From an uncultured Alphaproteobacteria bacterium (GTDB lineage Bacteria > Pseudomonadota > Alphaproteobacteria > Rs-D84), in NCBI GenBank assembly GCA_944392595.1, contig CALXXD010000003.1, positions 1 through 64,000 on the forward strand: DNA of 64,000 bases. The letters run 5' to 3'. How positions within the stretch are numbered: position 1 is the stretch's first letter; each line of letters opens with the position of its first letter. Both the position numbers and the translations under genes were made by a program. The notes beneath the pieces were generated by a model that was not told the DNA's origin, ran no database searches, and worked only from the letters and a program-made list of their open reading frames with translations. Shown piece after piece: positions 1 to 64,000 of this stretch.

Positions 1-2229
1 TTTATAGCAATATGTGCCAACAGCTTCGTATCCTTCAATGCACACGCACATATCATTAACTCTTCTTTTTTCTGTTCTGTTTTGATCCGTCGTCGTGTCA
101 TAAATCGAATTATCCGGGCACAGCAATGATTGATAGAACATCTCAGATATACTTTGTATGCATGTGTTATTGGCATCAGTGATGCCATCCACAGTGGTGC
201 CATCCACTGGACAACTTTCGTTGTCACCATCAAACACGGCGTATGCGCATGTTAATGCCACATTGCGGCACGCGCCACGCATTACGTTGTATATGCTGGA
301 CACGCTGGCACTGGATGTCCAAGAATTAACCTGGGTTACCTGCTGATTATAGCAATTGGCGACATCCAATATACAATTCGACGAATAATCAGAAATAATC
401 TGTTGCTGTTGCGCCTTGATATTAACCATTGCGCGCTGGACATAATTCACGACAATATCGTTATACGGCGAATATGTTTTGTCTTTGTACGTATATGCCT
501 GGCACTTGTCCAGAACAGGGCGGCACAGTCCTTCGGCGGTGGCATCTTCTTGGGTGCCGATTTTTTGCAAAAGATATTTTGCAATACACCGTCCATCGTT
601 ACCGCCACCAGCCATTTCACCATCGGTCACAGTGCCACTTTTTTTGCAGTAATCTGTTGTTAATAGCGTGTCTTTGCCGTATGCAGTTTGCAAAAATTCG
701 CTGTCAATATCCGCATTGTTATAATTTTGCATAAAATCAGTGATGTTGGTGATGTTTTCACCCAAAACGACTTCGCCGTTTTCATCGATATACCGTTTGG
801 TTGGGTCCAAACATTTTGTATAATTCGCGCCGCACACCATTTCGTCAGTCATACACGTGTCCAGTGCGGCGATACATGCCTTGGCATCATATTGATTTTG
901 GTTCTTCATCACGGCCAAGCGTGCCTTTTGCAGCATCAGGTTCGCACTGCGTACGTTGGACACCAAAGTTTCGTTCATTTTGGTTAAGCCTTGCTCGTAC
1001 GAAATGCAGTCTTTATCAATTGCCAAATCATAGTTCGCCGTAATTTGATCGATGTTTGCGCCGGCCTCTTCACACTGATTCAGTACAGATTTACAACGAT
1101 TGCGTGCCGAATTATACAAATCTGTCCCGCGCAGGTTGGAAAAACTGGACGTGCCGGTATTCAGAAAATCCAGGTTAAATATATCCGCCGAATTAGACGA
1201 AAAATCCAAATTCATATCCAACCCGAACGAAGTTGATGTGGATGAATAACTGCTTGTGCTGGTCGGGTCACGAATTAAATCTTCGATTTCGTCCAGCATA
1301 CTGCGCGTTTCAGACGTATCGCGTGCGCCGGACAGTGCTTCTTCGGCCTCGGTCTCTTCCATAATGGCGCGGATTTCATCGGCCGATAATCCGACATAGC
1401 GAATGCGTTGTGCAACATCGTTTAATTGATTGTTTGCGTCGGTAACAGCCTCTTCCACGCTGGTGTAATCCGACAAATTGGCGGAACAAGAACAACGTCC
1501 CTGGTTGGAATCAATCACATTACAGAACTGATCCATGCAATCATTATATTGTTGCTGGCATGATGCGTTCAAATCAGTTGTTAATTCCAAACGCTGGGTA
1601 GCCTCGGCAATGGATTCTGTGGTGGGTGTTGTTGTTGCGGCGCGTGCGCCAACCGTGCGATTTTGTTCGCGTACAGCATTTTGTGCGGCCACGGCCGGTG
1701 TGGGTGCGCGCTGGACCACGTTTGTTGTGCGACGTGCGTCTGAATTTTTATTAACGTTATTTGCGCTTCCGCCCCGTGATACAGTTGCGCCCGCCCCAGT
1801 GCGTGATTGATTTACAACCTGATTTGTGGTGGCCGTGCGTGACACAGTCCCCGTGCCAATCGTATTAATCGTTCCCCGTGGCACAGACGTTTCCCGTGGC
1901 GTATCGTTCAAATCCAAAACACGCCCATTGCCATCCCCGCGTGATACAGCGGTGCGCCCGGTTGTGCCGTCACCACGTGTGACCACACCACGCGTTGTTG
2001 CCATGCGTGATACAACGTTATCCGATGCGTCGTCTGACGTGTTGCGCGATTGATTTTGCCCCGTGCGCGATACAGTCGTCGCGCCCCGACGTGACGCGGA
2101 TGAATTATTTTCTGTGCTGGATGTATTGTCCCCCGGCGTCAAACGTGATACAGCAAAAGCACCACCGTCGGCAAAAACCAACGGAAACAGTGCCGCTATC
2201 AAGAAAAAGCACAGGGGCAATCTTTTCAT
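1..2229 (-). CDS. Secreted Cys-rich protein with N-terminal VSR-repeat region, 3' end outside window
   Basis: Reading leftward from ATG at 2229 (AAGGA just upstream), the frame stays open to the window edge, giving about 743 residues with no stop. The N-terminus, MKRLPLCFFLIAALFPLVFA, is a clear signal peptide. Residues about 25-190 are low-complexity, rich in Ser, Thr, Arg, Asn and Gly, with the tripeptide VSR (or QSR, VTR) recurring roughly every 12-25 residues. The rest has many Cys, often 6-8 residues apart, and Gln/Asn-rich helical stretches; the last visible part reads CVCIEGYEAVGTYCYK. I do not recognise a family. Export plus many Cys suggests a disulfide-rich periplasmic or surface protein. 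A role with the nearby T4SS-like genes is only a guess. The gene is convergent with nothing visible and is transcribed away from tag. Confidence 0.8.
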   Translation of the reverse strand, partial: MKRLPLCFFLIAALFPLVFADGGAFAVSRLTPGDNTSSTENNSSASRRGATTVSRTGQNQSRNTSDDASDNVVSRMATTRGVVTRGDGTTGRTAVSRGDGNGRVLDLNDTPRETSVPRGTINTIGTGTVSRTATTNQVVNQSRTGAGATVSRGGSANNVNKNSDARRTTNVVQRAPTPAVAAQNAVREQNRTVGARAATTTPTTESIAEATQRLELTTDLNASCQQQYNDCMDQFCNVIDSNQGRCSCSANLSDYTSVEEAVTDANNQLNDVAQRIRYVGLSADEIRAIMEETEAEEALSGARDTSETRSMLDEIEDLIRDPTSTSSYSSTSTSFGLDMNLDFSSNSADIFNLDFLNTGTSSFSNLRGTDLYNSARNRCKSVLNQCEEAGANIDQITANYDLAIDKDCISYEQGLTKMNETLVSNVRSANLMLQKARLAVMKNQNQYDAKACIAALDTCMTDEMVCGANYTKCLDPTKRYIDENGEVVLGENITNITDFMQNYNNADIDSEFLQTAYGKDTLLTTDYCKKSGTVTDGEMAGGGNDGRCIAKYLLQKIGTQEDATAEGLCRPVLDKCQAYTYKDKTYSPYNDIVVNYVQRAMVNIKAQQQQIISDYSSNCILDVANCYNQQVTQVNSWTSSASVSSIYNVMRGACRNVALTCAYAVFDGDNESCPVDGTTVDGITDANNTCIQSISEMFYQSLLCPDNSIYDTTTDQNRTEKRRVNDMCVCIEGYEAVGTYCYK
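1783..2151 (-). repeat. Degenerate coding repeat, GTATCACGC-like unit
   Basis: On the minus strand the sequence GTATCACGC or close variants recurs about eight times at irregular spacing (near 1783, 1846, 1941, 2001, 2064, 2142). It is in frame with the Cys-rich protein and encodes V-S-R. Spacing is not constant, so this is a dispersed peptide motif, not a strict tandem repeat. Confidence 0.75.
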
Positions 2230-2241
2230 TTATTTTCCTTA

Positions 2242-2250
2242 ATTATATCA
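2242..2250 (-). promoter_or_regulatory. Extended -10 promoter of the Cys-rich secreted protein
   Basis: The minus strand reads TGATATAAT (TGn plus TATAAT). The TATAAT ends 12 nt before the ATG at 2229, so the mRNA leader would be only about 6 nt. No good -35 is visible. Confidence 0.6.
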
Positions 2251-2286
2251 CAACAGCGCAACAGTGAAAAGATTAATTTTTGGCCT

Positions 2287-2859
2287 TTATTGTTTTATGT
2301 GACAAAAACATTCCGGCAGATGGGAATTTATAACGCCCGTTGCCTGTAAAAACGCATAAATGGTGGTGGTGCCGACAAAGCGCATCCCGCGTCGGCGCAA
2401 ATCGTTGGATATTTTGTCTGATAATTCAGATTGTGTTTTATCGTATTCGTAAATAATTTTCCCATCCGTCCATTGCCACAGGTATTTATCAAATGTCCCA
2501 AATTCATCAATTATTTTCGCAAATACGCGCGCATTATTAACCGTTGCGACAATTTTGCGCCTGTTACGAATTATCCCGTCGTCCTGCATCAGTTCTGATA
2601 TTTTTTTATCGTCATAATTGCACACAGCGCGTAAATCAAAATTATCAAACGCGCGGCGGAAATTGTCGCGTTTGTTCAAAATACATTCCCATGACAATCC
2701 GGCCTGAAATGTTTCCAGCATTAACATTTCAAACAGCGTTGCATCATCATGCGTTGGCACACCCCATTCCATATCGTGATACTGGATATATTTTTCATTT
2801 TTTGGATTTGCCCAATAACAACGCACGCGACCATCAGACCAAGATTTTTTCGAAATCAC
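2287..2859 (-). CDS. tag: DNA-3-methyladenine glycosylase I
   Basis: Removes 3-methyladenine from alkylated DNA (base excision repair, cytoplasm). The 190-residue product has family hallmarks: RCYWA near residue 14, YHDMEWGVPTHDD, and LETFQAGLSWECILNKR. A C-terminal H-x3-C (SHLPEC) fits the His/Cys zinc ligands of Tag, together with the early Cys and the His of YHD. The start codon is GTG at 2859 and overlaps the stop of the upstream alkyltransferase gene as GTGA, so the two are translationally coupled. Normal family length, nothing missing. Together they form a two-gene alkylation-repair operon, although no Ada regulator is seen. Confidence 0.95.
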   Translation of the reverse strand: MISKKSWSDGRVRCYWANPKNEKYIQYHDMEWGVPTHDDATLFEMLMLETFQAGLSWECILNKRDNFRRAFDNFDLRAVCNYDDKKISELMQDDGIIRNRRKIVATVNNARVFAKIIDEFGTFDKYLWQWTDGKIIYEYDKTQSELSDKISNDLRRRGMRFVGTTTIYAFLQATGVINSHLPECFCHIKQ

Positions 2860-3350
2860 AGTTTTACACCTTCGTGCTGTAACAATTTTATTTTTGTGTT
2901 AATGCCCGCCGCATATCCGATTATTGCACCGTTTGCGCCAACCACGCGATGACACGGAATAATAACAGAAATACGATTACAACCCACCGCAGAACCGACC
3001 GCACGTGGAAACGCGCCAATGCGCCGCGCAATATCGCCGTATGTGATGGTTTGTCCGTATGGAATTTTGCATAATTCGTTCCAAACAGCGCGCTGAAAAT
3101 CGGTCCCCATGGGTGCCAAATCTAAATCAGAAATTGATGGATTGTGTCCCAAAAAATATTCATTCAACCATTTGCGCGTACGAACAAAAATCTGCAAATC
3201 ATCTTGGCGCGTGGTGTTTGACGGTATGCCGGCCATAAAGTGTTTTTGCCCATTTATCCACAGACCGATTAACGCAACGCCATCTGATGCCATGGTGACG
3301 TGCCCGATTGGGGTATTGTGTTGCGATGTAAAGATATTATTGTCTGCCAT
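2856..3350 (-). CDS. ogt: Methylated-DNA--protein-cysteine methyltransferase
   Basis: Transfers alkyl groups from O6-alkylguanine (and O4-alkylthymine) to its own Cys. The 164-residue protein carries the canonical active site IIPCHRVVGANGAIIGYAAG near its C-terminus. The helix-turn-helix and arginine-finger segment GTDFQRAVWNELCKIPYGQTITYGDIA lies before it. The N-terminal third is the usual weakly conserved domain (HNTPIGHVTMASDGVALIGLWI). There is no Ada Zn domain or AraC domain, so this is the Ogt type. It is first gene of ogt-tag, divergent from oleate hydratase with about 98 bp between the starts; no clear promoter was picked there. Confidence 0.95.
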   Translation of the reverse strand: MADNNIFTSQHNTPIGHVTMASDGVALIGLWINGQKHFMAGIPSNTTRQDDLQIFVRTRKWLNEYFLGHNPSISDLDLAPMGTDFQRAVWNELCKIPYGQTITYGDIARRIGAFPRAVGSAVGCNRISVIIPCHRVVGANGAIIGYAAGINTKIKLLQHEGVKL

Positions 3351-3448
3351 TGTTTGTTGAAAAGAGTCCTGTTTATTTACACATCCAAAACGTAATAAAA
3401 TTATTGCGTGTTTTAATACCAGTTACAATAAAAAAAAGGAGAGAGAAC

Positions 3449-5221
3449 ATGTATTACACTAACGGTAATTACGAGGCCTTTGCCAACCCGTTGCCACCGG
3501 CGGATTCTGCGAAAAAATCTGCGTATATAGTGGGTGGTGGCTTGGCCGGTTTGGCGGCGGCTGTGTTTATGATTCGCGACGGAAAAATGCGCGGCAATAA
3601 AATTCATATTTTCGAAGAATTGCCCATCGCCGGCGGCAGTATGGACGGCATAAAAAATCCCCAGCGTGGCTTTATCATTCGTGGTGGCCGCGAAATGGAG
3701 GCGCACTTTGAAACACTGTGGGACCTGTTTCGTTCGATTCCGTCACTGGAAAACCCAGATATTTCCGTTTTAGACGAATTTTATTGGCTGAACAAATCAG
3801 ACCCCAGTTTTTCGCATTGTCGTGCGATTGAACGTCGCGGGCATCGTATGCGCGATGATGGTAAATTAACACTGACCCCCACGGCCATCCGCGAAATGAT
3901 AGATTTGGCACTGACCCCCGAAGAAAAATTGCAAGACGTTCAAATCGACCAAGTATTTGGCAATGAATTTTTTGAATCGAACTTTTGGCTGTATTGGGCA
4001 ACTATGTTCGCATTTGAAAAATGGTCCAGCGCGATGGAAATGCGTCGTTACTTACTGCGCTTTATCCATCATGTTGGCAAATTGGCGGATATGTCTGCAT
4101 TAAAATTTACCAAATACAACCAGTACGAATCGTTGATAACACCATTGGTGCGCTGGTTGGAATCACATGGGGTAAAATTTCATTTTGATACGACAATTAC
4201 GAACCTGGACGTAAATTGCAAACAAAATAAAAAAGTTGCCCAGAAAATAGAAATGATAAAATCAGGCCGTCGGCGCGAGATAAAATTGTCGCCTGATGAT
4301 TTGGTGTTTGTGACCAACGGTTCAATCACAGAAAGCACAACGTACGGCGATAACGATACGCCCGCAGATAAAAAACACGAATTGGGCGCATCGTGGCAAT
4401 TGTGGAAAAATCTGGCGGCCCAGTGCGATGAATTTGGCAAACCTGAAAAATTCTGTGAAAATATTCCTGATGCAAATTGGGTTATATCTGCGACTATCAC
4501 GCTGTTTGACGATACGGTTGTTCCGTACATAGAAAAAATCTGTAAAAAAGATCCGCACAGTGGTTCTATTGTCAGCAGTGGCCCCGTCACCATCAAAGAT
4601 TCCAATTGGTTGTACGGTTTCAGTATTTCACGCCAGCCTCATTTCCGTGCGCAAAAACCAAACGAGATTGTTGTTTGGACATACGGATTGTTGTCTGATA
4701 CAGATGGTAATTATATAAAGAAAAAAATCGCCGATTGTACCGGTGCTGAATTATGTGCGGAATGGTTGTATCATATTGGTGTGCCGACATCTGAAATCGA
4801 AGATATCGCACACAATCGGTCAAATACAGTCCCGTCGCACATGCCATATATAACAACGTATTTTATGCCGCGCGCATTGGGCGACAGACCTTTGGTTGTG
4901 CCAAAGGGTTCGGTAAATCTTGCGTTTATTGGTAACTATGCAGAAACCGAACGCGATACAGTTTTCACGACTGAATATTCTGTGCGCACCGCTATGCAGG
5001 CGGTATATACGCTGCTGAAAATCGATCGTGGCGTACCCGAGGTCTTTGATTCATGCTTTGACATACGTATGTTGTTACAAAGCATATATTACCTGAACGA
5101 TGGTAAAAAATTACGGGATTTGGATGTGCCCTGGGTTATGAAATTGCTGGAAAAGCAGGGTATGAAACATGTTCGTGGTACATATTTGGAACAATTGTTG
5201 CGTGAAGCAAAGTTGATATAA
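3449..5221 (+). CDS. ohyA: Oleate hydratase (FAD-dependent)
   Basis: Adds water to the cis-9 double bond of unsaturated fatty acids to give 10-hydroxy fatty acids; FAD-bound, cytoplasmic or membrane-peripheral. The frame is open from 3350, but ATG 3449 with AAAGGAGAGAGAAC in front is the natural start and gives 590 residues, usual for the family. Seen in the sequence: FAD Rossmann motif AYIVGGGLAGLAAAVFMI near residue 25, IFEELPIAGGSMDG, and RGGREMEAHFETLWDLF, all typical of the former myosin-cross-reactive antigen family. The gene stands alone: divergent from ogt and followed by a strong terminator. The family often detoxifies host or dietary unsaturated fatty acids in gut and skin bacteria, which would fit a host-associated life. 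Confidence 0.95.
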   Translation: MYYTNGNYEAFANPLPPADSAKKSAYIVGGGLAGLAAAVFMIRDGKMRGNKIHIFEELPIAGGSMDGIKNPQRGFIIRGGREMEAHFETLWDLFRSIPSLENPDISVLDEFYWLNKSDPSFSHCRAIERRGHRMRDDGKLTLTPTAIREMIDLALTPEEKLQDVQIDQVFGNEFFESNFWLYWATMFAFEKWSSAMEMRRYLLRFIHHVGKLADMSALKFTKYNQYESLITPLVRWLESHGVKFHFDTTITNLDVNCKQNKKVAQKIEMIKSGRRREIKLSPDDLVFVTNGSITESTTYGDNDTPADKKHELGASWQLWKNLAAQCDEFGKPEKFCENIPDANWVISATITLFDDTVVPYIEKICKKDPHSGSIVSSGPVTIKDSNWLYGFSISRQPHFRAQKPNEIVVWTYGLLSDTDGNYIKKKIADCTGAELCAEWLYHIGVPTSEIEDIAHNRSNTVPSHMPYITTYFMPRALGDRPLVVPKGSVNLAFIGNYAETERDTVFTTEYSVRTAMQAVYTLLKIDRGVPEVFDSCFDIRMLLQSIYYLNDGKKLRDLDVPWVMKLLEKQGMKHVRGTYLEQLLREAKLI

Positions 5222-5225
5222 AAAA

Positions 5226-5246
5226 CGGGGCGACGCCCCGTTTTTT
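5226..5246 (+). terminator. Rho-independent terminator of ohyA
   Basis: CGGGGC-GAC-GCCCCG stem-loop directly followed by six T, starting 4 nt after the ohyA stop. Confidence 0.9.
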
Positions 5247-5295
5247 ATTTTGAATATATTTCCCCAATAAAAAACAGTTTGCAAATATAAAAAAA

Positions 5296-5311
5296 TGTGA
5301 AAATATTCACA
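5296..5311. promoter_or_regulatory. Operator-like inverted repeat before the Nudix gene
   Basis: TGTGAA-AATA-TTCACA, 20 bp upstream of the Nudix start codon. Its symmetry and position suggest a regulator-binding site. No regulator is identified. Confidence 0.4.
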
Positions 5312-5331
5312 CGAAAAACGGGGAAATTAAC

Positions 5332-5853
5332 ATGACTGAAATCATAGACTTATATGACAATGCGCGTCGATTTGCGCGAACAATTGAACATGGTGCGCCT
5401 GTGCCTGATGGGTTAAACAGATATTCTGTGCATGTATGGTTTGTTAATTCGAATAATCAAATTTTATTACAGCAACGTTTGCATAACAATCATAAATATT
5501 CTGATATGTGGTGCCACACAGGCGGCGGTGTGCAACACGGCGAAGATGGATGGACCGCCGCCACCCGTGAATGCATCGAAGAAATTGGTGTTGCGCCTGA
5601 TATAAACAATGCTGTGTTTATTGGCACTTTTCATCGGGCGCACAAATTTGTTGATGTATGGATGGTGCGTGCTGATTTGAATTTGTCTGATTTGAAATTG
5701 CAACAATCCGAAGTTCAATCAATCCAGTGGGTTGATATAAAACGCATACGCGAAATACACGCGGCCGGGATGTTTATGCCGACTGCATGGACAGGTTGCA
5801 AAATGATGTTAAAATATTTACAGCGCGTATGTAATGTAAATTTGGATTCGTGA
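5332..5853 (+). CDS. Nudix hydrolase
   Basis: Hydrolyses a nucleoside diphosphate linked to another moiety; the exact substrate is unknown. The 173-residue protein has a complete Nudix box around residues 64-86: GGGVQHGEDGWTAATRECIEEIG, where the REcIEEIG Glu residues bind the metal. The start of the fold, YSVHVWFVNSNNQILLQQR, and the length resemble the isopentenyl-diphosphate isomerase-like and YfcD-like Nudix branch. The IPP isomerase family's own catalytic Cys pattern is not obvious, so I leave the function general. ATG 5332 has GGGGA in front. It is convergent with dnaQ, 9 bp apart. Confidence 0.88.
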   Translation: MTEIIDLYDNARRFARTIEHGAPVPDGLNRYSVHVWFVNSNNQILLQQRLHNNHKYSDMWCHTGGGVQHGEDGWTAATRECIEEIGVAPDINNAVFIGTFHRAHKFVDVWMVRADLNLSDLKLQQSEVQSIQWVDIKRIREIHAAGMFMPTAWTGCKMMLKYLQRVCNVNLDS

Positions 5854-5862
5854 CATTTTTTT

Positions 5863-6540
5863 TCAAGAATTGATTTTTTCCATAAACGCATTGTGTGCCG
5901 CCAATTCATCCGCATGCGCGGGAAATGTTCGGTGCGGAAAATTATCACCAATTTTTGGATGTGATAAAAACGCCGCGTGTTGCTTTGCGATTATTTCGGA
6001 TACATCGGGTGCAGGCGCGGTATTTTCCAGTTCTTTATAAACCTTGGCCAAAATTTCAGCATCGATTAACGCGCCGTGTGCATCTGCACGTGCGGTCAGT
6101 GATATTCCATACCATTTGGCCAGTGCATCCAACGAATAACTTTTGGGACCAAACACACGATTGCGCGCAATCACAATTGAATCCAGTTGCTGACTGCGCG
6201 GGATTTCAGGCAACCCAATTATTCGCAATTCGTGATTTATAAACGGAAAGTCAAAATCCAATCCGTTGTGCGCGACAATCGGACTGTCGCCGATAAAGTC
6301 CAAAAACTTTGGCGCAACCGCCGCCATTTTTGGTTTGTCTTCCAAAAAAGCGTTCGAAATTTTATGAACTTTATACGAATCGGGCGGGATGATTTTGCCA
6401 TCTGGATTGATATATTCATGGAAAGTATTGTCTGTGATTTTTCCATCGATCATTTCGACCGCCCCGATTTCTATGCACCGGTCACCGCGCATATATTCGA
6501 ACCCAGTCGTTTCAATATCAAAACAAATAATACGTCCCAT
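5863..6540 (-). CDS. dnaQ: DNA polymerase III epsilon subunit (3'-5' proofreading exonuclease)
   Basis: Proofreading exonuclease of the replicase. All three DEDDh motifs are visible: ExoI FDIETTGFEY at the N-terminus, ExoII IVAHNGLDFDFPFINHEL in the middle, and ExoIII ADAHGALIDAEILAKVY with the catalytic His and Asp. The frame extends 5 codons upstream to 6555, but MGRIICFDIETTG at 6540 is the expected N-terminus and has GGGA 9 nt upstream. The product is 225 residues, normal for alphaproteobacterial DnaQ. Divergent from uvrD; the intergenic region is under 80 bp and holds the uvrD promoter. Confidence 0.95.
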   Translation of the reverse strand: MGRIICFDIETTGFEYMRGDRCIEIGAVEMIDGKITDNTFHEYINPDGKIIPPDSYKVHKISNAFLEDKPKMAAVAPKFLDFIGDSPIVAHNGLDFDFPFINHELRIIGLPEIPRSQQLDSIVIARNRVFGPKSYSLDALAKWYGISLTARADAHGALIDAEILAKVYKELENTAPAPDVSEIIAKQHAAFLSHPKIGDNFPHRTFPAHADELAAHNAFMEKINS

Positions 6541-6567
6541 TGTCCCCGTTCCCATTAAAATATAGTT

Positions 6568-6596
6568 TTGTAAAGTTTAATTTTCTGTATTATAAT
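6568..6596 (+). promoter_or_regulatory. Sigma-70-type promoter of uvrD
   Basis: TTGTAA, 17-bp spacer, TATAAT. The expected transcription start (about 6603) coincides with GTG 6603 and lies 9 nt before ATG 6612, so the mRNA would be leaderless or nearly so. This rules out the longer frame from 6540. Confidence 0.8.
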
Positions 6597-6611
6597 GCGG
6601 TGGTGAATTTA

Positions 6612-8702
6612 ATGCTAGAAAATCTTAATCCTGAACAAAAATTGGCGGTTGAAACGACCGAAGGGCCATTGTTGGTACTGTCTGGGGCGGGGACTGGGAA
6701 AACGCGCGTTTTAACGACGCGTGTGGCGTATATATTAAATAAATCATTGGCGCACCCGTGGCAGGTTTTGGCCCTGACTTTCACCAACAAAGCGGCCAAC
6801 GAAATGAAAAATCGATTGGCGACGTTTTCATCTGGCACGTCTTGGTATGCATCTGATGTATGGTGTGGTACATTTCATTCAATATGTTTGCGGATATTAC
6901 GTTCAAATGCAGATGCAGCCGGACTGCGGCGTGATTTTATAATCTATGGTGACGAAGAACAAAAAACGATATTAAAAAACGTTTTGACAGATATGGGAAT
7001 GGACATCAAAGATTTCAATCCCGCCGATTGGGTCGAACGAATTTCTGCGATAAAAGACAAAGGGCTGCACAGTACTGAACAAACATCCGCGGTCGCGATG
7101 AAAATATTAAACGCATATAATGCGGAATTGGCGCGTATGGGTGCGGTTGATTTTGGTGATATTATATTGCGCGTGTTACAATTGTTTGATGCGTTTCCTG
7201 ACATTTTGGCGCGGTATCAGCGTCAATTTCGATATATCCTGGTTGATGAATTCCAAGATACCAACGCCGCCCAGATGCAGTTTTTACAAATGCTGACACG
7301 CGGGATTGAAAATCCGAATATTTGCTGTGTGGGTGATGACGACCAGTCTATTTATTCTTGGCGTGGTGCGGAAATAAAAAATATTTTGAATTTTGAAAAA
7401 ACATTTCCGTCTGCAAAAATAATCAGACTGGAAACAAATTATCGCAGTACGCCGAATATCTTGGGGGCTGCGAATTCATTAATTCGGCATAATGCGGGCC
7501 GTTTGGGCAAAGATTTGCGTACGCGCCCCGATGCGCCCGCGGGCGAACCTGTTTATGTTTTAACCGTCCCATCTGATTATGACGAGGCACGCTTAATCGC
7601 GGACACAGTTCTGCACAAAAACGCGGACGAACCGTTTTCAAATTTTGCGATTTTAATTCGTGCGGGGTCATTGTCGCGTTTGTTCGAAGAAGAATTTACA
7701 ACGCGCGGTGTGCCTTATAAATTAATCGGCGCAACCAAGTTTTATGATCGCGCAGAAATTCGTGATGCGATTGCATATTTGCGATTGTTGGTGTATCCGT
7801 TTGATGATATATCTTTTGTGCGGGTAATTGGCAAACCGCGGCGTGGTTTTGGGCCGTCTGCAATTGCAAAATTACGCGCAGCGGGTAAAAATTTAATGGA
7901 CGGATTGCGTGTGGCGTCGCTTTCAGGAAAACAACGCGCGGCCGCAGATGCGTTTTTATCTGCGTTTGATTTTGATTGGATGTCGATGTCGCCGATGGAT
8001 GCCGCGCAAAAATTGTTGGACGGTGCTGGATATATCCAGATGTGGCGTGAATCCAAAGATGTCGATGCCACCGACCGATTGGATAATATTCGCGAATTAA
8101 TAAACAATGTAATCAGTAAATATGACACGTTGCCCGAATTTTTGGAACATGCTGCGTTAATGATGACGGACGACAATGATTCAGACGATGCCGCACCCGT
8201 ATCTGATGCGGTCAGTATAATGACAATTCACGCGGCCAAAGGATTGGAATTTGATACTGTATTTTTGCCCGCCTGGGAAGAGGGCATATTCCCCAACGAT
8301 ATGGCGGTGCAATCGGGCGGATTGGAAGAAGAACGGCGGCTTGCATACGTTGCGATAACGCGCGCGCGCCGTCGTGCGATAATTATAAACGCCATGTGCC
8401 GCATGGTGTTTGGCAATCGTCAGTATAATTCGCCCAGCCGTTTTATTACTGAAATGGATAATAAGTTTTTGGAATTCCAGGGTGGCACGCCGCGCGGCGC
8501 ATACAATTACAGCCCGCGCCCATACACCGCACCAAAACCGCGCCCCGCACCGCAACAGAAACACACTGTTGGTCGATTGGTTGAACATACCGAGATGGGA
8601 CGTGGCGTTGTTATCGAAGAAAATGGCGATATATTAACAGTTGCATTTCGCGCACGTGGAATCAAAAAAGTCGCACGTGCATACGTAAAATTTATTGATT
8701 GA
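6612..8702 (+). CDS. uvrD: UvrD/PcrA-type 3'-5' DNA helicase
   Basis: ATP-driven single-strand translocase acting in nucleotide-excision and mismatch repair and in clearing RecA or stalled polymerases. The order of SF1A motifs is complete: Q motif NPEQKLAV, Walker A GAGTGKT, DEFQDTNAAQ, GDDDQSIYSWRGA, LETNYRST, TIHAAKGLEFDTVFLP and EEERRLAYVAITRAR. The C-terminus (VGRLVEHTEMGRGVVIE to VKFID) looks like the Tudor-like PcrA/UvrD tail that contacts RNA polymerase. From ATG 6612 it is 696 residues; GTG 6603 (3 codons longer) is the alternative, both close to the predicted transcription start. Ends 5 bp before a convergent VirB6-like gene. Confidence 0.95.
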   Translation: MLENLNPEQKLAVETTEGPLLVLSGAGTGKTRVLTTRVAYILNKSLAHPWQVLALTFTNKAANEMKNRLATFSSGTSWYASDVWCGTFHSICLRILRSNADAAGLRRDFIIYGDEEQKTILKNVLTDMGMDIKDFNPADWVERISAIKDKGLHSTEQTSAVAMKILNAYNAELARMGAVDFGDIILRVLQLFDAFPDILARYQRQFRYILVDEFQDTNAAQMQFLQMLTRGIENPNICCVGDDDQSIYSWRGAEIKNILNFEKTFPSAKIIRLETNYRSTPNILGAANSLIRHNAGRLGKDLRTRPDAPAGEPVYVLTVPSDYDEARLIADTVLHKNADEPFSNFAILIRAGSLSRLFEEEFTTRGVPYKLIGATKFYDRAEIRDAIAYLRLLVYPFDDISFVRVIGKPRRGFGPSAIAKLRAAGKNLMDGLRVASLSGKQRAAADAFLSAFDFDWMSMSPMDAAQKLLDGAGYIQMWRESKDVDATDRLDNIRELINNVISKYDTLPEFLEHAALMMTDDNDSDDAAPVSDAVSIMTIHAAKGLEFDTVFLPAWEEGIFPNDMAVQSGGLEEERRLAYVAITRARRRAIIINAMCRMVFGNRQYNSPSRFITEMDNKFLEFQGGTPRGAYNYSPRPYTAPKPRPAPQQKHTVGRLVEHTEMGRGVVIEENGDILTVAFRARGIKKVARAYVKFID

Positions 8703-8707
8703 TTGTT

Positions 8708-10009
8708 TTATTTTTTACGAACTTCTTTGATAAATTTTTTTGCTTTGTTATATTTATCAACAGTTCCTTTCCACAGTTTTGAAATATCTTTACCCGTTTG
8801 TGTTCCAAAACTGTCATTTACACTGCCACCCAAATCTTTGGCAATTTCGCCCGCGCGCGACGCCAGGTATGTAACCAACGCACCCGTTAAAACAGTCGGA
8901 ATAAATCCAGTGTTATCCAATGTTGGTACAGATGCCGCCATATCCACGCTGACTGTTCCGGATAACAATGCCACGCAAACCGCGATAACGATTGACAACG
9001 ATACGAAATAAATTGCTGCATTAACAAATCGTTCGATTTGTTTTGACAAAGATTCAGCACTGAACAATCCCAAAAATCCATTAAATATATCGCCGGCAAT
9101 ACCCTTGTAAGACGTTTTGTCTTTTAACGTTTCTGCGATTGCGGTAAAAGGCAACATCATAACGCCCAAAAATAAATCAACAATCACACCGAACGCCATC
9201 AATGCGAACTTAAATCCATTATACAAAAACAGCACAACAAATATCGCGCCAACCAAAACGGTAAAAGCACTGTGCCCGATACCGGCCAACATCCATTGCC
9301 ATCCTGTTGATATTGCGGTTGCAAAAAATCCAGACAGTCGTGTTGGAATACATAATAATTGCGCTGCGGATTCTGGGTCCATAATCATACTGTCGGACAG
9401 ATTGTTTATTGTGTAATCGTGTATCGCCGCACATGTGTCGGGCAATTGCGTCCCCACAACCGACGCAACCGCATTCAAAATCAAATCAGATAAATAAGAC
9501 GCAATTGCAACAATCGGTCCCATAACCCACATAAATACCTGGGCTGGGCCGAACGCCAAAATGATTGACCATATCAGTATAACAGCGGCTTTTTTGACGG
9601 CCTTTTCACCAAATTCCATGGCGGACGTGCCGTTTTTAATCATGGCGTACGCTTCGAACATAATCCAAAATACGTACGCCAAAATCATAAATATAATCGC
9701 AAAGCGCACCAATGAAGAATCCAACACATCGGAAACCATGGATAATCCATTCATCAAAGCCAAACCGGCTTTGGCCTCGATTGGGACATAATCAGATACA
9801 GATTGATTTGCCTGTGGTTGAAAATTTTTAATATCTTCACTGACCGCATTATCGAATTGCAGTATATTATCCGCGGTCATCCAATTACCGTAATCACCGA
9901 TTTCTGTAAATGGCAGATTTGAAACGGCCGCCCCGGCAGATGGCATAACAATCACACACGCGACGAACGCGGTAATTATTTTTGTAAAGATTTTGTTCAA
10001 CAAACGCAT
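8708..10009 (-). CDS. VirB6/TrbL-like T4SS inner-membrane protein (paralogue A)
   Basis: A 433-residue polytopic protein with an N-terminal signal-like segment (ITAFVACVIVMPSAGA) and about six to eight hydrophobic helices. It has the general look of the VirB6/TrbL family, which forms the inner-membrane channel of type IV secretion systems. The C-terminus is soluble and Lys-rich. It is the last gene of a four-gene operon: its ATG shares one base with the stop of the gene upstream (TAATG). No CxxC motif. The assignment rests on size, topology and clustering with four similar genes; sequence divergence within this family is high. Confidence 0.75.
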   Translation of the reverse strand: MRLLNKIFTKIITAFVACVIVMPSAGAAVSNLPFTEIGDYGNWMTADNILQFDNAVSEDIKNFQPQANQSVSDYVPIEAKAGLALMNGLSMVSDVLDSSLVRFAIIFMILAYVFWIMFEAYAMIKNGTSAMEFGEKAVKKAAVILIWSIILAFGPAQVFMWVMGPIVAIASYLSDLILNAVASVVGTQLPDTCAAIHDYTINNLSDSMIMDPESAAQLLCIPTRLSGFFATAISTGWQWMLAGIGHSAFTVLVGAIFVVLFLYNGFKFALMAFGVIVDLFLGVMMLPFTAIAETLKDKTSYKGIAGDIFNGFLGLFSAESLSKQIERFVNAAIYFVSLSIVIAVCVALLSGTVSVDMAASVPTLDNTGFIPTVLTGALVTYLASRAGEIAKDLGGSVNDSFGTQTGKDISKLWKGTVDKYNKAKKFIKEVRKK

Positions 10010-11454
10010 TACTTTTTGCCCAAAGCCTCGGTCACAGATTTAACGATTTGTTTTGGCGTATTCCAGATTTTTACGCCCAATCCCTTTGCCCAGCCGCCGA
10101 AATCAAACATTTCGCCTTTGCCAATTTTATCCAATCCGAATATTGCATCCACACGCGATTTGATTACCCAGAAATACAACGCAAACAAGAATAACATTAA
10201 TATCAAGAAATCCCACCCATTGCGCATAAAATCAAACGCGCCTGGATATTCGTTTTCAACCGCATTACGTTGCGCGGTAAAGCAGTTTTTGAATAAATCT
10301 TTGTCCATTTCACCATCGACTATGGATGCTTGTTCGCACGCGGCAAATACGTTTATAACCGACATAGTTTGCGCGTCTGGATTTTCGATTTTTCGCCCCA
10401 TCATTGGCGGCAACATTGCGCTGTATCCATCCACAGGGCCGGGAAAATAGGCATCTGCGGCGTATGCAACGATGGAAAAAGTAATAATTGTTTTTAATGT
10501 AATACTGACAATTCGAATTGCGGATGTAACCAGCATATTAATTGAATTTTTTACAACCCCCGCGGCCAAAGACCAAGTCTGTTCAAACGCCGCCGCGGCC
10601 AAAATCAGCGGTAAAAAGATAACCAAAAATACCAATTTGAATACAACTGATAAAACCTGGAATACCAAATCAAACCCGATTACCAAAAACATCAGCACCA
10701 ACGCCAATCCCGCCAACCACGTAAATACGCCGCCGCCCATTCCCATCCATGCATAATTCATCAATGAAAATCCGCCTGCCGCCCCGGCCAGCATAACGCT
10801 GTTGATGTTACCCACCGCGCACATAAATGGTTGCAGTATGGGATTTAATATATCATCGCTGGATTCAGACGCATCGATTGCGCCACATTGTGTGGCGTCT
10901 GTTACGCCACTTGCGACCATGGATAATTCGGCCCCGACAAATAACACAGGCGTAATTGTGATATTCGCAACCGTTCGCAACGCGGCGGTTCCGCCCATTC
11001 CCAACGCGCCCATTAATGCACCGACAATCAATACGCGTGCGCATTGGGGCCATACTTTATCGAACCATCCCGCGAATTCCAGTTTGGTTTCTTTTTCTTT
11101 CAATTCAGCGGCGGGCTTTGCGGCGTCATAAATATATTTGCCGGTGTATATAACCAAAAACAACCCAAATCCCACAGCCAACAATATCCAAATATTATCG
11201 ACCATGGCGGTCCAAAACATTTCAGCAGCATTGCCGATTACTTCGAACAATTTTTCAATATATCCGCACAGAAAACACCCGTTTGCAGATGCTATGTCCC
11301 CATTTTCTGTGCCGATTGCGGTTAAGAAATTATTCATACTGGTATATGTAATTGCGGCCCCGCCAATGGACGAAGACAAATACCATACGCCAATCCCCAA
11401 CGCGGTTGCGCACATAATAAATTGAACTGCAAAAAGTATCAGTTTTGCTTTCAC
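10009..11454 (-). CDS. VirB6/TrbL-like T4SS inner-membrane protein (paralogue B)
   Basis: A 481-residue polytopic membrane protein, third in the operon. Hydrophobic helices include residues about 8-30, an aromatic helix WILLAVGFGLFLVIYTG, and a cluster in the middle (FLVIGFDLVFQVLSVVFKLVFLVIFLPLIL) typical of VirB6/TrbL. Before the first internal helices it carries GCFLCGYIEKLFEVIGNAA, a CxxC followed by an amphipathic stretch, matching paralogues C and E. ATG overlaps the upstream stop by 4 nt (ATGA), and its own stop overlaps the next start by 1 nt, so the operon is fully coupled. Function in substrate passage across the inner membrane is inferred. Confidence 0.78.
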   Translation of the reverse strand: MKAKLILFAVQFIMCATALGIGVWYLSSSIGGAAITYTSMNNFLTAIGTENGDIASANGCFLCGYIEKLFEVIGNAAEMFWTAMVDNIWILLAVGFGLFLVIYTGKYIYDAAKPAAELKEKETKLEFAGWFDKVWPQCARVLIVGALMGALGMGGTAALRTVANITITPVLFVGAELSMVASGVTDATQCGAIDASESSDDILNPILQPFMCAVGNINSVMLAGAAGGFSLMNYAWMGMGGGVFTWLAGLALVLMFLVIGFDLVFQVLSVVFKLVFLVIFLPLILAAAAFEQTWSLAAGVVKNSINMLVTSAIRIVSITLKTIITFSIVAYAADAYFPGPVDGYSAMLPPMMGRKIENPDAQTMSVINVFAACEQASIVDGEMDKDLFKNCFTAQRNAVENEYPGAFDFMRNGWDFLILMLFLFALYFWVIKSRVDAIFGLDKIGKGEMFDFGGWAKGLGVKIWNTPKQIVKSVTEALGKK

Positions 11455-12704
11455 TTTTTACCGCCGTCCTTGGATTCTTTCGAGTCTTTGGAATCTTTTG
11501 ATTCTTTGCCGCCCCCAGATTTATCGTCAGATTTTTCACCACCGTTCAATATATTTTTACCCGCCTGTTTGATTACGCCCAACACATCAGTTGTCAATCG
11601 CATTGCATCATTTGCCAATTGTTCGCTTAATTGTTTTTCTTCGCTTACCCCGAACGCATCCAAAACCATTTTTGTAACATTTGGTATTTGACCGTATATA
11701 AAGTTTAGCACATAAACCAATATAATGCATCCAATCAGTGTCATAGATTGCAGAGTATCTGCGGATAAATCGTCTGCAAAAATTTCCCCACTGGTAATCA
11801 TATTCATTATATCCGCCGAACTTTGGCCCGGTTCAGAAAAGAATTTTGCGATTATCACCATAATAACCGTGTATGTCAAAACAGCGGCCGCCAATGCAAT
11901 AATAGAACCGATTAATTTTTTGAATTGATTTGTTCCAACTTTGCTGCCCAGCCCAGACATCCATTTTGGTGCGTCGTCGCCTTTGAACGCAACCAGTATC
12001 AGTGATATGGGAAAGAAAAACGCAAAGAATGTCATCGCAACAATAATGTCTGCGAAATAGCAACAAAATCGCCAAAATAATTTGAAAAATCCCCACGCCA
12101 GATAAAATCCCATTATGAACAACATAATGTGTTTAATAAATGCAGAAATACCCAACAAAGCCTCTAATGAAAACGCTTTGTCCATGATTGCGATGCCCAA
12201 TTTTATATACGATTGGAATTGGGTAATTGTTGTTTTCATCAGCATTATAATACTGTCGCGCAGGGCGGGGCGGTAAAATCCATCGTCATCCATTTTTATT
12301 GGCTGGTATGTTACAAGTTCATTTACCTGGTCTGGATTTGTTCTTAACATATTTTGCGTATAAATCACCGCGACATTTGCAACAGGCTCGAAAGTAATGG
12401 TTGTAATAAATCGTGGCAACATAACGCCCAGGCTTAAAAACGCCAACGACACCAAAGAATTTATTACCAACGGCTTTAATGATTTTTGATAAAACGGATC
12501 TGTTACGCCACCCTTCATATTTTTCCAGATGGCGTTTGCCATATAACATACGAACAAAACGCAAAACAATATCATACAGAATATGACGAATTGGTCATAT
12601 ACTGCGGCGGCGGCGTTTGACACAATTTGAAACAGTCGGTCAAAAACCTCGCATCCCCAGCATTGGACAGTGGAATCGACAAAAGAATTTAATAAATTGT
12701 TCAT
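11451..12704 (-). CDS. VirB6/TrbL-like T4SS inner-membrane protein (paralogue C)
   Basis: ATG 12704 (MNNLLNSFVDS) overlaps the upstream stop as ATGA; an in-frame codon at 12722 is possible but would give a 22-nt overlap. The product is 417 residues. The N-terminus reads STVQCWGCEVFDRLFQIVSNAA: CWxC, as in paralogue E. Several TM helices follow, including a central FWRFCCYFADIIVAMTFFAFFFP. The extreme C-terminus is a run of Lys/Asp/Ser/Gly (KDSKDSKESKDGGKK), a disordered cytoplasmic tail. Family call: VirB6/TrbL, by topology and neighbours. Confidence 0.78.
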   Translation of the reverse strand: MNNLLNSFVDSTVQCWGCEVFDRLFQIVSNAAAAVYDQFVIFCMILFCVLFVCYMANAIWKNMKGGVTDPFYQKSLKPLVINSLVSLAFLSLGVMLPRFITTITFEPVANVAVIYTQNMLRTNPDQVNELVTYQPIKMDDDGFYRPALRDSIIMLMKTTITQFQSYIKLGIAIMDKAFSLEALLGISAFIKHIMLFIMGFYLAWGFFKLFWRFCCYFADIIVAMTFFAFFFPISLILVAFKGDDAPKWMSGLGSKVGTNQFKKLIGSIIALAAAVLTYTVIMVIIAKFFSEPGQSSADIMNMITSGEIFADDLSADTLQSMTLIGCIILVYVLNFIYGQIPNVTKMVLDAFGVSEEKQLSEQLANDAMRLTTDVLGVIKQAGKNILNGGEKSDDKSGGGKESKDSKDSKESKDGGKK

Positions 12705-13978
12705 TTTTTCTTTCTTATCCACTTGATTGCTTTGTTAATTCCACTTCCGGCGGATTTGGCTTTCTTTGCCCATACTTTGGCATCGCCGCGCGCCTGATTA
12801 TACAGCGCATCCATGCCTTTGCCGACATAATCGTTTAACCGTTCGCGTGTCATATCAAATATGCGGAACATTAAATAGAATGTTAATATGGACGATAACC
12901 ACAATACAGAATGTTCGCCAAATCCCAACGAAGTGGTATTTGCAGCCATTGGCAAATTGGTCGCAGATGTGCCACCGGCCGCAACAACAAATACAGACGA
13001 ATTCCACTGGAACAATGATTTAATTATTGCGATATTAACGCATAGTATAAACGCGCATGCAATCATGGTTACTATGATTTTTTGTAATGCTTGCGTAATG
13101 CCGCCGAATGCAGGCCAAATATCCAGCCACTTGTCGTTTGGTTTTACAACGTATGCCAAGACTTGGAATGGATACAATACCAACGCCATACCAAAATTAA
13201 ATATTGCCTGGATAATCAGCAATGCCATAAACAGATTGCTGGATACAAACGTGGAAACCAATAATATCCCAGTTATTAAATTCAAGAAATCTTCCCCGCC
13301 ATGCGGAATCAACGTTATCATTCCGCGCAGACCTGTTTTTATAAACTCAAATCCGCGTTTTATGATTTGATTATTTGCGTGGGATAAATCTGATACAGGC
13401 TGTACTAAAAATTCACAACTTTCTTGGCTTATCCATCCCTGTTGAATGACGGATTGCGGGCAAGACATTACCGGTGCGGTGCCTGTCTCGTTAATGGATT
13501 TTGTTATGCTTTCGGTATAAATTGCGCCGAATTGCAAAAAAGGATTGATTAACCATTCGGTTAAATACACAGGTTTTACCTGTAACAGCACTGTCACCGC
13601 CACGATTGCGCGAATGGTGGGTTTTAATAAATTTTCTGCGATGGTAAAACCGCCTATGCCGCCCCCGGTCATTTCGCCGCCACCTGAAAATCCGAAAAAC
13701 GATACCCAGATTTTTGGAAAATACATTTTTATCAAATACAGCGACAGTGATATAATTAAAAATCCCCACACCAGAATATAAATAACACCGTCCCCGTTGC
13801 CCACAAAGAAATCATACCCGCCCGTGGCAACCGTCATCAGTGCGTCCAATATTGTCGGAATCAGTGGTGCCAAATTTAACGCATCAACAATTGCATAATT
13901 TGCGGCATGTGCGCCAATTGGCGTCAGCACAGCCATCGCCAAAATCGAGAATAAAAACAGGCGTTTTAAGAAAAACAT
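12701..13978 (-). CDS. VirB6/TrbL-like T4SS inner-membrane protein (paralogue D)
   Basis: First gene of the four-gene minus-strand operon. ATG 13978 follows a run of six G (weak but usable ribosome site); GTG 13987 is the alternative. About 425 residues: signal-like N-terminus (FLFSILAMAVLTPIGAHA), a helix around VIYILVWGFLIISLSLYLI, a loop with Cys (SCPQSVIQQGWISQESCEF), then further TM helices, and a basic C-terminus (RGDAKVWAKKAKSAGSG). It lacks the N-terminal CxxC of B, C and E. Expression probably starts at the extended -10 at 14007-14015, shared through a palindrome with the divergent paralogue E. Confidence 0.77.
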   Translation of the reverse strand: MFFLKRLFLFSILAMAVLTPIGAHAANYAIVDALNLAPLIPTILDALMTVATGGYDFFVGNGDGVIYILVWGFLIISLSLYLIKMYFPKIWVSFFGFSGGGEMTGGGIGGFTIAENLLKPTIRAIVAVTVLLQVKPVYLTEWLINPFLQFGAIYTESITKSINETGTAPVMSCPQSVIQQGWISQESCEFLVQPVSDLSHANNQIIKRGFEFIKTGLRGMITLIPHGGEDFLNLITGILLVSTFVSSNLFMALLIIQAIFNFGMALVLYPFQVLAYVVKPNDKWLDIWPAFGGITQALQKIIVTMIACAFILCVNIAIIKSLFQWNSSVFVVAAGGTSATNLPMAANTTSLGFGEHSVLWLSSILTFYLMFRIFDMTRERLNDYVGKGMDALYNQARGDAKVWAKKAKSAGSGINKAIKWIRKKK

Positions 13979-14006
13979 TCCCCCCACATAATTTTTTATC
14001 TTTTCA

Positions 14007-14040
14007 ATTATATCATATTTAGGGCAAAATATGATATACT
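14007..14040. promoter_or_regulatory. Divergent promoter/operator between VirB6-like genes
   Basis: A perfect 11-bp inverted repeat (ATATCATATTT 14010-14020; AAATATGATAT 14027-14037) with a 6-bp centre. Each arm overlaps an outward extended -10: TGATATACT at 14032-14040 on plus, and TGATATAAT at 14015-14007 on minus. One factor bound here could silence both transcription units. Confidence 0.65.
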
Positions 14041-14047
14041 TAAAACG

Positions 14048-15337
14048 ATGAACTGGTTAAAAAAATTTTGGATAGTTTTTTTATCGTTCTTGCCATTTTC
14101 GGCTGGGGCGGTTGTGCCGTTTGTTATTGCGGGTATTGCGGGCGTCGGTGCAATTGCTGGTTTTTCAATATACAGAACGGCTGCGCCCGTTAATATGGCG
14201 GACGCGTTGAATTTCTTTTCCAGTTGTTGGTCTTGTCAAATGTTTTCAGACATAATGGCAACTATGTCCGGATTGATTCCGCGCGTCTATAATGCGATTG
14301 GCGCGGTAATTGTTCCGTTTGCGGCGGTGTTATTGGCGTTATGGTTTGGTTGGAAAATTTTTTCAGGATTCATCAACGCAAAATTGGAAGAGCCTTGGTC
14401 CATCACCAGTGATCTTACAACAAAATTTATAAAATTGGGTTTTGTGACGGCGCTTTTGCTTGCGCCATTGCCACGATTGCTGACAAGCATAGTTATCGAA
14501 CCTGTGTTTAATGTGGGGCTTTCGTTAAACAGGGCAATTGCCGGCAATGACAATTTTGCAGAATGCGTTGTGGCAACCGCGTTATCAGACCCAATGGTTG
14601 CCAGTGTTGATGCGGCCCAATCGGGCGCGTTTTCACCGCGTTTGCGTCATAACCTTGCGTGCGAGGTATCAAATGTCCATCAAATGACAGGTTTGGGAAT
14701 GGCAATTGGATGGACTGTTTTGAATATGGCGTTTAACGAAGAATATATGCACACGATATTATGGGACATTCCGTTTTTCCCGAATGTTCCGATGATTTTT
14801 GTGGGATTAATGATAATATTGCTGTTTTTCTTTGCTTTGATACCTGTGCCGCTGTATTTTTTACAGGTTTTCATAACATTGTCTATGGATTTGATAATGT
14901 TGCCGTTTATGTTGCTGTCTTGGCTGTTCAAAGGTTGGAAAATTTTCCCAGACGGCGGCCGAAACATCAAAAATATGCTGGACGACGTAATAAAATCCAC
15001 TGCGGGGATTGCGCTTGTTGGCGTGTTTGTCACGTTTTCGGTTATGTTTTTGAATGCGGTGTTTGGCAAATGGGATGGCGCAGACAGATTGGCTTTGGCA
15101 TTGGAACAAAACGATTCGACAATTTTAATAGACGGATTGTTTATGCGTAACGACAGTTTGGTTACAATCATACTGATGGGTATATTTATCGCTATGTTTA
15201 TGACATCCATACCTGCACTGGTCAAAGCGTTATTTGCAAATGTGCAAATTCCAGAAAAATACTACGAATCGACCAAAAAACATATCGATACCATGTGGAA
15301 AAACGCGAAAAAGTGGTATTCCTCACTAAAAAATTAA
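14048..15337 (+). CDS. VirB6/TrbL-like T4SS inner-membrane protein (paralogue E)
   Basis: Divergent from the other four. 429 residues: signal-like N-terminus (WIVFLSFLPFSAGAVVPFVIAGIAG), then FFSSCWSCQMFSDIMATMSGLIP with CWxC before a helix. Several TM segments follow, including a strongly hydrophobic stretch near 250-290 (MIFVGLMIILLFFFALIPVPLYFLQVF). The C-terminus is soluble and basic. The ATG lies 7 nt after the -10 hexamer, so no ribosome-binding site can be on the mRNA (leaderless). Same family call and reasoning as the minus-strand set. The next gene downstream, 15406, has its own promoter. Confidence 0.78.
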   Translation: MNWLKKFWIVFLSFLPFSAGAVVPFVIAGIAGVGAIAGFSIYRTAAPVNMADALNFFSSCWSCQMFSDIMATMSGLIPRVYNAIGAVIVPFAAVLLALWFGWKIFSGFINAKLEEPWSITSDLTTKFIKLGFVTALLLAPLPRLLTSIVIEPVFNVGLSLNRAIAGNDNFAECVVATALSDPMVASVDAAQSGAFSPRLRHNLACEVSNVHQMTGLGMAIGWTVLNMAFNEEYMHTILWDIPFFPNVPMIFVGLMIILLFFFALIPVPLYFLQVFITLSMDLIMLPFMLLSWLFKGWKIFPDGGRNIKNMLDDVIKSTAGIALVGVFVTFSVMFLNAVFGKWDGADRLALALEQNDSTILIDGLFMRNDSLVTIILMGIFIAMFMTSIPALVKALFANVQIPEKYYESTKKHIDTMWKNAKKWYSSLKN

Positions 15338-15388
15338 AAAATCAAGTCCTTTATTTTACGTGCCCCCCTTTTTTGTGGCATCCGAATC

Positions 15389-15397
15389 TGATATAAT
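15389..15397 (+). promoter_or_regulatory. Extended -10 promoter, leaderless type
   Basis: TGATATAAT with 8 nt to the ATG at 15406. A match to the -35 consensus is lacking. The transcript should begin at or within 2 nt of the start codon. Confidence 0.65.
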
Positions 15398-15405
15398 TCA
15401 TAGCA

Positions 15406-15924
15406 ATGAAGCAGTTTCCGATTCTTTATTGGCCGCGCAAAACAACCGCAGATGCGGATTATCAGTTATCGCGCAAGGTTATAAATACTGCCGCGGGCGT
15501 GATGCCCGATGTTGTGACCGGCAATGTGGATTTGATGGAAATCTTTGAAAAAAATCCAAATGCGACGGTATATTATCCTGTGTTTTGCGAATCGACCGGT
15601 TGGTGGGGGGAATTGTTGGGCACGTCCGTGGTTGTAACGGACAAATTAATCATATCGCCTGAATGTCAATTAATGGTCATAGAAAACAAATCAGCGGCAT
15701 CGCATACGACGCGTGCGGGTAAAAATCAGTTGCTGGCGGCGGAAATATATCCGGCCAGCGGTTTTTTCAAAAAAATGAATTCAGGCATTGCCACGGTTGC
15801 GGATATGTTGGCAACGGATGCGGGCACGATTTTGGCTTTGTTCGCGGGGCGCAGTCCGACCCAGTTTATAAATGTTCTGGAATCGACCGGCAATTCATAT
15901 TTGGGATGTATTGGCCGGTATTAA
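15406..15924 (+). CDS. Protein of unknown function beside the VirB6-like genes
   Basis: 172 residues, no signal peptide and no TM helix. I do not recognise a family. The N-terminus MKQFPILYWPRKTTADADYQLS is followed by a mixed alpha/beta sequence with YYPVFCESTGWWGELLGTSVVV and VIENKSAASHTTRAGKNQ. A strong extended -10 sits 8 nt upstream of the ATG, so the gene is real and probably translated from a leaderless mRNA. Codon use matches the neighbours. It lies between the VirB6-like cluster and rpmE but is separated from rpmE by a separate promoter, so it is monocistronic. A link to secretion is only by position. Confidence 0.75.
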   Translation: MKQFPILYWPRKTTADADYQLSRKVINTAAGVMPDVVTGNVDLMEIFEKNPNATVYYPVFCESTGWWGELLGTSVVVTDKLIISPECQLMVIENKSAASHTTRAGKNQLLAAEIYPASGFFKKMNSGIATVADMLATDAGTILALFAGRSPTQFINVLESTGNSYLGCIGRY

Positions 15925-15938
15925 TATGCTATTATTGC

Positions 15939-15966
15939 TTGATTTCTGGAAAAATACTTGTATAAT
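15939..15966 (+). promoter_or_regulatory. Promoter of rpmE-suhB-like operon
   Basis: TTGATT, 16-bp spacer, TATAAT; start near 15973, about 30 nt before rpmE, whose AAAGGA site is then on the mRNA. Confidence 0.75.
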
Positions 15967-16003
15967 TTCGTGGCTTTATGGAATTTAATAAAAGGATATA
16001 ACG

Positions 16004-16216
16004 ATGAAAAAAGGGATTCATCCAGAATATCATCAGATTAACGTCACACGTACTGATGGAAAAACAATCCAGATGTTTTCGACCGAACCAAAAGATTTGG
16101 TGTTGTCTGTTGATAACTTAAATCATGCGGCTTTCACGGGGCAACGCAACAATGTTGCTGAAAAGGGCCAACGTGCGGCTGATTTCAAAAGCAAATTTGC
16201 TGGGTTCAAGTTTTAA
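16004..16216 (+). CDS. rpmE: 50S ribosomal protein bL31
   Basis: 70 residues with the bL31 signature MKKGIHPEYHQINVTRTDGKTI and a C-terminal GQRAADFKSKFAGF. The Cys pairs of the zinc-binding form are absent, so this is the zinc-free type. AAAGGA lies 8 nt before the ATG. First gene of an operon with the SuhB-like gene 27 nt downstream. It sits on the large subunit near the 5S/central protuberance and bridges to the 30S head. Confidence 0.95.
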   Translation: MKKGIHPEYHQINVTRTDGKTIQMFSTEPKDLVLSVDNLNHAAFTGQRNNVAEKGQRAADFKSKFAGFKF

Positions 16217-16243
16217 TAAACGCGTGTTGCGGGGGGCGCGATT

Positions 16244-16948
16244 ATGGAATTGTTAATCAAGGGTTCAACCGAATTAAACAAAATGTTCATGGCGTTACAG
16301 CGGACTGCGTCCGGCCTGCGCCACGATTTTGGCGAGGTTGAAAACCTGCAACAATCATTGCATGGCGCGCGTGATTTTGTGAAAAAGGCCGCCGCCCGTA
16401 TCGAAGAAAGCATTTTGTCGGATTTATTATTGGTGCGTCCGTCTGCGGGGTTATTGACGCCGAATGTAACGCGTGATGGGGGTGGCCGGGACGAATTTGT
16501 GTTATCACTGTCGGGCGCGGCGAATTTTGTGCGCGCAAATCCGCATTTTGCAATATCTTTGGCGTTGCGCAGCAATGACGAAACGAAAATTGCGCTGGTT
16601 TATTCGCCGATTGACGAACGCCTGTATTATGCCGAAGATGGGCGTGGCGCGTATGTGTATTCAGCATACCATTCTGCACGCGTGCGCGTATCGAATTTAT
16701 CGGATGCGGCGGATTTAACAATTGCATATAATACATCTGATAATCGTAAAACCGTTGGTGATGCGCGTCGTACGGGATGCCCCGCACTGGATTTGGCGTG
16801 GGTTGCATCTGGGAAATTTGATGCGTTTGTGTCTGATCCATTGGATTTTGCGGAAATTGCGGCTGGTGATTTATTGGTACGCGAGGCTGGCGGAAAAATC
16901 GAAATGGGCGCGGATTTAATCGCATCAAACGGTCTTGTTGAATTATAA
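16244..16948 (+). CDS. SuhB/inositol monophosphatase-like protein lacking catalytic Asp residues
   Basis: 234 residues with the fold order of the inositol monophosphatase family. The DPIDGTxNF motif is replaced by VLSLSGAANFV, still followed by the family-like PHFAISLALRS. The C-terminal WDxAAG motif is DFAEIAAGDLLVREAGG, and the earlier EExG metal ligands are not recognisable (LTPNVTRDGGG). Mg2+ binding and catalysis are therefore unlikely. SuhB in E. coli also has a non-enzymatic role in rRNA antitermination and ribosome assembly; co-transcription with a ribosomal protein gene fits retention for such a role (inference). The length is slightly short of the usual 260-270. Not a pseudogene by frame: it is intact and ends before a clean terminator. 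Confidence 0.85.
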   Translation: MELLIKGSTELNKMFMALQRTASGLRHDFGEVENLQQSLHGARDFVKKAAARIEESILSDLLLVRPSAGLLTPNVTRDGGGRDEFVLSLSGAANFVRANPHFAISLALRSNDETKIALVYSPIDERLYYAEDGRGAYVYSAYHSARVRVSNLSDAADLTIAYNTSDNRKTVGDARRTGCPALDLAWVASGKFDAFVSDPLDFAEIAAGDLLVREAGGKIEMGADLIASNGLVEL

Positions 16949-16949
16949 T

Positions 16950-16978
16950 AAAATCGCCACAACGGCGGTTTTATTTTT
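16950..16978 (+). terminator. Terminator of rpmE-suhB-like operon
   Basis: AAAATCGCC-ACAAC-GGCGGTTTT stem (one mismatch) followed by a T-rich tract. Confidence 0.85.
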
Positions 16979-16988
16979 TTTCAAAAAC

Positions 16989-17017
16989 TTGCAAATGGCC
17001 GATAAATATTTTAAGAT
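16989..17017 (+). promoter_or_regulatory. Promoter of ponA, near-leaderless
   Basis: TTGCAA, 17-bp spacer, TAAGAT. Start expected about 17024, i.e. 3 nt before ATG 17027; this disfavours the ATG at 17021. Confidence 0.6.
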
Positions 17018-17026
17018 TTAATGGTC

Positions 17027-19075
17027 ATGAAATTCAAAAAAATATTACGCATTTTTCTGAACATATTGTTCTGGGGTTTTACGATTGGTATTGCCGCGGT
17101 TGCGGTGTTGGTATTTATATATGGCAATGATTTGCCGGACTATAAAAAATTGGCGACTTATGCGCCACCGGTGGCGACGCGCCTGTATGCATCCGATGGC
17201 AGTTTATTAATCGAATACGCCGAAGAACGCCGTGTATTTATTGATTATGACGATTTGCCGCCGCAATTGATAAACGCATTTGTCGCGGCCGAAGATCAAA
17301 ATTTTTGGACTCATCCCGGAATTGATATCCAGGGCATAACACGTGCGGCGATAAATAATGGGCTGCGTATGTTGGGATTTAATGCGCGTTTTTCGGGCGC
17401 ATCAACAATCACGCAACAGGTTGCAAAAAATTTCTTTTTAACATCTGAACGCACCATTTCGCGCAAAATAAAAGAGGCTATATTGGCCATGCGCCTGGAA
17501 CGCACTTTTTCAAAACAGCATATTTTAACGCTGTATCTGAATCAGATTTATTTGGGCGCGCGTGCGTACGGTGTTGGTTCGGCCGCATTGATGTATTTTA
17601 ATAAACCGGTATCTGAATTAACTTTGTCCGAATGCGCGTTTTTGGCCGCATTGCCCAAGGCACCAAACGATCGCGAATATGCGGTCCAGCGTCGCAATTA
17701 TGTTTTGCGTCGTATGGTGGATGAAGGATATATAACGCCCGCGGCCGCGGCCGCCGCCGCCGCCGAGCCACTGAATATCAACAGTGGTTTTACGGAACAA
17801 ATGGATGCGGATTTTCAATATTTTGCCGAAGATGTCCGTCGCCAATTGTTAAACAGTCTGGGGCGCGAAACACTGTATAACCAGGGATTGTACATAAAAA
17901 CGACGATTGTGCCGGAATTACAGCATGCCGCATCCGCAGCGTTAAACAAAGAATTGGATAATTACAACGCAAATCGCGCCCCAGAACAGCAAAAATTACA
18001 GGGTGCAATTATTGCAATGAACCCGCACACGGGACGCATCGTCGCAATGTCGGGTGGGCGTTCTTTCCGTGAAAGTTCATTTAATCGCGCAACCCAGGCA
18101 ATGCGCCAAATCGGCAGTACGATAAAACCATTTGTATATTTGGCCGCGCTTGAACAAGGCACTTCGCCCCAGGCTTTAATCCTGGATGCGCCGATTGTTG
18201 GTTGGCGTGAAGATGATACTTTGTGGAAACCTGAAAATTACGATAAAAAATTTTTGGGCGATATCCCGTTGCGCTTTGCGCTGGAAACATCGCGTAATGT
18301 GCCGGCGGTTCGTATGGTACAAAGCCTGGGGGTGGAAAACGCGATTCGTGTGGCCCAGCGTTTTGGCGTGTATCCCGATGATTTGAAAAATATAAATTTA
18401 TCAATGGCATTGGGATCGGGCGAAACAACGCTGGAAAGATTGGTGTCCGGGTATTCTGCATTTGTAAATGGCGGATACGTGATTCAACCAAAGTTGGTTG
18501 ATTATATCCAGGACAGATACGGCAACACATTGGGGGGCAATACGACGGAATTAATCGAATGGCAACCTGATTTATTGCCACCTGAACAAGTATCCGATGC
18601 CCAGCCTTTGTCCGATCCGCAAAGTTTGTATCAAATGGTGTCGATATTACAGGGCGCGGTTGAACGTGGTACAGGGCGCCAGGCACGCGTACCGGGTCAC
18701 ACAATCGCCGGCAAAACTGGGACAACAAACGAAGTAAAAGATATATGGTTCGTTGGTTTTTCAAAAAACTTGATTGCAGGCGTGTATTTGGGATTTGATA
18801 TGCCTGAACCATTGGGGCGCGGCGCAGGCAGTCACATGGCCGCGCGTGTGTTTGCAGATTTTATGAAAACCGCATTGGCAAATGAAACAAATCAGCCTTT
18901 TTCAGTGCCCGATGGTATGACTTTTGTCCGTGTTAATCGTATGAGTGGCGCATCGGCCGCCGATGATCCGGTCGGCACGATTATTACCGAGGCTTTCAAA
19001 CCCGGACAAAAACCGAATCCTGCACCGAAAAAGAAATCAAAAGCATCCAGTGCGGTTGTGGGTGGCGTATTTTAA
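17027..19075 (+). CDS. ponA: Penicillin-binding protein 1A, bifunctional transglycosylase/transpeptidase
   Basis: Polymerises glycan strands from lipid II and cross-links them at the periplasmic face. One N-terminal TM helix (about 8-30). GT51 domain: FVAAEDQNFWTHPGIDIQGITRA with the catalytic Glu, GASTITQQVAKNFFL, RKIKEAILAMRLE and LNQIYLGARAYGV. An unusual run of eight Ala lies at the linker, ITPAAAAAAAAEPL. Transpeptidase: GSTIKPFVY (active Ser, SxxK), SGYSAFVNGG (SxN) and KTGTTNEVKDIWF (KTG box). The C-terminal tail is Pro/Lys-rich. About 682 residues, short compared with many PBP1A because the OB-like insert is small. It is followed by a lysozyme-inhibitor lipoprotein gene 24 nt downstream, likely co-transcribed. 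Confidence 0.95.
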   Translation: MKFKKILRIFLNILFWGFTIGIAAVAVLVFIYGNDLPDYKKLATYAPPVATRLYASDGSLLIEYAEERRVFIDYDDLPPQLINAFVAAEDQNFWTHPGIDIQGITRAAINNGLRMLGFNARFSGASTITQQVAKNFFLTSERTISRKIKEAILAMRLERTFSKQHILTLYLNQIYLGARAYGVGSAALMYFNKPVSELTLSECAFLAALPKAPNDREYAVQRRNYVLRRMVDEGYITPAAAAAAAAEPLNINSGFTEQMDADFQYFAEDVRRQLLNSLGRETLYNQGLYIKTTIVPELQHAASAALNKELDNYNANRAPEQQKLQGAIIAMNPHTGRIVAMSGGRSFRESSFNRATQAMRQIGSTIKPFVYLAALEQGTSPQALILDAPIVGWREDDTLWKPENYDKKFLGDIPLRFALETSRNVPAVRMVQSLGVENAIRVAQRFGVYPDDLKNINLSMALGSGETTLERLVSGYSAFVNGGYVIQPKLVDYIQDRYGNTLGGNTTELIEWQPDLLPPEQVSDAQPLSDPQSLYQMVSILQGAVERGTGRQARVPGHTIAGKTGTTNEVKDIWFVGFSKNLIAGVYLGFDMPEPLGRGAGSHMAARVFADFMKTALANETNQPFSVPDGMTFVRVNRMSGASAADDPVGTIITEAFKPGQKPNPAPKKKSKASSAVVGGVF

Positions 19076-19099
19076 TATGAAATAGAAAAGGGGGATTTT

Positions 19100-19387
19100 A
19101 TGAAAAAGATTTTGTTGTTGTTGTGTTTGTCTTTGGCCGCGTGTGGGAATGATACGACCACGATGGTATGTGGCGAACACAATGTAAAATATACGATGTC
19201 GCCCGATGGTGAAACTTTGACGGCGATAATTGACGATAACGACGTGACGTTAAATATCGCGATTTCTGCATCTGGGGCGCGATATGTCGGTAAAATGCAA
19301 GGCCAAGATGTTACACTGTGGAATCATCAATCGGATTGGATGATGTTTTTTAACGAAGACGCGCCGATTACATGTATTGTTAAATAA
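19100..19387 (+). CDS. MliC-type lysozyme-inhibitor lipoprotein
   Basis: 95 residues. Lipoprotein signal MKKILLLLCLSLAAC with a lipobox (LAAC) gives a mature protein anchored at its Cys. The mature part is a small beta domain: Tyr/Cys near the start (VCGEHNVKYTM), then ISASGARYVGKMQGQDVTLWNHQSDWMMFF and a C-terminal Cys. This is the layout of the C-type lysozyme inhibitor MliC, with the conserved SASGARY stretch and a disulfide between the two non-lipidated Cys. The gene follows ponA by 24 nt, with GGGGGATTTT as ribosome site. It would protect peptidoglycan against host lysozyme, consistent with a host-associated lifestyle (inference). Confidence 0.75.
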   Translation: MKKILLLLCLSLAACGNDTTTMVCGEHNVKYTMSPDGETLTAIIDDNDVTLNIAISASGARYVGKMQGQDVTLWNHQSDWMMFFNEDAPITCIVK

Positions 19388-19446
19388 TTTTGGCTTTGTG
19401 GTATTTATGTGGTAAAATGTCAGCATAAGTGAAAGGAGATTTTCGT

Positions 19447-20535
19447 ATGCTGACATCTTTATTTTTTGAACATGGTGCGACTTTTTTTGCCAGTGGCTGG
19501 ACCCAGTTTGCTGCTGCGTTTGGTTTGGCTTTTTTAATAATGATAATATTTGGTCGGCCATTTATAAAATTAATGCACAAAATTCAAAAGCGTGGCCAGC
19601 CAATCAGTGAAAATCTGCCGGCGGAACACAGAAAAAAAGCCGGCACACCAACCATGGGCGGTCTGTTGGTGGTTGCGGCGATTTTAATCCCCAGTTTGCT
19701 GTTTATGCCACTGTCAAATCCGACAGGGTGGATAGCGTTGCTGTCTTTGATAATGTTCGGTGCAATTGGGTTCGCAGATGATTGGCGCAAAGTCGCATCA
19801 CAATCAAAAAAGGCTGCAAATGGTTTGTCCCCCGCCACACGTTTAATATTGGAAGGCTTGTGTGTAATCGTTTTGGCATATTTAATCAATAAAACTTTTC
19901 CGTTGTATATTCCTGAATTATCATTGGCACTGCCGTTTGGGATAATTTTACCGCTGGGGATATTGTATTATGTGTTTGCATACTTTGTAATCGCAGGCAG
20001 TGCGAACGCAACAAACATCACAGACGGACTGGATGGCATGTTGGCAAAATTATATATGCCCGTGTTGGTGGTGTTGGTGGTTGCGCTGTACGGCGCAACA
20101 CGTATCGGTTTTATGGATACGGTTATGTTCTTGCCCACGGCCAGTGGTTTGTACGCTGTGTTGGGCGCGGCATTTGGCGCAGTACTGGGATTTTTATGGT
20201 TTAATTCAAAACCCGCTGCGATATTTATGGGCGATGTAGGATCGTTGGCATTGGGCGGTTTTATGGGTACGGTTGCGATGCTGTTAAAATCAGAAATCAT
20301 AATGGCAATTGCGGCCGGCATGATGGTTTTGATTTTGTTGTCTTCGTTTATCCAAACAATGTATTTCAAAGCGTCTCGTAAAATCACAGGTACAGGCCGT
20401 CGGGTATTTCTGCGCGCGCCGCTGCATCATCATTTTGAAGAATTGGGATGGCCGGAAACAAAGATAGTGGATAGATTTTTTATCTTGTCCATATTGTTTT
20501 CTGGTTTGGCATTGACTTTGTTAAAGTTCGCATAA
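19447..20535 (+). CDS. mraY: Phospho-N-acetylmuramoyl-pentapeptide transferase
   Basis: Makes lipid I from UDP-MurNAc-pentapeptide and undecaprenyl phosphate in the inner membrane. 362 residues from ATG 19447, chosen because AAAGGAG lies 8 nt upstream; GTG 19429 is inside that site. About ten TM helices. Signature residues: KAGTPTMGGLLV, FADDWRK (two catalytic-site Asp), NATNITDGLDG, FMGDVGSLALGG and APLHHHFEELGWPETKI. Next gene is ftsW 8 nt on; murD, which usually lies between them, is absent here. Confidence 0.97.
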   Translation: MLTSLFFEHGATFFASGWTQFAAAFGLAFLIMIIFGRPFIKLMHKIQKRGQPISENLPAEHRKKAGTPTMGGLLVVAAILIPSLLFMPLSNPTGWIALLSLIMFGAIGFADDWRKVASQSKKAANGLSPATRLILEGLCVIVLAYLINKTFPLYIPELSLALPFGIILPLGILYYVFAYFVIAGSANATNITDGLDGMLAKLYMPVLVVLVVALYGATRIGFMDTVMFLPTASGLYAVLGAAFGAVLGFLWFNSKPAAIFMGDVGSLALGGFMGTVAMLLKSEIIMAIAAGMMVLILLSSFIQTMYFKASRKITGTGRRVFLRAPLHHHFEELGWPETKIVDRFFILSILFSGLALTLLKFA

Positions 20536-20543
20536 AATAAAAA

Positions 20544-21680
20544 ATGTTACGTACCGAAGAAAGCAAACTGACCAGTTGGTATTTTGAAATAGACCGGCGA
20601 TTGCTGGGCTATGTGCTTGCATTGATTGTTATCAGTGTGATTTGCATGATATCGGCCGGGTCTGTGGCAGCCGAACGTATCGGGCAACAATGGGATTATT
20701 ATATCATCAAAGCAATCCCGTTTTACATTTTTGGTGTGATATTTTTATTGGCATCCAGTGCGCTGTCAAAAAAATGGGTGTTAAGAATTTCTTGGTTGAA
20801 TGTGATAGTGGGGCTGTGCTTGTTATTGGTCACGCTGGTTTTTCCGCATCCAATCAAGGGTTCAGACAGATTTGTTCATTTGCTGGGGTTTAATATTATG
20901 CCGGCGGATATTATGAAACCCGGATTCATAATAATCACGGCATGGTTTTTATCCAAAATGCGCGACAAGTTCGGCGATGGTATGTTTTTATCGCGCGCGG
21001 CATGGCAATTCAAATGGTGGTCTTGGTGGCCGTATTTGGCGGTGTTTGTGCCAGCATTGTTAATAATATTCAGACATCCTGATTTGGGGACCTCGATTTT
21101 ATATTTGGCGGTTTTGTGCGCTATGTTGTTCATAGCCGGGTTACCGTTGAAAGTGATACCGATTATGGTGGCGGCGGGACTGGGGTTATTGACGGTTGCA
21201 TTTTTTACCATGTCGCACGTGCATAATCGTATAATTTCGTTCTTTACAGGCAAGGGCGATACGTACCAGGTTGATCAATCGATTGAATCAATTCAAAATG
21301 GTGGCCTGTTCGGCCAAGGCGACAGTTCGTTCGTAAAACAATCTTTGCCCGATGCGCATACAGACTTTATATTCGCCGCCATTGCCGAGGATGCCGGTGC
21401 AATCCTTGCGTGTGGTCTGATAGTATTTTTGATGTTGGTTTTGCGCAGACTGATTTTGAATGCCACATCGGCGCGTGATAATTTTGTATTTTATGCAACG
21501 GGCGGGGCGGCGGCATTGTTCGGAACCCAGGTATGTATTAATTTAATGTCCACCCTGCATCTGTTCGCGCCAAAGGGTATGACTTTGCCATTTATATCCT
21601 ATGGCGGCAGTTCGCTGTTATCATTTTGTTTGTTGTTTGGAATGATTTTGGCGCTGGTTCGCGAAGACAAGTGGAAATAA
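20544..21680 (+). CDS. ftsW: Septal peptidoglycan polymerase FtsW (SEDS family)
   Basis: Polytopic SEDS glycosyltransferase that polymerises lipid II at the division site with FtsI. 378 residues, about ten TM helices. Family marks: GSDRFVHLLGFNIMPADIMKP (usually KGARRW..xPxExxK), RHPDLGTSILYLAV, DAHTDFIFAAIAEDAG and FISYGGSSLLSF. Its place between mraY and murG argues for FtsW over RodA. Only 8 nt separate it from mraY and there is no Shine-Dalgarno, so translation is probably coupled. Confidence 0.93.
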   Translation: MLRTEESKLTSWYFEIDRRLLGYVLALIVISVICMISAGSVAAERIGQQWDYYIIKAIPFYIFGVIFLLASSALSKKWVLRISWLNVIVGLCLLLVTLVFPHPIKGSDRFVHLLGFNIMPADIMKPGFIIITAWFLSKMRDKFGDGMFLSRAAWQFKWWSWWPYLAVFVPALLIIFRHPDLGTSILYLAVLCAMLFIAGLPLKVIPIMVAAGLGLLTVAFFTMSHVHNRIISFFTGKGDTYQVDQSIESIQNGGLFGQGDSSFVKQSLPDAHTDFIFAAIAEDAGAILACGLIVFLMLVLRRLILNATSARDNFVFYATGGAAALFGTQVCINLMSTLHLFAPKGMTLPFISYGGSSLLSFCLLFGMILALVREDKWK

Positions 21681-21687
21681 CACATTG

Positions 21688-21715
21688 TTGCAATCCACAA
21701 TACCAGTGATATAAT
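21688..21715 (+). promoter_or_regulatory. Internal promoter for murG
   Basis: TTGCAA, 16-bp spacer, TATAAT with TGA directly before it (TGATATAAT at 21707-21715). Start near 21722 leaves a 20-nt leader carrying AAAGGG. Confidence 0.75.
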
Positions 21716-21743
21716 TATATACAATAAGAAAGGGTGCAAAGTC

Positions 21744-22790
21744 ATGAAAATATGGATTGCAACGGGGGGCACAGGTGGGCATGTTTTTCCTGCATTAAGT
21801 GTCGCACATGAATTGGCAAATCGTGGGCATAAAATTATAATCTCGACAGATTCGCGTGTGAATAAAATGGTACGTGATGGTGTGCCGTCTGGGGCACGAA
21901 TTGCACGCGTGTGGGCGTCCGGGGTTGGTGCCAAAAGTTATATCCAGCAAATAATCGCATTGTCCAAGATTGCTGTATCTGCGGTGTGGCTGGTGGTGCG
22001 ATTTGCGTTTTCGCGTCCAAATCGCGTGGTGGCGTTTGGCGGATATGCGTCTGTGGCACCGGTGTTTGCGGCGCATGTTTGGCATATTCCAACATTTTTA
22101 CATGAACAAAATGCGGCGATTGGCCGCGCGAATAAATTTGCCATGCGATGGGTTCGTACGCTGATGACCAGTTTCCCATCGGTATCAGGTGTGCCAAAAA
22201 ATACATCTGCGCGCGTGGTTTATACAGGCCTGCCGGTGCGGCCCGAGATATTGGCCGCGGCGGGCGCGCCTTTGCCGGGTGCGTCGAAATTATTGGTGAC
22301 CGGCGGATCACTGGGGTCCCAGGTTTTGGACGACGTTGTCCCAGCCGCGATTTTACAGATGAAAAATAAAAAGATTTTTGTAACACATCAAACACGGCCT
22401 GAAAATGTTGCGCGTCTGCAAAAATTATATGCAGATAATAAAATCCGCGCGAATGTTTTATCATTTATACATGATATGGCGGGCGCGATTGTGGATTCTG
22501 ATTTGGTAATCAGTCGCGGTGGTGCAAGTACTGTGATTGAATTGGAAACAATCGGTCGCGGTGCGATAATTGTGCCGTTGAATATTAACCCAGACCAAGC
22601 GGCCAACGCAGCCAGTTTTGCCCAGTTGGGCGGCGGGTTTGCGGTGCCTGGGGAAAAATTTACACCCAAATGGTTGGCGGCGACATTGTCTGAATTGTTT
22701 GATAATCCGTCGCGCTTGGAAAAGATGGCAAAAAAATCATTGGTTCCAAATACTGCGGTTCAGTCGATTTGTGATGAAGTAATAAAATAA
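21744..22790 (+). CDS. murG: UDP-GlcNAc--MurNAc-(pentapeptide) pyrophosphoryl-undecaprenol GlcNAc transferase
   Basis: Converts lipid I to lipid II on the cytoplasmic face of the membrane. 348 residues, GT28 two-domain fold. Motifs: N-terminal glycine loop IATGGTGGHVFPALSVA, FGGYASVAPVFAA, HEQNAAIGRANKF, VTGGSLGSQ and SRGGASTVIELETIGRGAIIVPL for UDP-GlcNAc binding. AAAGGG ribosome site 12 nt upstream. It has its own strong promoter as well as read-through from ftsW. murC/murB do not follow; an OmpA-like gene does. Confidence 0.97.
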   Translation: MKIWIATGGTGGHVFPALSVAHELANRGHKIIISTDSRVNKMVRDGVPSGARIARVWASGVGAKSYIQQIIALSKIAVSAVWLVVRFAFSRPNRVVAFGGYASVAPVFAAHVWHIPTFLHEQNAAIGRANKFAMRWVRTLMTSFPSVSGVPKNTSARVVYTGLPVRPEILAAAGAPLPGASKLLVTGGSLGSQVLDDVVPAAILQMKNKKIFVTHQTRPENVARLQKLYADNKIRANVLSFIHDMAGAIVDSDLVISRGGASTVIELETIGRGAIIVPLNINPDQAANAASFAQLGGGFAVPGEKFTPKWLAATLSELFDNPSRLEKMAKKSLVPNTAVQSICDEVIK

Positions 22791-22863
22791 TCTTGTAACG
22801 CATTTTTCCACTTGCGTGCGATTCGTCATTTGTTCTATGATGAATAACAGGAAGGAAAGGAAA

Positions 22864-24234
22864 ATGCGTTATATTGCAGTTTCTGTGTTATCATTTTTTG
22901 TTGTTTTGCCGGTATTCGCGGACGCGCGGTTGCCGGTGGTGAATTTGGCGTCGGCCGGTGTGTCGGCGCGTGCTGCGTTTGGCGAACCGATTGTAACGAT
23001 GACGCCAGATGTGCAAAAAAAATCCGTGGTGGTGTCGGATGCTGCGCCACAAAAATCAGAACCACAAACACAATCTGTCGCGCGCGCGGCCACGCCACGT
23101 GTTGCAACAACTGTGCATGATAATGCGGCCGATTTGGGCGGGCAAATAATCGCATCTGCGGATGTGTTGTCGCCGCGTCGCCCCAGTTCTGATTTATGGG
23201 CGCATTCGTCAAATACATCCGTTGCGCCGTTGCGCTTGCCATCCCCGGACGAGTTTTCTGTTATTCGTTCCGATGATGTATTGCCCGAAGAAAGTTTGAA
23301 TAATCCCGCACCTGTGCGTGTGGCGGATGCAACGCAATCGGTATCCCAAATGTCAGAGTTGGATGCCCAAATTGCATTGCTGAACGAATTGCAACGCCGG
23401 GCCGAGGCCAGCGTCGCGCCAAACATTGCGCGTAATGATGCAATTGTGAAAAATACCAATGCGCGTTCTGTCGCGCCGCGTCGTGTGGTGGCGCGCCCGA
23501 ATGTGTCGCGTGCTGCGACGGCGCAAAAAATCGCGCGTAATGATATTGTGTCTGCAAAAGACGAAGATGTAAAATTGTCGCGCATGGTTGTGCCGATGGA
23601 TGATATGAATGACGATGTCGTTGTTCGTGCGGTAAAACGCGCAGAATCACCACGCATTGCAGCCGTTCGTGATGATATGACAAAAATGACGCCCAGCGAA
23701 CTGCGCAAGGCATTCAGAAAAACTTTCTTGTCTGAAAATAAACATTTATCGACATTCCAAATTGACGACAGATTTGATGTGGCCAGTGATATGACCGCGG
23801 ACGCCGTTGGATTTACGTCTGAACGCACTTTGTCCGAGGCCGGCGGTGGAATCCGTCCATTGGAAATAAAAATAAAGTTCCGTAACGAAGACGCCGCATT
23901 GTCACGCGATAATTATAATTTGCTGACCGAATACGCGGGTATTGTTTTGGGGAATCCAACGCGCGCGGTCCAGGTGTCAATCCCGCAAAGCGTTGTAAAT
24001 GATGCAGACGGTCGCAAATTGGCGGCGCGTCGTTTGGCTATTATCGAACAAGTTTTGCGCGACAACGGTATTTCCGAGCAGCGAATCTTGCCTGTATTGG
24101 CCGCACGGGACGAGGCGGATGGTTTGTTGCTGCGTATGATATCGTTGGAACAGTACGAAACGCTGACCAAAAAACAACGTGATATATTCGGCGATACGGT
24201 CAGTAAAAAAACTTACAGAAGTATGTCTTGGTAA
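22864..24234 (+). CDS. Exported Ala/Arg-rich protein with OmpA-like C-terminal region
   Basis: The start is ATG 22864 (GGAAGGAAAGGAAA ahead); an upstream in-frame ATG lacks a signal peptide. 456 residues: signal peptide MRYIAVSVLSFFVVLPVFA; a long low-complexity middle rich in Val, Ala, Arg and Asp with repeated (S/N)VARA/APR-like bits; then from about residue 335 a folded part. That part (IRPLEIKIKFRNEDAALSRDNYNLLTEYAGIVLGNP, then RKLAARRLAIIEQVLRDNGISEQRI) looks like the OmpA/peptidoglycan-binding fold, though the usual NxxLSxxRA residues are only partly kept. Likely periplasmic, tethering or scaffolding. The comF gene starts within its stop (TAATG). Confidence 0.72.
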   Translation: MRYIAVSVLSFFVVLPVFADARLPVVNLASAGVSARAAFGEPIVTMTPDVQKKSVVVSDAAPQKSEPQTQSVARAATPRVATTVHDNAADLGGQIIASADVLSPRRPSSDLWAHSSNTSVAPLRLPSPDEFSVIRSDDVLPEESLNNPAPVRVADATQSVSQMSELDAQIALLNELQRRAEASVAPNIARNDAIVKNTNARSVAPRRVVARPNVSRAATAQKIARNDIVSAKDEDVKLSRMVVPMDDMNDDVVVRAVKRAESPRIAAVRDDMTKMTPSELRKAFRKTFLSENKHLSTFQIDDRFDVASDMTADAVGFTSERTLSEAGGGIRPLEIKIKFRNEDAALSRDNYNLLTEYAGIVLGNPTRAVQVSIPQSVVNDADGRKLAARRLAIIEQVLRDNGISEQRILPVLAARDEADGLLLRMISLEQYETLTKKQRDIFGDTVSKKTYRSMSW

Positions 24235-24986
24235 TGATACTTTTAACCCGCGCGGCAGAATTGTTTTCAAATGCCGCGCGTTTTTCAATTCGGTTTTTAT
24301 TTCCGGCGTCTTGTCCATTGTGTGGTGCGCCCGTATCCACAGATGGCGAATTATGTGCAGATTGTTGGGCTGCGTTTAATTGGATTGCATCCCCGCGGTG
24401 CGAATGTTGCGGTTATCCGTTTCCTGCGAATTTGGATTTGGGTGCGCATCCAATTTGTCCAAATTGTGCAGGTGGCGGTTGCGCACTGGATTGTATTCGG
24501 TCTGCATGCGTATATGATGACGCGTCGCGTGCGGCGGTGTTGCCGTTCAAACACGCGGGCCGCGTAAAGTACGCGCCGTTTATGGCACGTGCAATGATTT
24601 GGGCATTGCGTGACACAGATATTTCGCCAGACGTTGTGATACCTGTGCCATTGGCGTGGCGGCGTTTGTTCCATCGTGGATATAATCAGGCAACTTTATT
24701 GGCGCGCCCAATTGCAGACGCGTTTGGAATCCCAATTGATTTGGACTGTATTCGCCGCGCATATCGACCAGATATGGGACACAAAAATCCCGCGCAACGT
24801 GCAGAAAATATTCGCGGGGTATTTACCGTTGTGCATCCAGATAAAATCCGTGGTCGAAAAATATTGCTGGTTGATGACGTTATGACAACGGGCGCAACAT
24901 TTCGCGAACTGCGTCGCGTATTAACAAATGCGGGTGCGGCGGCCGTATATGGTGTAACTTTTTGTCGTACCGCACGCGCGATTTAG
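24234..24986 (+). CDS. comF: ComF-family phosphoribosyltransferase-like protein
   Basis: Start ATG 24234 shares its A with the previous stop. 250 residues. N-terminal double zinc ribbon: CPLCGAP, ELCADC, CECCGYPF and CPNCAGG (four Cys pairs). Then a PRTase-type domain with DVVIPVPLAWRRLFHRGYNQATLLA and the PRPP loop ILLVDDVMTTGATF. In transformable bacteria ComF takes part in DNA uptake and recombination, and a ComEC channel gene exists at 42299-44239, so a natural-transformation role is possible. Many non-competent bacteria also keep ComF. Confidence 0.92.
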   Translation: MILLTRAAELFSNAARFSIRFLFPASCPLCGAPVSTDGELCADCWAAFNWIASPRCECCGYPFPANLDLGAHPICPNCAGGGCALDCIRSACVYDDASRAAVLPFKHAGRVKYAPFMARAMIWALRDTDISPDVVIPVPLAWRRLFHRGYNQATLLARPIADAFGIPIDLDCIRRAYRPDMGHKNPAQRAENIRGVFTVVHPDKIRGRKILLVDDVMTTGATFRELRRVLTNAGAAAVYGVTFCRTARAI

Positions 24987-24990
24987 TATT

Positions 24991-25380
24991 TTAAGTTTCG
25001 TATGATTGTTGGGTATCCAAAAATCCCTTTAACATGTGAATTTTACGGCTTTCGTATTCTTGGGCAATAACTTTTTCGGAACACAGTTTTACCAGATTTT
25101 CCAACTTATCCGCCATATTTGGTTTGGATTTTACTTTGGGTTTAATCAACGCAGGCTTGTCAGCCCGTTCAACGAAAGCATCGTTTATAAATAATTCATA
25201 CGCGACATACGGTCCCTTGGGGCCCGTCCAAGAATGATGTACGCGAATTTCAACATGCAGGTCTTCGGCATTCGCGCCAAAAGTATCAAATGTGTATAAC
25301 GACATAACTGGGTGGTTGAACACAGACACAAAACTGATTGGAATGATAACCCGCAAATATTCATAAATAACGTCATTCAT
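24991..25380 (-). CDS. Small protein of unknown function, leaderless
   Basis: The frame is open from 25488, but a consensus promoter at 25388-25416 puts the transcription start at the ATG at 25380, giving 129 residues (MNDVIYEYLRVII...). No signal peptide. The first half seems beta-rich (VHHSWTGPKGPYVAYELFINDAFVE), the second half basic and helical (ALIKPKVKSKPNMADKLENLVKLC). I recognise no family. It is convergent with comF, 4 bp apart, and divergent from the thioesterase gene. Confidence 0.7.
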   Translation of the reverse strand: MNDVIYEYLRVIIPISFVSVFNHPVMSLYTFDTFGANAEDLHVEIRVHHSWTGPKGPYVAYELFINDAFVERADKPALIKPKVKSKPNMADKLENLVKLCSEKVIAQEYESRKIHMLKGFLDTQQSYET

Positions 25381-25387
25381 ACAGGAA

Positions 25388-25416
25388 TTTATACCGCGTA
25401 TATGTGGATATGTCAA
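25388..25416 (-). promoter_or_regulatory. Consensus promoter, leaderless type
   Basis: TTGACA (25416-25411), 17-bp spacer, TATAAA (25393-25388); only 7 nt from the -10 to the ATG at 25380. Confidence 0.8.
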
Positions 25417-25500
25417 GGTTTGGCCGTCATATACTTGAATTTTTATTTGTAAGTGATAGTATAAATGGCAACATTTTAACTTTATCAAACAGGTGAAAAA

Positions 25501-26229
25501 ATGACGGAAAAATTAATTGAAAAACGCGTGTTACAGGCATACCAATGTGACCGATATGGTTATGTACGCCCACTGATTTTAATGAATGAATTACAGGGCG
25601 TTGCCGACACCCATGCCGAGGTTTTGGGATGTGGTCGCACGTATTTATTGGCGCATAATTTGGCGTGGGTCGTAACGCATTATTTGGTTGATATAATCGA
25701 ACACCCGCGTGAAGGCGAAGAATTATCGTTCATCACATGGCCGTCTGCGCATGATGTTCTGCGCGCAACTCGTGATTTCGAAGTTCGCGGCGCGGATAAT
25801 CGTTTATTGGTTCGCGCCACGTCCCAGTGGATTTTGATTGATATGACGCGTCGTCGCCCGCTGAAATTGGATGAAAATTTACCGCATTGGGCAATAATCC
25901 CAGAACGTGCGTGGGATGTGCCGTTTGAAAAGTTTCCTGATTTTACGCCGACAAAAACGCATACCATGAAATGCCGCTTTGATGATATTGATGTAAATCA
26001 GCATATTAACAACGCGGTTTATGCGGTTTGGGCAACTGAAAGTGTGGGGTATATTTATCGCAACCAACACAAATTAAAACGCATTGAATTAAATTTTAAA
26101 AAAGAAATCAGTCCCGACACGCCCCAGATTGCCGTCGATGTTGCAATTGATGGATTGGTCACACGTCACAAGATAAAGACAGATGACGCGGTTCATGCGG
26201 ATGTTGTTTGCACCTGGGCAGAATTATGA
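25501..26229 (+). CDS. Acyl-ACP thioesterase (double hotdog)
   Basis: Releases fatty acids from acyl carrier protein. 242 residues in two hotdog repeats. First: QAYQCDRYGYVRPLILMNELQGVADTHAEVLG, then AWVVTHYLVDIIEHPREGEELSFITWPSA. Second: FDDIDVNQHINNAVYAVWATES, holding the catalytic-type DxNxHxNN residues of the FatA/FatB-like family. AGGTG lies 5 nt before the ATG. The family is common in plants, Firmicutes and Bacteroidota but unusual in Alphaproteobacteria, which normally use TesA/TesB, so horizontal origin is plausible. It ends at a terminator shared with rpmH on the other strand. Confidence 0.88.
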   Translation: MTEKLIEKRVLQAYQCDRYGYVRPLILMNELQGVADTHAEVLGCGRTYLLAHNLAWVVTHYLVDIIEHPREGEELSFITWPSAHDVLRATRDFEVRGADNRLLVRATSQWILIDMTRRRPLKLDENLPHWAIIPERAWDVPFEKFPDFTPTKTHTMKCRFDDIDVNQHINNAVYAVWATESVGYIYRNQHKLKRIELNFKKEISPDTPQIAVDVAIDGLVTRHKIKTDDAVHADVVCTWAEL

Positions 26230-26232
26230 AAT

Positions 26233-26260
26233 AAAAAAATCGCCAATCGGCGATTTTTTT
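26233..26260. terminator. Bidirectional terminator between thioesterase gene and rpmH
   Basis: Perfect 12-bp stem (AAAAAAATCGCC / GGCGATTTTTTT) with an AATC loop; T tracts on both strands. The rpmH stop codon lies within it. Confidence 0.9.
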
Positions 26261-26411
26261 ATTTCACTGCATTAACAGCCAATCTTTTACGACCCGCTGC
26301 GCGACGACGATTCAAAACATCGCGGCCGCCCTTGGTCGCCATCCGTTCGCGAAACCCGTGCGTGCGCACACGACGTGTTTTAGATGGTTGATAAGTACGT
26401 TTTGTTGCCAT
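26259..26411 (-). CDS. rpmH: 50S ribosomal protein bL34
   Basis: 50 residues: [20 protein letters not shown], then [26 protein letters not shown]. This is the full bL34 signature, with an Asn-Ala-Val-Lys tail of a few extra residues. Very basic, sits in the large subunit near the exit tunnel. AAGGA lies before the ATG at 26411. In most bacteria rnpA and yidC follow rpmH; here the gene ends at a terminator instead, and yidC is 26 kb away. Two short ORFs precede it. Confidence 0.95.
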
Positions 26412-26467
26412 AATAAAATCCTTTTGTGCCCCTATTTAATCACAGGTTTTTGAAAAACGCAACATTT

Positions 26468-26563
26468 TTATTTAGATTTTATTAAACCCAAGTGTTTTAA
26501 CCCCTCAAGCGACAGGTAATACACAAATAAAGCCGAAAATAATTTCCAAAATGGTAAAAACAT
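26468..26563 (-). CDS. Putative 31-residue membrane peptide upstream of rpmH
   Basis: ATG 26563 with AAGGA 7 nt upstream; starts 2 nt after the stop of the preceding small ORF. The product is MFLPFWKLFSALFVYYLSLE plus 11 residues ending in LGLIKSK: one hydrophobic helix, then a short basic tail, so a plausible small inner-membrane protein. No known family. Size makes it uncertain, but the ribosome site, spacing and composition argue for translation. Confidence 0.45.
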   Translation of the reverse strand: MFLPFWKLFSALFVYYLSLEGLKHLGLIKSK

Positions 26564-26565
26564 TT

Positions 26566-26721
26566 TTAATTCCTTGATTTGCCGCGACCACGTGATGCGA
26601 TTTTGTTACGCATATTCATTATGCACAACCCGCTGCGTATCAATGCCCGCGCCAAGGCAGCTTGGGCACGCCAGCATGCGATTGTAAAATAATTAATGCG
26701 CAAATTATTGTTTTTGTTCAT
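26566..26721 (-). CDS. Putative 51-residue basic peptide upstream of rpmH
   Basis: ATG 26721, about 9 nt after a predicted transcription start. The product starts MNKNNNLRINYFTIACWRAQ and ends with RNKIASRGRGKSRN, giving a strongly basic Arg/Lys-rich C-terminus. No family recognised. Tightly spaced with the 31-residue ORF and rpmH as a possible three-gene operon. Confidence 0.4.
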   Translation of the reverse strand: MNKNNNLRINYFTIACWRAQAALARALIRSGLCIMNMRNKIASRGRGKSRN

Positions 26722-26735
26722 CTTTATAACCCTTT

Positions 26736-26765
26736 ATAATATATCACAAACTTTAATTTTGTCAA
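26736..26765 (-). promoter_or_regulatory. Promoter of the small-ORF/rpmH operon
   Basis: TTGACA (26765-26760) with TATATT or TATTAT at 16 or 18 bp. The leader to ATG 26721 would be about 10 nt. Confidence 0.7.
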
Positions 26766-26787
26766 TATTATTTTTGGGGTTTATTTC

Positions 26788-26817
26788 TTGACCAAAACGG
26801 TAAAATTTTGCTATTCT
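26788..26817 (+). promoter_or_regulatory. Promoter of gyrA
   Basis: TTGACC, 18-bp spacer, TATTCT. Start near 26824, so ATG 26849 (with AGGGGAAAA ahead) is the first usable start; the codon at 26822 is not transcribed. Confidence 0.65.
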
Positions 26818-26848
26818 TTTATTGTTAAAAAACAGGGGAAAACCAAGT

Positions 26849-29599
26849 ATGTCAGAAACAAATAATATCAATGAAATAAACGAAATCAAAATCCCGCAAT
26901 CGTCGCTGGAACATGAAATGAGAACCAGTTTTTTGGACTATGCGATGTCGGTTATTGTGGATCGTGCATTGCCGGATGTTCGCGACGGATGCAAGCCTGT
27001 GCATCGGCGTATTTTGTACGTTATGAATGATGTCGCGCCTGCGACCAAGGCAACGGTTAAATCTGCGCGTATTGTGGGTGATGTTATGGGTAAATACCAC
27101 CCCCATGGCGACAGTTCTATTTATGAAGCCATGGTTCGCATGGGCCAGGATTTTTCCATGGGCGAAATGCTGGTCCAGGGTCAGGGTAACTTTGGTTCGC
27201 GCGACGGCGATAAAGCTGCCGCCATGCGTTATACCGAAGCGCGCCTGTCCAAACTGGGTGCGTCCATGATGGATGATTTGGACAAAGATACAGTCGATTG
27301 GCAACCGAATTTTGACGGAACGTTACAGGAACCCGTGGTGCTGCCGACCAAGTTTCCGAATTTTTTGGTAAATGGTGGTTCGGGTATTGCAGTTGGTATG
27401 GCGACAAATGTTCCGACATATAATTTGGGCGAAATCTGCAACGGTATTTTGGCAATTTTGGATAACCCGCAAATTTCAGACGACGAATTATTCAGCATAA
27501 TTCCGGGGCCTGATTTTCCGACGGGCGCGGTTATAATGGGGCGCGCCGGCGCGTATAAAGCGCACACAACTGGCCGCGGTTCAATAATCGTTCGTGCAAA
27601 AACACACAGCGAAACTTTCCATGATCATCCTGCGATTGTTGTTGATGAAATCCCGTACCAGGTAAATAAATCGCAACTGATTATGAAAATCGCGGAATTA
27701 AGCAAAGATAAACGTATCGAGGGTATTTCTGAAATCCGCGATGAATCATCCAAAGAAGGTCTGCGCATAGTTATTGAATTAAAACGTGATGCGATACCAG
27801 ATGTGGTATTAAATCATTTGTTCCAATACACAGAAATGCAGGCCAATTTCCCGGTTAATATGATGGCGTTAAATCGCGGTCGCCCGATGTTGTTCAATAT
27901 TCGTGGCGTACTGGATGCGTTCATAGATTTCCGGTGCGAGGTTATTCGTCGTCGTACAATATTCGATTTGAATCGTGCGCGGAATCGTGCGCATACTTTG
28001 CTGGGACTGTCGGTGGCGGTCGGCAATCTGGACGAGGTTATCGAATTGATTAAATCCAGTGCCAACCCGGACGAAGCGCGTACAGCCTTGATTTCACGCG
28101 GGTGGCGTGCGTCTGATATTGAAAATTATATCCAGTTAATTGACGATCCAAACACAGAATACAAAGACGGAATGTTTTATATGTCCGAAGACCAAGCCCG
28201 TGCAATTTTGGAATTGCAATTGCATCGCTTGACGGGATTGGAACGCGAAAAATTACATGCAGATTTGGTGGAATTGGGCGCGCAAATAAAAGATTTGCTG
28301 GACATTTTGGGCAGTCACGCGCGCATCATTCAAATTATTCGCGACGAAACAACAACTGTGCGCGACAACTGGGCCAGCCCGCGTCGTACTGAAATTTCCG
28401 ATGCTGAAATCGATATAGATATCGAAGATTTAATCGCGCGCGAAGATATGGTTATCACAGTATCGAATACAGGATATATCAAGCGTGTGTCTTTGGATAC
28501 ATATCGTGCGCAAAAACGCGGTGGCAAAGGCCGCAACGCTATGGCGACCAAGGACGATGACTATGTGGTCCAGGTGTTCGTTGCAAATACACATACGCCG
28601 CTGTTGTTCTTCTCGTCCCGCGGAATATGTTATAAATTAAAAACATACAAATTGCCCGAGGCCGCCGCCGCCGCCAAGGGACGCCCATTGGTGAATTTGT
28701 TACCGTTGGAAAACGGCGAAACAATCACAGCGATTTTGCCTGTGCCCGAAGAAGACATGGCCGCGGCCGCCGCATCGGGCAAAGAGCATTATTTAATGTT
28801 CGCGACTGCGTCTGGAACTGTACGCCGCAATCGTACATCTGATTTCGATTCAATCCGTGCGAATGGAAAAATCGCAATGAAACTGGACGATGGCGACAGT
28901 TTGATTTCAGTACTGCCATGTACCGACGACCAAGACGTATTTTTGGCAACATATCGCGGTCGTTGCATACGATTCCCTGTGACCGAAATCCGTGTATTTG
29001 CAGGTCGCAATTCAACCGGCGTGCGTGGTATGACGTTGGGTGCGGACGATAAAATTATCGGAATGGCAATGTTAAATCATGGCGAATCTGATGCGTCAAT
29101 ACGCGCGGCATATATCAAGCAATCGCGCGCGGCACGTCGCGCCGCCACAGGTATAGAAGAAGAGGCGTCTGATGACGAAGAAGATGCCACAACCGTCACA
29201 TTAACCGACGACCAGATGGCAAAAATGGCCGCGTCCGAGCAGTTTATATTAACTGTATCCGAAAACGGATTTGGCAAACGCACGTCATCGTATGAATATC
29301 GCACAACGCACCGCGGTGGTGGTGGATTTGCGAATATCAAACTGGGCGGAAAAAATACAGCCGTGGCCGGATCTTTCCCGGTTGCCGATGATAACGACAT
29401 CATTATGGTCACAGACGGTGGGAAAATTATCCGCACGCCTGTGCGCGATGTTCGTATCGCAGGTCGTGCAACCGCGGGCGTGACATTGTTCCGCACGGCT
29501 GAAAACGAACGCGTGGTGTCTGCGATTTCGATTTTAAGCGACGAAGCCGAAGAATCCGAAGTCGAATCCGAGGCTGCCGAACAACAAAACGCACAATAA
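26849..29599 (+). CDS. gyrA: DNA gyrase subunit A
   Basis: Cleaves and rejoins DNA for negative supercoiling with GyrB. 916 residues from ATG 26849. N-terminal [27 protein letters not shown]; quinolone region [19 protein letters not shown], with Ser and Glu at the two classical resistance positions (E. coli 83 and 87), so the sensitive-type Ser is kept. The catalytic Tyr is in [11 protein letters not shown]. The C-terminal beta-pinwheel carries the GyrA box QKRGGKG (residues about 560), separating it from ParC. A longer acidic insert ([13 protein letters not shown]) lies in the C-terminal domain, and the tail is acidic. Followed by a MerR gene 15 nt downstream. Confidence 0.97.
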
Positions 29600-29614
29600 C
29601 AAACGGGGAACGGC

Positions 29615-30028
29615 ATGGACAAAGAATATTATTCTTCTATTAACGAGGTTTCAAAACGCTTGTCTGTGCCGGCATATACCCTGCGTTATTGGGAAAAACA
29701 GTTCCCGGTTGTAATTCGTCCGACGACGGGCGCGGGTGGTCGTCGATATTATCGTGCAGATACGGTCGAACGTCTGACTGTAATTCGTGATTTGCTGTAT
29801 AAACACGGCATGACAATTGCCGGGGTAAAAAAATTATTGCGCAGCGGTAATTTCCCCGCGTCTGCATCTGAATTTGCACCGATGCAAACGGCGGTGGATA
29901 CGGAAGATGCAACCGAAACGTCCGCGCCCACCGTGCCGACGGATGTGCCCACGCCGGTTGATAATGTACAAATCGGGATTGCAATCGATTTATTGTCGCG
30001 CGCACGTGATTTATTAAAAAATGGTTAA
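29615..30028 (+). CDS. MerR-family transcriptional regulator
   Basis: 137 residues. N-terminal winged HTH: YSSINEVSKRLSVPAYTLRYWEKQFPVVIRP, then GGRRYYRADTVERLTVIRDLLYKHGMTIAGVKKLL. This is the MerR (HTH_17/MerR_1) pattern with the RYWE and R-R-Y-Y residues. The C-terminal half is Ala/Thr/Pro-rich and lacks the effector-binding Cys of metal-sensing MerR proteins, so the inducer is unknown. Such short MerR proteins are often found near ihf or tRNA genes in Alphaproteobacteria. GGGGAAC ribosome site; probably co-transcribed with gyrA, ends at a terminator. Confidence 0.9.
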   Translation: MDKEYYSSINEVSKRLSVPAYTLRYWEKQFPVVIRPTTGAGGRRYYRADTVERLTVIRDLLYKHGMTIAGVKKLLRSGNFPASASEFAPMQTAVDTEDATETSAPTVPTDVPTPVDNVQIGIAIDLLSRARDLLKNG

Positions 30029-30030
30029 AG

Positions 30031-30058
30031 AAAAAATCGCCCGAATGGGCGATTTTTT
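30031..30058. terminator. Bidirectional terminator after the MerR gene
   Basis: Perfect 12-bp stem AAAAAATCGCCC / GGGCGATTTTTT, GAAT loop. Shared with the convergent coiled-coil gene whose stop begins at its edge. Confidence 0.9.
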
Positions 30059-30672
30059 TATCTGCTGCGTTCTTGTTTGAATTTTTGTAATTCCTGCAAA
30101 CGTTTTTGATGGAACTTGATACGCGCATTATTGTAATCGCGTTTGAATTCATCAAAATTATTGCTGATGCGTTCGCCAAAAGTCTGCTGGTTGTACTTTT
30201 GTGCAAAAGCAGCACTGTCGCGTTTTGCGCGTTCCAGCCAATCATGATGGAATTTCATATTTTCCGTCGCGGCACGCAGCGCGCTGTCTTTGCTCATCAT
30301 TTCATTGATGATAACGTCTTCGCGTGTCATATATTCTTCGTTCATTTCGTTATATTCTTTTTCCAGACGTGCAGCGTATTCTTCATATTCCGCGGCAAAA
30401 TTCTTGGCGTCCGCCGCACGTTGCATTTTGAACTCGTACATTTTGCGTTCGCGTTCTTGTTTTGCACTGTCACGACCAGCGCGCAACACGCGTGAATATT
30501 CATCGGCATATTTTTGTTCGGCCGCTGGCACCATATAGTAACGCAGTTTTTCCAATTCCTGGGCCTTGTATTCCGGGTCGCCATAAGATGCAATCCCCAA
30601 AAATGCGGTCATCCCGGTCAGTAACACAACGCTGGCCGCCAACATCGCCGCTTGTTTAGTATTTCTTAACAT
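30058..30672 (-). CDS. Coiled-coil protein with N-terminal signal or anchor, unknown function
   Basis: 204 residues: an N-terminal hydrophobic segment (AAMLAASVVLLTGMTAFLGIA), then almost entirely charged helix rich in Glu, Lys, Arg and Met with heptad-like spacing (YADEYSRVLRAGRDSAKQERERKMYEF and onward). No family recognised. Likely periplasmic coiled coil, anchored or secreted. It has a perfect consensus promoter (30708-30736) and a strong AGGAGG ribosome site, so probably highly expressed. Confidence 0.82.
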   Translation of the reverse strand: MLRNTKQAAMLAASVVLLTGMTAFLGIASYGDPEYKAQELEKLRYYMVPAAEQKYADEYSRVLRAGRDSAKQERERKMYEFKMQRAADAKNFAAEYEEYAARLEKEYNEMNEEYMTREDVIINEMMSKDSALRAATENMKFHHDWLERAKRDSAAFAQKYNQQTFGERISNNFDEFKRDYNNARIKFHQKRLQELQKFKQERSR

Positions 30673-30707
30673 TCATATCCTCCTGTTTTAATTCTTATTT
30701 CCCGACT

Positions 30708-30736
30708 ATTATAGTACAAAAATATAATATTGTCAA
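30708..30736 (-). promoter_or_regulatory. Perfect consensus sigma-70 promoter
   Basis: TTGACA (30736-30731), 17-bp spacer, TATAAT (30713-30708). Start near 30701, giving a leader of about 30 nt with AGGAGGATATGA ahead of ATG 30672. Confidence 0.9.
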
Positions 30737-30807
30737 GTTTCGGGTGGAAAGTTTTATTAATTATACGCCCCATACTATATAAGTCAATTTTTGGGAAATA
30801 AAAGACG

Positions 30808-30836
30808 TTGCAATTCCGCGCAGGCTTAAATATAAT
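30808..30836 (+). promoter_or_regulatory. Promoter of a structured RNA element
   Basis: TTGCAA, 17-bp spacer, TATAAT. Start near 30843, which is the first base of a stable hairpin (CGCAACA 30843-30849 / TGTTGCG 30859-30865). Confidence 0.75.
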
Positions 30837-30842
30837 AACAAA

Positions 30843-31013
30843 CGCAACAGCGTATTGTTGTTGCGGGGTGTGATTACCCCGAAAGAAGTTCTTGATAGAA
30901 CGAAAATCCAACCGTGCGGTTGGAGGGTCGTGAATATTCCGAATAAACGACACTATATCTTTCGTAGTAATCAACCTCCAACCACTTGAATTGTTCGGTG
31001 GTTTTGTTTTTTG
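30843..31013 (+). ncRNA. Putative small RNA or leader with three-way-junction core (copy 1)
   Basis: About 170 nt from a good promoter to a T-rich hairpin end. Hairpins in order: 30843-30865; CGGGGT/ACCCCG 30864-30881; CCAACC-GTGC-GGTTGG 30908-30923. Then GGTTGGAGG (30918-30926) can instead pair with CCTCCAACC (30975-30983), enclosing two hairpins (GTCGT/ACGAC 30927-30951; ACTAT/GTAGT 30952-30968). The 3' part AACCAC/GTGGTT (30980-31003) runs into TTGTTTTTT. The same architecture occurs near 38745. It fits none of the standard RNAs I know (6S, tmRNA, RNase P, SRP). It could be a stand-alone sRNA or the leader of the ORF at 31028. Confidence 0.5.
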
Positions 31014-31027
31014 TGTGGGGGCCGAAA

Positions 31028-31180
31028 ATGAAGAAAGACGATATGTCGCATGTTTTAATAGATGTATATTTGCGGTTAAAGGGCATCGTGCATCGTCTGG
31101 AACCCATTGCGCAACAATTAATGGATGAAAATTTCAAAAAGAACGCCAAAACACCAACCACGCCCCGATTGGTAAATTAA
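31028..31180 (+). CDS. Small ORF downstream of the structured element
   Basis: 50 residues: MKKDDMSHVLIDVYLRLKGI, then VHRLEPIAQQLMDENFKKNA and a TPTTPRLVN tail; mostly helical and polar. Preceded by GGGGG 7 nt before the ATG. No family recognised. Its position right after a possible attenuator makes it a candidate regulated gene, but its size leaves doubt. Confidence 0.4.
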   Translation: MKKDDMSHVLIDVYLRLKGIVHRLEPIAQQLMDENFKKNAKTPTTPRLVN

Positions 31181-31227
31181 AACAGATATTATTATATTGC
31201 TGAAAACCGAGTGGCAAATAAATATTT

Positions 31228-31302
31228 TGGCAGTCCCAACGGGAATCGAACCCGTGTTACCGGAATGAGAATCCGATGTCCTAACCGCTAGACGATGGGA
31301 CC
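31228..31302 (-). tRNA. tRNA-Glu (CTC anticodon)
   Basis: 75 nt including encoded CCA. Acceptor GGTCCCA pairs with TGGGACT (a G-T at the end); D arm CTAGCGGTTAG; anticodon stem TCGGA/TCCGG with loop TTCTCAT; T arm ACGGGTTCGATTCCCGT. Anticodon CTC reads GAG. Confidence 0.93.
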
Positions 31303-31344
31303 AACGCCGTATATATTACAAATTATTTCCCATTTTGCAAATGG

Positions 31345-31394
31345 TAAATAAAAAATACCCCAACGGGGTGTTTTTTATTTTGGTTGGGGCGCAC
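31345..31394 (-). repeat. Second full copy of tRNA-Gln 3' tail plus terminator hairpin
   Basis: 31365-31394 is a 30-bp exact repeat of 31717-31746 (the tRNA-Gln 3' end plus the terminator arm). The 16-bp hairpin 31346-31380 also matches the one after tRNA-Gln. The tail copy itself is the 14 bp 31381-31394. Confidence 0.85.
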
Positions 31395-31527
31395 TCAATT
31401 CCCGCGGCGCGGGGCGGCCGCGGGGAAACCGTGACGGCTCGATTGCGCTGTCGCTTATCTCGCCTACTTGTTTTCGAACTGGCAACGTTCGTTGCAGGCT
31501 GCGAACCGCGGCCACGAACCAAAAATA

Positions 31528-31568
31528 AAAACGCCACAGTGGCGTTTTAATTTTTGGTTGGGGCGCAC
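31528..31568 (-). repeat. Third tRNA-Gln 3' tail copy with its own terminator
   Basis: 31555-31568 equals the last 14 nt of tRNA-Gln including CCA. A different hairpin (AAAACGCCA/TGGCGTTTT, 31528-31548) follows it on the minus strand. Spacing between the tail copies is 178 and 174 bp. Confidence 0.85.
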
Positions 31569-31575
31569 ACGGGGG

Positions 31576-31680
31576 AATGGGGGTGTTCCCCCATTTCCAT
31601 TTTGGGAAATCTGTGATTTTCCGAAATGGTTACAAAACATTAATAATGTTTTGCGGTGCAAATGTGAAACGTATTTGCAC
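31576..31680. other. Array of four hairpins next to tRNA-Gln
   Basis: Consecutive stem-loops: AATGGGGG/CCCCCATT (31576-31595), GGAAATC/GATTTTCC (31605-31622, one bulge), CAAAACATT/AATGTTTTG (31633-31653, perfect), GTGCAAAT/ATTTGCAC (31656-31680, perfect). No ORF explains them. They fill the spacer between two tRNA-Gln tail copies. Confidence 0.65.
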
Positions 31681-31697
31681 AATCCGTGCGAATACCA

Positions 31698-31732
31698 AAT
31701 AAAAAAATACCCCTGTGGGGTGTTTTTTATTT
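31698..31732 (-). terminator. Terminator of tRNA-Gln
   Basis: AAATAAAAAAATACCCC-TGT-GGGGTGTTTTTTATTT, directly after the CCA end; symmetric T tracts. Confidence 0.85.
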
Positions 31733-31806
31733 TGGTTGGGGCGCACGGATTCGAACCATGATAAAGAGAACCAAAATCTCTTGTCCTACCATTAGACGAC
31801 ACCCCA
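31733..31806 (-). tRNA. tRNA-Gln (TTG anticodon)
   Basis: 74 nt with encoded CCA. As usual for tRNA-Gln it starts with T: TGGGGTG pairs with CGCCCCA. D arm CTAATGGTAG; anticodon stem AGAGA/TCTCT with loop TTTTGGT; T arm CATGGTTCGAATCCGTG. Anticodon TTG reads CAA. Confidence 0.93.
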
Positions 31807-31977
31807 AAAGCAACACAGATTATAAATATCTTTTGCGTTTTTGCAATAACATTTTTACAATTATGCACATCAAAGCAAAAAAAATTAAAAAATTTATCAT
31901 TTTTCCCCTTGCATTTTGTTTGTTAAAAATTATAATCATTCAGGTTTTTAATAATTGACAGCCAAAAGGTCGTTGCC

Positions 31978-32427
31978 ATGGCACATAAAGAATTTGTTAA
32001 ATTATTCGAACAAAACATTTTATTATTCGATAAATTATCCGATAAATTAAAGCGCGCGCCCGCGTTTTTGGCGGGTTTCCCGCGCCAACAATTAAGTGTT
32101 TTGGTGCGGTTGCATCTGGGCGGGCCTGCATTATTAAAGGAAATCGCCCGTCGCGAAATGCTGACCACGCCGAATCTGTGCGCGGTGTTTCGAAAATTAG
32201 AGCGTGACGGTTTGGTTCTGCGCAGAATCGATGAAAAAGATCGTCGTAACACTTGGTATTCTGTGACCGAAGCCGGCGAGAAAATTGCATCCCAGGCGAT
32301 GGATGTGATGCGTGACGCGATTGATAAATTATTTGCAGGAATTTCACGCGAAGATGAAAATGCGCTGACTGCGGCGATGAAGACGATTAACAATATTTTA
32401 ACGCGGATGGAGATTACAAATGCATAA
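31978..32427 (+). CDS. MarR-family repressor of the efflux operon
   Basis: 149 residues: winged HTH with ARREMLTTPNLCAVFRKLERDGLVLRRIDEKDRRNTWYSVTEAG, where DxRxxxYxxT of the MarR wing is visible as DRRNTWYSVTEAG. N- and C-terminal helices for dimerisation. It overlaps the TolC gene by 8 nt (ATGCATAA), so it is the first gene of a four-gene efflux operon and likely its autoregulator. Start ATG 31978 follows a weak AAAAGG. The upstream 170 bp separate it from tRNA-Gln; no clear palindrome picked. Confidence 0.9.
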   Translation: MAHKEFVKLFEQNILLFDKLSDKLKRAPAFLAGFPRQQLSVLVRLHLGGPALLKEIARREMLTTPNLCAVFRKLERDGLVLRRIDEKDRRNTWYSVTEAGEKIASQAMDVMRDAIDKLFAGISREDENALTAAMKTINNILTRMEITNA

Positions 32428-33754
32428 ATTAAAATTTGCCGCAGTGGTATTGTGTGCGGCTGTGGCGGTAACGCCGTCTTTTGCCATGGATTTGTCGTTG
32501 GACACGGCGGTCGATATGATTTTGGCTGAATCCCAGGATATGAAAAAGGCCGATGCCAACCTGAAAAAAGCCCAGGCGTCTTTGGATGCGGTTAATGCAA
32601 ATCGCTGGTTCAAAATTGACGGGAATGTCACATATATGAATTTGATTGATGTTGCCAATCCGACAAAGTCATATTCTGTGGATATTCCGCCGGAATTGGG
32701 TGGAGCGTTGGCGCAGTATTTGGGGCAAAACATCCCATTGCCGGATAAATTGAATATTCCGGACAGTATGTTTATGGCGGGTGTGTCGATTACTCAACCG
32801 ATTTATACTTTTGGTAAAATCGGCAACGCGGTGAAATCTGTCAAGGCGGCGATTAAAATGGCGGATGCGTCGCGCGAAATGACCCAGCGCGAGGTTCGTT
32901 ACAGCGCAACAGATTTATACTGGACCGCAAAAATGACGGATGAAATCGTGGATATTTCGCGGGCTGATTTGAATGCTGCGCGCGATGCACGTAAAAGTTT
33001 GACGTCCGCCGGCCGTGCCAACCGCAGTAATTTGGTGAAAATTGAATCTGATATTGCGGCCAAAGAAATTAACCTGTCGAATGCCGAATTTAATCGTGAT
33101 ACTGCGCACAGAATGTTGAAAATTTTGGCGGGGATTGACGTTAATGAACCGCTGAATTTAACCGATGAATTTCCGAAAAACTTCCCAGACCTGGCGGCGG
33201 GCGAATTAAAATCCACGCCACAGTGGGATATTTTGAACGAACAAATCCAGATGTACGAACGCAACGCAAAATCAAAGCGCGCGGGTGCTTTGCCGACTTT
33301 GGCGGCGACTGCATCGTACAACTATATCGCGATGGGCGACAATATTCCGAACGTGTTTGATGGGTTTGAAAACCAGTCTGCATATTGGGGATTGGCTTTA
33401 CAGGTGCCGATTTTCAGTGGTGGTGCAAATATGGCAAATGCCACAATCGAGGCCATGAATGCCGAGGCTGCCCGCCAAGACTTGGACAAATCCAAAAAAC
33501 TGGTGACAGAAGAATACACGCGCGCCATCGACCAATACAATCATTTGCGCGGGAATTTAAAGACGTTGAAAAACGCGCGTGATTTGGCGGCCAAAGCGTA
33601 CGAATTTTCCAGTGGTCGTTTTGCGGCCGGGCAAACGTCTGCCGTTGAATTGGCCGAGGTTTCCGCCGGTCTGTACCAGTTGGACATGGCGTTATTAAAT
33701 GCGAAATACAATATTTTAATGTCTGCGGAATCTGTGAAAAAATTGGGTGAATAA
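32420..33754 (+). CDS. TolC-family outer-membrane efflux protein
   Basis: 444 residues, signal peptide HKLKFAAVVLCAAVAVTPSFA. Two long repeats of coiled-coil helices with heptads (LDTAVDMILAESQDMKKADANLKKAQASLDAV; LVTEEYTRAIDQYNHLRGNLKTLKNARDLAAKAYEFSSGRFAAGQTSAVELAEV). The last stretch, GRFxAGxxSxxELxEA-like, is the classic TolC C-terminal repeat. Trimeric channel-tunnel across the outer membrane. Normal length. It overlaps marR and precedes the adaptor gene by 2 nt. Confidence 0.93.
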   Translation: MHKLKFAAVVLCAAVAVTPSFAMDLSLDTAVDMILAESQDMKKADANLKKAQASLDAVNANRWFKIDGNVTYMNLIDVANPTKSYSVDIPPELGGALAQYLGQNIPLPDKLNIPDSMFMAGVSITQPIYTFGKIGNAVKSVKAAIKMADASREMTQREVRYSATDLYWTAKMTDEIVDISRADLNAARDARKSLTSAGRANRSNLVKIESDIAAKEINLSNAEFNRDTAHRMLKILAGIDVNEPLNLTDEFPKNFPDLAAGELKSTPQWDILNEQIQMYERNAKSKRAGALPTLAATASYNYIAMGDNIPNVFDGFENQSAYWGLALQVPIFSGGANMANATIEAMNAEAARQDLDKSKKLVTEEYTRAIDQYNHLRGNLKTLKNARDLAAKAYEFSSGRFAAGQTSAVELAEVSAGLYQLDMALLNAKYNILMSAESVKKLGE

Positions 33755-33756
33755 AG

Positions 33757-34353
33757 ATGGAAAAAGTAAAATTGCAATTAAAGTCTGAAAAAATAAAAAA
33801 CATTTTGTACGGCGCATGTGCGGTTGCGTTGATTGGATGGGTTGTGTTTCGGTTTGCCGCAATTGGCGCAGAAAACGCACGTGCGGTATTTAATCCGGCC
33901 CGCGCGGCTGCGGACGTTGGCGCGCCTGTTTATGCGATGAAAATGACGCGCGGTGTTGGTGTGTTGCGCGAACCGATTGAAATAAAAGACAATCGCGCGT
34001 TGGTGTCTTCTGTGCGTGTTGGTAAATTGCAACCGGGCCAGCGTGTTGGCGACGGCGAAATTGTGTCTGTATCAAATAACGTTGATTTGAACACAGGAAT
34101 GCACATTGTGCGCACACGAGGCGCGACAGATGGATTGCAATACGCTGAATTTGAATCAGACGGATATTTTGTTCCGTTATATGCGGTATCAAATGGTGTT
34201 GTGATGTTGGATGTTGATGGTGTTGCAACGCCGCGCGATGTAAATATCGTGCGTTCTGACGCGCGTACCGCATTGGTCGAAGGGTTAAGCGACGGCGATG
34301 TGGTTATTTTATCGCACATTGGCGCGGGCGACAAAGTTCAAATTGTTAAATAA
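33757..34353 (+). CDS. Reduced RND periplasmic adaptor
   Basis: 198 residues, N-terminal anchor helix (KNILYGACAVALIGWVVFRFAAIGA). The following part, GVGVLREPIEIKDNRALVSSVRVGKLQPGQRV and GEIVSVSNNVDLNTGMHIVRTRG, then AVSNGVVMLDVDGVATPRDV and VEGLSDGDVVILSHIGAGDKVQIV, matches the beta-barrel and membrane-proximal domains of HlyD/AcrA-like adaptors. The lipoyl domain and the alpha-helical hairpin that reaches TolC are missing, and the protein is about half the normal 350-400 residues. The frame is intact. It lies 2 nt after tolC and 39 nt before the pump. I cannot see how it would bridge the periplasm alone. Confidence 0.8.
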   Translation: MEKVKLQLKSEKIKNILYGACAVALIGWVVFRFAAIGAENARAVFNPARAAADVGAPVYAMKMTRGVGVLREPIEIKDNRALVSSVRVGKLQPGQRVGDGEIVSVSNNVDLNTGMHIVRTRGATDGLQYAEFESDGYFVPLYAVSNGVVMLDVDGVATPRDVNIVRSDARTALVEGLSDGDVVILSHIGAGDKVQIVK

Positions 34354-34392
34354 TCTGTGTTTTGTGTTTAAGTATTTTCAGGGGGAATTATC

Positions 34393-37300
34393 ATGTTAAA
34401 GTTTTTTGTTCGCAGACCTGTTACAACGGTTATGTTCGTATTATTCTTTGTGGTGTTGGGATTTGTATCGTTCCCAAAAATGAACATAGAACGCACCCCG
34501 TCGGTTGAATTACCGATGGTGACGGCTACATTTATTTACCCTGGTGCTGCACCGTCTGAAATTGAATCCCAGGTTATAAAACGTGCCGAAGACGCAATAT
34601 CCGAAGTGTCTGAAATTAAAAAAATCACGTCCCAGGCATTTGAAAATGGCGGTTTTGTGATGGCTGAATTTAACATCGGCGTTGATGTTAATGACAAAGC
34701 GACCGAGGTTAAAACAAAACTGGATTCTTTGATTTCAGAATTCCCAACTGATATGGAGCAGCCCGTTGTGGAAAAATTAAACCCGTTGGAGCAACCTGTT
34801 TTGGATATTATGGTAACGGGCGAAAATCTGCGTGATTTACAGGAATATGTTGATGATACTTTATCCAATCGTATAACCGCAATTCCCGGCGTGGCCAGTG
34901 TTGATGTATTCGGTGGCGAAACGCGTGCGGTACGCATTGAAATGAATCCAGAAAGTTTGGCGGCGCGTGGTGCGACGGTTATGGATGTGGTGACCGCATT
35001 GGGACAACGTAACTTGAACGTGCCGGGGGGCAAAATTGAATTTGGTTCAAATTCTTCGAACGTGCGTTTTGTTGGTGAATTCGCCAGTGTTGATGAAATT
35101 GCAAATTTGCAATTAACAACCATCGAAGGCCAACGTTTCAAATTATCTGAAATCGCAACAGTTACCGATGCAGCGCGCGATTTGGAAAACGGCGCGCGTT
35201 ACAATGGCCGTGACGTTATTATTGCATCTGTTGTAAAATCGTCTGACGGTAACGCGATAAATGTTTCGCGCGCATTGCATAAACAGTTGCCCGAATTAAC
35301 GGCTGAATTAAAAACTGCGTTCCCAGACGCGCAAATGGAAATAATTTCCGATACATCAACATCCATTGCCGATGAAACATACAGCACAATCGAAGGCATT
35401 ATCCTGGGGATTATATTTACAGTATTGGTATTGTTGGCATTTACGCGTAATTGGCGTTCGACGATTATTGCGTCTGTCGTGATACCTGCGTCACTGGTTG
35501 CTGGATTTTTCTTGATGGACGCCAGTGGTTTTACAATCAACGCATTGACATTGTTGGCATATTCGTCTGCGCTGGGGACATTGGTGTCGAACGCGATTAT
35601 TCTGATTGAATCAGCGTTGCAAGAAATGCGCCGTGGCAAATCACCCGAAGACGCCGCAATTGACGGTACGAAAAAAGTGGCTGTATCGGTATTGGCGGGT
35701 GTTGGGACAAATGTTGTGGTGTTTTTACCGTTGGCGTTTATGGGCGGCATAGCGGGCCAGTTCATGAATCAGTTCGGTTTGACGGTTGTATATTTAACTG
35801 TATTATCACTGGTGTTTTCATTTACTTTGACGCCAATGATGATTGCGAAAATTTTAAGGGTTTCCGAAAACAAAAAATCGAAAAAAATACAAAATGCAAA
35901 AACAGTCCGTGCAACTGTTGTATCGGATAAAAAAGATGCAAAATCACAAAACAAACCATCGCGCCTGCGTCGTTGGTTTGATTACCAGCATGCGCATCCA
36001 TGGCGTGTGGTGGCGATTGCGGTGGCTGTGTTAATTGGTTCGGGTATGTTGATGGGATTTGTGGGGAATGAATTTGCGCCATCATCAGACACGAACGAAA
36101 TTAACATCACAGCGCGCGCACCAATGGGTGCAACGTATGAAAAATCCGTTGCGATTGCCAAACAGATGGAACAAAAACTGTCTGAATTCGAAGACGTCAC
36201 GGCAACATCTGTCAAGATTGGCGATCGCGGTCTGCAAAACATAGCAGTGAAAGTAACGCTGAAAGATTTATCCGAACGCAGCAAATCAGATAAAGAAATC
36301 GCGCGTGAAATGATGCCTGTGCTGTCCGAAATCCCGGACGTGGAAATCCAGGTCAGTGCCGGTGCGGCGATTTCGGCCGGTACATCAAACGCAGATATAG
36401 TCTTGAACGTATATGGGCCGGACGATGATAAACGTATGGCGTATGCAAATCAAATGCTGGATATGATAAACCAATTACCCGAAGTCCAAACGGCGGTATT
36501 GGCACAACAGCGTCCTGCGATGGAAACTCAATTTGTCCCAGACCAAGATAAAATGAATGCATGGGGCATAAATAACTCCTATGCGGGCGTGACATTGCGT
36601 ACGGCGCTGTACGGCAACGACGATTATAAATACAAAGAAAACGGCGAAGAATATCCGATTATTTTGGAATTCGCAGAAGCGTTCAAATCAATGGGTATGT
36701 TCGACAATGTATTTGTAAATTCTCAGCGTGGTATGGTGCCTTTGTCCGAATTGGGCGAAATTCGTACGGTTACGGCAACTCCTGATATTATGCGTATTGA
36801 TAAAAATCGTATAACTGAAATCGACGTCACATTGGGAAAATCAACCATGGGCCCGGTCCAGAAAAAGATTCAGGCCGCCGCGTCCAAAATTAATTGGGAA
36901 ACCGGATACGGTGTTGAATTCGGCGGTATGTCTGAAATCCAAGGCGAAACGACAACTGAAATCGGTAACGCGTTTTTACTGGCGGTTATATTGACGTATA
37001 TGTTGCTGGCGGCGATATTGAATTCGTTGGCGCATCCATTTACGATTGCAACATCAATTATCACCAGTTTCGCAGGCGTGTTTGCGTTGATGTTCTTGTC
37101 AGGGGCATCTATGAACGTTGGTGCGATGTTGGCGTTTGTTATGTTGGTTGGATTGGTGGTGAATAATAACATTTTGGTGTTGGAACCAACCGTCAATCGT
37201 GTTGCCAATGGCGAAAGTCCCGCGACTGCATTATGGACGGAATTAAAAGATAAACAGTCTATGATTTTAATGACGTCAATCGCGGTTATAACTGGTATGT

Positions 37301-37458
37301 TGCCGCAATTATGGGCGGGTGACGGGTTAAAGGTTGCAATGGCTGCGGTGATGATTGGCGGTATGTTCGCCAGTATGATATTCACGTTTGTATTAACGCC
37401 GGCGTTGTTCTTTTTGGTGGAACGTGGCCGTCAAAGATTAAAACGTCATAAAAAATAA
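34393..37458 (+). CDS. RND-family efflux transporter (AcrB/HAE1-like)
   Basis: 1021 residues, typical RND length: TM1 FVRRPVTTVMFVLFFVVLGFVSFPKMNIERTPSVELPMVTATFIYPGAAPSEIE, two periplasmic porter regions, and two six-TM bundles. In TM4 the usual DD/DN proton-relay pair is replaced: the stretch reads LGTLVSNAIILIESALQEM. TM10 has VNNNILVLEP. The central loop between the halves is long and basic (SENKKSKKIQNAKTVRATVVSDKKD). The fold and context (TolC and adaptor genes upstream) fit a drug or lipid efflux pump, but the missing Asp leaves the energy coupling unclear. Confidence 0.9.
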   Translation: MLKFFVRRPVTTVMFVLFFVVLGFVSFPKMNIERTPSVELPMVTATFIYPGAAPSEIESQVIKRAEDAISEVSEIKKITSQAFENGGFVMAEFNIGVDVNDKATEVKTKLDSLISEFPTDMEQPVVEKLNPLEQPVLDIMVTGENLRDLQEYVDDTLSNRITAIPGVASVDVFGGETRAVRIEMNPESLAARGATVMDVVTALGQRNLNVPGGKIEFGSNSSNVRFVGEFASVDEIANLQLTTIEGQRFKLSEIATVTDAARDLENGARYNGRDVIIASVVKSSDGNAINVSRALHKQLPELTAELKTAFPDAQMEIISDTSTSIADETYSTIEGIILGIIFTVLVLLAFTRNWRSTIIASVVIPASLVAGFFLMDASGFTINALTLLAYSSALGTLVSNAIILIESALQEMRRGKSPEDAAIDGTKKVAVSVLAGVGTNVVVFLPLAFMGGIAGQFMNQFGLTVVYLTVLSLVFSFTLTPMMIAKILRVSENKKSKKIQNAKTVRATVVSDKKDAKSQNKPSRLRRWFDYQHAHPWRVVAIAVAVLIGSGMLMGFVGNEFAPSSDTNEINITARAPMGATYEKSVAIAKQMEQKLSEFEDVTATSVKIGDRGLQNIAVKVTLKDLSERSKSDKEIAREMMPVLSEIPDVEIQVSAGAAISAGTSNADIVLNVYGPDDDKRMAYANQMLDMINQLPEVQTAVLAQQRPAMETQFVPDQDKMNAWGINNSYAGVTLRTALYGNDDYKYKENGEEYPIILEFAEAFKSMGMFDNVFVNSQRGMVPLSELGEIRTVTATPDIMRIDKNRITEIDVTLGKSTMGPVQKKIQAAASKINWETGYGVEFGGMSEIQGETTTEIGNAFLLAVILTYMLLAAILNSLAHPFTIATSIITSFAGVFALMFLSGASMNVGAMLAFVMLVGLVVNNNILVLEPTVNRVANGESPATALWTELKDKQSMILMTSIAVITGMLPQLWAGDGLKVAMAAVMIGGMFASMIFTFVLTPALFFLVERGRQRLKRHKK

Positions 37459-37460
37459 AG

Positions 37461-37485
37461 AATGGGGCACGTGCCCCATTTTTAT
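37461..37485 (+). terminator. Terminator of the efflux operon
   Basis: Perfect palindrome AATGGGGCAC/GTGCCCCATT followed by TTTTT. Confidence 0.88.
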
Positions 37486-37537
37486 TGCAAAAAATAAAAA
37501 AACATGACTATAATATTGCAAACAACGGGGATACATA

Positions 37538-38149
37538 ATGTTAAAGAAAGAAGATATAGTAATATTTGATTTTGATGGAACTTTGTCTGCACATGATACA
37601 AATGTGGAATTTGCAAAGTATTGTTTTCGGCATTCTGTGCGGCCTTGGTTGTTTTTACCACTGGTTGGCATTGCGGCAATTGCGCGTATGTTTAACCCAG
37701 GCGGTGTATGGTGGCGTCAAACAATGCGCAGATTTTTAACCGCGGACATGGTGAAAAAATTCGCACCCGCATTCATAAAGCAACATTTGCGCGAACGTTT
37801 TGGTTGGGCCGCGGACCAGGTTGCCAAAGAACGTGCATCTGGGCGTACGGTTATTTTGGTTTCGGCCAGTGCGGATTATATGATTCCGCGTCTGGTGCGT
37901 GATATGAAATTCGATGCAGTGCTGTGTTCGCGTATGGATGAACGGCATCCGTGGAGATATGAATTTTTATGCTGGGGCAAAAATAAAGTTTTGGCGATGG
38001 ACGAATGGGCGAAGAAAAATAAAATTATACCGCATGTCGTGCGCGCTTATTCAGACAGTAAATCCGATATGCCGATAATGGAAATCGCGGACGAGGCTGT
38101 ATGGATAGACAGAAAAACAGGATTAAGAAAATCAACCTGGTGCGAATAA
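37538..38149 (+). CDS. HAD-IB-type phosphatase
   Basis: 203 residues. Motif I IFDFDGTLSAHDT (both Asp), motif II ILVSASADYM, motif III Lys and motif IV RAYSDSKSDMPIM, all in proper order. The helical cap (ARMFNPGGVWWRQTMRRFL) is of the subfamily IB (SerB-related) type. The substrate is unknown; related proteins dephosphorylate phosphoserine or phospholipid headgroups. Its own promoter is likely, since a terminator precedes it; GGGG lies 8 nt before the ATG. Codon use like neighbours. Confidence 0.9.
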   Translation: MLKKEDIVIFDFDGTLSAHDTNVEFAKYCFRHSVRPWLFLPLVGIAAIARMFNPGGVWWRQTMRRFLTADMVKKFAPAFIKQHLRERFGWAADQVAKERASGRTVILVSASADYMIPRLVRDMKFDAVLCSRMDERHPWRYEFLCWGKNKVLAMDEWAKKNKIIPHVVRAYSDSKSDMPIMEIADEAVWIDRKTGLRKSTWCE

Positions 38150-38162
38150 AAAATAAATCCGT

Positions 38163-38168
38163 TATAAT
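38163..38168 (+). promoter_or_regulatory. -10 hexamer, leaderless type
   Basis: TATAAT 6 nt upstream of ATG 38175; no good -35 seen. Transcription would start within the first codon or one nt before. Confidence 0.5.
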
Positions 38169-38174
38169 CGTCGT

Positions 38175-38414
38175 ATGGTTATAACGGATGTTTTATATGA
38201 TTTAACGGTTGGTGTTGCAGGCGCAGTGATTGGTGCGCTGATAATGTTGGCGTTTAATCGCAAAAAAACGCGGCGATTATCGAACGAGATTTTGGTTAAT
38301 CGCCATGATTTGGAAAAATTACGCCTGGAAAATAATAAATTAATAGAAACGATAAAAGACCGCGAAACCCAGATTTTGAAACTGCAACGCAAAATTTTGA
38401 ACAAGAAAAAATAA
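38175..38414 (+). CDS. Small membrane protein with coiled-coil tail
   Basis: 79 residues: an N-terminal TM helix (LYDLTVGVAGAVIGALIMLAF), a basic stop-transfer RKKTRRL, then a coiled coil (NEILVNRHDLEKLRLENNKLIETIKDRETQILKLQRKIL). Topology suggests the coil is cytoplasmic. The layout resembles YhcB or LapA-like small scaffolds but I see no specific match. Ends before a bidirectional terminator. Confidence 0.8.
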   Translation: MVITDVLYDLTVGVAGAVIGALIMLAFNRKKTRRLSNEILVNRHDLEKLRLENNKLIETIKDRETQILKLQRKILNKKK

Positions 38415-38436
38415 TTGTGGTATTACTTATGATAAC

Positions 38437-38456
38437 AATGCCCCGTTTGGGGCATT
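38437..38456. terminator. Bidirectional terminator
   Basis: AATGCCCC-GTTT-GGGGCATT between two convergent genes. Confidence 0.85.
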
Positions 38457-38457
38457 A

Positions 38458-38691
38458 TTATTGAACTTTATTATTACGCTGGTTTGCGGACATCATAACA
38501 AATCCGTAATAAAATAATTTTTCCAAAATATGTTCGGGTATTAAAACTTTACCACTTTCATATCGTGCCAATTGACGTTGCGTAATACCAAATATTTTTG
38601 CCGCATTATTACGCTTTAATCGGGCGCTGTGGCGTGCGCCGCGCATCATACGTGCAACATATACATTATCAACCAATACTGTTGCTGACAT
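38458..38691 (-). CDS. XRE-like HTH DNA-binding protein
   Basis: 77 residues. HTH at RLKRNNAAKIFGITQRQLARYESGKVLIPEHILEKLF: the QRQLxRYExGKxxIP pattern is the recognition helix plus the turn of XRE/Cro regulators. GGGAGG lies 5 nt before the ATG. Its leader (minus strand) contains copy 2 of the structured element (38727-38825) and ends with a stem CCGCC/GGCGG plus T-rich sequence just before the ribosome site, so it could be attenuated. Confidence 0.82.
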   Translation of the reverse strand: MSATVLVDNVYVARMMRGARHSARLKRNNAAKIFGITQRQLARYESGKVLIPEHILEKLFYYGFVMMSANQRNNKVQ

Positions 38692-38726
38692 TTAATCCTC
38701 CCTTATGTTTTTTGTTTAATAAAAAC

Positions 38727-38825
38727 ACCGCCGTGATGAAGGGCGGTTGGAGGTTAGTGACTATTGTATAAATAGTGTTGCTTATTCTGTATATTAGCAA
38801 CCCTCCAACCATCGTTGGAGTTTTT
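38727..38825. other. Structured element with three-way-junction core (copy 2)
   Basis: GGTTGGAGG (38745-38753) pairs with CCTCCAACC (38802-38810), enclosing ACTATT/AATAGT (38760-38776) and GTTGCT/AGCAAC (38777-38801). Alternative hairpins at both flanks: ACCGCC/GGCGGT (38727-38747), and CTCCAAC-CATC-GTTGGAG (38803-38820) followed by TTTTT on plus. The outer 9-bp stem is identical to copy 1 at 30918-30983, the inside differs but keeps two hairpins. Either strand could be the RNA. Confidence 0.55.
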
Positions 38826-38925
38826 ATACACAGGGTCACTACACCCCACACTGGTAATCAACCAATGCGCCTTATATGTTATCACAGTGGTCCGACAAAT
38901 CAAGGTTAAAAGTTACGCGTTTTGA

Positions 38926-39807
38926 TTAATCTGTATCTGTGCCAAAATCCATATCGCGCAATTTTTCAGCCCGCGGTGTGATTTTTCCAATGGACGTTTG
39001 CAATTGTTCTATGTCGGTTGCAGCCAATGAAAAATGCTGTTGCACTTTGCCGGCGCGTTCGGCCAAACGTGATAAATCAGCAAGCAACAATTCCAATTCG
39101 CGTTTTATTTTATCCGCCACGCGTTTGATTTTTATATCAGACAATACTGCGCGCACAGTATTTAATGTAGCCCATAATGTAGATGGCGATACAATAAACA
39201 CTTTGCGACGCGCGGCGTAATCTATCGCGCCAGGGAATTCGCGATGCAGCGTTTCAAATATGGATTCAGACGCAATAAACATCATCGCAGATTCCGCCGT
39301 TTTACCTGGAATAATATATTTATCGGCAATCGCATCAATATGCTTGCGCACGTCCAGTTCAAATTGTTTTCGCGCGCCTTCGTCATTTTGTTCGGTCATG
39401 CGCGTATAACTTTCCAGTGGGAATTTACTGTCTATAATCATATCGCCCGGCGGGTATGGTAATCGTATAATACAATCGGGCCGCACACCTGTATCCAACA
39501 CGGTTTGAAAAGAATATGTATCTGGTGGCATAATGTCTGCAACTAAATCGGCCAATTGTCTTTCGCCGAATGTGCCGCGTGCCTGTTTGTTGCCCATTAA
39601 AATATTTTTGAAATTTGCGATATCTGCACTGATATTTTTTAATTCTATGGCATTTTGACTAAGCGCGCCCAACCGTTCCGCCAACCGTTCGCGCAGACGT
39701 GCGTTATCTTCGCGCAGGGACGAAATATCCACAGTCGGTCGCCGCACCAGCAACGCAATCAACATCACAATTATAACCGCCAATAATACGAAAATAAAAG
39801 TTGTCAT
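38926..39807 (-). CDS. rmuC: RmuC-family DNA recombination protein
   Basis: 293 residues, shorter than E. coli RmuC (475). An N-terminal TM helix (TFIFVLLAVIIVMLIALLV), a short coiled coil (LREDNARLRERLAERLG), then the conserved nuclease-like core: ARGTFGERQLADLVADIMP, TGVRPDCIIRLPYPPGDMIIDSKFPLESY (PD-D-K arrangement), and ESIFETLHREFP, followed by SPSTLWATLNTV. RmuC limits inversions at short repeats. Divergent from def with about 40 bp between starts. Confidence 0.92.
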   Translation of the reverse strand: MTTFIFVLLAVIIVMLIALLVRRPTVDISSLREDNARLRERLAERLGALSQNAIELKNISADIANFKNILMGNKQARGTFGERQLADLVADIMPPDTYSFQTVLDTGVRPDCIIRLPYPPGDMIIDSKFPLESYTRMTEQNDEGARKQFELDVRKHIDAIADKYIIPGKTAESAMMFIASESIFETLHREFPGAIDYAARRKVFIVSPSTLWATLNTVRAVLSDIKIKRVADKIKRELELLLADLSRLAERAGKVQQHFSLAATDIEQLQTSIGKITPRAEKLRDMDFGTDTD

Positions 39808-39849
39808 TTTCCAATCCTTTGATAAAATCCATTATAAAAGGATTTATAT

Positions 39850-40350
39850 ATGTTGCAAATGAAACTTTGCGGCGATTTGATTCTGCGCGAAAAATGTGCG
39901 CCAATAACTGAAATCACGCCGGAATTGTTGGATGTTATGACGGAAATGGTCGGCATGATGCGCGACCAGAACGGTGTTGGTTTGGCCGCGCCCCAGGTGG
40001 GTCAATTAAAACGATTTTTGGTTATGATGGATCCAGACACTGAAACTGTATTCAAAATGATTAACCCAAAAATAATCACGCGCAGTTCGGACCTTTGCAC
40101 AATAGAGGAAGGATGTCTGTCCGTGTTGGGGCCCGATGAATTGCCTGTTTATGCGAATGTGACGCGTCCCGCCGCGGTCGAAGTTGAATGGACGGATGAA
40201 AATGGCAAACAAATGGCTGCAAAAATGTCTGGGTTGCCCGCACGTATTGTCCAACATGAAACAGATCACCTGGATGGGATTTTGTTCATAGACTATCTGT
40301 CGCCGGTGCGGCGTGAAATGGTTATGCGAAAGGTGCGGAAACACAAATGA
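39850..40350 (+). CDS. def: Peptide deformylase
   Basis: Removes the formyl group from N-terminal Met of nascent proteins. 166 residues with all three motifs: GVGLAAPQVGQ, EEGCLSV (Cys metal ligand) and QHETDHLDG (HExDH). The AAAGGA site lies 7 nt before ATG 39850. Overlaps fmt by 4 nt (ATGA), the standard def-fmt pairing in which deformylation and formylation enzymes are co-expressed. Confidence 0.97.
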   Translation: MLQMKLCGDLILREKCAPITEITPELLDVMTEMVGMMRDQNGVGLAAPQVGQLKRFLVMMDPDTETVFKMINPKIITRSSDLCTIEEGCLSVLGPDELPVYANVTRPAAVEVEWTDENGKQMAAKMSGLPARIVQHETDHLDGILFIDYLSPVRREMVMRKVRKHK

Positions 40351-41153
40351 AAATTGTACTGATGGGCACAAATGCTTTTGTCGTGCCAATCTTTGACGCG
40401 GTATTAAATGCAGGTCACGAAATTATGGCCGTATTTACGCGTGCACCAAAACCTGTTGGTCGCAAACATATTTTAACCCCATCGCCGGTGCATATTTGGG
40501 CACAATCGCATAATTTGCCCGTGTATACAAATATACGTGATTATAATTTTTCGCCCGATATGGTGGTGGTTGTGTCGTATGGTGTGATATTGCGTGAAAA
40601 TGTTTTATCATCTGCGCCATGTGTAAATATTCACCCCAGTGATTTACCAAAATATCGCGGGCCGTCGCCAATTCGTACAGCTATTTACAATGGCGATACA
40701 AAAAGTGCGGTGTGCTTGATGCAGATAACACTTGAATTAGACGCAGGCGATATTTATATGCGTCGTGAATTTGATATTGGTGAAAATGATACAAATGAAG
40801 ATGTTGAAAGCGTTGTATCAAAAATTGGTGCGGAAATGCTGACAGAATATTTAGCTAATCCGTCTGCTTATAAAGCGGTGCCTCAAATCGGTGAACCGAC
40901 ATTTACACATAAATTTACCAGTGATGATGAAGTAATAGATTGGTCGCGCGATGTAGTTGCGATACATAATCAGGTACGTGCGCTGGGTGCAGGCCGTACA
41001 AAGATAAACGGGATTGATGTAAAAATTTTGGAAACGCGCGTTGATAACGGTGAGTTAAAAATAATTAGAATTCAGCCAAGTGGTAAGAAACCGATGGATT
41101 GGAAAAGCTTTGTAAATGGACTGCGCGGCGCAAAAATAGAATTAGGTAAGTAA
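40347..41153 (+). CDS. fmt: Methionyl-tRNA formyltransferase
   Basis: Formylates initiator Met-tRNA using 10-formyl-THF. 268 residues, about 40 shorter than the usual ~310, the loss falling in the C-terminal tRNA-binding OB-like domain. N-terminal Rossmann part MKIVLMGTNAFVVPIFDAV; catalytic segment CVNIHPSDLPKYRGPSPIRTAIYNGD with the His and later ITLELDAGDIY (Asp). Coupled to def. The base composition from here to about 41580 is a little more AT-rich than the surroundings. Confidence 0.94.
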   Translation: MKIVLMGTNAFVVPIFDAVLNAGHEIMAVFTRAPKPVGRKHILTPSPVHIWAQSHNLPVYTNIRDYNFSPDMVVVVSYGVILRENVLSSAPCVNIHPSDLPKYRGPSPIRTAIYNGDTKSAVCLMQITLELDAGDIYMRREFDIGENDTNEDVESVVSKIGAEMLTEYLANPSAYKAVPQIGEPTFTHKFTSDDEVIDWSRDVVAIHNQVRALGAGRTKINGIDVKILETRVDNGELKIIRIQPSGKKPMDWKSFVNGLRGAKIELGK

Positions 41154-41164
41154 AGGGTCAATGT

Positions 41165-41359
41165 ATGAAAACCGAACAAGAAGTTCCACAAATTTGTAAA
41201 AATTGTACGTATTTTTTTGAATATAAGTCAAATTTTGCTTGCGGACGGACGAACATATTTAAATTTATATTATTTGGACCAAAATTGGTAAAGTTTGACG
41301 GATGGTGCAATCGCTTTGAATATGCCAAAAAGTACGAAAGCCAACAAAAAACAAGTTAG
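41165..41359 (+). CDS. Small Cys-containing protein of unknown function
   Basis: 64 residues: QICKNCTYFFEYKSNFACGRT with CxxC plus a third Cys, then FDGWCNRFEY with a fourth. The four Cys spacing suggests a small zinc or iron-sulfur site. A GGG-containing ribosome site lies before the ATG. In a tight row between fmt and truA. Not recognised. Confidence 0.65.
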   Translation: MKTEQEVPQICKNCTYFFEYKSNFACGRTNIFKFILFGPKLVKFDGWCNRFEYAKKYESQQKTS

Positions 41360-41374
41360 TTATAGGGGATTTTT

Positions 41375-41587
41375 ATGGCGGCGGAAAAAACCGAAAGCGA
41401 GATTAAAAAGATGTGCGGATTATGGCATGCGCATGTATCTATTTCCGAATATAATGATTTCGGTAAATGCGGATGTATTGATTGCTTTGGGATGAGTTGC
41501 CATAATTGCAAAACTTACAAAGAATTGAATTCGCAAATAACAGAAATTTTTGAAAAGACAAAGTGTGATAGGTGCTTGGGCCGATAA
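41375..41587 (+). CDS. Second small Cys-rich protein
   Basis: 70 residues with seven Cys: MCGLWHAHV, GKCGCIDCFGMSCHNCKTY and KCDRCLGR. The CxCxxC...CxxC spacing and terminal CxxC look metal-binding. Its stop shares one base with the truA start (TAATG). Likely co-transcribed from def through truA. No family recognised. Confidence 0.65.
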   Translation: MAAEKTESEIKKMCGLWHAHVSISEYNDFGKCGCIDCFGMSCHNCKTYKELNSQITEIFEKTKCDRCLGR

Positions 41588-42333
41588 TGACAAGATATAA
41601 AATAACTGTTGAATATGATGGTACAGATTTAATAGGGTGGCAGGAAAATCGCCAAGGGCCGTCTGTGCAATCTTTGTTGATGGACGCGATTGAAAAATTT
41701 TGTGGTGTGCGTCCTGATATTGTTGCCTCCGGTCGCACTGATGCGGGCGTACATGCGGTTGCAATGGTTGCGCATTTTGATTTGCCGGATTGTCCAGATG
41801 CGAATACAGTTATGCGTGCGATGAATTTTTATTTAACAAACGCGCCTGTATCGGTATTGGATTGTGAAATTGTGTCTGATGATTTTAACGCGCGTTTTTC
41901 TTGTATTTGTCGTCATTACAGATATGTTGTTTTGAATCGTGGTGCGCATCCAGTGTTGGAAAAAAATCGTGTTTGGTGGGTGCCACGTAAATTGAATATT
42001 ACTGCAATGCGTCGTGCGGCCAAACAGTTATTGGGCAATCATGATTTTACCAGTTTTCGCGCCACCCAGTGCCAGGCCAAAAGTCCAATAAAAACATTGG
42101 ACGAATGCAAAATTACACGTCGTGGCGATATAATTACATTTGAATTTTCTGCACGTTCCTTTCTGCATCATCAGGTTCGTAATATGGTGGGCACACTGGT
42201 TGAAATTGGTTTGGGTAAACCATATGATATTGACGATGTTTTTGCCGCACGCAGTCGTTCCGCGGCCGGTCCGACCGCACCGGCGGCGGGATTGTATTTT
42301 ATTCGTGCGGATTATGCCACGGACGCGAATTAA
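41587..42333 (+). CDS. truA: tRNA pseudouridine(38-40) synthase
   Basis: Forms pseudouridine in the anticodon stem-loop. 248 residues, start MTRYKITVEYDGTDLIGWQ; catalytic Asp in ASGRTDAGVHAVAMVAHFD; later FARFSCICRHYRY-type segment DDFNARFSCICRHYRYVVLNR; C-terminal HHQVRNMVGTLVEIGLGK. Full length. Its last 35 bp overlap the 3' end of the convergent comEC gene. Confidence 0.96.
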   Translation: MTRYKITVEYDGTDLIGWQENRQGPSVQSLLMDAIEKFCGVRPDIVASGRTDAGVHAVAMVAHFDLPDCPDANTVMRAMNFYLTNAPVSVLDCEIVSDDFNARFSCICRHYRYVVLNRGAHPVLEKNRVWWVPRKLNITAMRRAAKQLLGNHDFTSFRATQCQAKSPIKTLDECKITRRGDIITFEFSARSFLHHQVRNMVGTLVEIGLGKPYDIDDVFAARSRSAAGPTAPAAGLYFIRADYATDAN

Positions 42334-44239
42334 TTAAATATTTAATGTGACCATCGGGATAAATTACAAATCCACCACGTAAAATTTTGTGATTGCACCG
42401 TGGCGCATCAATATCGAAATAAGAAACTATGAAATCAACATTTTTATCCGCACACAGATTTTCTATGTTCTGCATCAGTGGTACAAATTTTTGAATATAT
42501 GCCAAATTTAAATTTTCTGCCTCTAACATCCACACACCCTGAATTGGTTTGCGGCGAATGTTTTTAATGCCGGCCGCTTCGCCATTCATTTGCCGCCAAG
42601 TGTCAAAAGTAAAATAATGATTTGATGCGCGTGATTTTGTAAATTCCAATTTTCCATCTTTGCCAACAAACCCAGCCAATTCATGATCGTACGTTACATA
42701 AAACACAGGCCGCGGTTGCACAACAACCAATATAATTCCAATTACGAAAAATATCGTCGCGCAAATATAATTTATTTTCACACGTATATTGCGAATAAAC
42801 ATCAGCGACATAAATCCCAAAATTATAAACACCATCGCAACGTTTGGAATATGCGGCAACATAACAGTTGCACCGGGCAGGGTGGCGATGTAATTACCAA
42901 TCGTCAAACATAGATCATAAATCTGATTTGCAAAATCCAAAGGCCACATCCAACCAAAGGTTGCGCCCACAACACCGACACACGCCAACGGCATAATTGC
43001 GACTGAAAATACAGGCAGTAAAACTAAATTCCCAATCAAACCATAAATCGGCAATTCATAAAAGTGCATTACCACGAACGGTGCTGTAAATAAAGTCGCT
43101 GTAACGGATGTTAAAATTGCTGTATAAATTATTTTCAGTATTCTGTTGCGCGGCATTTTTGGATTTGCATCGCCCCATAACCATACCAATCCAAATATTG
43201 CTGCAAAAGATAATTGAAAGCCAGGCTGCATAACAAAGTGAGGATTGGTTAAAAATATTGCGCTGAACGCCAGACATACATTACGCATGGAAATCGCATT
43301 TCGTCCGAATAAAAATGCCAAGAATATCAGCGACGCCATTATAAACGCGCGAATCGTTGCAACATCACCGCCGGACAACACAACATAAAACAATAATCCA
43401 AACCAAGCACAAACTATTGCGGGCTTTCGCGCAGGTATGCGTTTTGTAATACACGGCATGGCGCGAAATATGAAATAAAAAATCGTAACCAACCACGCAG
43501 ATACCAAAGTGATATGAAATCCACTGATTGACCAAACGTGCCCAACGCCTGTGGCGGTCCATACAGGCGTGTCATCGTCTGGGACCGCGTTTTTATAACC
43601 CAATACCAATGTGTCTGCCAAAAATGAATTTGCACGCCGATGAATATAATCGCGCAGTGTGGCAATGCTGGTTTTATGTGCGGGCGTGATAATATCAAAT
43701 TCGGTCATATATCCGTTTGCAGTTAATCCGTTAAAATACGCCCAACGTGCATAGTCAAACGATTCTGGTGCGTCCGCACCATCTGGGCGAAACAGACCGA
43801 TGGTTGCGCGAATTTCATCACCCATCTTTGGCGGTGTGATGTTTGATTTTAATGATACGCGAACAATCGTGTCGCGATCGCCTGCGCCGATTTGATTGGC
43901 GGGCAATTTTATATAAACGCGTGTTTTGTCGGACGTATAATCGATATTGTGAACCGTGCCAACAATTTCAGCATTGTGAATTTCGCGCGTAATCTGGGGC
44001 GTGTTTATAAAGTGTGTAAATCCACACGCATAGCAAAATCCAAATATAAAAATCGCAATTGCGCGAATCGCAAAATGCACGCGACACAGTGCCACCACGC
44101 CCGCCACAATGGCACCGACAATACAAAAATTTACATTTGGTTCGGCCGATAAATTAAAATACAGCGCGGCACCAAACGCCATTAAAAACGGCACCCATAA
44201 AAACGCATTAACTGACTGATTTTCCAGTAATTGTCGCAT
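42299..44239 (-). CDS. comEC: ComEC/Rec2-family DNA-uptake channel protein
   Basis: 646 residues: N-terminal helices and an OB-like domain (AEIVGTVHNIDYTSDKTRVYIKLPANQ), then the competence domain with GHVWSISGFHITLVSAWLVTIFYF (usual HLLAISGLH) and VVLSGGDVATIRAFIMASLIFLAFLFGRNAISMRN. The C-terminal region is short and lacks a clear metallo-beta-lactamase HxHxDH motif, as in several Alphaproteobacteria. ComEC takes single-stranded DNA through the inner membrane; with ComF present, transformation is possible. The 3' end overlaps truA by 35 bp, convergently. Confidence 0.9.
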   Translation of the reverse strand: MRQLLENQSVNAFLWVPFLMAFGAALYFNLSAEPNVNFCIVGAIVAGVVALCRVHFAIRAIAIFIFGFCYACGFTHFINTPQITREIHNAEIVGTVHNIDYTSDKTRVYIKLPANQIGAGDRDTIVRVSLKSNITPPKMGDEIRATIGLFRPDGADAPESFDYARWAYFNGLTANGYMTEFDIITPAHKTSIATLRDYIHRRANSFLADTLVLGYKNAVPDDDTPVWTATGVGHVWSISGFHITLVSAWLVTIFYFIFRAMPCITKRIPARKPAIVCAWFGLLFYVVLSGGDVATIRAFIMASLIFLAFLFGRNAISMRNVCLAFSAIFLTNPHFVMQPGFQLSFAAIFGLVWLWGDANPKMPRNRILKIIYTAILTSVTATLFTAPFVVMHFYELPIYGLIGNLVLLPVFSVAIMPLACVGVVGATFGWMWPLDFANQIYDLCLTIGNYIATLPGATVMLPHIPNVAMVFIILGFMSLMFIRNIRVKINYICATIFFVIGIILVVVQPRPVFYVTYDHELAGFVGKDGKLEFTKSRASNHYFTFDTWRQMNGEAAGIKNIRRKPIQGVWMLEAENLNLAYIQKFVPLMQNIENLCADKNVDFIVSYFDIDAPRCNHKILRGGFVIYPDGHIKYLINSRPWHNPHE

Positions 44240-44264
44240 GTAAAAATTATAGGAATTTATTTAA

Positions 44265-44293
44265 TTGCGCCGCAATGAAAAATTTCGTATGAT
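44265..44293 (+). promoter_or_regulatory. Promoter of pyrG
   Basis: TTGCGC, 17-bp spacer, TATGAT. Start near 44300 leaves a leader with AAGGGGG ahead of ATG 44319. Confidence 0.65.
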
Positions 44294-44318
44294 AGAATTC
44301 CATAAGGGGGCATTTCTT

Positions 44319-45899
44319 ATGGCAAAATATATATTCATCACGGGTGGTGTTGTTTCCAGTTTGGGCAAGGGCGTCGCGGCGGCAAGTTGTGGCGCCCTTC
44401 TTCAATCGCGCGGATATACGGTGCATGCGCGAAAGTTTGATCCTTATTTGAATATCGATCCGGGTACTATGTCGCCGTTCCAACATGGCGAGGTTTATGT
44501 CACCAACGACGGATATGAAACAGATTTGGATTTGGGTTATTACGAACGATTTTTGGGTGCGCAATTATCACGTAATGATTCGGTATCTGGCGGTCGAATT
44601 TATTGGGATGTGTTAAATGCAGAACGTCACGGGGATTACCTGGGGGCGACTGTGCAGATGATTCCGCACGTCAGTAATAAAATCAAAGAATACATTGCCG
44701 CACCAACAAATACTGATTTTGTGGTGTGCGAAATTGGCGGCACGGTTGGCGATATCGAAGGCAAAATATTTTTGGAATCTATCCGTCAATTTGCGAACGA
44801 TGTCGGGCGAAAAAATGTGATGTTTGTGCATTTGACTTTGGCACCTTATTTGGAAAAAAGCGGTGAATTAAAAACCAAGCCAACACAAATGTCTGTGCGT
44901 GAATTGTTGGAAAACGGAATCCAGGCCGATATGTTAATCGTGCGCAGTCCGCGTATGCTGACCGCGGATGAACGTGCAAAAATCGGAATGTTCTGTAATT
45001 TGCCGGCCAAAAATGTAATCAGCGGAATTGACGTTGATAACATTTACAAAATCCCATTGGCGTATGACGATCAACATGTCTTTGACATAATCGCAGACCA
45101 TTTTGATTTGGCGCATGCCGCCGGTAATATGGAAAAGTTTAATCGCATAGAACATTATCTGGATGCCGATTTGCCACATGTAAAAATCGGTGTTGTGGGC
45201 AAATATTTTGATGTTCCCGATGCTTATAAATCGCTGAACGAGGCTTTGTTCCACGCAGGCATCCAAAATAACGTTCATGTTGATATTGAAAAAATAAATG
45301 CAGAACATTTTTCGCCCGACGTGGCGGCAAATCTGGATGGGATTTTGGTGCCGGGCGGATTTGGTACGCGTGGCGTCGATGGAAAAATCGCAGCCGCCGG
45401 ATATGCCCGTGAAACAAATACACCATACATGGGAATTTGTCTGGGGATGCAGGTCGCAGTCATTGAATTTGCGCGTAATGTGTTGGGAATATCGGATGCA
45501 AACTCGACAGAATTTGTAAAAAATTGCACGCCGATTATAAATATTATGCCCGACCATAATTCTGAAAATATGGGCGGAACATTGCGATTGGGCGCATATC
45601 CGTGTGTGATTACACCGGATACTTTGGCGCACCGCGTATATGGTAAAACCGAAATTTCGGAACGCCATCGCCACAGATACGAAATGGATATTTCTTTCAA
45701 AGAAAATTTGGCTGCGGCCGGTATGATAATATCTGGGTGCAGCCCCGATGGCCGACTGCCTGAAATTATCGAGTTAAAAAATCACCCGTTCTTTATCGCG
45801 GGGCAATTTCATCCTGAATTTCAATCCAGCCCATATACGGGTCACCCGATGTTCAATGCCTTTATCGCGGCGGCGGCATCGCGGCATAAACACGAATAA
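44319..45899 (+). CDS. pyrG: CTP synthase
   Basis: Amidates UTP to CTP with glutamine. 526 residues, near the usual 535-545. MAKYIFITGGVVSSLGKGVAAASCGALLQSRGYTV, then FDPYLNIDPGTMSPFQHGEVYVTNDG in the synthase domain. Glutaminase domain: GILVPGGFGTRG, YMGICLGMQVAVIEFARN (nucleophile Cys) and a C-terminal FHPEFQSSP (catalytic His and Glu). ATG 44319 has AAGGGGG upstream. Monocistronic; ends at a strong terminator. Confidence 0.97.
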   Translation: MAKYIFITGGVVSSLGKGVAAASCGALLQSRGYTVHARKFDPYLNIDPGTMSPFQHGEVYVTNDGYETDLDLGYYERFLGAQLSRNDSVSGGRIYWDVLNAERHGDYLGATVQMIPHVSNKIKEYIAAPTNTDFVVCEIGGTVGDIEGKIFLESIRQFANDVGRKNVMFVHLTLAPYLEKSGELKTKPTQMSVRELLENGIQADMLIVRSPRMLTADERAKIGMFCNLPAKNVISGIDVDNIYKIPLAYDDQHVFDIIADHFDLAHAAGNMEKFNRIEHYLDADLPHVKIGVVGKYFDVPDAYKSLNEALFHAGIQNNVHVDIEKINAEHFSPDVAANLDGILVPGGFGTRGVDGKIAAAGYARETNTPYMGICLGMQVAVIEFARNVLGISDANSTEFVKNCTPIINIMPDHNSENMGGTLRLGAYPCVITPDTLAHRVYGKTEISERHRHRYEMDISFKENLAAAGMIISGCSPDGRLPEIIELKNHPFFIAGQFHPEFQSSPYTGHPMFNAFIAAAASRHKHE

Positions 45900-45926
45900 A
45901 AAATCCCCGAAATGGGGATTTTTTTA
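45899..45926. terminator. Terminator of pyrG, shared with gapR
   Basis: AAATCCCC-GAAAT-GGGGATTT stem followed by T residues; A-rich on the other side. Confidence 0.88.
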
Positions 45927-45938
45927 TAACATTTTTTA

Positions 45939-46187
45939 TTACAAGCCCAACGCGTTACGATACATTTGTGTCAATTCGTCGGCTTCATCCAGTTCGTCTG
46001 GATCCAGTTTGCGCAAACGTATCATTTGGCGAATATATTTTGGATCGAATCCTGCGGATTTAGCCTCGCTATAAATCTCTTTTATATCGGCGGCGATTGC
46101 GGCAGAATCCTCGTTTAATTTTTCGATTCTTTCGATGATGCTTAACAATTGCTGATTGTCGATTGCACCGTGATTTGCGTTTTTCAT
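45939..46187 (-). CDS. gapR: GapR-like nucleoid-associated protein (DUF2312)
   Basis: 82 residues from ATG 46187 (AAGGGG upstream). Sequence LLSIIERIEKLNEDSAAIAADIKEIYSEAKSAGFDPKYIRQMIRLRKLDPDEL is the DUF2312/GapR core, with the ExxKxxGFDxxxxRxxIRLRK residues. In Caulobacter GapR clamps overtwisted DNA ahead of forks and polymerases. The family is largely alphaproteobacterial, a useful taxonomic marker here. Divergent from pyk. Confidence 0.92.
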   Translation of the reverse strand: MKNANHGAIDNQQLLSIIERIEKLNEDSAAIAADIKEIYSEAKSAGFDPKYIRQMIRLRKLDPDELDEADELTQMYRNALGL

Positions 46188-46218
46188 TGCTGTTTTCCCC
46201 TTGTTTTTTGATGTGTTA

Positions 46219-46232
46219 TATGATATATCATA
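46219..46232. promoter_or_regulatory. 14-bp palindrome between gapR and pyk
   Basis: TATGATATATCATA, perfectly symmetric, in the divergent intergenic region. Its half-sites ATGATAT/ATATCAT are the same as those in the 14010-14037 inverted repeat. Confidence 0.45.
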
Positions 46233-46271
46233 AATCGAAAAAATCAAGTTTTAACGTTACAGGATTTTAAT

Positions 46272-47639
46272 ATGAGATTTACAAAAATAACTGCCTCAAT
46301 CGGGCCAAAATGCGAAGATAAAAAAACATTAAAACAAATGATTGCGGCCGGTGTAAATGTATGCCGTCTGAATTTCAGTCACGACACAGGCGCGGTCCAG
46401 GGTAAAAAAATCGATATGATTCGTAAAATATCCGATGAATTAAATACCCCAGTTGCTGTTTTGATTGATTTACAGGGCCCAAAACATCGCATCGGTAATT
46501 TCGCAACCGAAGAAAAATATCCACTGAACATCGGTCAAAAATTTACGTTTGATTCAGATACCACGCCCGGGGATGGCACACGCGTTAATTTGCCTGATGC
46601 GGACGTTATAAAATCGTTAAACGTCGGCGACAGAATTTTATTAAACGACGGAAAAATCGAAATGACGGTCGATTCCGTTGCGCCCGGCAAAGTTGTGGCA
46701 ACGGTTGTGCGTGGCGATGAAATCTGGTCGCGTCGCGGGTTTAATTTGCCCGATACAGAAATAGATACATCTGCGATGACCGACAAAGACCGCATGGATT
46801 TGGAATACGCAATTACAAAAAATCCTGATTGGGTTGCGATTTCGTTTGTTCAACGTCCCGAAGACGTGGCCGAGGTTCGCGATTTTATCACCGCGCGCAC
46901 GTCACACCCGATAAAGATTATTGCAAAAATCGAACGTCCGAATGCGGTTGCGCGTATATCTGATATTGCCGCGGTGGCCGATGGGATAATGATTGCGCGT
47001 GGTGACTTGGCGGTCGAGGTTCCGTTCGAGCAAGTTCCCGCAATTTCACGCCATATAATTCGTGAATGCCGTAAATTAAATCGGCCTGTGATTATGGCAA
47101 CCCAGATGCTGGGCACAATGGTGGCCAGTGAATTCCCCACCCGCGCAGAAATCAGCGACGTTGCAAACGCTGCATATCTGCGGGCGGACTCGACCATGAC
47201 ATCCGAAGAAACAACCATGGGCATCAATCCGGTTAATGTCATCAATACTATGGACAAGATTTTGGCGTATTCAGACAACGATGCGATTGCAAATCCGTAT
47301 GATTGGTCGCGCGTGGAAAATATTCCTGAAAACGATTGGTCGCGCAGTGTTGCGTCCATGGCGTATTTGAACCGTGCGGCTGCGATAGTTGTGTTTGCAC
47401 GCGATACAAATATCGCAATGCAGATTTCTTGCCGCAAACCTGATATTCCAATCATCGCCGTATGTTCAGACACGGCAACCGCCAACCAGTTATGTATGTT
47501 GCGTGGCGTGTTCCCTGTATTTGATACGGATTTATTCGCGCAACGTGACGCATTTAATTCGGCGCACAAATTCGGCATACGCGACGGTAAAATTGTGATA
47601 GTCGATGACGATAAAATCAGTCTGCGTACATTGGATTAA
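46272..47639 (+). CDS. pyk: Pyruvate kinase
   Basis: PEP + ADP to pyruvate + ATP, last step of glycolysis. 455 residues. FTKITASIGPKCEDKKTLKQMIAAGVNVCRLNFSHD, LIDLQGPKHRIG, then ISFVQRPEDVAEVRDFI, KIIAKIERPNAV and IMIARGDLAVEV (catalytic barrel). In the late barrel the usual QMLESMI...PTRAEVSDVANAV.DG.DAVMLSGETA becomes ATQMLGTMVASEFPTRAEISDVANAAYLRADSTMTSEETTMG, so Glu-Ser is Gly-Thr and MLSGE is MTSEE. It is still full length with a C-terminal domain. AGGA before the ATG. Confidence 0.95.
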   Translation: MRFTKITASIGPKCEDKKTLKQMIAAGVNVCRLNFSHDTGAVQGKKIDMIRKISDELNTPVAVLIDLQGPKHRIGNFATEEKYPLNIGQKFTFDSDTTPGDGTRVNLPDADVIKSLNVGDRILLNDGKIEMTVDSVAPGKVVATVVRGDEIWSRRGFNLPDTEIDTSAMTDKDRMDLEYAITKNPDWVAISFVQRPEDVAEVRDFITARTSHPIKIIAKIERPNAVARISDIAAVADGIMIARGDLAVEVPFEQVPAISRHIIRECRKLNRPVIMATQMLGTMVASEFPTRAEISDVANAAYLRADSTMTSEETTMGINPVNVINTMDKILAYSDNDAIANPYDWSRVENIPENDWSRSVASMAYLNRAAAIVVFARDTNIAMQISCRKPDIPIIAVCSDTATANQLCMLRGVFPVFDTDLFAQRDAFNSAHKFGIRDGKIVIVDDDKISLRTLD

Positions 47640-47660
47640 CACGCAAAAAAACTTTATGTT

Positions 47661-47700
47661 CGACGCGGGGTTTTTGTATTGACCCGCGTCGTATTTTTTT
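47661..47700 (+). terminator. Terminator of pyk
   Basis: CGACGCGGG/CCCGCGTCG stem (47661-47669, 47683-47691) with 13-nt loop, then TATTTTTTT. The dacA -35 lies inside the loop and right arm. Confidence 0.82.
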
Positions 47701-47708
47701 ACTATTAT
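47679..47708 (+). promoter_or_regulatory. Promoter of dacA, inside the pyk terminator
   Basis: TTGACC, 18-bp spacer, TATTAT. Start near 47715 gives a leader of about 4 nt before ATG 47719. Confidence 0.6.
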
Positions 47709-47718
47709 TAATCTGGAA

Positions 47719-48903
47719 ATGAAGGGATTTTTTGCAATCTTTTTTATGTGCATAATGTGCGTGATGCCGGTGTATGGTGCGTCATACAGGGCGGCTTTGG
47801 TCGCAGACATGGATACGGGGCGTGTTTTGTACCAAGAAAACGCGACCGCACAAAATTATCCCGCAAGTTTGACCAAAATAATGACGCTGTATTTAACGTT
47901 TGACGCGTTGGAACATGGGCGTCTGCATTTGGACGATTATTTGATTGTGTCAAAATCCGCCGCCGCGGCCGAGCCTGTTAAACTCGGCGTCCCCGCCGGT
48001 AACAAGATAAAGGTCGAAGATGCAATCAAGGCTTTGACTGTGTTAAGTGCAAACGACATCGCGCGCGCGTTGGCCGAAAATTTGAAAGGCGGGATGGAGG
48101 GTAACTTTGCAGATCTAATGACACGTGTCGCGCGCGAAATCGGGTTGTCGGGGACTAATTTTGAAAATTCGTCTGGTTTGCCGAACGATGATCACATGAC
48201 AACTGCGCGCGATATGGCGCTGTTGTCGATGGCTGTGTATAAGCATTTCCCGCAGTATTGGAAATATTTTTCGATTAATACATGGACGTATAACGGAAAA
48301 ACATATACAAACGGTAATCGTTTGTTGCGAACATATCCGGGCTGCGACGGGATGAAAACGGGATATACGCGCAAATCAAAATATTCGCTGGTGGCAACTG
48401 CGCGACGTGATGGCCATCATTTAATCGCGGTGGTGTTGGGGGCTGATAACAAAGACGTTCGTGCAAACGTTGCAACAAATTTATTAAATCGCGGATTTGA
48501 ATTGGTGGCGGGAACCCCGGTGACAGCATCGGCATCCGCGCCCGCACCCACATATACTTACACCGCGCCTGCAACTACGCAAAGTTATACTGTAAATTAT
48601 GCCGCCGCGCCAACGACATTCAGTGCGGCGTATAATGTGGCCACTGCGCAAACCGCACCACGTGCGGACGTTTCAAACAACGCGCCCGGAAATGCAGGCG
48701 TTCAATTCGGTGCGTTTTCGTCACGCGCCGCTGCCCAGACCCAGGTTAATAACGTTATGAATTTAATCGGTGTTGGCACAGTTATCGAAACTGCACCAAA
48801 CGGAATGTTCCGTGTGCGTGTAAATAATTTGTCTGAATCTGCCGCGCAAAATATTCGCGCCCGTGCCCAGAATGCGGGCATAGATTGTTATGTATTTCAT
48901 TAA
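47719..48903 (+). CDS. dacA: D-alanyl-D-alanine carboxypeptidase with C-terminal SPOR domain
   Basis: Trims the terminal D-Ala of peptidoglycan pentapeptides. 394 residues: signal peptide (FFAIFFMCIMCVMPVYGA), then SLTKIMTLYLTFDAL (SxxK), SANDIARALAE (SxN) and GMKTGYTRKSKYSLV (KTG). A Ala/Thr/Pro/Tyr linker (about 280-320) precedes a SPOR-like domain, GVQFGAFSSRAAAQTQVNNVMNLIG to RVRVNNLSESAAQNIRARAQNAG, which binds denuded glycan at the septum. The DacA-SPOR fusion is known from Alphaproteobacteria. The mRNA is nearly leaderless. Confidence 0.93.
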   Translation: MKGFFAIFFMCIMCVMPVYGASYRAALVADMDTGRVLYQENATAQNYPASLTKIMTLYLTFDALEHGRLHLDDYLIVSKSAAAAEPVKLGVPAGNKIKVEDAIKALTVLSANDIARALAENLKGGMEGNFADLMTRVAREIGLSGTNFENSSGLPNDDHMTTARDMALLSMAVYKHFPQYWKYFSINTWTYNGKTYTNGNRLLRTYPGCDGMKTGYTRKSKYSLVATARRDGHHLIAVVLGADNKDVRANVATNLLNRGFELVAGTPVTASASAPAPTYTYTAPATTQSYTVNYAAAPTTFSAAYNVATAQTAPRADVSNNAPGNAGVQFGAFSSRAAAQTQVNNVMNLIGVGTVIETAPNGMFRVRVNNLSESAAQNIRARAQNAGIDCYVFH

Positions 48904-48912
48904 AATATTTGG

Positions 48913-49524
48913 ATGGATGTGGTAATGAATCCGAAGATAGAACGATTAATTAAACAATTTGCACGATTGCCACGATTGGGGGCGCGTGCCGGCCAACGCA
49001 TAGTATTATCACTGTTACAGGACAAAACCGGCCGTGCGGAAAGCCTTGCGAATTCTTTGCTGGATGCGGCGGCAACTATTCGACCGTGTCCGCGTTGCGG
49101 GGTATTAACCGATGCAGACGCAGGCCTGTGTGAATTTTGTCGTGATGCGTCACGTGCAAACGGACAATTGTGTGTCGTGCGCGATTTGGCAGATGTTTGG
49201 ACATTGGAAAAATCTGCGGTATTTCATGGGCGTTATCATATTTTGGGCGGTTTGATTTCGGGCGCATCTGGTACAGTCCCAGAAGATTTGAATATTTTAA
49301 CTTTGCCCGAACGCATTAAATCCGAAAATATTACCGAGGTTATTTTCGCCTTGCCCAATACGGTCGAGGGCAAAACCACCCAACACTATGTTATATCTGT
49401 CATTGGTGACGCGCCAAACGTACGTTTTTCAGAATTGGCATCGGGTGTGCCACTGGGCGGTGATTTGGATTATTTGGATGATGGGACTTTATCGTTGGCG
49501 TTCGACGGACGGCGTGGGGTGTGA
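48913..49524 (+). CDS. recR: Recombination mediator RecR
   Basis: With RecO loads RecA onto gapped DNA. 203 residues: HhH NPKIERLIKQFARLPRLGARAGQRIVL; zinc finger CPRCGVLTDADAGLCEFC; Toprim domain with YHILGGLISGASG. ATG 48913 or the in-frame ATG 48925 could be the start. Followed 4 nt later by ksgA. In many bacteria recR follows dnaX and ybaB, which are not here. Confidence 0.95.
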   Translation: MDVVMNPKIERLIKQFARLPRLGARAGQRIVLSLLQDKTGRAESLANSLLDAAATIRPCPRCGVLTDADAGLCEFCRDASRANGQLCVVRDLADVWTLEKSAVFHGRYHILGGLISGASGTVPEDLNILTLPERIKSENITEVIFALPNTVEGKTTQHYVISVIGDAPNVRFSELASGVPLGGDLDYLDDGTLSLAFDGRRGV

Positions 49525-49527
49525 TGA

Positions 49528-50355
49528 ATGAACAGCGTTGAAAAATTGGAATCTTTGCCACCTGTATCTGCGATGATGCGTGCCGCGGGGTTGGAACCCA
49601 AGAAACAATTCGGTCAAAATTTTTTATTTGATTTGAATTTAACCGGCCGCATTGCGCGCAGCGTGCCCGATATAAAGCATACCCCCGTGGTCGAGGTTGG
49701 ACCCGGCCCAGGCGGCCTGACGCGCGCATTATTATTGGCGGGCGCACCACGCGTTATCGCAATTGAAAAAGACAAAACAACGTCACCGATATTAAATGAA
49801 ATTGCAAATGTGGCCCCGCAATTAACCGTGGTATATGATGATGCTTTGCGTGTGGATTTTGGCGCGCTGGGGGTCAAAGAGTATGCGATTTGTTCAAATT
49901 TGCCATACAATGTTGGGACTGAATTATTTACGCGTTGGTTGATACGCGCGGCGCATGGCGAAAAAATAAAATCTATGACATTAATGTTTCAACGCGAGGT
50001 TGCCGAACGCATCACTGCAAAATGTGGCGACGGGCAATACGGGCGTTTGGCGGTTTTAACGGCTTTGATTGCAGATGCGCGCATTTTATTTGATGTGCCA
50101 AATACTGCATTTGTTCCGCGCCCGCGTGTGCAAAGTGCCGTTGTCCAGGTTATTCCGAATGCAAAAAAAATTGCTGCGATATGCGATGTTGAAAAAATAG
50201 AGAAAATAACAGCAACTTTGTTTGGACATCGTCGCAAAATGATACGTGGAATAATTCCAAGCGTTGATTGGGAAAAGTATGGATTGACTGGTACAGAACG
50301 TGCAGAAAATTTAACGCCTGAAACATTTGCATTATTGGCGCGCGATTTGATATAA
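49528..50355 (+). CDS. ksgA: 16S rRNA (adenine1518/1519-N6,N6)-dimethyltransferase
   Basis: Dimethylates two adenines in the 3' helix of 16S rRNA. 275 residues. Motifs: LEPKKQFGQNFLFDLNLTGRI, SAM-binding VVEVGPGPGGLTRALLLAGA, IEKDKTTSPILNEIA and the catalytic NLPYNVGTELFTRWL. C-terminal four-helix part with FGHRRKMIRGII. Starts 4 nt after recR; its stop overlaps a -10 for the antiporter gene. Confidence 0.96.
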   Translation: MNSVEKLESLPPVSAMMRAAGLEPKKQFGQNFLFDLNLTGRIARSVPDIKHTPVVEVGPGPGGLTRALLLAGAPRVIAIEKDKTTSPILNEIANVAPQLTVVYDDALRVDFGALGVKEYAICSNLPYNVGTELFTRWLIRAAHGEKIKSMTLMFQREVAERITAKCGDGQYGRLAVLTALIADARILFDVPNTAFVPRPRVQSAVVQVIPNAKKIAAICDVEKIEKITATLFGHRRKMIRGIIPSVDWEKYGLTGTERAENLTPETFALLARDLI

Positions 50356-50356
50356 T
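50348..50356 (+). promoter_or_regulatory. Extended -10 for the antiporter gene, overlapping the ksgA stop
   Basis: TGATATAAT; a weak -35 TTGCAT lies 18 bp upstream. Start near 50363. Confidence 0.5.
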
Positions 50357-50380
50357 TGTTGTAAGTATGGGGGGGGAGTA

Positions 50381-52087
50381 TTGACATTACCAATCTTGAT
50401 ATTTTTGGCGATATTGTTTGTTATGGTATGCGTGCTGCGATCCGTGCGTGTTGGCGCGTTGGTTGCGTTTTTATTGGCGGGCGTATTATCGGGGCCGTAT
50501 GTTTTTGATTTGTTCAAATTAACAGAAACTTGGACGTTTTTGGGTGATTTGGGCATAATATTTTTGTGGTTTACTTTGGGATTGGAAATAAATATGCGAC
50601 GTCTGTGGGATATGCGGCGCACTATATTCGGCTTTGGCGCGGCCCAGGTTTTAATGGTTGCGTTTATGATGTTTCCGATATTGATGGGTGTGACGTCTTG
50701 GACTGCGCTGGGGTGCATAATGGTTGCGCTGATGCTGGCGATGTCCAGTACATCCGAAGATATGCAGATTTTAACCGATAAAAATCAATTGAACACAAAC
50801 CTTGGGCGTCAAACTTTTTCGATTTTGTTATTCCAAGATTTGTTATCGATTCCATTGCTTGCCATGTTGCCGGTATTCGCGGGCAAAAGTTTTAATTTGG
50901 GCGCAACGGCAATTGACGTTTTGGTGTTATCTGTCGCGCTGATTTTGGGCGTAGTGGTTGTTGGTCGATTTGTATTAAATCCGTTAATGCGATTGGTTGC
51001 GCGCCTGAAATCGCGCGAGGCTTTCTTGCTGGCCATCATGTTGAACATAGTCCTGTGGGCGTTGGTGATGCAGTGGTTGGGTCTGCCGGCGGGATTGGGC
51101 GCATTTTTGGCGGGTATGTTATTGTCTGAAACAATTTACAGTCACCAGGTTAATGCAGAAATATCGCCTTATTCAATGTTGTTTTTGGCGTTTTTCTTCA
51201 TTGCGTTGGGGATGGGATTAAATCTGCCGTTGTTGGATGATAATTGGTATATCATTTTGGCGGGCGTTGTTGGATTGGTTGTAATAAAATTTGCGGCGAT
51301 ATTTATTGTCGCGCGCGTGCGTCATGTGTCTGTGCCGGATTCGGTTGGAATAGCATTGCTGTTATCCCAAGGCGGCGAATTCGGATTGTTAATGTTGCAA
51401 ACGATGAAATCTTCGGGCATTGATGCGCTGCCTGCATCACATCAAGAAATTTTGACTGCAATCATAATTGTGTCGATTATGCTGACGCCGATATTGGTCG
51501 CAATATATGATGCGTTGCGCAGACGTGGAAAACTGTTGTCGAATTATCCGATACGCACGCGGGATGATATTGATAAAAGCATAAAGCCAGTTGTTATAAT
51601 TTGCGGTTTTGGGCGCGTTGGACAAATAGTCGCACAAATGTTGGCATCGGAAAATATTCCTTATATCGCGCTGGATTTGGATGTGAATGCGGTTATGCTG
51701 GGGCGCGAACGCGGGTTTAATGTGATGTATGGCAATAGTTGCAGTGAATCCGTACTGCGTGATTTTGGTTTGTCGCCACGTCGCACACGTGCGGTTGTTG
51801 TTGCGCTGGATAATGTTGCGACTGCGCGTAATACGATATTGACCGCGCGTCAAATTGCCCCGCGTGTCAAGATTTTTGCGCGTGCGCGTAATTTGGCGGA
51901 CACACACGAATTATTAAAATATAACGTGACCCAGGCATTACCTGAAACGATTGAATCATCGTTCTTTTTGGGATACGGCGTACTGTCGCACCTGGGGGTG
52001 TCGGATGCAAAGTTGGACAAATTATTGTCTGAATTACGCGCCGATAATTACGCAGGCGTGGAACAAACAATCGCAGACAGGAATTAA
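50381..52087 (+). CDS. Kef/CPA2-type cation:proton antiporter with RCK domain
   Basis: 568 residues, probable TTG start (GGGGGGAG just upstream; ATG 50367 is stopped at once). About 12 TM helices: GIIFLWFTLGLEINMRRLWDMRR, SSTSEDMQILTDK, LFQDLLSIPLLAMLP and GAFLAGMLLSETIYSHQV. A C-terminal TrkA-N/RCK domain: VVIICGFGRVGQIVAQMLASENIPYIALDLD with GxGxxG and terminal Asp for NAD. Likely K+ or Na+ export under stress; ligand not predicted. Confidence 0.9.
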   Translation: MTLPILIFLAILFVMVCVLRSVRVGALVAFLLAGVLSGPYVFDLFKLTETWTFLGDLGIIFLWFTLGLEINMRRLWDMRRTIFGFGAAQVLMVAFMMFPILMGVTSWTALGCIMVALMLAMSSTSEDMQILTDKNQLNTNLGRQTFSILLFQDLLSIPLLAMLPVFAGKSFNLGATAIDVLVLSVALILGVVVVGRFVLNPLMRLVARLKSREAFLLAIMLNIVLWALVMQWLGLPAGLGAFLAGMLLSETIYSHQVNAEISPYSMLFLAFFFIALGMGLNLPLLDDNWYIILAGVVGLVVIKFAAIFIVARVRHVSVPDSVGIALLLSQGGEFGLLMLQTMKSSGIDALPASHQEILTAIIIVSIMLTPILVAIYDALRRRGKLLSNYPIRTRDDIDKSIKPVVIICGFGRVGQIVAQMLASENIPYIALDLDVNAVMLGRERGFNVMYGNSCSESVLRDFGLSPRRTRAVVVALDNVATARNTILTARQIAPRVKIFARARNLADTHELLKYNVTQALPETIESSFFLGYGVLSHLGVSDAKLDKLLSELRADNYAGVEQTIADRN

Positions 52088-52157
52088 TCCCCACATTGGA
52101 CTTTTATATTTGCTTTTACGTACGCGTGTTGCTATTATTGCGCCAGTGGGGAAAAAT

Positions 52158-52688
52158 ATGAAAAAATACTGGAAATATATCGCAATAATATTGGCGGCCA
52201 TTGTTGCCGACCAGATTACAAAATCCATACTGTTATATTTTATAACGGGTACAGTTCCCTTTGCGGGATCTGCGTGGGATGTGGTGCCTGTGCCTTATTT
52301 GATGGCGCATGTGTGTGATTTCTTTAACATTGTATTTACGTGGAATCCAGGCGCATCGTTCTCTATGCTTCGCAATTTGGGCGAGGCTGCACCCATAATC
52401 ATCATAATCGCGACCGGATTTATCATTGGTTTTATCGGATATTATTTATTCGCGCGTGCGCCGAAATACGAACGTGCGCCGTTGGCGTTGGTTGTTGGTG
52501 GTGCGGTTGGCAACTTGATTGACCGTGCGCGTTTTGGTGCAGTAATTGATTTTCTGGACTTTCATGTCGGCGGGTGGCATTGGCCTGCGTTCAATGTTGC
52601 AGACATGTGTATTGTAATTGGTGTTGCGTGGCTTATATTAAATTTTGTGTTGGCGCGTCGTCGTTGCATGCGCGAATGTGAAAAATAA
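52158..52688 (+). CDS. lspA: Prolipoprotein signal peptidase
   Basis: Aspartyl peptidase that cuts lipoprotein signals after lipidation. 176 residues from ATG 52158 (GGGG 7 nt upstream); the in-frame ATG at 51951 lies inside the antiporter gene. Four TM helices. Motifs: VADQITKSILL, FNIVFTWNPGASFSML, GGAVGNLIDRARFGAVIDFLDFH (catalytic Asp), and WPAFNVADMCIVIG (second Asp). A substrate lipoprotein, the MliC-like protein, occurs at 19100. Confidence 0.95.
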   Translation: MKKYWKYIAIILAAIVADQITKSILLYFITGTVPFAGSAWDVVPVPYLMAHVCDFFNIVFTWNPGASFSMLRNLGEAAPIIIIIATGFIIGFIGYYLFARAPKYERAPLALVVGGAVGNLIDRARFGAVIDFLDFHVGGWHWPAFNVADMCIVIGVAWLILNFVLARRRCMRECEK

Positions 52689-52704
52689 CAAGTGGGAAAA
52701 TGTT

Positions 52705-54288
52705 ATGGTAAAATATTTGAATAATAATACATCAGGATTTCAACAATGGAACGCAGCGCGTGAAGCGAATACAAAAAAATCGCGCCTGGGCGGGATATTG
52801 TGGTGGTTTATTTTGTTTATAGCGTCGTGGTGGTTGCTGTCTTGGTGGATGACGCCCAATACGACGAAGACGGACGTAATCGATACAAAAATCGAAACGG
52901 TTGATGTGTCCGGGGTGCCGACGTCTGAAATATCGTCTGAAAATTTAACTGCCACGGTCCAAGGCCTGCGTATATCAGACGTAAAACTGTTGGATTATGC
53001 TGCGGACGCGTCCAATGATGAATCAGGCCCGGTTGTATTGTTGGGTGCGGATGGTGCGTACGCGTTGGTTGGTATGATTGCCAACGGAATCGATGTCCCG
53101 ACACAAACGACTGTGTGGGAACAAAACGGCGATACTTATTCGTGGCGCAATTCAGACGGCGTTGAATTTAACCGCAAAATCACAGTGGATGGATATGTTA
53201 TATCGGTTAATGACACGATAAAAAATAATACATCGGACGCGATTGCAATTGCCCCCTATGCAGAAATTCTGCGTGCGAACGATATGGAATCTTCGGCGGG
53301 CGTGTATAGTGGTTCGGTCGCATACGTGAATTCTGATTTGGAACACGAAGATTGGCCACGCATTGCGGATAAATCGTATGCTTATTCGACAGATTCTGGA
53401 TTTATCGGATTTGTGGATCAGTATTGGGAAACTGTTTTGTCCATTGCGTCCCCCGATCAAACAATGCGCGTAAAGCCACTGGGTGATATGTTTATGGCGG
53501 ATGCCGCGGCCGCCGCGGTTCAGATTGCGCCGGGCACAGACGCAACCATTACAACAAATTTATATATGGGCCCACGCGACCATCGCATATTGCAGTCGGC
53601 AGATGCGATAATCTCGGGCTTGGATGAAACGGTTGATTATGGATGGTTTTGGTTCTTTGTTCGTCCGATTTTATGGTTGTTGCACATATTGAATTCAGTT
53701 GTTATGAATTACGGCGTGGCAATTATCATAATGACATTGTTGCTGCGCTTGGCAATGTGGCCATTGACTCGCAAATCATATACATCCATGGCGGCGATGC
53801 AAAAAATGCAGCCTGAAATGGCGCGAATTCAAAAACTGTATGCCAATGACCGCGCGCGTATGCAGATGGAAATGATGCGCCTGTACCAAACGCACAAGAC
53901 TTCACCAATGTCTGGATGTTTGCCGATGTTGATTCAGATTCCAATTTTCTTTGCATTGTATAAAGCACTGCTTATATCGGTTCAAATGCGTGGCGCACAT
54001 TTTCTGTGGATATCTGATTTGGCATCAATGGATCCTTACTTTATTTTGCCGATACTGATGGGGGCGACGATGTGGTTACAGCAATATATGCAAAGCGCAT
54101 CCACACCAAAATCAGACGCCAAGAAAGACGATCCTGTGGCCCAGACCCAGCGTATGATGAAATGGATGCCATTGCTTTTTACAGTAATGTTTGCATGGAT
54201 GCCGGCGGGATTGGTCTTGTACTGGACAATTTCAAATATCTTTGGCCTGGGTCAGATGTATTACATTAAAAAAGTAACCCGTAACTAA
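52705..54288 (+). CDS. yidC: Membrane protein insertase YidC
   Basis: Inserts and folds inner-membrane proteins with or without SecYEG. 527 residues: TM1 GGILWWFILFIASWWLLSWWM, periplasmic beta domain, then the conserved core: VMNYGVAIIIMTLLLRLAMWPLTRKSYTSMAAMQKMQPEMARIQKLY, MMRLYQTHKTSPMSGCLPMLIQIPIFFALYKALLIS, and a C-terminal WMPAGLVLYWTISNIFGLGQMYYI. Basic TM2-3 loop. It is unlinked from rpmH/rnpA. Start ATG 52705 with GGGAAAA ahead, 16 nt after lspA. Confidence 0.96.
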   Translation: MVKYLNNNTSGFQQWNAAREANTKKSRLGGILWWFILFIASWWLLSWWMTPNTTKTDVIDTKIETVDVSGVPTSEISSENLTATVQGLRISDVKLLDYAADASNDESGPVVLLGADGAYALVGMIANGIDVPTQTTVWEQNGDTYSWRNSDGVEFNRKITVDGYVISVNDTIKNNTSDAIAIAPYAEILRANDMESSAGVYSGSVAYVNSDLEHEDWPRIADKSYAYSTDSGFIGFVDQYWETVLSIASPDQTMRVKPLGDMFMADAAAAAVQIAPGTDATITTNLYMGPRDHRILQSADAIISGLDETVDYGWFWFFVRPILWLLHILNSVVMNYGVAIIIMTLLLRLAMWPLTRKSYTSMAAMQKMQPEMARIQKLYANDRARMQMEMMRLYQTHKTSPMSGCLPMLIQIPIFFALYKALLISVQMRGAHFLWISDLASMDPYFILPILMGATMWLQQYMQSASTPKSDAKKDDPVAQTQRMMKWMPLLFTVMFAWMPAGLVLYWTISNIFGLGQMYYIKKVTRN

Positions 54289-54289
54289 G

Positions 54290-54670
54290 TTACCGGTGAC
54301 TTGGGCGCGCCATTGGCGCGCGCTTTTTTTTGGCAAGTAACCGATACAGCCCAAATGGGGTAAATATTCGCGCAGAACGTATCCCAATTGCCAATTTACA
54401 AAACGCAACACAAGACCGACATGCACGTGCCCGCGTCATTAAATCGCGGGGCGGGGCGACGGGCATGGATATAAAACACCAACCATGCGCCCCCAGGATT
54501 TTTATCGCGCGCCTGGTCAGATAAATTTGCGCAATATGCCCCCGTCGCACGAATTGATACATAACAAAGCGTCCGCGTATGGGTTCTGTAATCGGGGCGC
54601 AGTGGCGAAATTTTCTGCAAAAAATTCGCGGTATGATTTGCGATGTGTTCGGTGAAAAAGCAATAATCAT
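54290..54670 (-). CDS. Small basic protein of unknown function
   Basis: ATG 54670 with AGGA upstream gives 126 residues; a longer frame to 54766 lacks a ribosome site. The sequence MIIAFSPNTSQIIPRIFCRKFRHCAPITEPIRGRFVMYQFVRRG begins hydrophilic with conserved-looking Cys, and the C-terminus is very basic. Not recognised. Convergent with yidC (1 bp gap), and its 3' end contains the yidC hairpin (GCGCGCC/GGCGCGC followed by eight T, 54305-54331). Confidence 0.6.
   Translation of the reverse strand: MIIAFSPNTSQIIPRIFCRKFRHCAPITEPIRGRFVMYQFVRRGHIAQIYLTRRAIKILGAHGWCFISMPVAPPRDLMTRARACRSCVAFCKLAIGIRSARIFTPFGLYRLLAKKKRAPMARPSHR
54305..54331 (+). terminator. Terminator of yidC
   Basis: GCGCGCC-ATT-GGCGCGC, GC, then eight T. 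Lies within the 3' end of the opposite small CDS. Confidence 0.8.
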
Positions 54671-54758
54671 GACGGTATCCTGTTGTTTATTAATCGTAAC
54701 GATATAAAAAAAGCCGCATGGCGCGCGGACAACATTTGCATAAAAAGTTGTCGTATGA

Positions 54759-55109
54759 TTAATCAATCCACCCCATTTGTTTGGCGGCTGAATCGATTAC
54801 GTCCATTGCGCTGCGCCACAGCGCGGCTGCGCGATTTTCAGCCCAAATATATTGATGTGGTGCCCGCCGCCGATCGCCAAATTTTTTCATCACGGCCAAT
54901 TGAGCATCGGTTAATTTCCCCGACAAATACAGTTTGGTAATTAATGTTTCTACATCCAAAATTTCACATACGCGCCGCGTGGCAACGTTGTGGTTTTGTG
55001 CGAATCCGTTGCGGACAGATTTGGAATACAGAAACCAAAACCATAATTGTTCTGCGCTTTGAAATTTTTCTGCATTTGATGTAAATTCAGTTGCGTTTTG
55101 AGTATTCAT
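54759..55109 (-). CDS. Small protein of unknown function, likely paired with the 126-residue gene
   Basis: 116 residues; AAAGGAGAG before the ATG. MNTQNATEFTSNAEKFQSAEQLWFWFLYSKSVRNGF, then a helical part with LDVETLITKLYLSGKLTDAQLAVMKKFGDRRRAPHQYIWAENRAAALW. The well-ordered, charged sequence looks like a real conserved protein but I cannot place it. The 126-residue gene starts 88 bp downstream on the same strand; perhaps co-transcribed. Confidence 0.65.
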   Translation of the reverse strand: MNTQNATEFTSNAEKFQSAEQLWFWFLYSKSVRNGFAQNHNVATRRVCEILDVETLITKLYLSGKLTDAQLAVMKKFGDRRRAPHQYIWAENRAAALWRSAMDVIDSAAKQMGWID

Positions 55110-55436
55110 TTTTTCTCTCCTTTGGTTTTTTTGTGTTTGTTATTTGAATGTTTTATGTATAAAACAATAGTAAGAATCTGTAAAACATTACAACCGACGG
55201 TTGAATGTCGAATCGGAAATTCGATTCGTATAAAGGTTTTGTCTTTGTTCGTTCGAATCGTGTCAGATTCAAAATCACCCCCGATTGCAAATAAAAAAGC
55301 GCGCCAATGCGCGCATAATTTTAATATCAAAAATACTTATAGTGCATATCACAAATATTTCAATCCCCCGATACATCCCCCACGACAACGGGAACGTAAC
55401 AAAGTTCCTCATCTAGCGGAGGTGTGGCACGATACC
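55110..55436. other. Intergenic region without recognised genes
   Basis: About 330 bp, AT-rich in the first 270 bp. Short minus-strand ORFs here look random. From 55395 a segment (AAAGTTCCTC...GCGGAGG) belongs to the repeat family described below. Confidence 0.5.
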
Positions 55437-55527
55437 GGGCCCCGCGAAAATGCAATTTTCGTGGGTGGTTGGGCCGGGGTGGCTTGTCACCCGAAGCCTT
55501 GACGAAGGGTGGTCTATCACGAGTAAC
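55437..55527. repeat. Dispersed repeat R1, copy 1
   Basis: The first 46 bp (55437-55482) are identical to 56202-56247. The remaining part to GAGTAAC is nearly identical, with three or four differences. Contains an inverted core GAAAATGCAATTTTC. Confidence 0.88.
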
Positions 55528-55707
55528 TCCACCGCTATCATTGCGAAGGAGCGCGAAACGTTGAAAACGTTGTCGTACGACTGCGGCAATCCAGTGCAAT
55601 ATGTCTGCGGGCGAATGCCCGCAGTGCTTTTTTATTCACTGGATCGCCACGGTCGTTTCACTCCCTCGCGATGACAAAGGGGACTAAGTGGCTAATCCCG
55701 CACCACT

Positions 55708-55774
55708 CTTGTCATTCCCGCGCCCAGGGTCCCCACAAATACGAATGTATTTGTGGGGTGGATAAGGCGGGAAT
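55708..55774. repeat. REP-like element R2, copy a
   Basis: 67 bp, nested palindrome: outer ATTCCCGC/GCGGGAAT, inner CCCCACAAATAC-GAAT-GTATTTGTGGGG (12 bp perfect). Second copy starts 90 bp on. Confidence 0.88.
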
Positions 55775-55797
55775 TCTATATCCTTTCAGCAATAATT

Positions 55798-55864
55798 CTT
55801 GTCATTCCCGCGCCCGGGGTCCCCGCAAATACGAATGTATTTGTGGGGTGGATAAGGCGGGAAT
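55798..55864. repeat. REP-like element R2, copy b
   Basis: Same 67 bp with two substitutions; one of them (CCCCG for CCCCA) only changes a Watson-Crick pair to G-T, so pairing holds. Confidence 0.88.
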
Positions 55865-55959
55865 AGGGTCTATTAAATTCATATCGCGGATTGCGGGTGA
55901 ATAAAAAATATAACGCTGAATTATTCCCCAATTAAATAACTAATAACAACCCAAGCCTT

Positions 55960-55979
55960 ATTCCCGCCTGCGCGGGAAT
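55960..55979. repeat. Minimal R2 core in inverse orientation
   Basis: ATTCCCGC-CTGC-GCGGGAAT followed by GACAAG: the R2 outer palindrome with only a 4-nt loop. Confidence 0.75.
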
Positions 55980-56013
55980 GACAAGGGATTAAGTACCTAA
56001 TCCTGCACTCTCT

Positions 56014-56141
56014 AACCACCCCGGCGGCAAGCCACCACTCCTCCAATGGAGGGGAACTTGGCTCGTCCCGTCGCGGAAAAAGTTCCCCTCTGCGGAGGGG
56101 TGGGCGAAGCCCGGGGTGGTCTAATGCCCCCCCCCCCCGCC
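56014..56141. repeat. Large inverted repeat R3 with a C12 run
   Basis: The segment 56014-56070 recurs as its imperfect inverse at 56090-56124 (AAGTTCCCCTC, GGAGG and GGGGTGG blocks). The end has a run of 12 or so C at about 56128-56139. Confidence 0.65.
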
Positions 56142-56201
56142 CAAGAGTGGAAAGAATCACAATAATTCGTCGCATCGGTCGTACGAATGCCCACCGCCCC
56201 C

Positions 56202-56311
56202 GGGCCCCGCGAAAATGCAATTTTCGTGGGTGGTTGGGCCGGGGTGGGCTTGTCACCCAAACCCTTGGCGAAGGGTGGTCTATCACGAGTAACCAGTAAC
56301 GAGTAACTAGT
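56202..56311. repeat. Dispersed repeat R1, copy 2, plus AGTAAC motif repeats
   Basis: 56202-56293 is copy 2 of R1. It then runs into a series of GAGTAAC and CAGTAAC (56285-56309), ending just after the virB10 stop. Confidence 0.85.
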
Positions 56312-56312
56312 A

Positions 56313-58853
56313 CTACAATATCGGTGGGAAGCAATCGCCACCACTATCAGGGCAACAGTTGAATCCTTGTTTCCCCATGTCGGTATAAGTTTCGCCCGGA
56401 CAGCAACCATATTCATCGGGCAACGCGCCGCCTTCACACGTAATAACGGCTTCTTGGGTTGCTGCGGTGTCGGTGGTGGTGGATGCAAATGGATTTTGTA
56501 TTGCACCATCATCGTATGTCAGACCCAATACTTCTTCGTTATACTTTTGATCGCCCTGAATCCCAGACAGACTGCCATACGATACAAATGAATCGTTGCT
56601 GGTTACGTCACTGTACGAGTCCTGGAACTGTTTTTGCTGATCTTGATACAGCGCGTCTTGACGTGCATTATTAATCGCCTGGTAATTCAGTGATTCACAG
56701 AATGTTAAAACAGTTCTGTAATCATAGCCTGCTTCATAAACCCTTTGGTTAGTGTCCTCATCATTTGATAATGTCCATTTACCGTTACTATCTTTTGTAC
56801 AAAACTCAGACATCATGTTAAATGAACGTGCCTGGCCCACCCAAGATCCATCAGCATAATCTATATTAACCAGATTTTCTGCATTCCATCCTTCAAAACG
56901 TTCATTTCTGTCATCAGTTGCCTTACCAGAGCTTGATCTGACATTTTCAACCGAGCATTCTTTGGTATTATCATGACCGCATGTAATTACCAAATCAGTT
57001 GGTGAATATACCGTAATACGTGTTCCGGCGGCAATTGAAAATGGCGGCACAGTATTATCCATCGCATCAACCAGTAATTTTTGTGCGACTTGATTCCATG
57101 CGGTAATCAATTCTTGCTTTGCCAATTCAGACGAACGCACAGTCCCGCTTTGCACGACGGTGTTATTATCCAAATCGATTTGATTTATAAAAGTATCTGC
57201 AATTGGCGCAATCATATTAACCGCGGCCGGCACGATTGCGGTAATCATCGGCATAACCAATTGTTCAACATAATCCGTGCTGCCGTAACCAGGGACGCCG
57301 GCGCGACCCTGGGAATCGCCAGAAAACGGCATACTGTTGGTGTCTGCAAAATTAAATTCAACGCCACTGGGCAATATAAATTGATACCATTTTATTTCCA
57401 TCCGACCAACCGTTTGATATGGCCCCGGTAAATTCCCGGTAACAAAACCCAACATCAATGTTCCAGTTGGTATTACGATTGTGCGACCATCATCCGCATA
57501 TACATTGCGATCAACGGTTGCGCGCACAGGCAACAAATTGCCGTTTTCGTACAATTTTGGATCGGCGCGAACCTCGGACACGATTGTTGCCGGAATTGGT
57601 TTATATTGACGCAATACAAATTTTCTGTCAAACGGGTCGGATGAAAATACTGCACTACCACTGGTGCCAATAATCACATCATCGGTTGGCGCCGGTTCCA
57701 CCAGTCGCTTAAAACCGTTACCGCTGGGGGCGTTTGCGCCAATTAGTTGCTCAGTGGTCAGCTGAATTGCCTTATTCACAGTTTTTGTTGTTGCTGGATT
57801 TGATAATTGTGGCAACGTACCATTCATAATGGTTGTATATCCGATGTGTTCCGCATCGGTTCCTATTTTTTGGCCTGGGTTATTTATATCTGTAATAATT
57901 CCGTTATCAGGATTATACACGCCGGTTGGATTTTCGCATTCAGTATCTGAAAACGGGTGATAATAATACGAACCTCCACTTGGGCGAATCCATCCGCTTT
58001 GCACACCCGACAAATTATATGCGGGCATTGCGAAATCAGAACAAGCCTCGGGCGGGCGAACATAATCCGGTTCGTCGTCATACAGCGCAGTATTTGATTG
58101 TACCGGGGTTGGTTCGAACAATATCTCTTCGTCAAACGAAAAATCATTTTCGGGTAACAATAAATCCAAATCTTCCTGGAAACTTGTGGTTGGCTCTGAA
58201 TCTATTTCATCGATTTCAATCGGTTCTGGGTCGAATGTTTGCTCGGGCTCGGGCACAGCCACGGGTTCAGGTTCCACAATCGGTTCAGGTTCCACAATCG
58301 GTTCGGGCTCTGAAACCTTGATCGGCTCGGGTTCAGGTTCGGGTTCAGGCAACTTTTGTGCCACCGCCCCCAGTGTTAATATAACTTTGGTGCTTTCCTG
58401 CATTTTATCAGGCTCGTCCGCGCCACGCCAATCGATATACAGTGCATCCGCGTGCGTATCGGCGGCGACGGTTGGTGTGTATGTTATTGTGATGGAACAA
58501 GACACAGTGTCATCGATTTTCATCGGTGTGCATGTTTCGGCACGGGTCAATCCATCGGCTGCATTTGCAAAACGAACGTCCGTAACGCGCACAGGCGCAT
58601 TTGCCGATAACTGTAATGTTGCGGTCGCCGTTTCACCCACCGTCACATTTGATAAATCAACTGCGTCGGGCGAAACGTATAATTCCAATGCAATATCGTT
58701 TTCATTTGGAATTACCGGTTCAGCATCTTTGCGGGTTAATAATAATATTAATAAAATTACCACCACAACAAATGCCGCCGCCAGCAACAACCATTGAATA
58801 TGCTTTGGCGTATTTTTCCGCAAATCAGAAAATTGCTTTTTTAACTTGTTCAT
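56313..58853 (-). CDS. virB10: VirB10/TrbI-like T4SS protein with Cys-rich C-terminal tail
   Basis: 846 residues from ATG 58853 (MNKLKKQFSDL); the open frame beyond encodes the AGTAAC repeats, not protein. One TM helix (WLLLAAAFVVVVILLILLL). Then a PE-repeat linker (PEPEPEPIKVSEPEPIVEPE and so on). From residue about 380, the VirB10/TrbI beta-barrel region: LRQYKPIPATIVSEVRADPKL, VPVRATVDRNVYADDGRTIVIPTGTLMLGF, IKWYQFILPSGVEF, PFSIAAGTRITVYSPTDLVI. The C-terminus is an added Cys-rich tail with six or so Cys (CEGGALPDEYGCCPGETY). VirB10 spans both membranes and senses energy from VirB4/VirB11/VirD4. Confidence 0.88.
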   Translation of the reverse strand: MNKLKKQFSDLRKNTPKHIQWLLLAAAFVVVVILLILLLTRKDAEPVIPNENDIALELYVSPDAVDLSNVTVGETATATLQLSANAPVRVTDVRFANAADGLTRAETCTPMKIDDTVSCSITITYTPTVAADTHADALYIDWRGADEPDKMQESTKVILTLGAVAQKLPEPEPEPEPIKVSEPEPIVEPEPIVEPEPVAVPEPEQTFDPEPIEIDEIDSEPTTSFQEDLDLLLPENDFSFDEEILFEPTPVQSNTALYDDEPDYVRPPEACSDFAMPAYNLSGVQSGWIRPSGGSYYYHPFSDTECENPTGVYNPDNGIITDINNPGQKIGTDAEHIGYTTIMNGTLPQLSNPATTKTVNKAIQLTTEQLIGANAPSGNGFKRLVEPAPTDDVIIGTSGSAVFSSDPFDRKFVLRQYKPIPATIVSEVRADPKLYENGNLLPVRATVDRNVYADDGRTIVIPTGTLMLGFVTGNLPGPYQTVGRMEIKWYQFILPSGVEFNFADTNSMPFSGDSQGRAGVPGYGSTDYVEQLVMPMITAIVPAAVNMIAPIADTFINQIDLDNNTVVQSGTVRSSELAKQELITAWNQVAQKLLVDAMDNTVPPFSIAAGTRITVYSPTDLVITCGHDNTKECSVENVRSSSGKATDDRNERFEGWNAENLVNIDYADGSWVGQARSFNMMSEFCTKDSNGKWTLSNDEDTNQRVYEAGYDYRTVLTFCESLNYQAINNARQDALYQDQQKQFQDSYSDVTSNDSFVSYGSLSGIQGDQKYNEEVLGLTYDDGAIQNPFASTTTDTAATQEAVITCEGGALPDEYGCCPGETYTDMGKQGFNCCPDSGGDCFPPIL

Positions 58854-58903
58854 AATCAACCGCCATTTTCCCCACGAGTAACGAGTCGCGAGTAACCAGT
58901 AAC

Positions 58904-60439
58904 TTACTGTACCCGCACGACACTGCAACTTGTGCCACTGAATTGTAATAATTTATTGCACAATTCTTGGGCCGTGGTTACATCTGATAATGGGCCAATG
59001 CGCAGACGATACAAACGCGCGGCCGAAGAATCAGAACCCAAATCACCAACGCCTTGCTCATCAACGGCAAAGAACACCATATCTTTATACGGGGTCAAAA
59101 TGCCTTGGCCGTCGGCACCACTGAACTTGGCCAACAAATTCGCCCAATAATCATCCAACGCCTTGACGGATGTATCAGATTTCAGTTCCACCGCCACACC
59201 GGATTGATTGCTTGTAATCAGCGGAATGTTCGATTGGGGCAAGAATGATCCAGCGGTCAATCTTTCTGTTGGAATCATATTCACGCCGCTTGTACCGCCA
59301 CCGGTCGTGCCACCATAAATTTGTGCCGGCATCGCATAACCCGCGGGTGCATAGTACCCAGACGTTGTGCCACCCATCTGCATATTTCCCAACATCATCG
59401 GCGTCGTTGTATATCCATTCGCAGACGCATTAATTGCATTCATATCAGACGTATATGCGATATTATTCAATGATTGCCCAGACATAATGGATTGTGCAAC
59501 GTTTGCCTCGGCCAATGCCATAACAGACGCTGTGTCGGCAATCAAGAACGGCTTTTCACGTTTTTTGATACAAACAATACGTTGCCCACTGCGCAGAACC
59601 ATATCGCCAACAGCCTCGACAATCAGCAATCGTCCGTCTTCGCCATCTGTGCGGAATCCGACGGGGGATTCGCCGCCTTCGATTAACAGCGATACAACCG
59701 GGCGTTGTGTCATGGATATAACCTTGTCCCCGAAATCGATATATGTAAATATCTGGTCGCGCCATACGCGTTCAGGCGCAATTACGTAATCATCTGGGTT
59801 CGGAACAAATATGTCCAAATCGAAACGGAATTCAGACGGATCAATCTTCATTGATTTAATCCATCCGTAATCTTCGCCATCAACGCCAACTGTGTTTGAT
59901 GAACTGGACGGTGCGCTGAAAATAGATGCAGACCCACTGTTTGCATTAACCGCGCCCGATGAAGTAACCAACGCACCATTTCCATCCAATATAACATCAA
60001 CCTGGGAATAAGTAATGTCGCTGGAATTAGAAGGCTCGCTGCGCAAATAGAATGTATAAACATTACCTGATTCACCCGTTACAATCAGATTTGTATCCGA
60101 ACCCTGGTTGGTGACGGCGGGCGTGATGTACATGGTATTACTGCCTTTGGCGGTTTGAATACTGAACAATCCATCGTTGCCGACGACTGCGTCTGCAATT
60201 TTTTCACCGTTTGGCAATGTAATTAATGTAGTCATCCCATTGCGTAATTTTACGGGCAGCATACTGCCTTTGGTCCAGGTCAATTGTGCGTATCCTGGTT
60301 TCAAACTGCCGTCGGCCATATTGGCGGTTGGGTTATCCCACGCGCTTTGTATGCCATATTCCGTGGCCGAAGCGTTCGCACACAGCATCGCGATGCACAA
60401 CACAGATACATTTAACTTTAACAGATTTGCAAACGTCAT
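58904..60439 (-). CDS. virB9: VirB9/CagX-like T4SS protein fused to a SPOR-like domain
   Basis: 511 residues, signal peptide (NVSVLCIAMLCANASA). VirB9 N-domain: ITLPNGEKIADAVVGNDGLFSIQTAKGSNTMYITP and VYTFYLRSE. C-domain: PERVWRDQIFTYIDFGDKVISMTQRPVVSLLIEGGE to RSGQRIVCI. After a Gly/Met/Ser-rich linker (about 320-400) the end reads YRLRIGPLSDVTTAQELCNKLLQFSGTSCSVV, a SPOR-like beta-alpha motif. VirB9 caps the outer-membrane core with VirB7 and VirB10. GGAAGGAAG lies before the ATG. No VirB7 seen. Confidence 0.85.
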   Translation of the reverse strand: MTFANLLKLNVSVLCIAMLCANASATEYGIQSAWDNPTANMADGSLKPGYAQLTWTKGSMLPVKLRNGMTTLITLPNGEKIADAVVGNDGLFSIQTAKGSNTMYITPAVTNQGSDTNLIVTGESGNVYTFYLRSEPSNSSDITYSQVDVILDGNGALVTSSGAVNANSGSASIFSAPSSSSNTVGVDGEDYGWIKSMKIDPSEFRFDLDIFVPNPDDYVIAPERVWRDQIFTYIDFGDKVISMTQRPVVSLLIEGGESPVGFRTDGEDGRLLIVEAVGDMVLRSGQRIVCIKKREKPFLIADTASVMALAEANVAQSIMSGQSLNNIAYTSDMNAINASANGYTTTPMMLGNMQMGGTTSGYYAPAGYAMPAQIYGGTTGGGTSGVNMIPTERLTAGSFLPQSNIPLITSNQSGVAVELKSDTSVKALDDYWANLLAKFSGADGQGILTPYKDMVFFAVDEQGVGDLGSDSSAARLYRLRIGPLSDVTTAQELCNKLLQFSGTSCSVVRVQ

Positions 60440-60462
60440 GACTGTCTTCCTTCCTGTTTTAA

Positions 60463-61164
60463 TTACTGGATATTGCCGGTCGTTTCCAGATAACCGGTAT
60501 CCAGCGGGTCGCCATTGCCAGATTCAATGATGTATTCTGAAACGCGCACCCCCAGCGGATTATTCAAACGATCAACCCATTTCATCGTTGTGCCATCCGC
60601 CATATCCAATTTCACCCTTATTTTATAATCTTTTTTGGCCATCTGTCTATTACTATCTGAACAAAAATACTTAAAACTTACAGCATATTCGTTATTATCA
60701 GGATTTCTGGGTTCTATTTCGATAGCACCCGTTTCAAATTCGACCGAACAAGAAAACTCAAAATCAGGCACGCCACTCATCCACGCGTTCCACATATTGG
60801 TTTTTGTGAATTCGTTATATATTTCCGGACTGGACCAGGCATTTACGACGCCTGTGTCATCGTTGCTCCATTTTTCGCGCATTATGCGCGCATCAGGCAC
60901 AATTTCGTTGCGCGCACGAATGTATTCGCGAATGAAAGAACGCTTGAAATTTTCCAACATATCGCCGTCATTCGGCACCATTTCAGCCACCACAATATCC
61001 AAATTGTTTTGTGGTGCAGTCATTAAAAAGAACACCTGGGGTCTGTCCAACGGGTACATATTATACAATGTAACGCCCAGCACGCCCAGCACAACAATCA
61101 TTGCGGCGAATACGAAAACCAGCAATCTGGACAGTAAAACGGGCGGTTCTATACGTGTTGCCAC
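60463..61164 (-). CDS. virB8: VirB8/TrbF-like T4SS protein
   Basis: First gene of the operon. GTG 61164 preceded by AGGAGAGG (9 nt) gives 233 residues; the ATG at 61266 would need a frame through repeat DNA. One TM helix (LLSRLLVFVFAAMIVVLGVLGVTLY). The periplasmic NTF2-like domain: FKRSFIREYIRARNEIVPDARIMREKW, VNAWSSPEIYNEFTKTN, and a C-terminal IRVKLDMADGTTMKWVDRLNNPLGVRVSEYIIE, typical of VirB8 (NPLGxxVxxY). Nucleates the inner-membrane complex. Confidence 0.85.
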   Translation of the reverse strand: MATRIEPPVLLSRLLVFVFAAMIVVLGVLGVTLYNMYPLDRPQVFFLMTAPQNNLDIVVAEMVPNDGDMLENFKRSFIREYIRARNEIVPDARIMREKWSNDDTGVVNAWSSPEIYNEFTKTNMWNAWMSGVPDFEFSCSVEFETGAIEIEPRNPDNNEYAVSFKYFCSDSNRQMAKKDYKIRVKLDMADGTTMKWVDRLNNPLGVRVSEYIIESGNGDPLDTGYLETTGNIQ

Positions 61165-61217
61165 TGGGGTCCTCTCCTTACTATTAACCAGATTGTAGAA
61201 AAAAATCAGACAACTGC

Positions 61218-61318
61218 GCAAGCGAAAAATAGTTACTCGTAACTCGATTTTGTGCGTGCCGCACAAAAATAATCACGAGTAACCAGTAACGAGTAACTAG
61301 TAACTATTTTTCGCTTGC
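61218..61318. repeat. Nested inverted repeat upstream of the virB8-10 operon
   Basis: 20-bp perfect arms, 61218-61237 and 61299-61318. Inside is a hairpin TTTTGTGCG-TGC-CGCACAAAA (61248-61268) and AGTAAC repeats (61277-61304). Confidence 0.85.
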
Positions 61319-61352
61319 AGTGTCAAAATTAAAAAAGTATAATAAATTCCGC

Positions 61353-61380
61353 TTGATTTTCTGTATTGTTGTGCTATCTT
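61353..61380 (+). promoter_or_regulatory. Promoter of tRNA-Trp (and secE operon)
   Basis: TTGATT, 16-bp spacer, TATCTT. Start near 61387, 47 nt ahead of the tRNA. Confidence 0.6.
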
Positions 61381-61433
61381 TACCCCGACTGTGGGGTCAG
61401 ACGGCGCGCAAGACGGGTAATTTTACAGGCAAC

Positions 61434-61507
61434 AGGGGCATAGTTCAACGGTAGAATATCGGTCTCCAAAACCGCGGATGAGGGTTCGATTCCTTCTGCC
61501 CCTGCCA
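61434..61507 (+). tRNA. tRNA-Trp (CCA anticodon)
   Basis: 74 nt with encoded CCA. Acceptor AGGGGCA/TGCCCCT; D arm AGTTCAACGGTAGAAT; anticodon stem TCGGT/ACCGC (last pair weak) with loop CTCCAAA; T arm AGGGTTCGATTCCTT. Precedes secE as in most bacteria. Confidence 0.94.
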
Positions 61508-61688
61508 GAAAATTCACCAAAATATGCTTGCCATATTTTGGGGAATTTTAAGTCATGGTGCGGGTGAAGGAAGCGAACCCGAATACATAAAATGCTGGGT
61601 TCGCATACGAGTTGGATTTTGCAAGCGCAGCGCGGCGAAATCCGTACGAGTGGTGAGGCAACGCCGAACTTTCCTTCTGCCCCTGCCA
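61490..61688 (+). repeat. tRNA-Trp 3' end direct repeat with 163-bp insert
   Basis: The last 18 nt of tRNA-Trp (61490-61507) recur exactly at 61671-61688. Between them: a terminator-like hairpin right after the CCA (AAAATTC..CCAAAATATG / CATATTTTGG..GAATTTT, 61509-61552) and a GCGAACCC/GGGTTCGC hairpin (61573-61605). After the second copy comes another hairpin: ATTGGC-AAC-GCCAAT flanked by GAAATTTC on both sides. No ORF. Confidence 0.88.
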
Positions 61689-61786
61689 CGAAATTTCGTT
61701 ATTGGCAACGCCAATTAAGAAATTTCAGTGCCCACCGAAGCGTTGCGCGAAGGCGGGCAATTGCGAGATATTTAGGATACATTTAT

Positions 61787-61966
61787 ATGAAAAAAATACT
61801 GGATTATATCAAATCAGTGCGCAGCGAATGGTTCAAAATTGTGTGGCCGTCGCGCGATGCTGTTATTCGTGCAACTATTATGATTCTGATATTTTCTGGG
61901 GTGGCGGCGTTGTTCTTTTTTGTGGTGGATAGTATTTTGAACGCGCTGGTTGGTTGGATTTTCTAA
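61787..61966 (+). CDS. secE: Preprotein translocase subunit SecE
   Basis: 59 residues, single-TM form: MKKILDYIKSVRSEWFKIVWPSRDAVIRATIMILIFSGVAALFFFVVD. The amphipathic helix with the conserved VWPSRxxVxxxT is complete. Clamps SecY. An in-frame upstream extension to 61592 runs through the tRNA-repeat region and is not translated. AGGA lies before the ATG. Confidence 0.96.
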   Translation: MKKILDYIKSVRSEWFKIVWPSRDAVIRATIMILIFSGVAALFFFVVDSILNALVGWIF

Positions 61967-61984
61967 ACGGGCGGGGGATTTGTT

Positions 61985-62518
61985 ATGGAAGATAAAATGC
62001 AGTGGTTCGTTGTGAATGTTCATACCGGGTGCGAAGACAAGGTCGCGCGCGGTCTGCGCGAACAAATCGACAAACGTCGCTTGAACGCTTATTTTGGCGA
62101 AATTTTGGTGCCAACCCGTGAAATTACTGAAATCAAGGCGGGCAAGCGTGTCAAGACTGAAAAGAAATTCTTTCCGGGTTACATCGTTGTCCAGATGGTT
62201 ATGAATAACGAAACGTTTTCGCTGGTAAAATTAATGCCCCAGGTGGTGATGTTCTTGGGCGCGAAAAATAAACCAATCGCCGTCAGTGAAGAAGAGGCAC
62301 GCCGTCTGCTGAAACAAGTGGAAGAGGGCAGCGTTGTCACCGAAGACGTTACGTACGAAGTCGGGCAAGAGGTTCATGTTATCGATGGGCCATTCTCGGG
62401 CTTTAACGGCATCGTGGCCGAGGTTGATAATGTAAAACAAAAAATGACCGCCACTATTTTGGTGTTCGGTCGTGAAACCAGTGTCGAATTGGATTTCGAA
62501 CAGGTAGAAAGGGTTTAA
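61985..62518 (+). CDS. nusG: Transcription termination/antitermination factor NusG
   Basis: 177 residues. NGN domain: MQWFVVNVHTGCEDKVARGLREQID, FFPGYIVVQMVMNNETFSLVK; C-terminal KOW: VIDGPFSGFNGIVAEVDNVKQKMTATILVFGRETSVELDFEQVERV. Binds RNA polymerase clamp and S10. 18 nt after secE, GGGGG before ATG. Confidence 0.97.
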   Translation: MEDKMQWFVVNVHTGCEDKVARGLREQIDKRRLNAYFGEILVPTREITEIKAGKRVKTEKKFFPGYIVVQMVMNNETFSLVKLMPQVVMFLGAKNKPIAVSEEEARRLLKQVEEGSVVTEDVTYEVGQEVHVIDGPFSGFNGIVAEVDNVKQKMTATILVFGRETSVELDFEQVERV

Positions 62519-62612
62519 TCGGGTAACCGACGGGCGTGTGCAAGGCGCGCAAAATACGTGGTAGATGCGCCACATCGTACCACGAACACTAACCAAAAAT
62601 GGAGTGAATAAA

Positions 62613-63047
62613 ATGGCAGCAAAAAAAGAAGTCAAGGGGATTGTAAAATTGGTCGTCCCCGCAAAACAGGCGAATCCTGCGCCACCGATTGGGCCGGCGT
62701 TGGGTGCGGCTGGTGTTAATATCGCAGAATTCTGCAAACAGTTTAACGACAAAACCGCTGATAAAGAACCGGGTATGCCGATTCCATGTATTATCACAGT
62801 TTATACAGACCGCAGTTTCGAATTTATCATGAAATTGCCGCCGGTGTCTTATTATATTAAAAAGGCACTGAAACTGAAAATCGGTTCGCACAAACCGGGT
62901 CGCGATTTTGTTGGTACTATTACCAAGGCACAAATTCGTGAAATTGCTGAGAACAAAATGCCGGATTTGAATTGCTCTACCATTGAATCTGCAATGAATA
63001 TCGTTGCGGGTCAGTGCCGTTCAATGGGCGTCAAGGTGGAGGAATAA
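62613..63047 (+). CDS. rplK: 50S ribosomal protein uL11
   Basis: 144 residues from ATG 62613 (GGAG 9 nt ahead): KLVVPAKQANPAPPIGPALGAAGVNIAEFCKQFN, and C-terminal GTITKAQIREIAENKMPDLNCSTIESAMNIVAGQCRSMGVKVEE. Part of the GTPase-associated centre. The 94-nt gap from nusG may hold a promoter or leader for rplK-rplA; I see no clear one. Confidence 0.97.
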   Translation: MAAKKEVKGIVKLVVPAKQANPAPPIGPALGAAGVNIAEFCKQFNDKTADKEPGMPIPCIITVYTDRSFEFIMKLPPVSYYIKKALKLKIGSHKPGRDFVGTITKAQIREIAENKMPDLNCSTIESAMNIVAGQCRSMGVKVEE

Positions 63048-63050
63048 GAT

Positions 63051-63725
63051 ATGAAAACGACAAAAAGACAGCAAACTTGGGCTAAATTAGACCAAAATAA
63101 AGTTTATTCCGTTGCCGATGCAATCGATGCTTTGCGTGAATATGCGTCCAAAAAATTCGATGAAACATTGGAAGTCGCGGTGCGTTTGGGCGTTGATATT
63201 ACCAAAGCGGATCAAAACATCCGTGGTATGGTGTCTTTGCCAAATGGCACAGGCAAAACCGTTCGCGTCGCTGTATTTACAATCAACAGCGCGGATGAAG
63301 CCAAAAAGGCCGGTGCAGACATTGTTGGTGGTGAAGATTTAATTGAACGTGTTGCCGGCGGTGAAATTAATTTCGACCGTGTTATCGCAACACCTGATAT
63401 GATGCCGAAAATGTCGAAAATCGCACGCGTTTTGGGACCAAAGGGCTTGATGCCGAACCCGAAACTGGGCACAGTTACAAACAATGTTGCCGACGCGGTT
63501 GCAACCGCCAAAGCGGGGCAAATCGAATATCGTGCTGAAAAGAACGGTATTATCCACGCGGGCGTTGGTAAAATGTCGTTTGCGACGGACAAATTGGTCG
63601 AAAACGTTAATGCGTTGGTCGAACAATTGAAAAAAGTTAAACCTGCATCCGTCAAAGGTCAGTATATCTTGGGCGCGGCAGTTGCCACAACCCAGGGACC
63701 TGGATTAAAGGTTGATATAAAATAA
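63051..63725 (+). CDS. rplA: 50S ribosomal protein uL1
   Basis: 224 residues: EVAVRLGVDITKADQNIRGMVSLPNGTGKTVRVAVF, and PDMMPKMSKIARVLGPKGLMPNPKLGTVT with the L1 signature. Forms the L1 stalk and can act as translational repressor of rplK-rplA. Three nt after rplK. Confidence 0.97.
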   Translation: MKTTKRQQTWAKLDQNKVYSVADAIDALREYASKKFDETLEVAVRLGVDITKADQNIRGMVSLPNGTGKTVRVAVFTINSADEAKKAGADIVGGEDLIERVAGGEINFDRVIATPDMMPKMSKIARVLGPKGLMPNPKLGTVTNNVADAVATAKAGQIEYRAEKNGIIHAGVGKMSFATDKLVENVNALVEQLKKVKPASVKGQYILGAAVATTQGPGLKVDIK

Positions 63726-63730
63726 AAATC

Positions 63731-63941
63731 GCGGCGGGGGATGTCAATTCCCCGCCTGCGTAAGGATTTCTGTCCAAGACTGATGGTGCCCGATAACCGG
63801 ACTTAATTGCCATCATAGACAAAGAAAGTTTCTTTGGGGCAGAAAAGTGGCCCCACCCAACGGCAACGTTGGATGGAAAGTTTAACAAAAACAGGGATTT
63901 TGTGGCATTTGTCATAAAATCTTGCAGACAAGGGTAAAAAA
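63731..63941 (+). promoter_or_regulatory. rplJ leader region (L10-leader-like)
   Basis: About 210 nt before rplJ without an ORF. A GGCGGGG/CCCCGCC hairpin at 63733-63756 near the rplA stop, then further structured-looking sequence (GCCATCA...GGGGCAG..GTGGCCCC). Position and size fit the autoregulatory L10(L12)4-binding leader known in many bacteria; detailed match not checked. Confidence 0.5.
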
Positions 63942-64000
63942 ATGAGACGCGAAGAAAAATCAGATTTGATTTCAGCGTTGCAATCATCCTTGCAGGACGC
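63942..64000 (+). CDS. rplJ: 50S ribosomal protein uL10, 5' part only
   Basis: MRREEKSDLISALQSSLQDA runs off the window. Position after rplA and the N-terminal Arg/Glu/Lys helix fit uL10. AAGGG lies 7 nt ahead of the ATG. Confidence 0.85.
   Translation, partial: MRREEKSDLISALQSSLQD

Follow-up and report, generated by a model that had tools for sequence, protein, structure and literature searches.

Gene layout of the locus

The window, as the whole 64,000-nucleotide stretch of DNA analysed is called here, belongs to the genome of a gut bacterium, Candidatus Enterousia of the order Rs-D84, with a size of approximately 1 Mb. Between positions 8708 and 15337 it contains five neighbouring open reading frames (ORFs), designated A to E, each of which encodes a polytopic protein with several hydrophobic segments. 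A to D form a translationally coupled run on the minus strand whereas E is divergent. The features, including a protein of unknown family next to E, are:

8708-10009, minus strand: A, VirB6-type, 433 aa; operon position 5; signal peptide; no CxxC; central cysteine pair C193/C220
10009-11454, minus strand: B, VirB6-type, 481 aa; operon position 4; CFLC at 60-63; cysteine pairs 190/212 and 373/391
11451-12722, minus strand: C, VirB6-type; operon position 3; CWGC at 21-24; no central cysteine pair
12701-13987, minus strand: D, VirB6-type, 428 aa; operon position 2; signal peptide; no CxxC; central cysteine pair C176/C191
14048-15337, plus strand: E, VirB6-type, 429 aa; operon position 1; signal peptide; CWSC at 60-63; central cysteine pair C173/C205
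15406-15924, plus strand: protein of 172 aa directly downstream of E; possible partner, retained next to the array, with a homologue in 90 loci

C may start at a GTG, yielding 423 aa, or at the ATG at 12704, yielding 417 aa. A and B overlap by 1 nt (TAATG), B and C by 4 nt (GTGA), and C, when read from its ATG, overlaps D by 4 nt. An earlier, sequence-only reading had described five adjacent polytopic genes, four in an overlapping minus-strand operon and one divergent, with which the ORFs and junctions agree; its size range of 417-481 aa fits the ATG start of C. The paralogues are only distantly similar to one another (approximately 20% identity). B carries the motif D-x2-[YF][YF]P-x-P-x-D, which is found throughout the order, and the inversion of E relative to A-D is restricted to the genus of the source genome. 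A Pfam search with the 172-aa protein returned no match.

Relationship to VirB6 and the accompanying secretion system

The sequence-only reading had proposed that the five proteins are VirB6/TrbL-like. Direct profile searches did not reveal this relationship: PF04610 matched neither A-E nor anything else in the source genome, an NCBIfam search yielded nothing useful for A-E, and a search of PDB sequences with the E- and B-family profiles retrieved no relative. The proposal was borne out by fold comparison and by intermediate sequences. AlphaFold models were made for E and for D, which is the most divergent of the five copies; their confidence was moderate (pLDDT 72-76, pTM 0.64-0.68). In Foldseek, the top eight matches of D were all R388 TrwI/VirB6 (probability 0.99-1.00), and TrwI occupied ranks 1, 3, 4 and 5 for E. 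Alignment with VIA-align gave Z 14.2 for D over 258 residues of the 261-residue TrwI chain and Z 12.5 for E over 255 residues; the runner-up for D was a designed repeat protein (Z 10.4), and those for E were Legionella DotA (Z 9.4) and then unrelated entries (Z 7.3). D and E thus are predicted to adopt the VirB6 fold of the solved structures.

The fold comparison covered D and E; A, B and C were linked to VirB6 via profiles. Each of the five proteins was matched by all five order-level position profiles (E-values 2e-4 to 2e-54) and scored best with the profile of its own operon position, and the other ORFs of the window remained below 5 bits. Some arrays of other families reached up to 120 bits with the same profiles; the genomes that carry these arrays have PF04610 matches, of which many exceed the cut-off. 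Based on these results, A-E are paralogues of the VirB6 type, by fold and through intermediate sequences, and not members of PF04610.

Other core components of a type IV secretion system (T4SS) are encoded in the same genome. VirB3, VirB4, VirB8, VirB9, VirB10, VirB11 and VirD4 are all present, with VirB3 adjoining VirB4, and a search for VirB4, VirB11 and VirD4, which the sequence-only reading had suggested, located each of them outside the cluster. Three components lie within the window:

60463-61266, minus strand: VirB8 (PF04335, 37.5 bits)
58904-60439, minus strand: VirB9/CagX (PF03524, 72.9 bits), long, with a weakly SPOR-like C-terminus
56313-58928, minus strand: VirB10/TrbI (PF03743, 54.1 bits)

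VirB4 is represented by a single PF03135 match, as in nearly all members of the order, and VirB9 by a single PF03524 match, without duplication; VirB8 has two PF04335 matches above the cut-off. A VirB5 was not matched by PF07996, a profile that gives weak results even with probable candidates from plasmids, and the 206-aa protein encoded after virB4, considered as VirB5, has no Pfam support. The nearest plasmid VirB4 proteins (Microvirga, Erythrobacter and Sphingosinicella; 32-34% identity) were also followed up: the 420-450-aa protein of their operons is hydrophilic and not a VirB6, and the stretch searched contained no polytopic match. Taken as a whole, the data are best explained, with good probability, by the cluster being the complete VirB6 complement of one chromosomal VirB/D4-type system of the order Rs-D84 that is distinct from the rvh system of Rickettsiales.

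Array conservation, proposed subunit assembly and cysteine pairs

Of 80 named loci, 71 keep the order E-D-C-B-A, and contig ends interrupt most of the rest; the order was also observed in all genus loci of a first examination. The named genome set overlaps a second set and the counts of the two are not additive. Nearly every genus locus has each of the copies (71-80 of the 80 loci). In one genus genome (G022) no array was found, possibly owing to an assembly gap. Other families of Rs-D84 possess tandem arrays of five with large, differing hydrophilic extensions, and across the order A-E are orthologous by operon position, the positions being fixed. In the five-copy arrays of family f27, the profiles scored without position preference and yielded no position-by-position orthology with A-E.

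In solved structures, both VirB6 and DotA form pentamers, and of the helices of R388 VirB6 just two N-proximal ones are located in the membrane (PMC9259494, PMC12857230). By comparison with R388 and Dot/Icm, the VirB6-type proteins studied here would stand on the inner membrane as a central periplasmic stalk or protochannel. Four of the five begin with a signal peptide or a hydrophobic helix, which would direct the next part of the chain to the periplasm. Because the solved VirB6 rings are pentamers, it is proposed that the five paralogues may form one mixed ring, perhaps with one of each, and not five homopentamers. This is the least certain step of the model. A hetero-oligomeric VirB6 assembly, which the sequence-only reading had considered possible, is plausible in the form of a mixed pentamer. 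A pentamer with one of each is not a general rule, since an array of four members occurs within the order (L069, in a genome that is 72% complete), sister families have three to five VirB6 members per array, and Anaplasma has four VirB6 (PMC7648143).

Alternatively, each paralogue might build its own homopentameric stalk, which would result in up to five versions of the T4SS, built on a common VirB4/B8-B11/D4 frame and differing in substrate, target or stage. Such an arrangement would account for one VirB4 and one VirB9 alongside five VirB6, and it agrees with the divergence of the paralogues and the different extensions seen in other families. However, the coupling of A-D together with the fixed copy number and order suggest co-production in a fixed ratio and co-assembly, and optional alternatives would not be expected to be near-universal in the genus, as every copy is. 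Separate homopentamers appear doubtful in the light of these data.

The CxxC motifs that the sequence-only reading had noted in B (C60-FL-C63), C (C21-WG-C24) and E (C60-WS-C63), and their absence from A and D, are correct. In the genus they are near-invariant:

14225-14236, plus strand: CWSC codons of E, in 71/71 genus sequences
11266-11277, minus strand: CFLC codons of B, in 79/80 genus sequences
12651-12662, minus strand: CWGC codons of C, in 77/78 genus sequences

In the other families of the order, 43 of 54 members have a CxxC in place, compared with 1.8 expected by shuffling, and as many as five copies of an array can have the motif; the same holds for multi-VirB6 arrays of several further alphaproteobacterial families. 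The motif was found neither in classical VirB6 (0/14) nor in the two-VirB4, rvh-like group (0/6). The CxxC is therefore not a speciality of three genes of the cluster but an old, inherited trait of the whole T4SS clade, and its absence from A and D of the genus is most simply explained by secondary loss.

The spacing of a CxxC is typical of redox-active or metal-binding sites, such as the sequence-only reading had inferred, and a site of this kind might gate the channel. Support for this possibility comes from the loss of the cysteines only as a pair (both were gone in 4/4 exceptions of B) and from the position of the motif in E, where residues 60-63 fall where the VirB6 core begins (TrwI is aligned from E residue 55). 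Arguing against it are the sufficiency of three of five subunits here, and of one of five in L065, the free variation of the middle residues (CFLC, CWSC, CYLC, CTPC, CISC, CHLC), and a DsbA homologue encoded by the source genome that makes a plain disulfide possible. A redox or metal gate is on balance unlikely. A second, more conserved cysteine pair is located in the central region of A, B, D and E, at the positions listed above, and B has a third (373/391); both the N-terminal CxxC and the central cysteines behave as conserved pairs. In view of the DsbA homologue, a disulfide is at least as likely as a redox or metal role for the CxxC. Judging from their pairing, their location and the DsbA homologue, the cysteine pairs may form disulfides in the periplasm with the help of this DsbA, which would stabilise each subunit at its base and in its central region.

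Implications and comparison with known systems

Why Rickettsiales retain four or five VirB6 despite genome reduction has been a question since the description of rvh (PMC2653234). Rs-D84 represents a second reduced-genome group, with a VirB4 that is placed separately, in which the same number of VirB6 occurs in a fixed order. With VirB6 and DotA rings solved as pentamers, the idea of a mixed ring in multi-VirB6 systems becomes directly testable with subunits of 417-481 aa that lack the huge rickettsial extensions. A study of Rs-D84 infers that these bacteria depend on partners and may form intercellular connections, without naming a machine (PMC12306168); the T4SS is a candidate for it. In its most complete form, the proposal is an obligate heteropentameric stalk of five different disulfide-braced subunits, derived from one ancient array that arose separately from rvh and serving the partner-dependent life of these gut bacteria; this is put forward tentatively, as a possibility.

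The system resembles rvh in its five tandem, divergent VirB6, its scattered genes, its reduced alphaproteobacterial genome and its second VirB8, and the lack of a hit with the weak PF07996 profile would fit, but that the five genes are RvhB6a-e is very improbable, and membership was rejected on the copy numbers of VirB4 and VirB9 and on the VirB4 tree. VirB4 and VirB9 are single here, whereas rvh-like genomes with two VirB4 were recognised by the same search. In a quick tree, in which the second copies of the rvh-like type have long branches, VirB4 clusters with other families, away from the genomes with an rvh-like VirB4 pair. The VirB6 of rvh-like genomes, where the CxxC is absent, score no higher than about 4 bits with the position profiles, and the VirB6 of the genus are compact in comparison with the five RvhB6 of Rickettsia (670-1150 aa; PMC2653234).

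Legionella DotA, the pentameric protochannel of Dot/Icm (PDB 9ngy; PMC12857230), shares the VirB6-type core (Z 8.6-9.4) but is a single, much larger copy in an IVB-type system. Closer is R388 TrwI/VirB6 (PDB 7o3v, 8rt9, 8rtd), a pentameric stalk whose fold is predicted for D and E, with almost the entire TrwI chain aligned, and which belongs to a T4SS with VirB3/4/8/9/10/11/D4; R388 has one VirB6 copy instead of five, and the TrwI chains comprise 260-272 residues compared with 417-481. The copies in the multi-VirB6 arrays of other alphaproteobacterial families (e.g. L192, L197 and L198) do not match the five Rs-D84 positions one-to-one, but these arrays belong to the same VirB4 clade, consist of three to five tandem VirB6, have the CxxC in place in 38 of 44 cases and occur in genomes with PF04610 matches.

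Layout and VirB6 identity of the array

The array is real and well conserved. An ORF check of the window confirmed the five genes (8708-15337) where the sequence-only reading had placed them. The four minus-strand genes, A to D, overlap by 1, 4 and 4 nt (the C/D overlap counted from the ATG at 12704), and E is on the plus strand, 60 nt away from D. Each protein has several hydrophobic segments, as revealed by hydropathy. Scanning the alignment of B against named genomes yielded 80 loci, whose sources are recorded as uncultured Alphaproteobacteria or Proteobacteria; a handful bear the label Rickettsiales and several the name Candidatus Enterousia, including L144, Ca. Enterousia excrementavium. 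The arrangement E(-)D(+)C(+)B(+)A(+) occurs in 71 of them, and the nine remaining loci are truncated or incomplete. Other Rs-D84 families carry the five copies as a single-strand tandem array running E D C B A, so E was inverted in the genus of the window. Several copies in these families reach 600-980 aa. Most uncut arrays contain five members; locus L069, from a genome 72% complete, contains four. A neighbouring gene is also kept beside the array, with homologues in 90 of the genus loci searched (the sets overlap):

15406-15924 (+), 172-aa protein of no known family, after E

The TrbL profile PF04610, to which the sequence-only reading had looked for confirmation, matched none of the five proteins and nothing else in their genome. 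Weak BLASTP links connect A, B, C and E, with D unlinked. Profiles made for each of the five operon positions, using solely other Rs-D84 families, matched all five window proteins with E-values of 2e-54 to 2e-4. The best score of each protein was with its own position, and the remaining window ORFs scored below 5 bits. In the reversed-sequence control three position-3 sequences scored 19-22 bits, which the composition of their long extensions probably explains. With the same profiles, array proteins from other families, in genomes with PF04610 matches, scored as high as about 120 bits, and these intermediates tie the five to the TrbL/VirB6 family. The VirB6 fold was recovered in AlphaFold models of D (63 sequences, pLDDT 75.8) and E (51 sequences, pLDDT 71.9), for both of which Foldseek against the PDB ranked R388 TrwI/VirB6 first. 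VIA-align gave Z 14.2 over 258 (D) and Z 12.5 over 255 (E) residues of the 261-residue TrwI chain, and 8.6 (D) and 9.4 (E) for Legionella DotA, values that helical models can reach through arrangement alone. Weighed against this caveat, the TrwI match spans nearly the full length of the target, is clearly separated from unrelated hits and is backed by genomic context.

Conserved cysteine pairs

The N-terminal CxxC reported for B, C and E, and its absence from A and D, were borne out in the translated sequences:

B, residues 60-63, CFLC
C, residues 21-24, CWGC
E, residues 60-63, CWSC

Within the genus the motif is near-invariant (B 79/80, C 77/78, E 71/71). An in-place CxxC is found in 43 of 54 Rs-D84 members outside the genus, against 1.8 expected, and in 38 of 44 members from other alphaproteobacterial families, against 4.1 expected, but in 0/6 from rvh-like genomes and 0/14 classical single-copy VirB6 proteins. 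The motif thus goes far back in this T4SS clade and has been lost in places, and its novelty is smaller than first claimed: it is a structural feature of the whole clade. Within Rs-D84, family f4 (L074, L075, L076, L078) carries CxxC in all five copies and f6 in three of five, in the pattern of the window's genus, whereas L065 has it in B only. The alphaproteobacterial family f27 (L192, L197, L198) has five tandem VirB6 genes, all five with CxxC.

The cysteines behave as conserved pairs. In the four B sequences that lack CxxC both cysteines are gone together (4/4), although these come from related genomes and are not independent events. A second, central pair shows no exception in A, B or E and a single one in D; C lacks it and B has an additional third pair. 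As A and D have only the central pair and C only CxxC, the two occur independently, a pattern that speaks against all four cysteines forming a single metal site. Just two N-proximal helices of R388 VirB6 lie in the membrane, most of the protein being periplasmic (PMC12857230), which suggests a periplasmic location of the cysteines. The genome encodes a DsbA homologue. By this reasoning the pairs are most likely periplasmic disulfides.

The remaining T4SS genes and possible assembly

A search of the genome for VirB4, VirB11 and VirD4, which the earlier reading had left to be located, found all three; the T4SS genes and associated features of the genome are:

56-61 kb of the window, VirB8, VirB9 and VirB10 (profile matches), including
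58904-60439 (-), VirB9 homologue, long (511 aa)
56313-58928 (-), VirB10 homologue, 871 aa
contig 1, VirB3, directly upstream of VirB4
contig 1, VirB4
contig 1, VirD4 (PF02534, 172 bits)
contig 7, VirB11
contig 8, G000:C8:20335-20595 (L241), second VirB8-like gene
contig 1, L063:9002-9622 (+), 206-aa protein directly after virB4

VirB4 is present in nearly every Rs-D84 genome searched; together with the dispersal of the genes this indicates a scattered chromosomal T4SS kept across Rs-D84 and not a recent plasmid. The 206-aa protein has a signal peptide, an HExxH motif (HEDEH) and no Pfam match, and is possibly an envelope hydrolase linked to the T4SS. The C-terminus of the VirB9 homologue is weakly SPOR-like (PF05036, E 0.004, under the cut-off) and may bind peptidoglycan. 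Near its N-terminus the VirB10 homologue has a choice-of-anchor-D/ASH-like domain (NF012200, E 5e-7, under the cut-off).

The five proteins would form the stalk or protochannel of the T4SS. The solved VirB6-type rings of R388 and Dot/Icm are pentamers (PMC9259494, PMC12857230), which, together with five co-encoded, universally kept paralogues, suggests that the paralogues join in a mixed ring. A ring with one of each paralogue would not be a general rule, since sister families have three to five VirB6 copies and Anaplasma has four (PMC7648143).

Relation to rvh and other arrays

Enterousia is placed in the GTDB order Rs-D84, whose members live in the gut, have genomes of ~1 Mb and are inferred to depend on a partner (PMC12306168); the genome of the window is 976,991 bases long. 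A T4SS goes unmentioned in the main text of that paper, and no description of such an array in Rs-D84 was found in the literature searched. The nearest plasmid VirB4 proteins, from Erythrobacter, Microvirga and Sphingosinicella (L243, L244, L245), share 32-34% identity (next best about 26%), and no polytopic VirB6 was recognised within 18 kb in those three operons.

The defining features of the rvh system are several VirB6 copies, duplication of VirB4, VirB8 and VirB9, and the lack of VirB5 (PMC11077975), whereas VirB4 and VirB9 are single in the window's genome. In the VirB4 tree Rs-D84 groups with families f27, f53, f78, f8, f95, f25, f16 and f124 (SH-aLRT 99), several of which likewise carry tandem arrays of three to five VirB6 genes, with CxxC. 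The two genomes whose VirB4 pair is rvh-like, presumably Rickettsiales to judge by the pair and its lengths, lie apart from this group. T4SSs with multiple VirB6 proteins are already known, and the five-copy set of Rs-D84 is a further variant of them.
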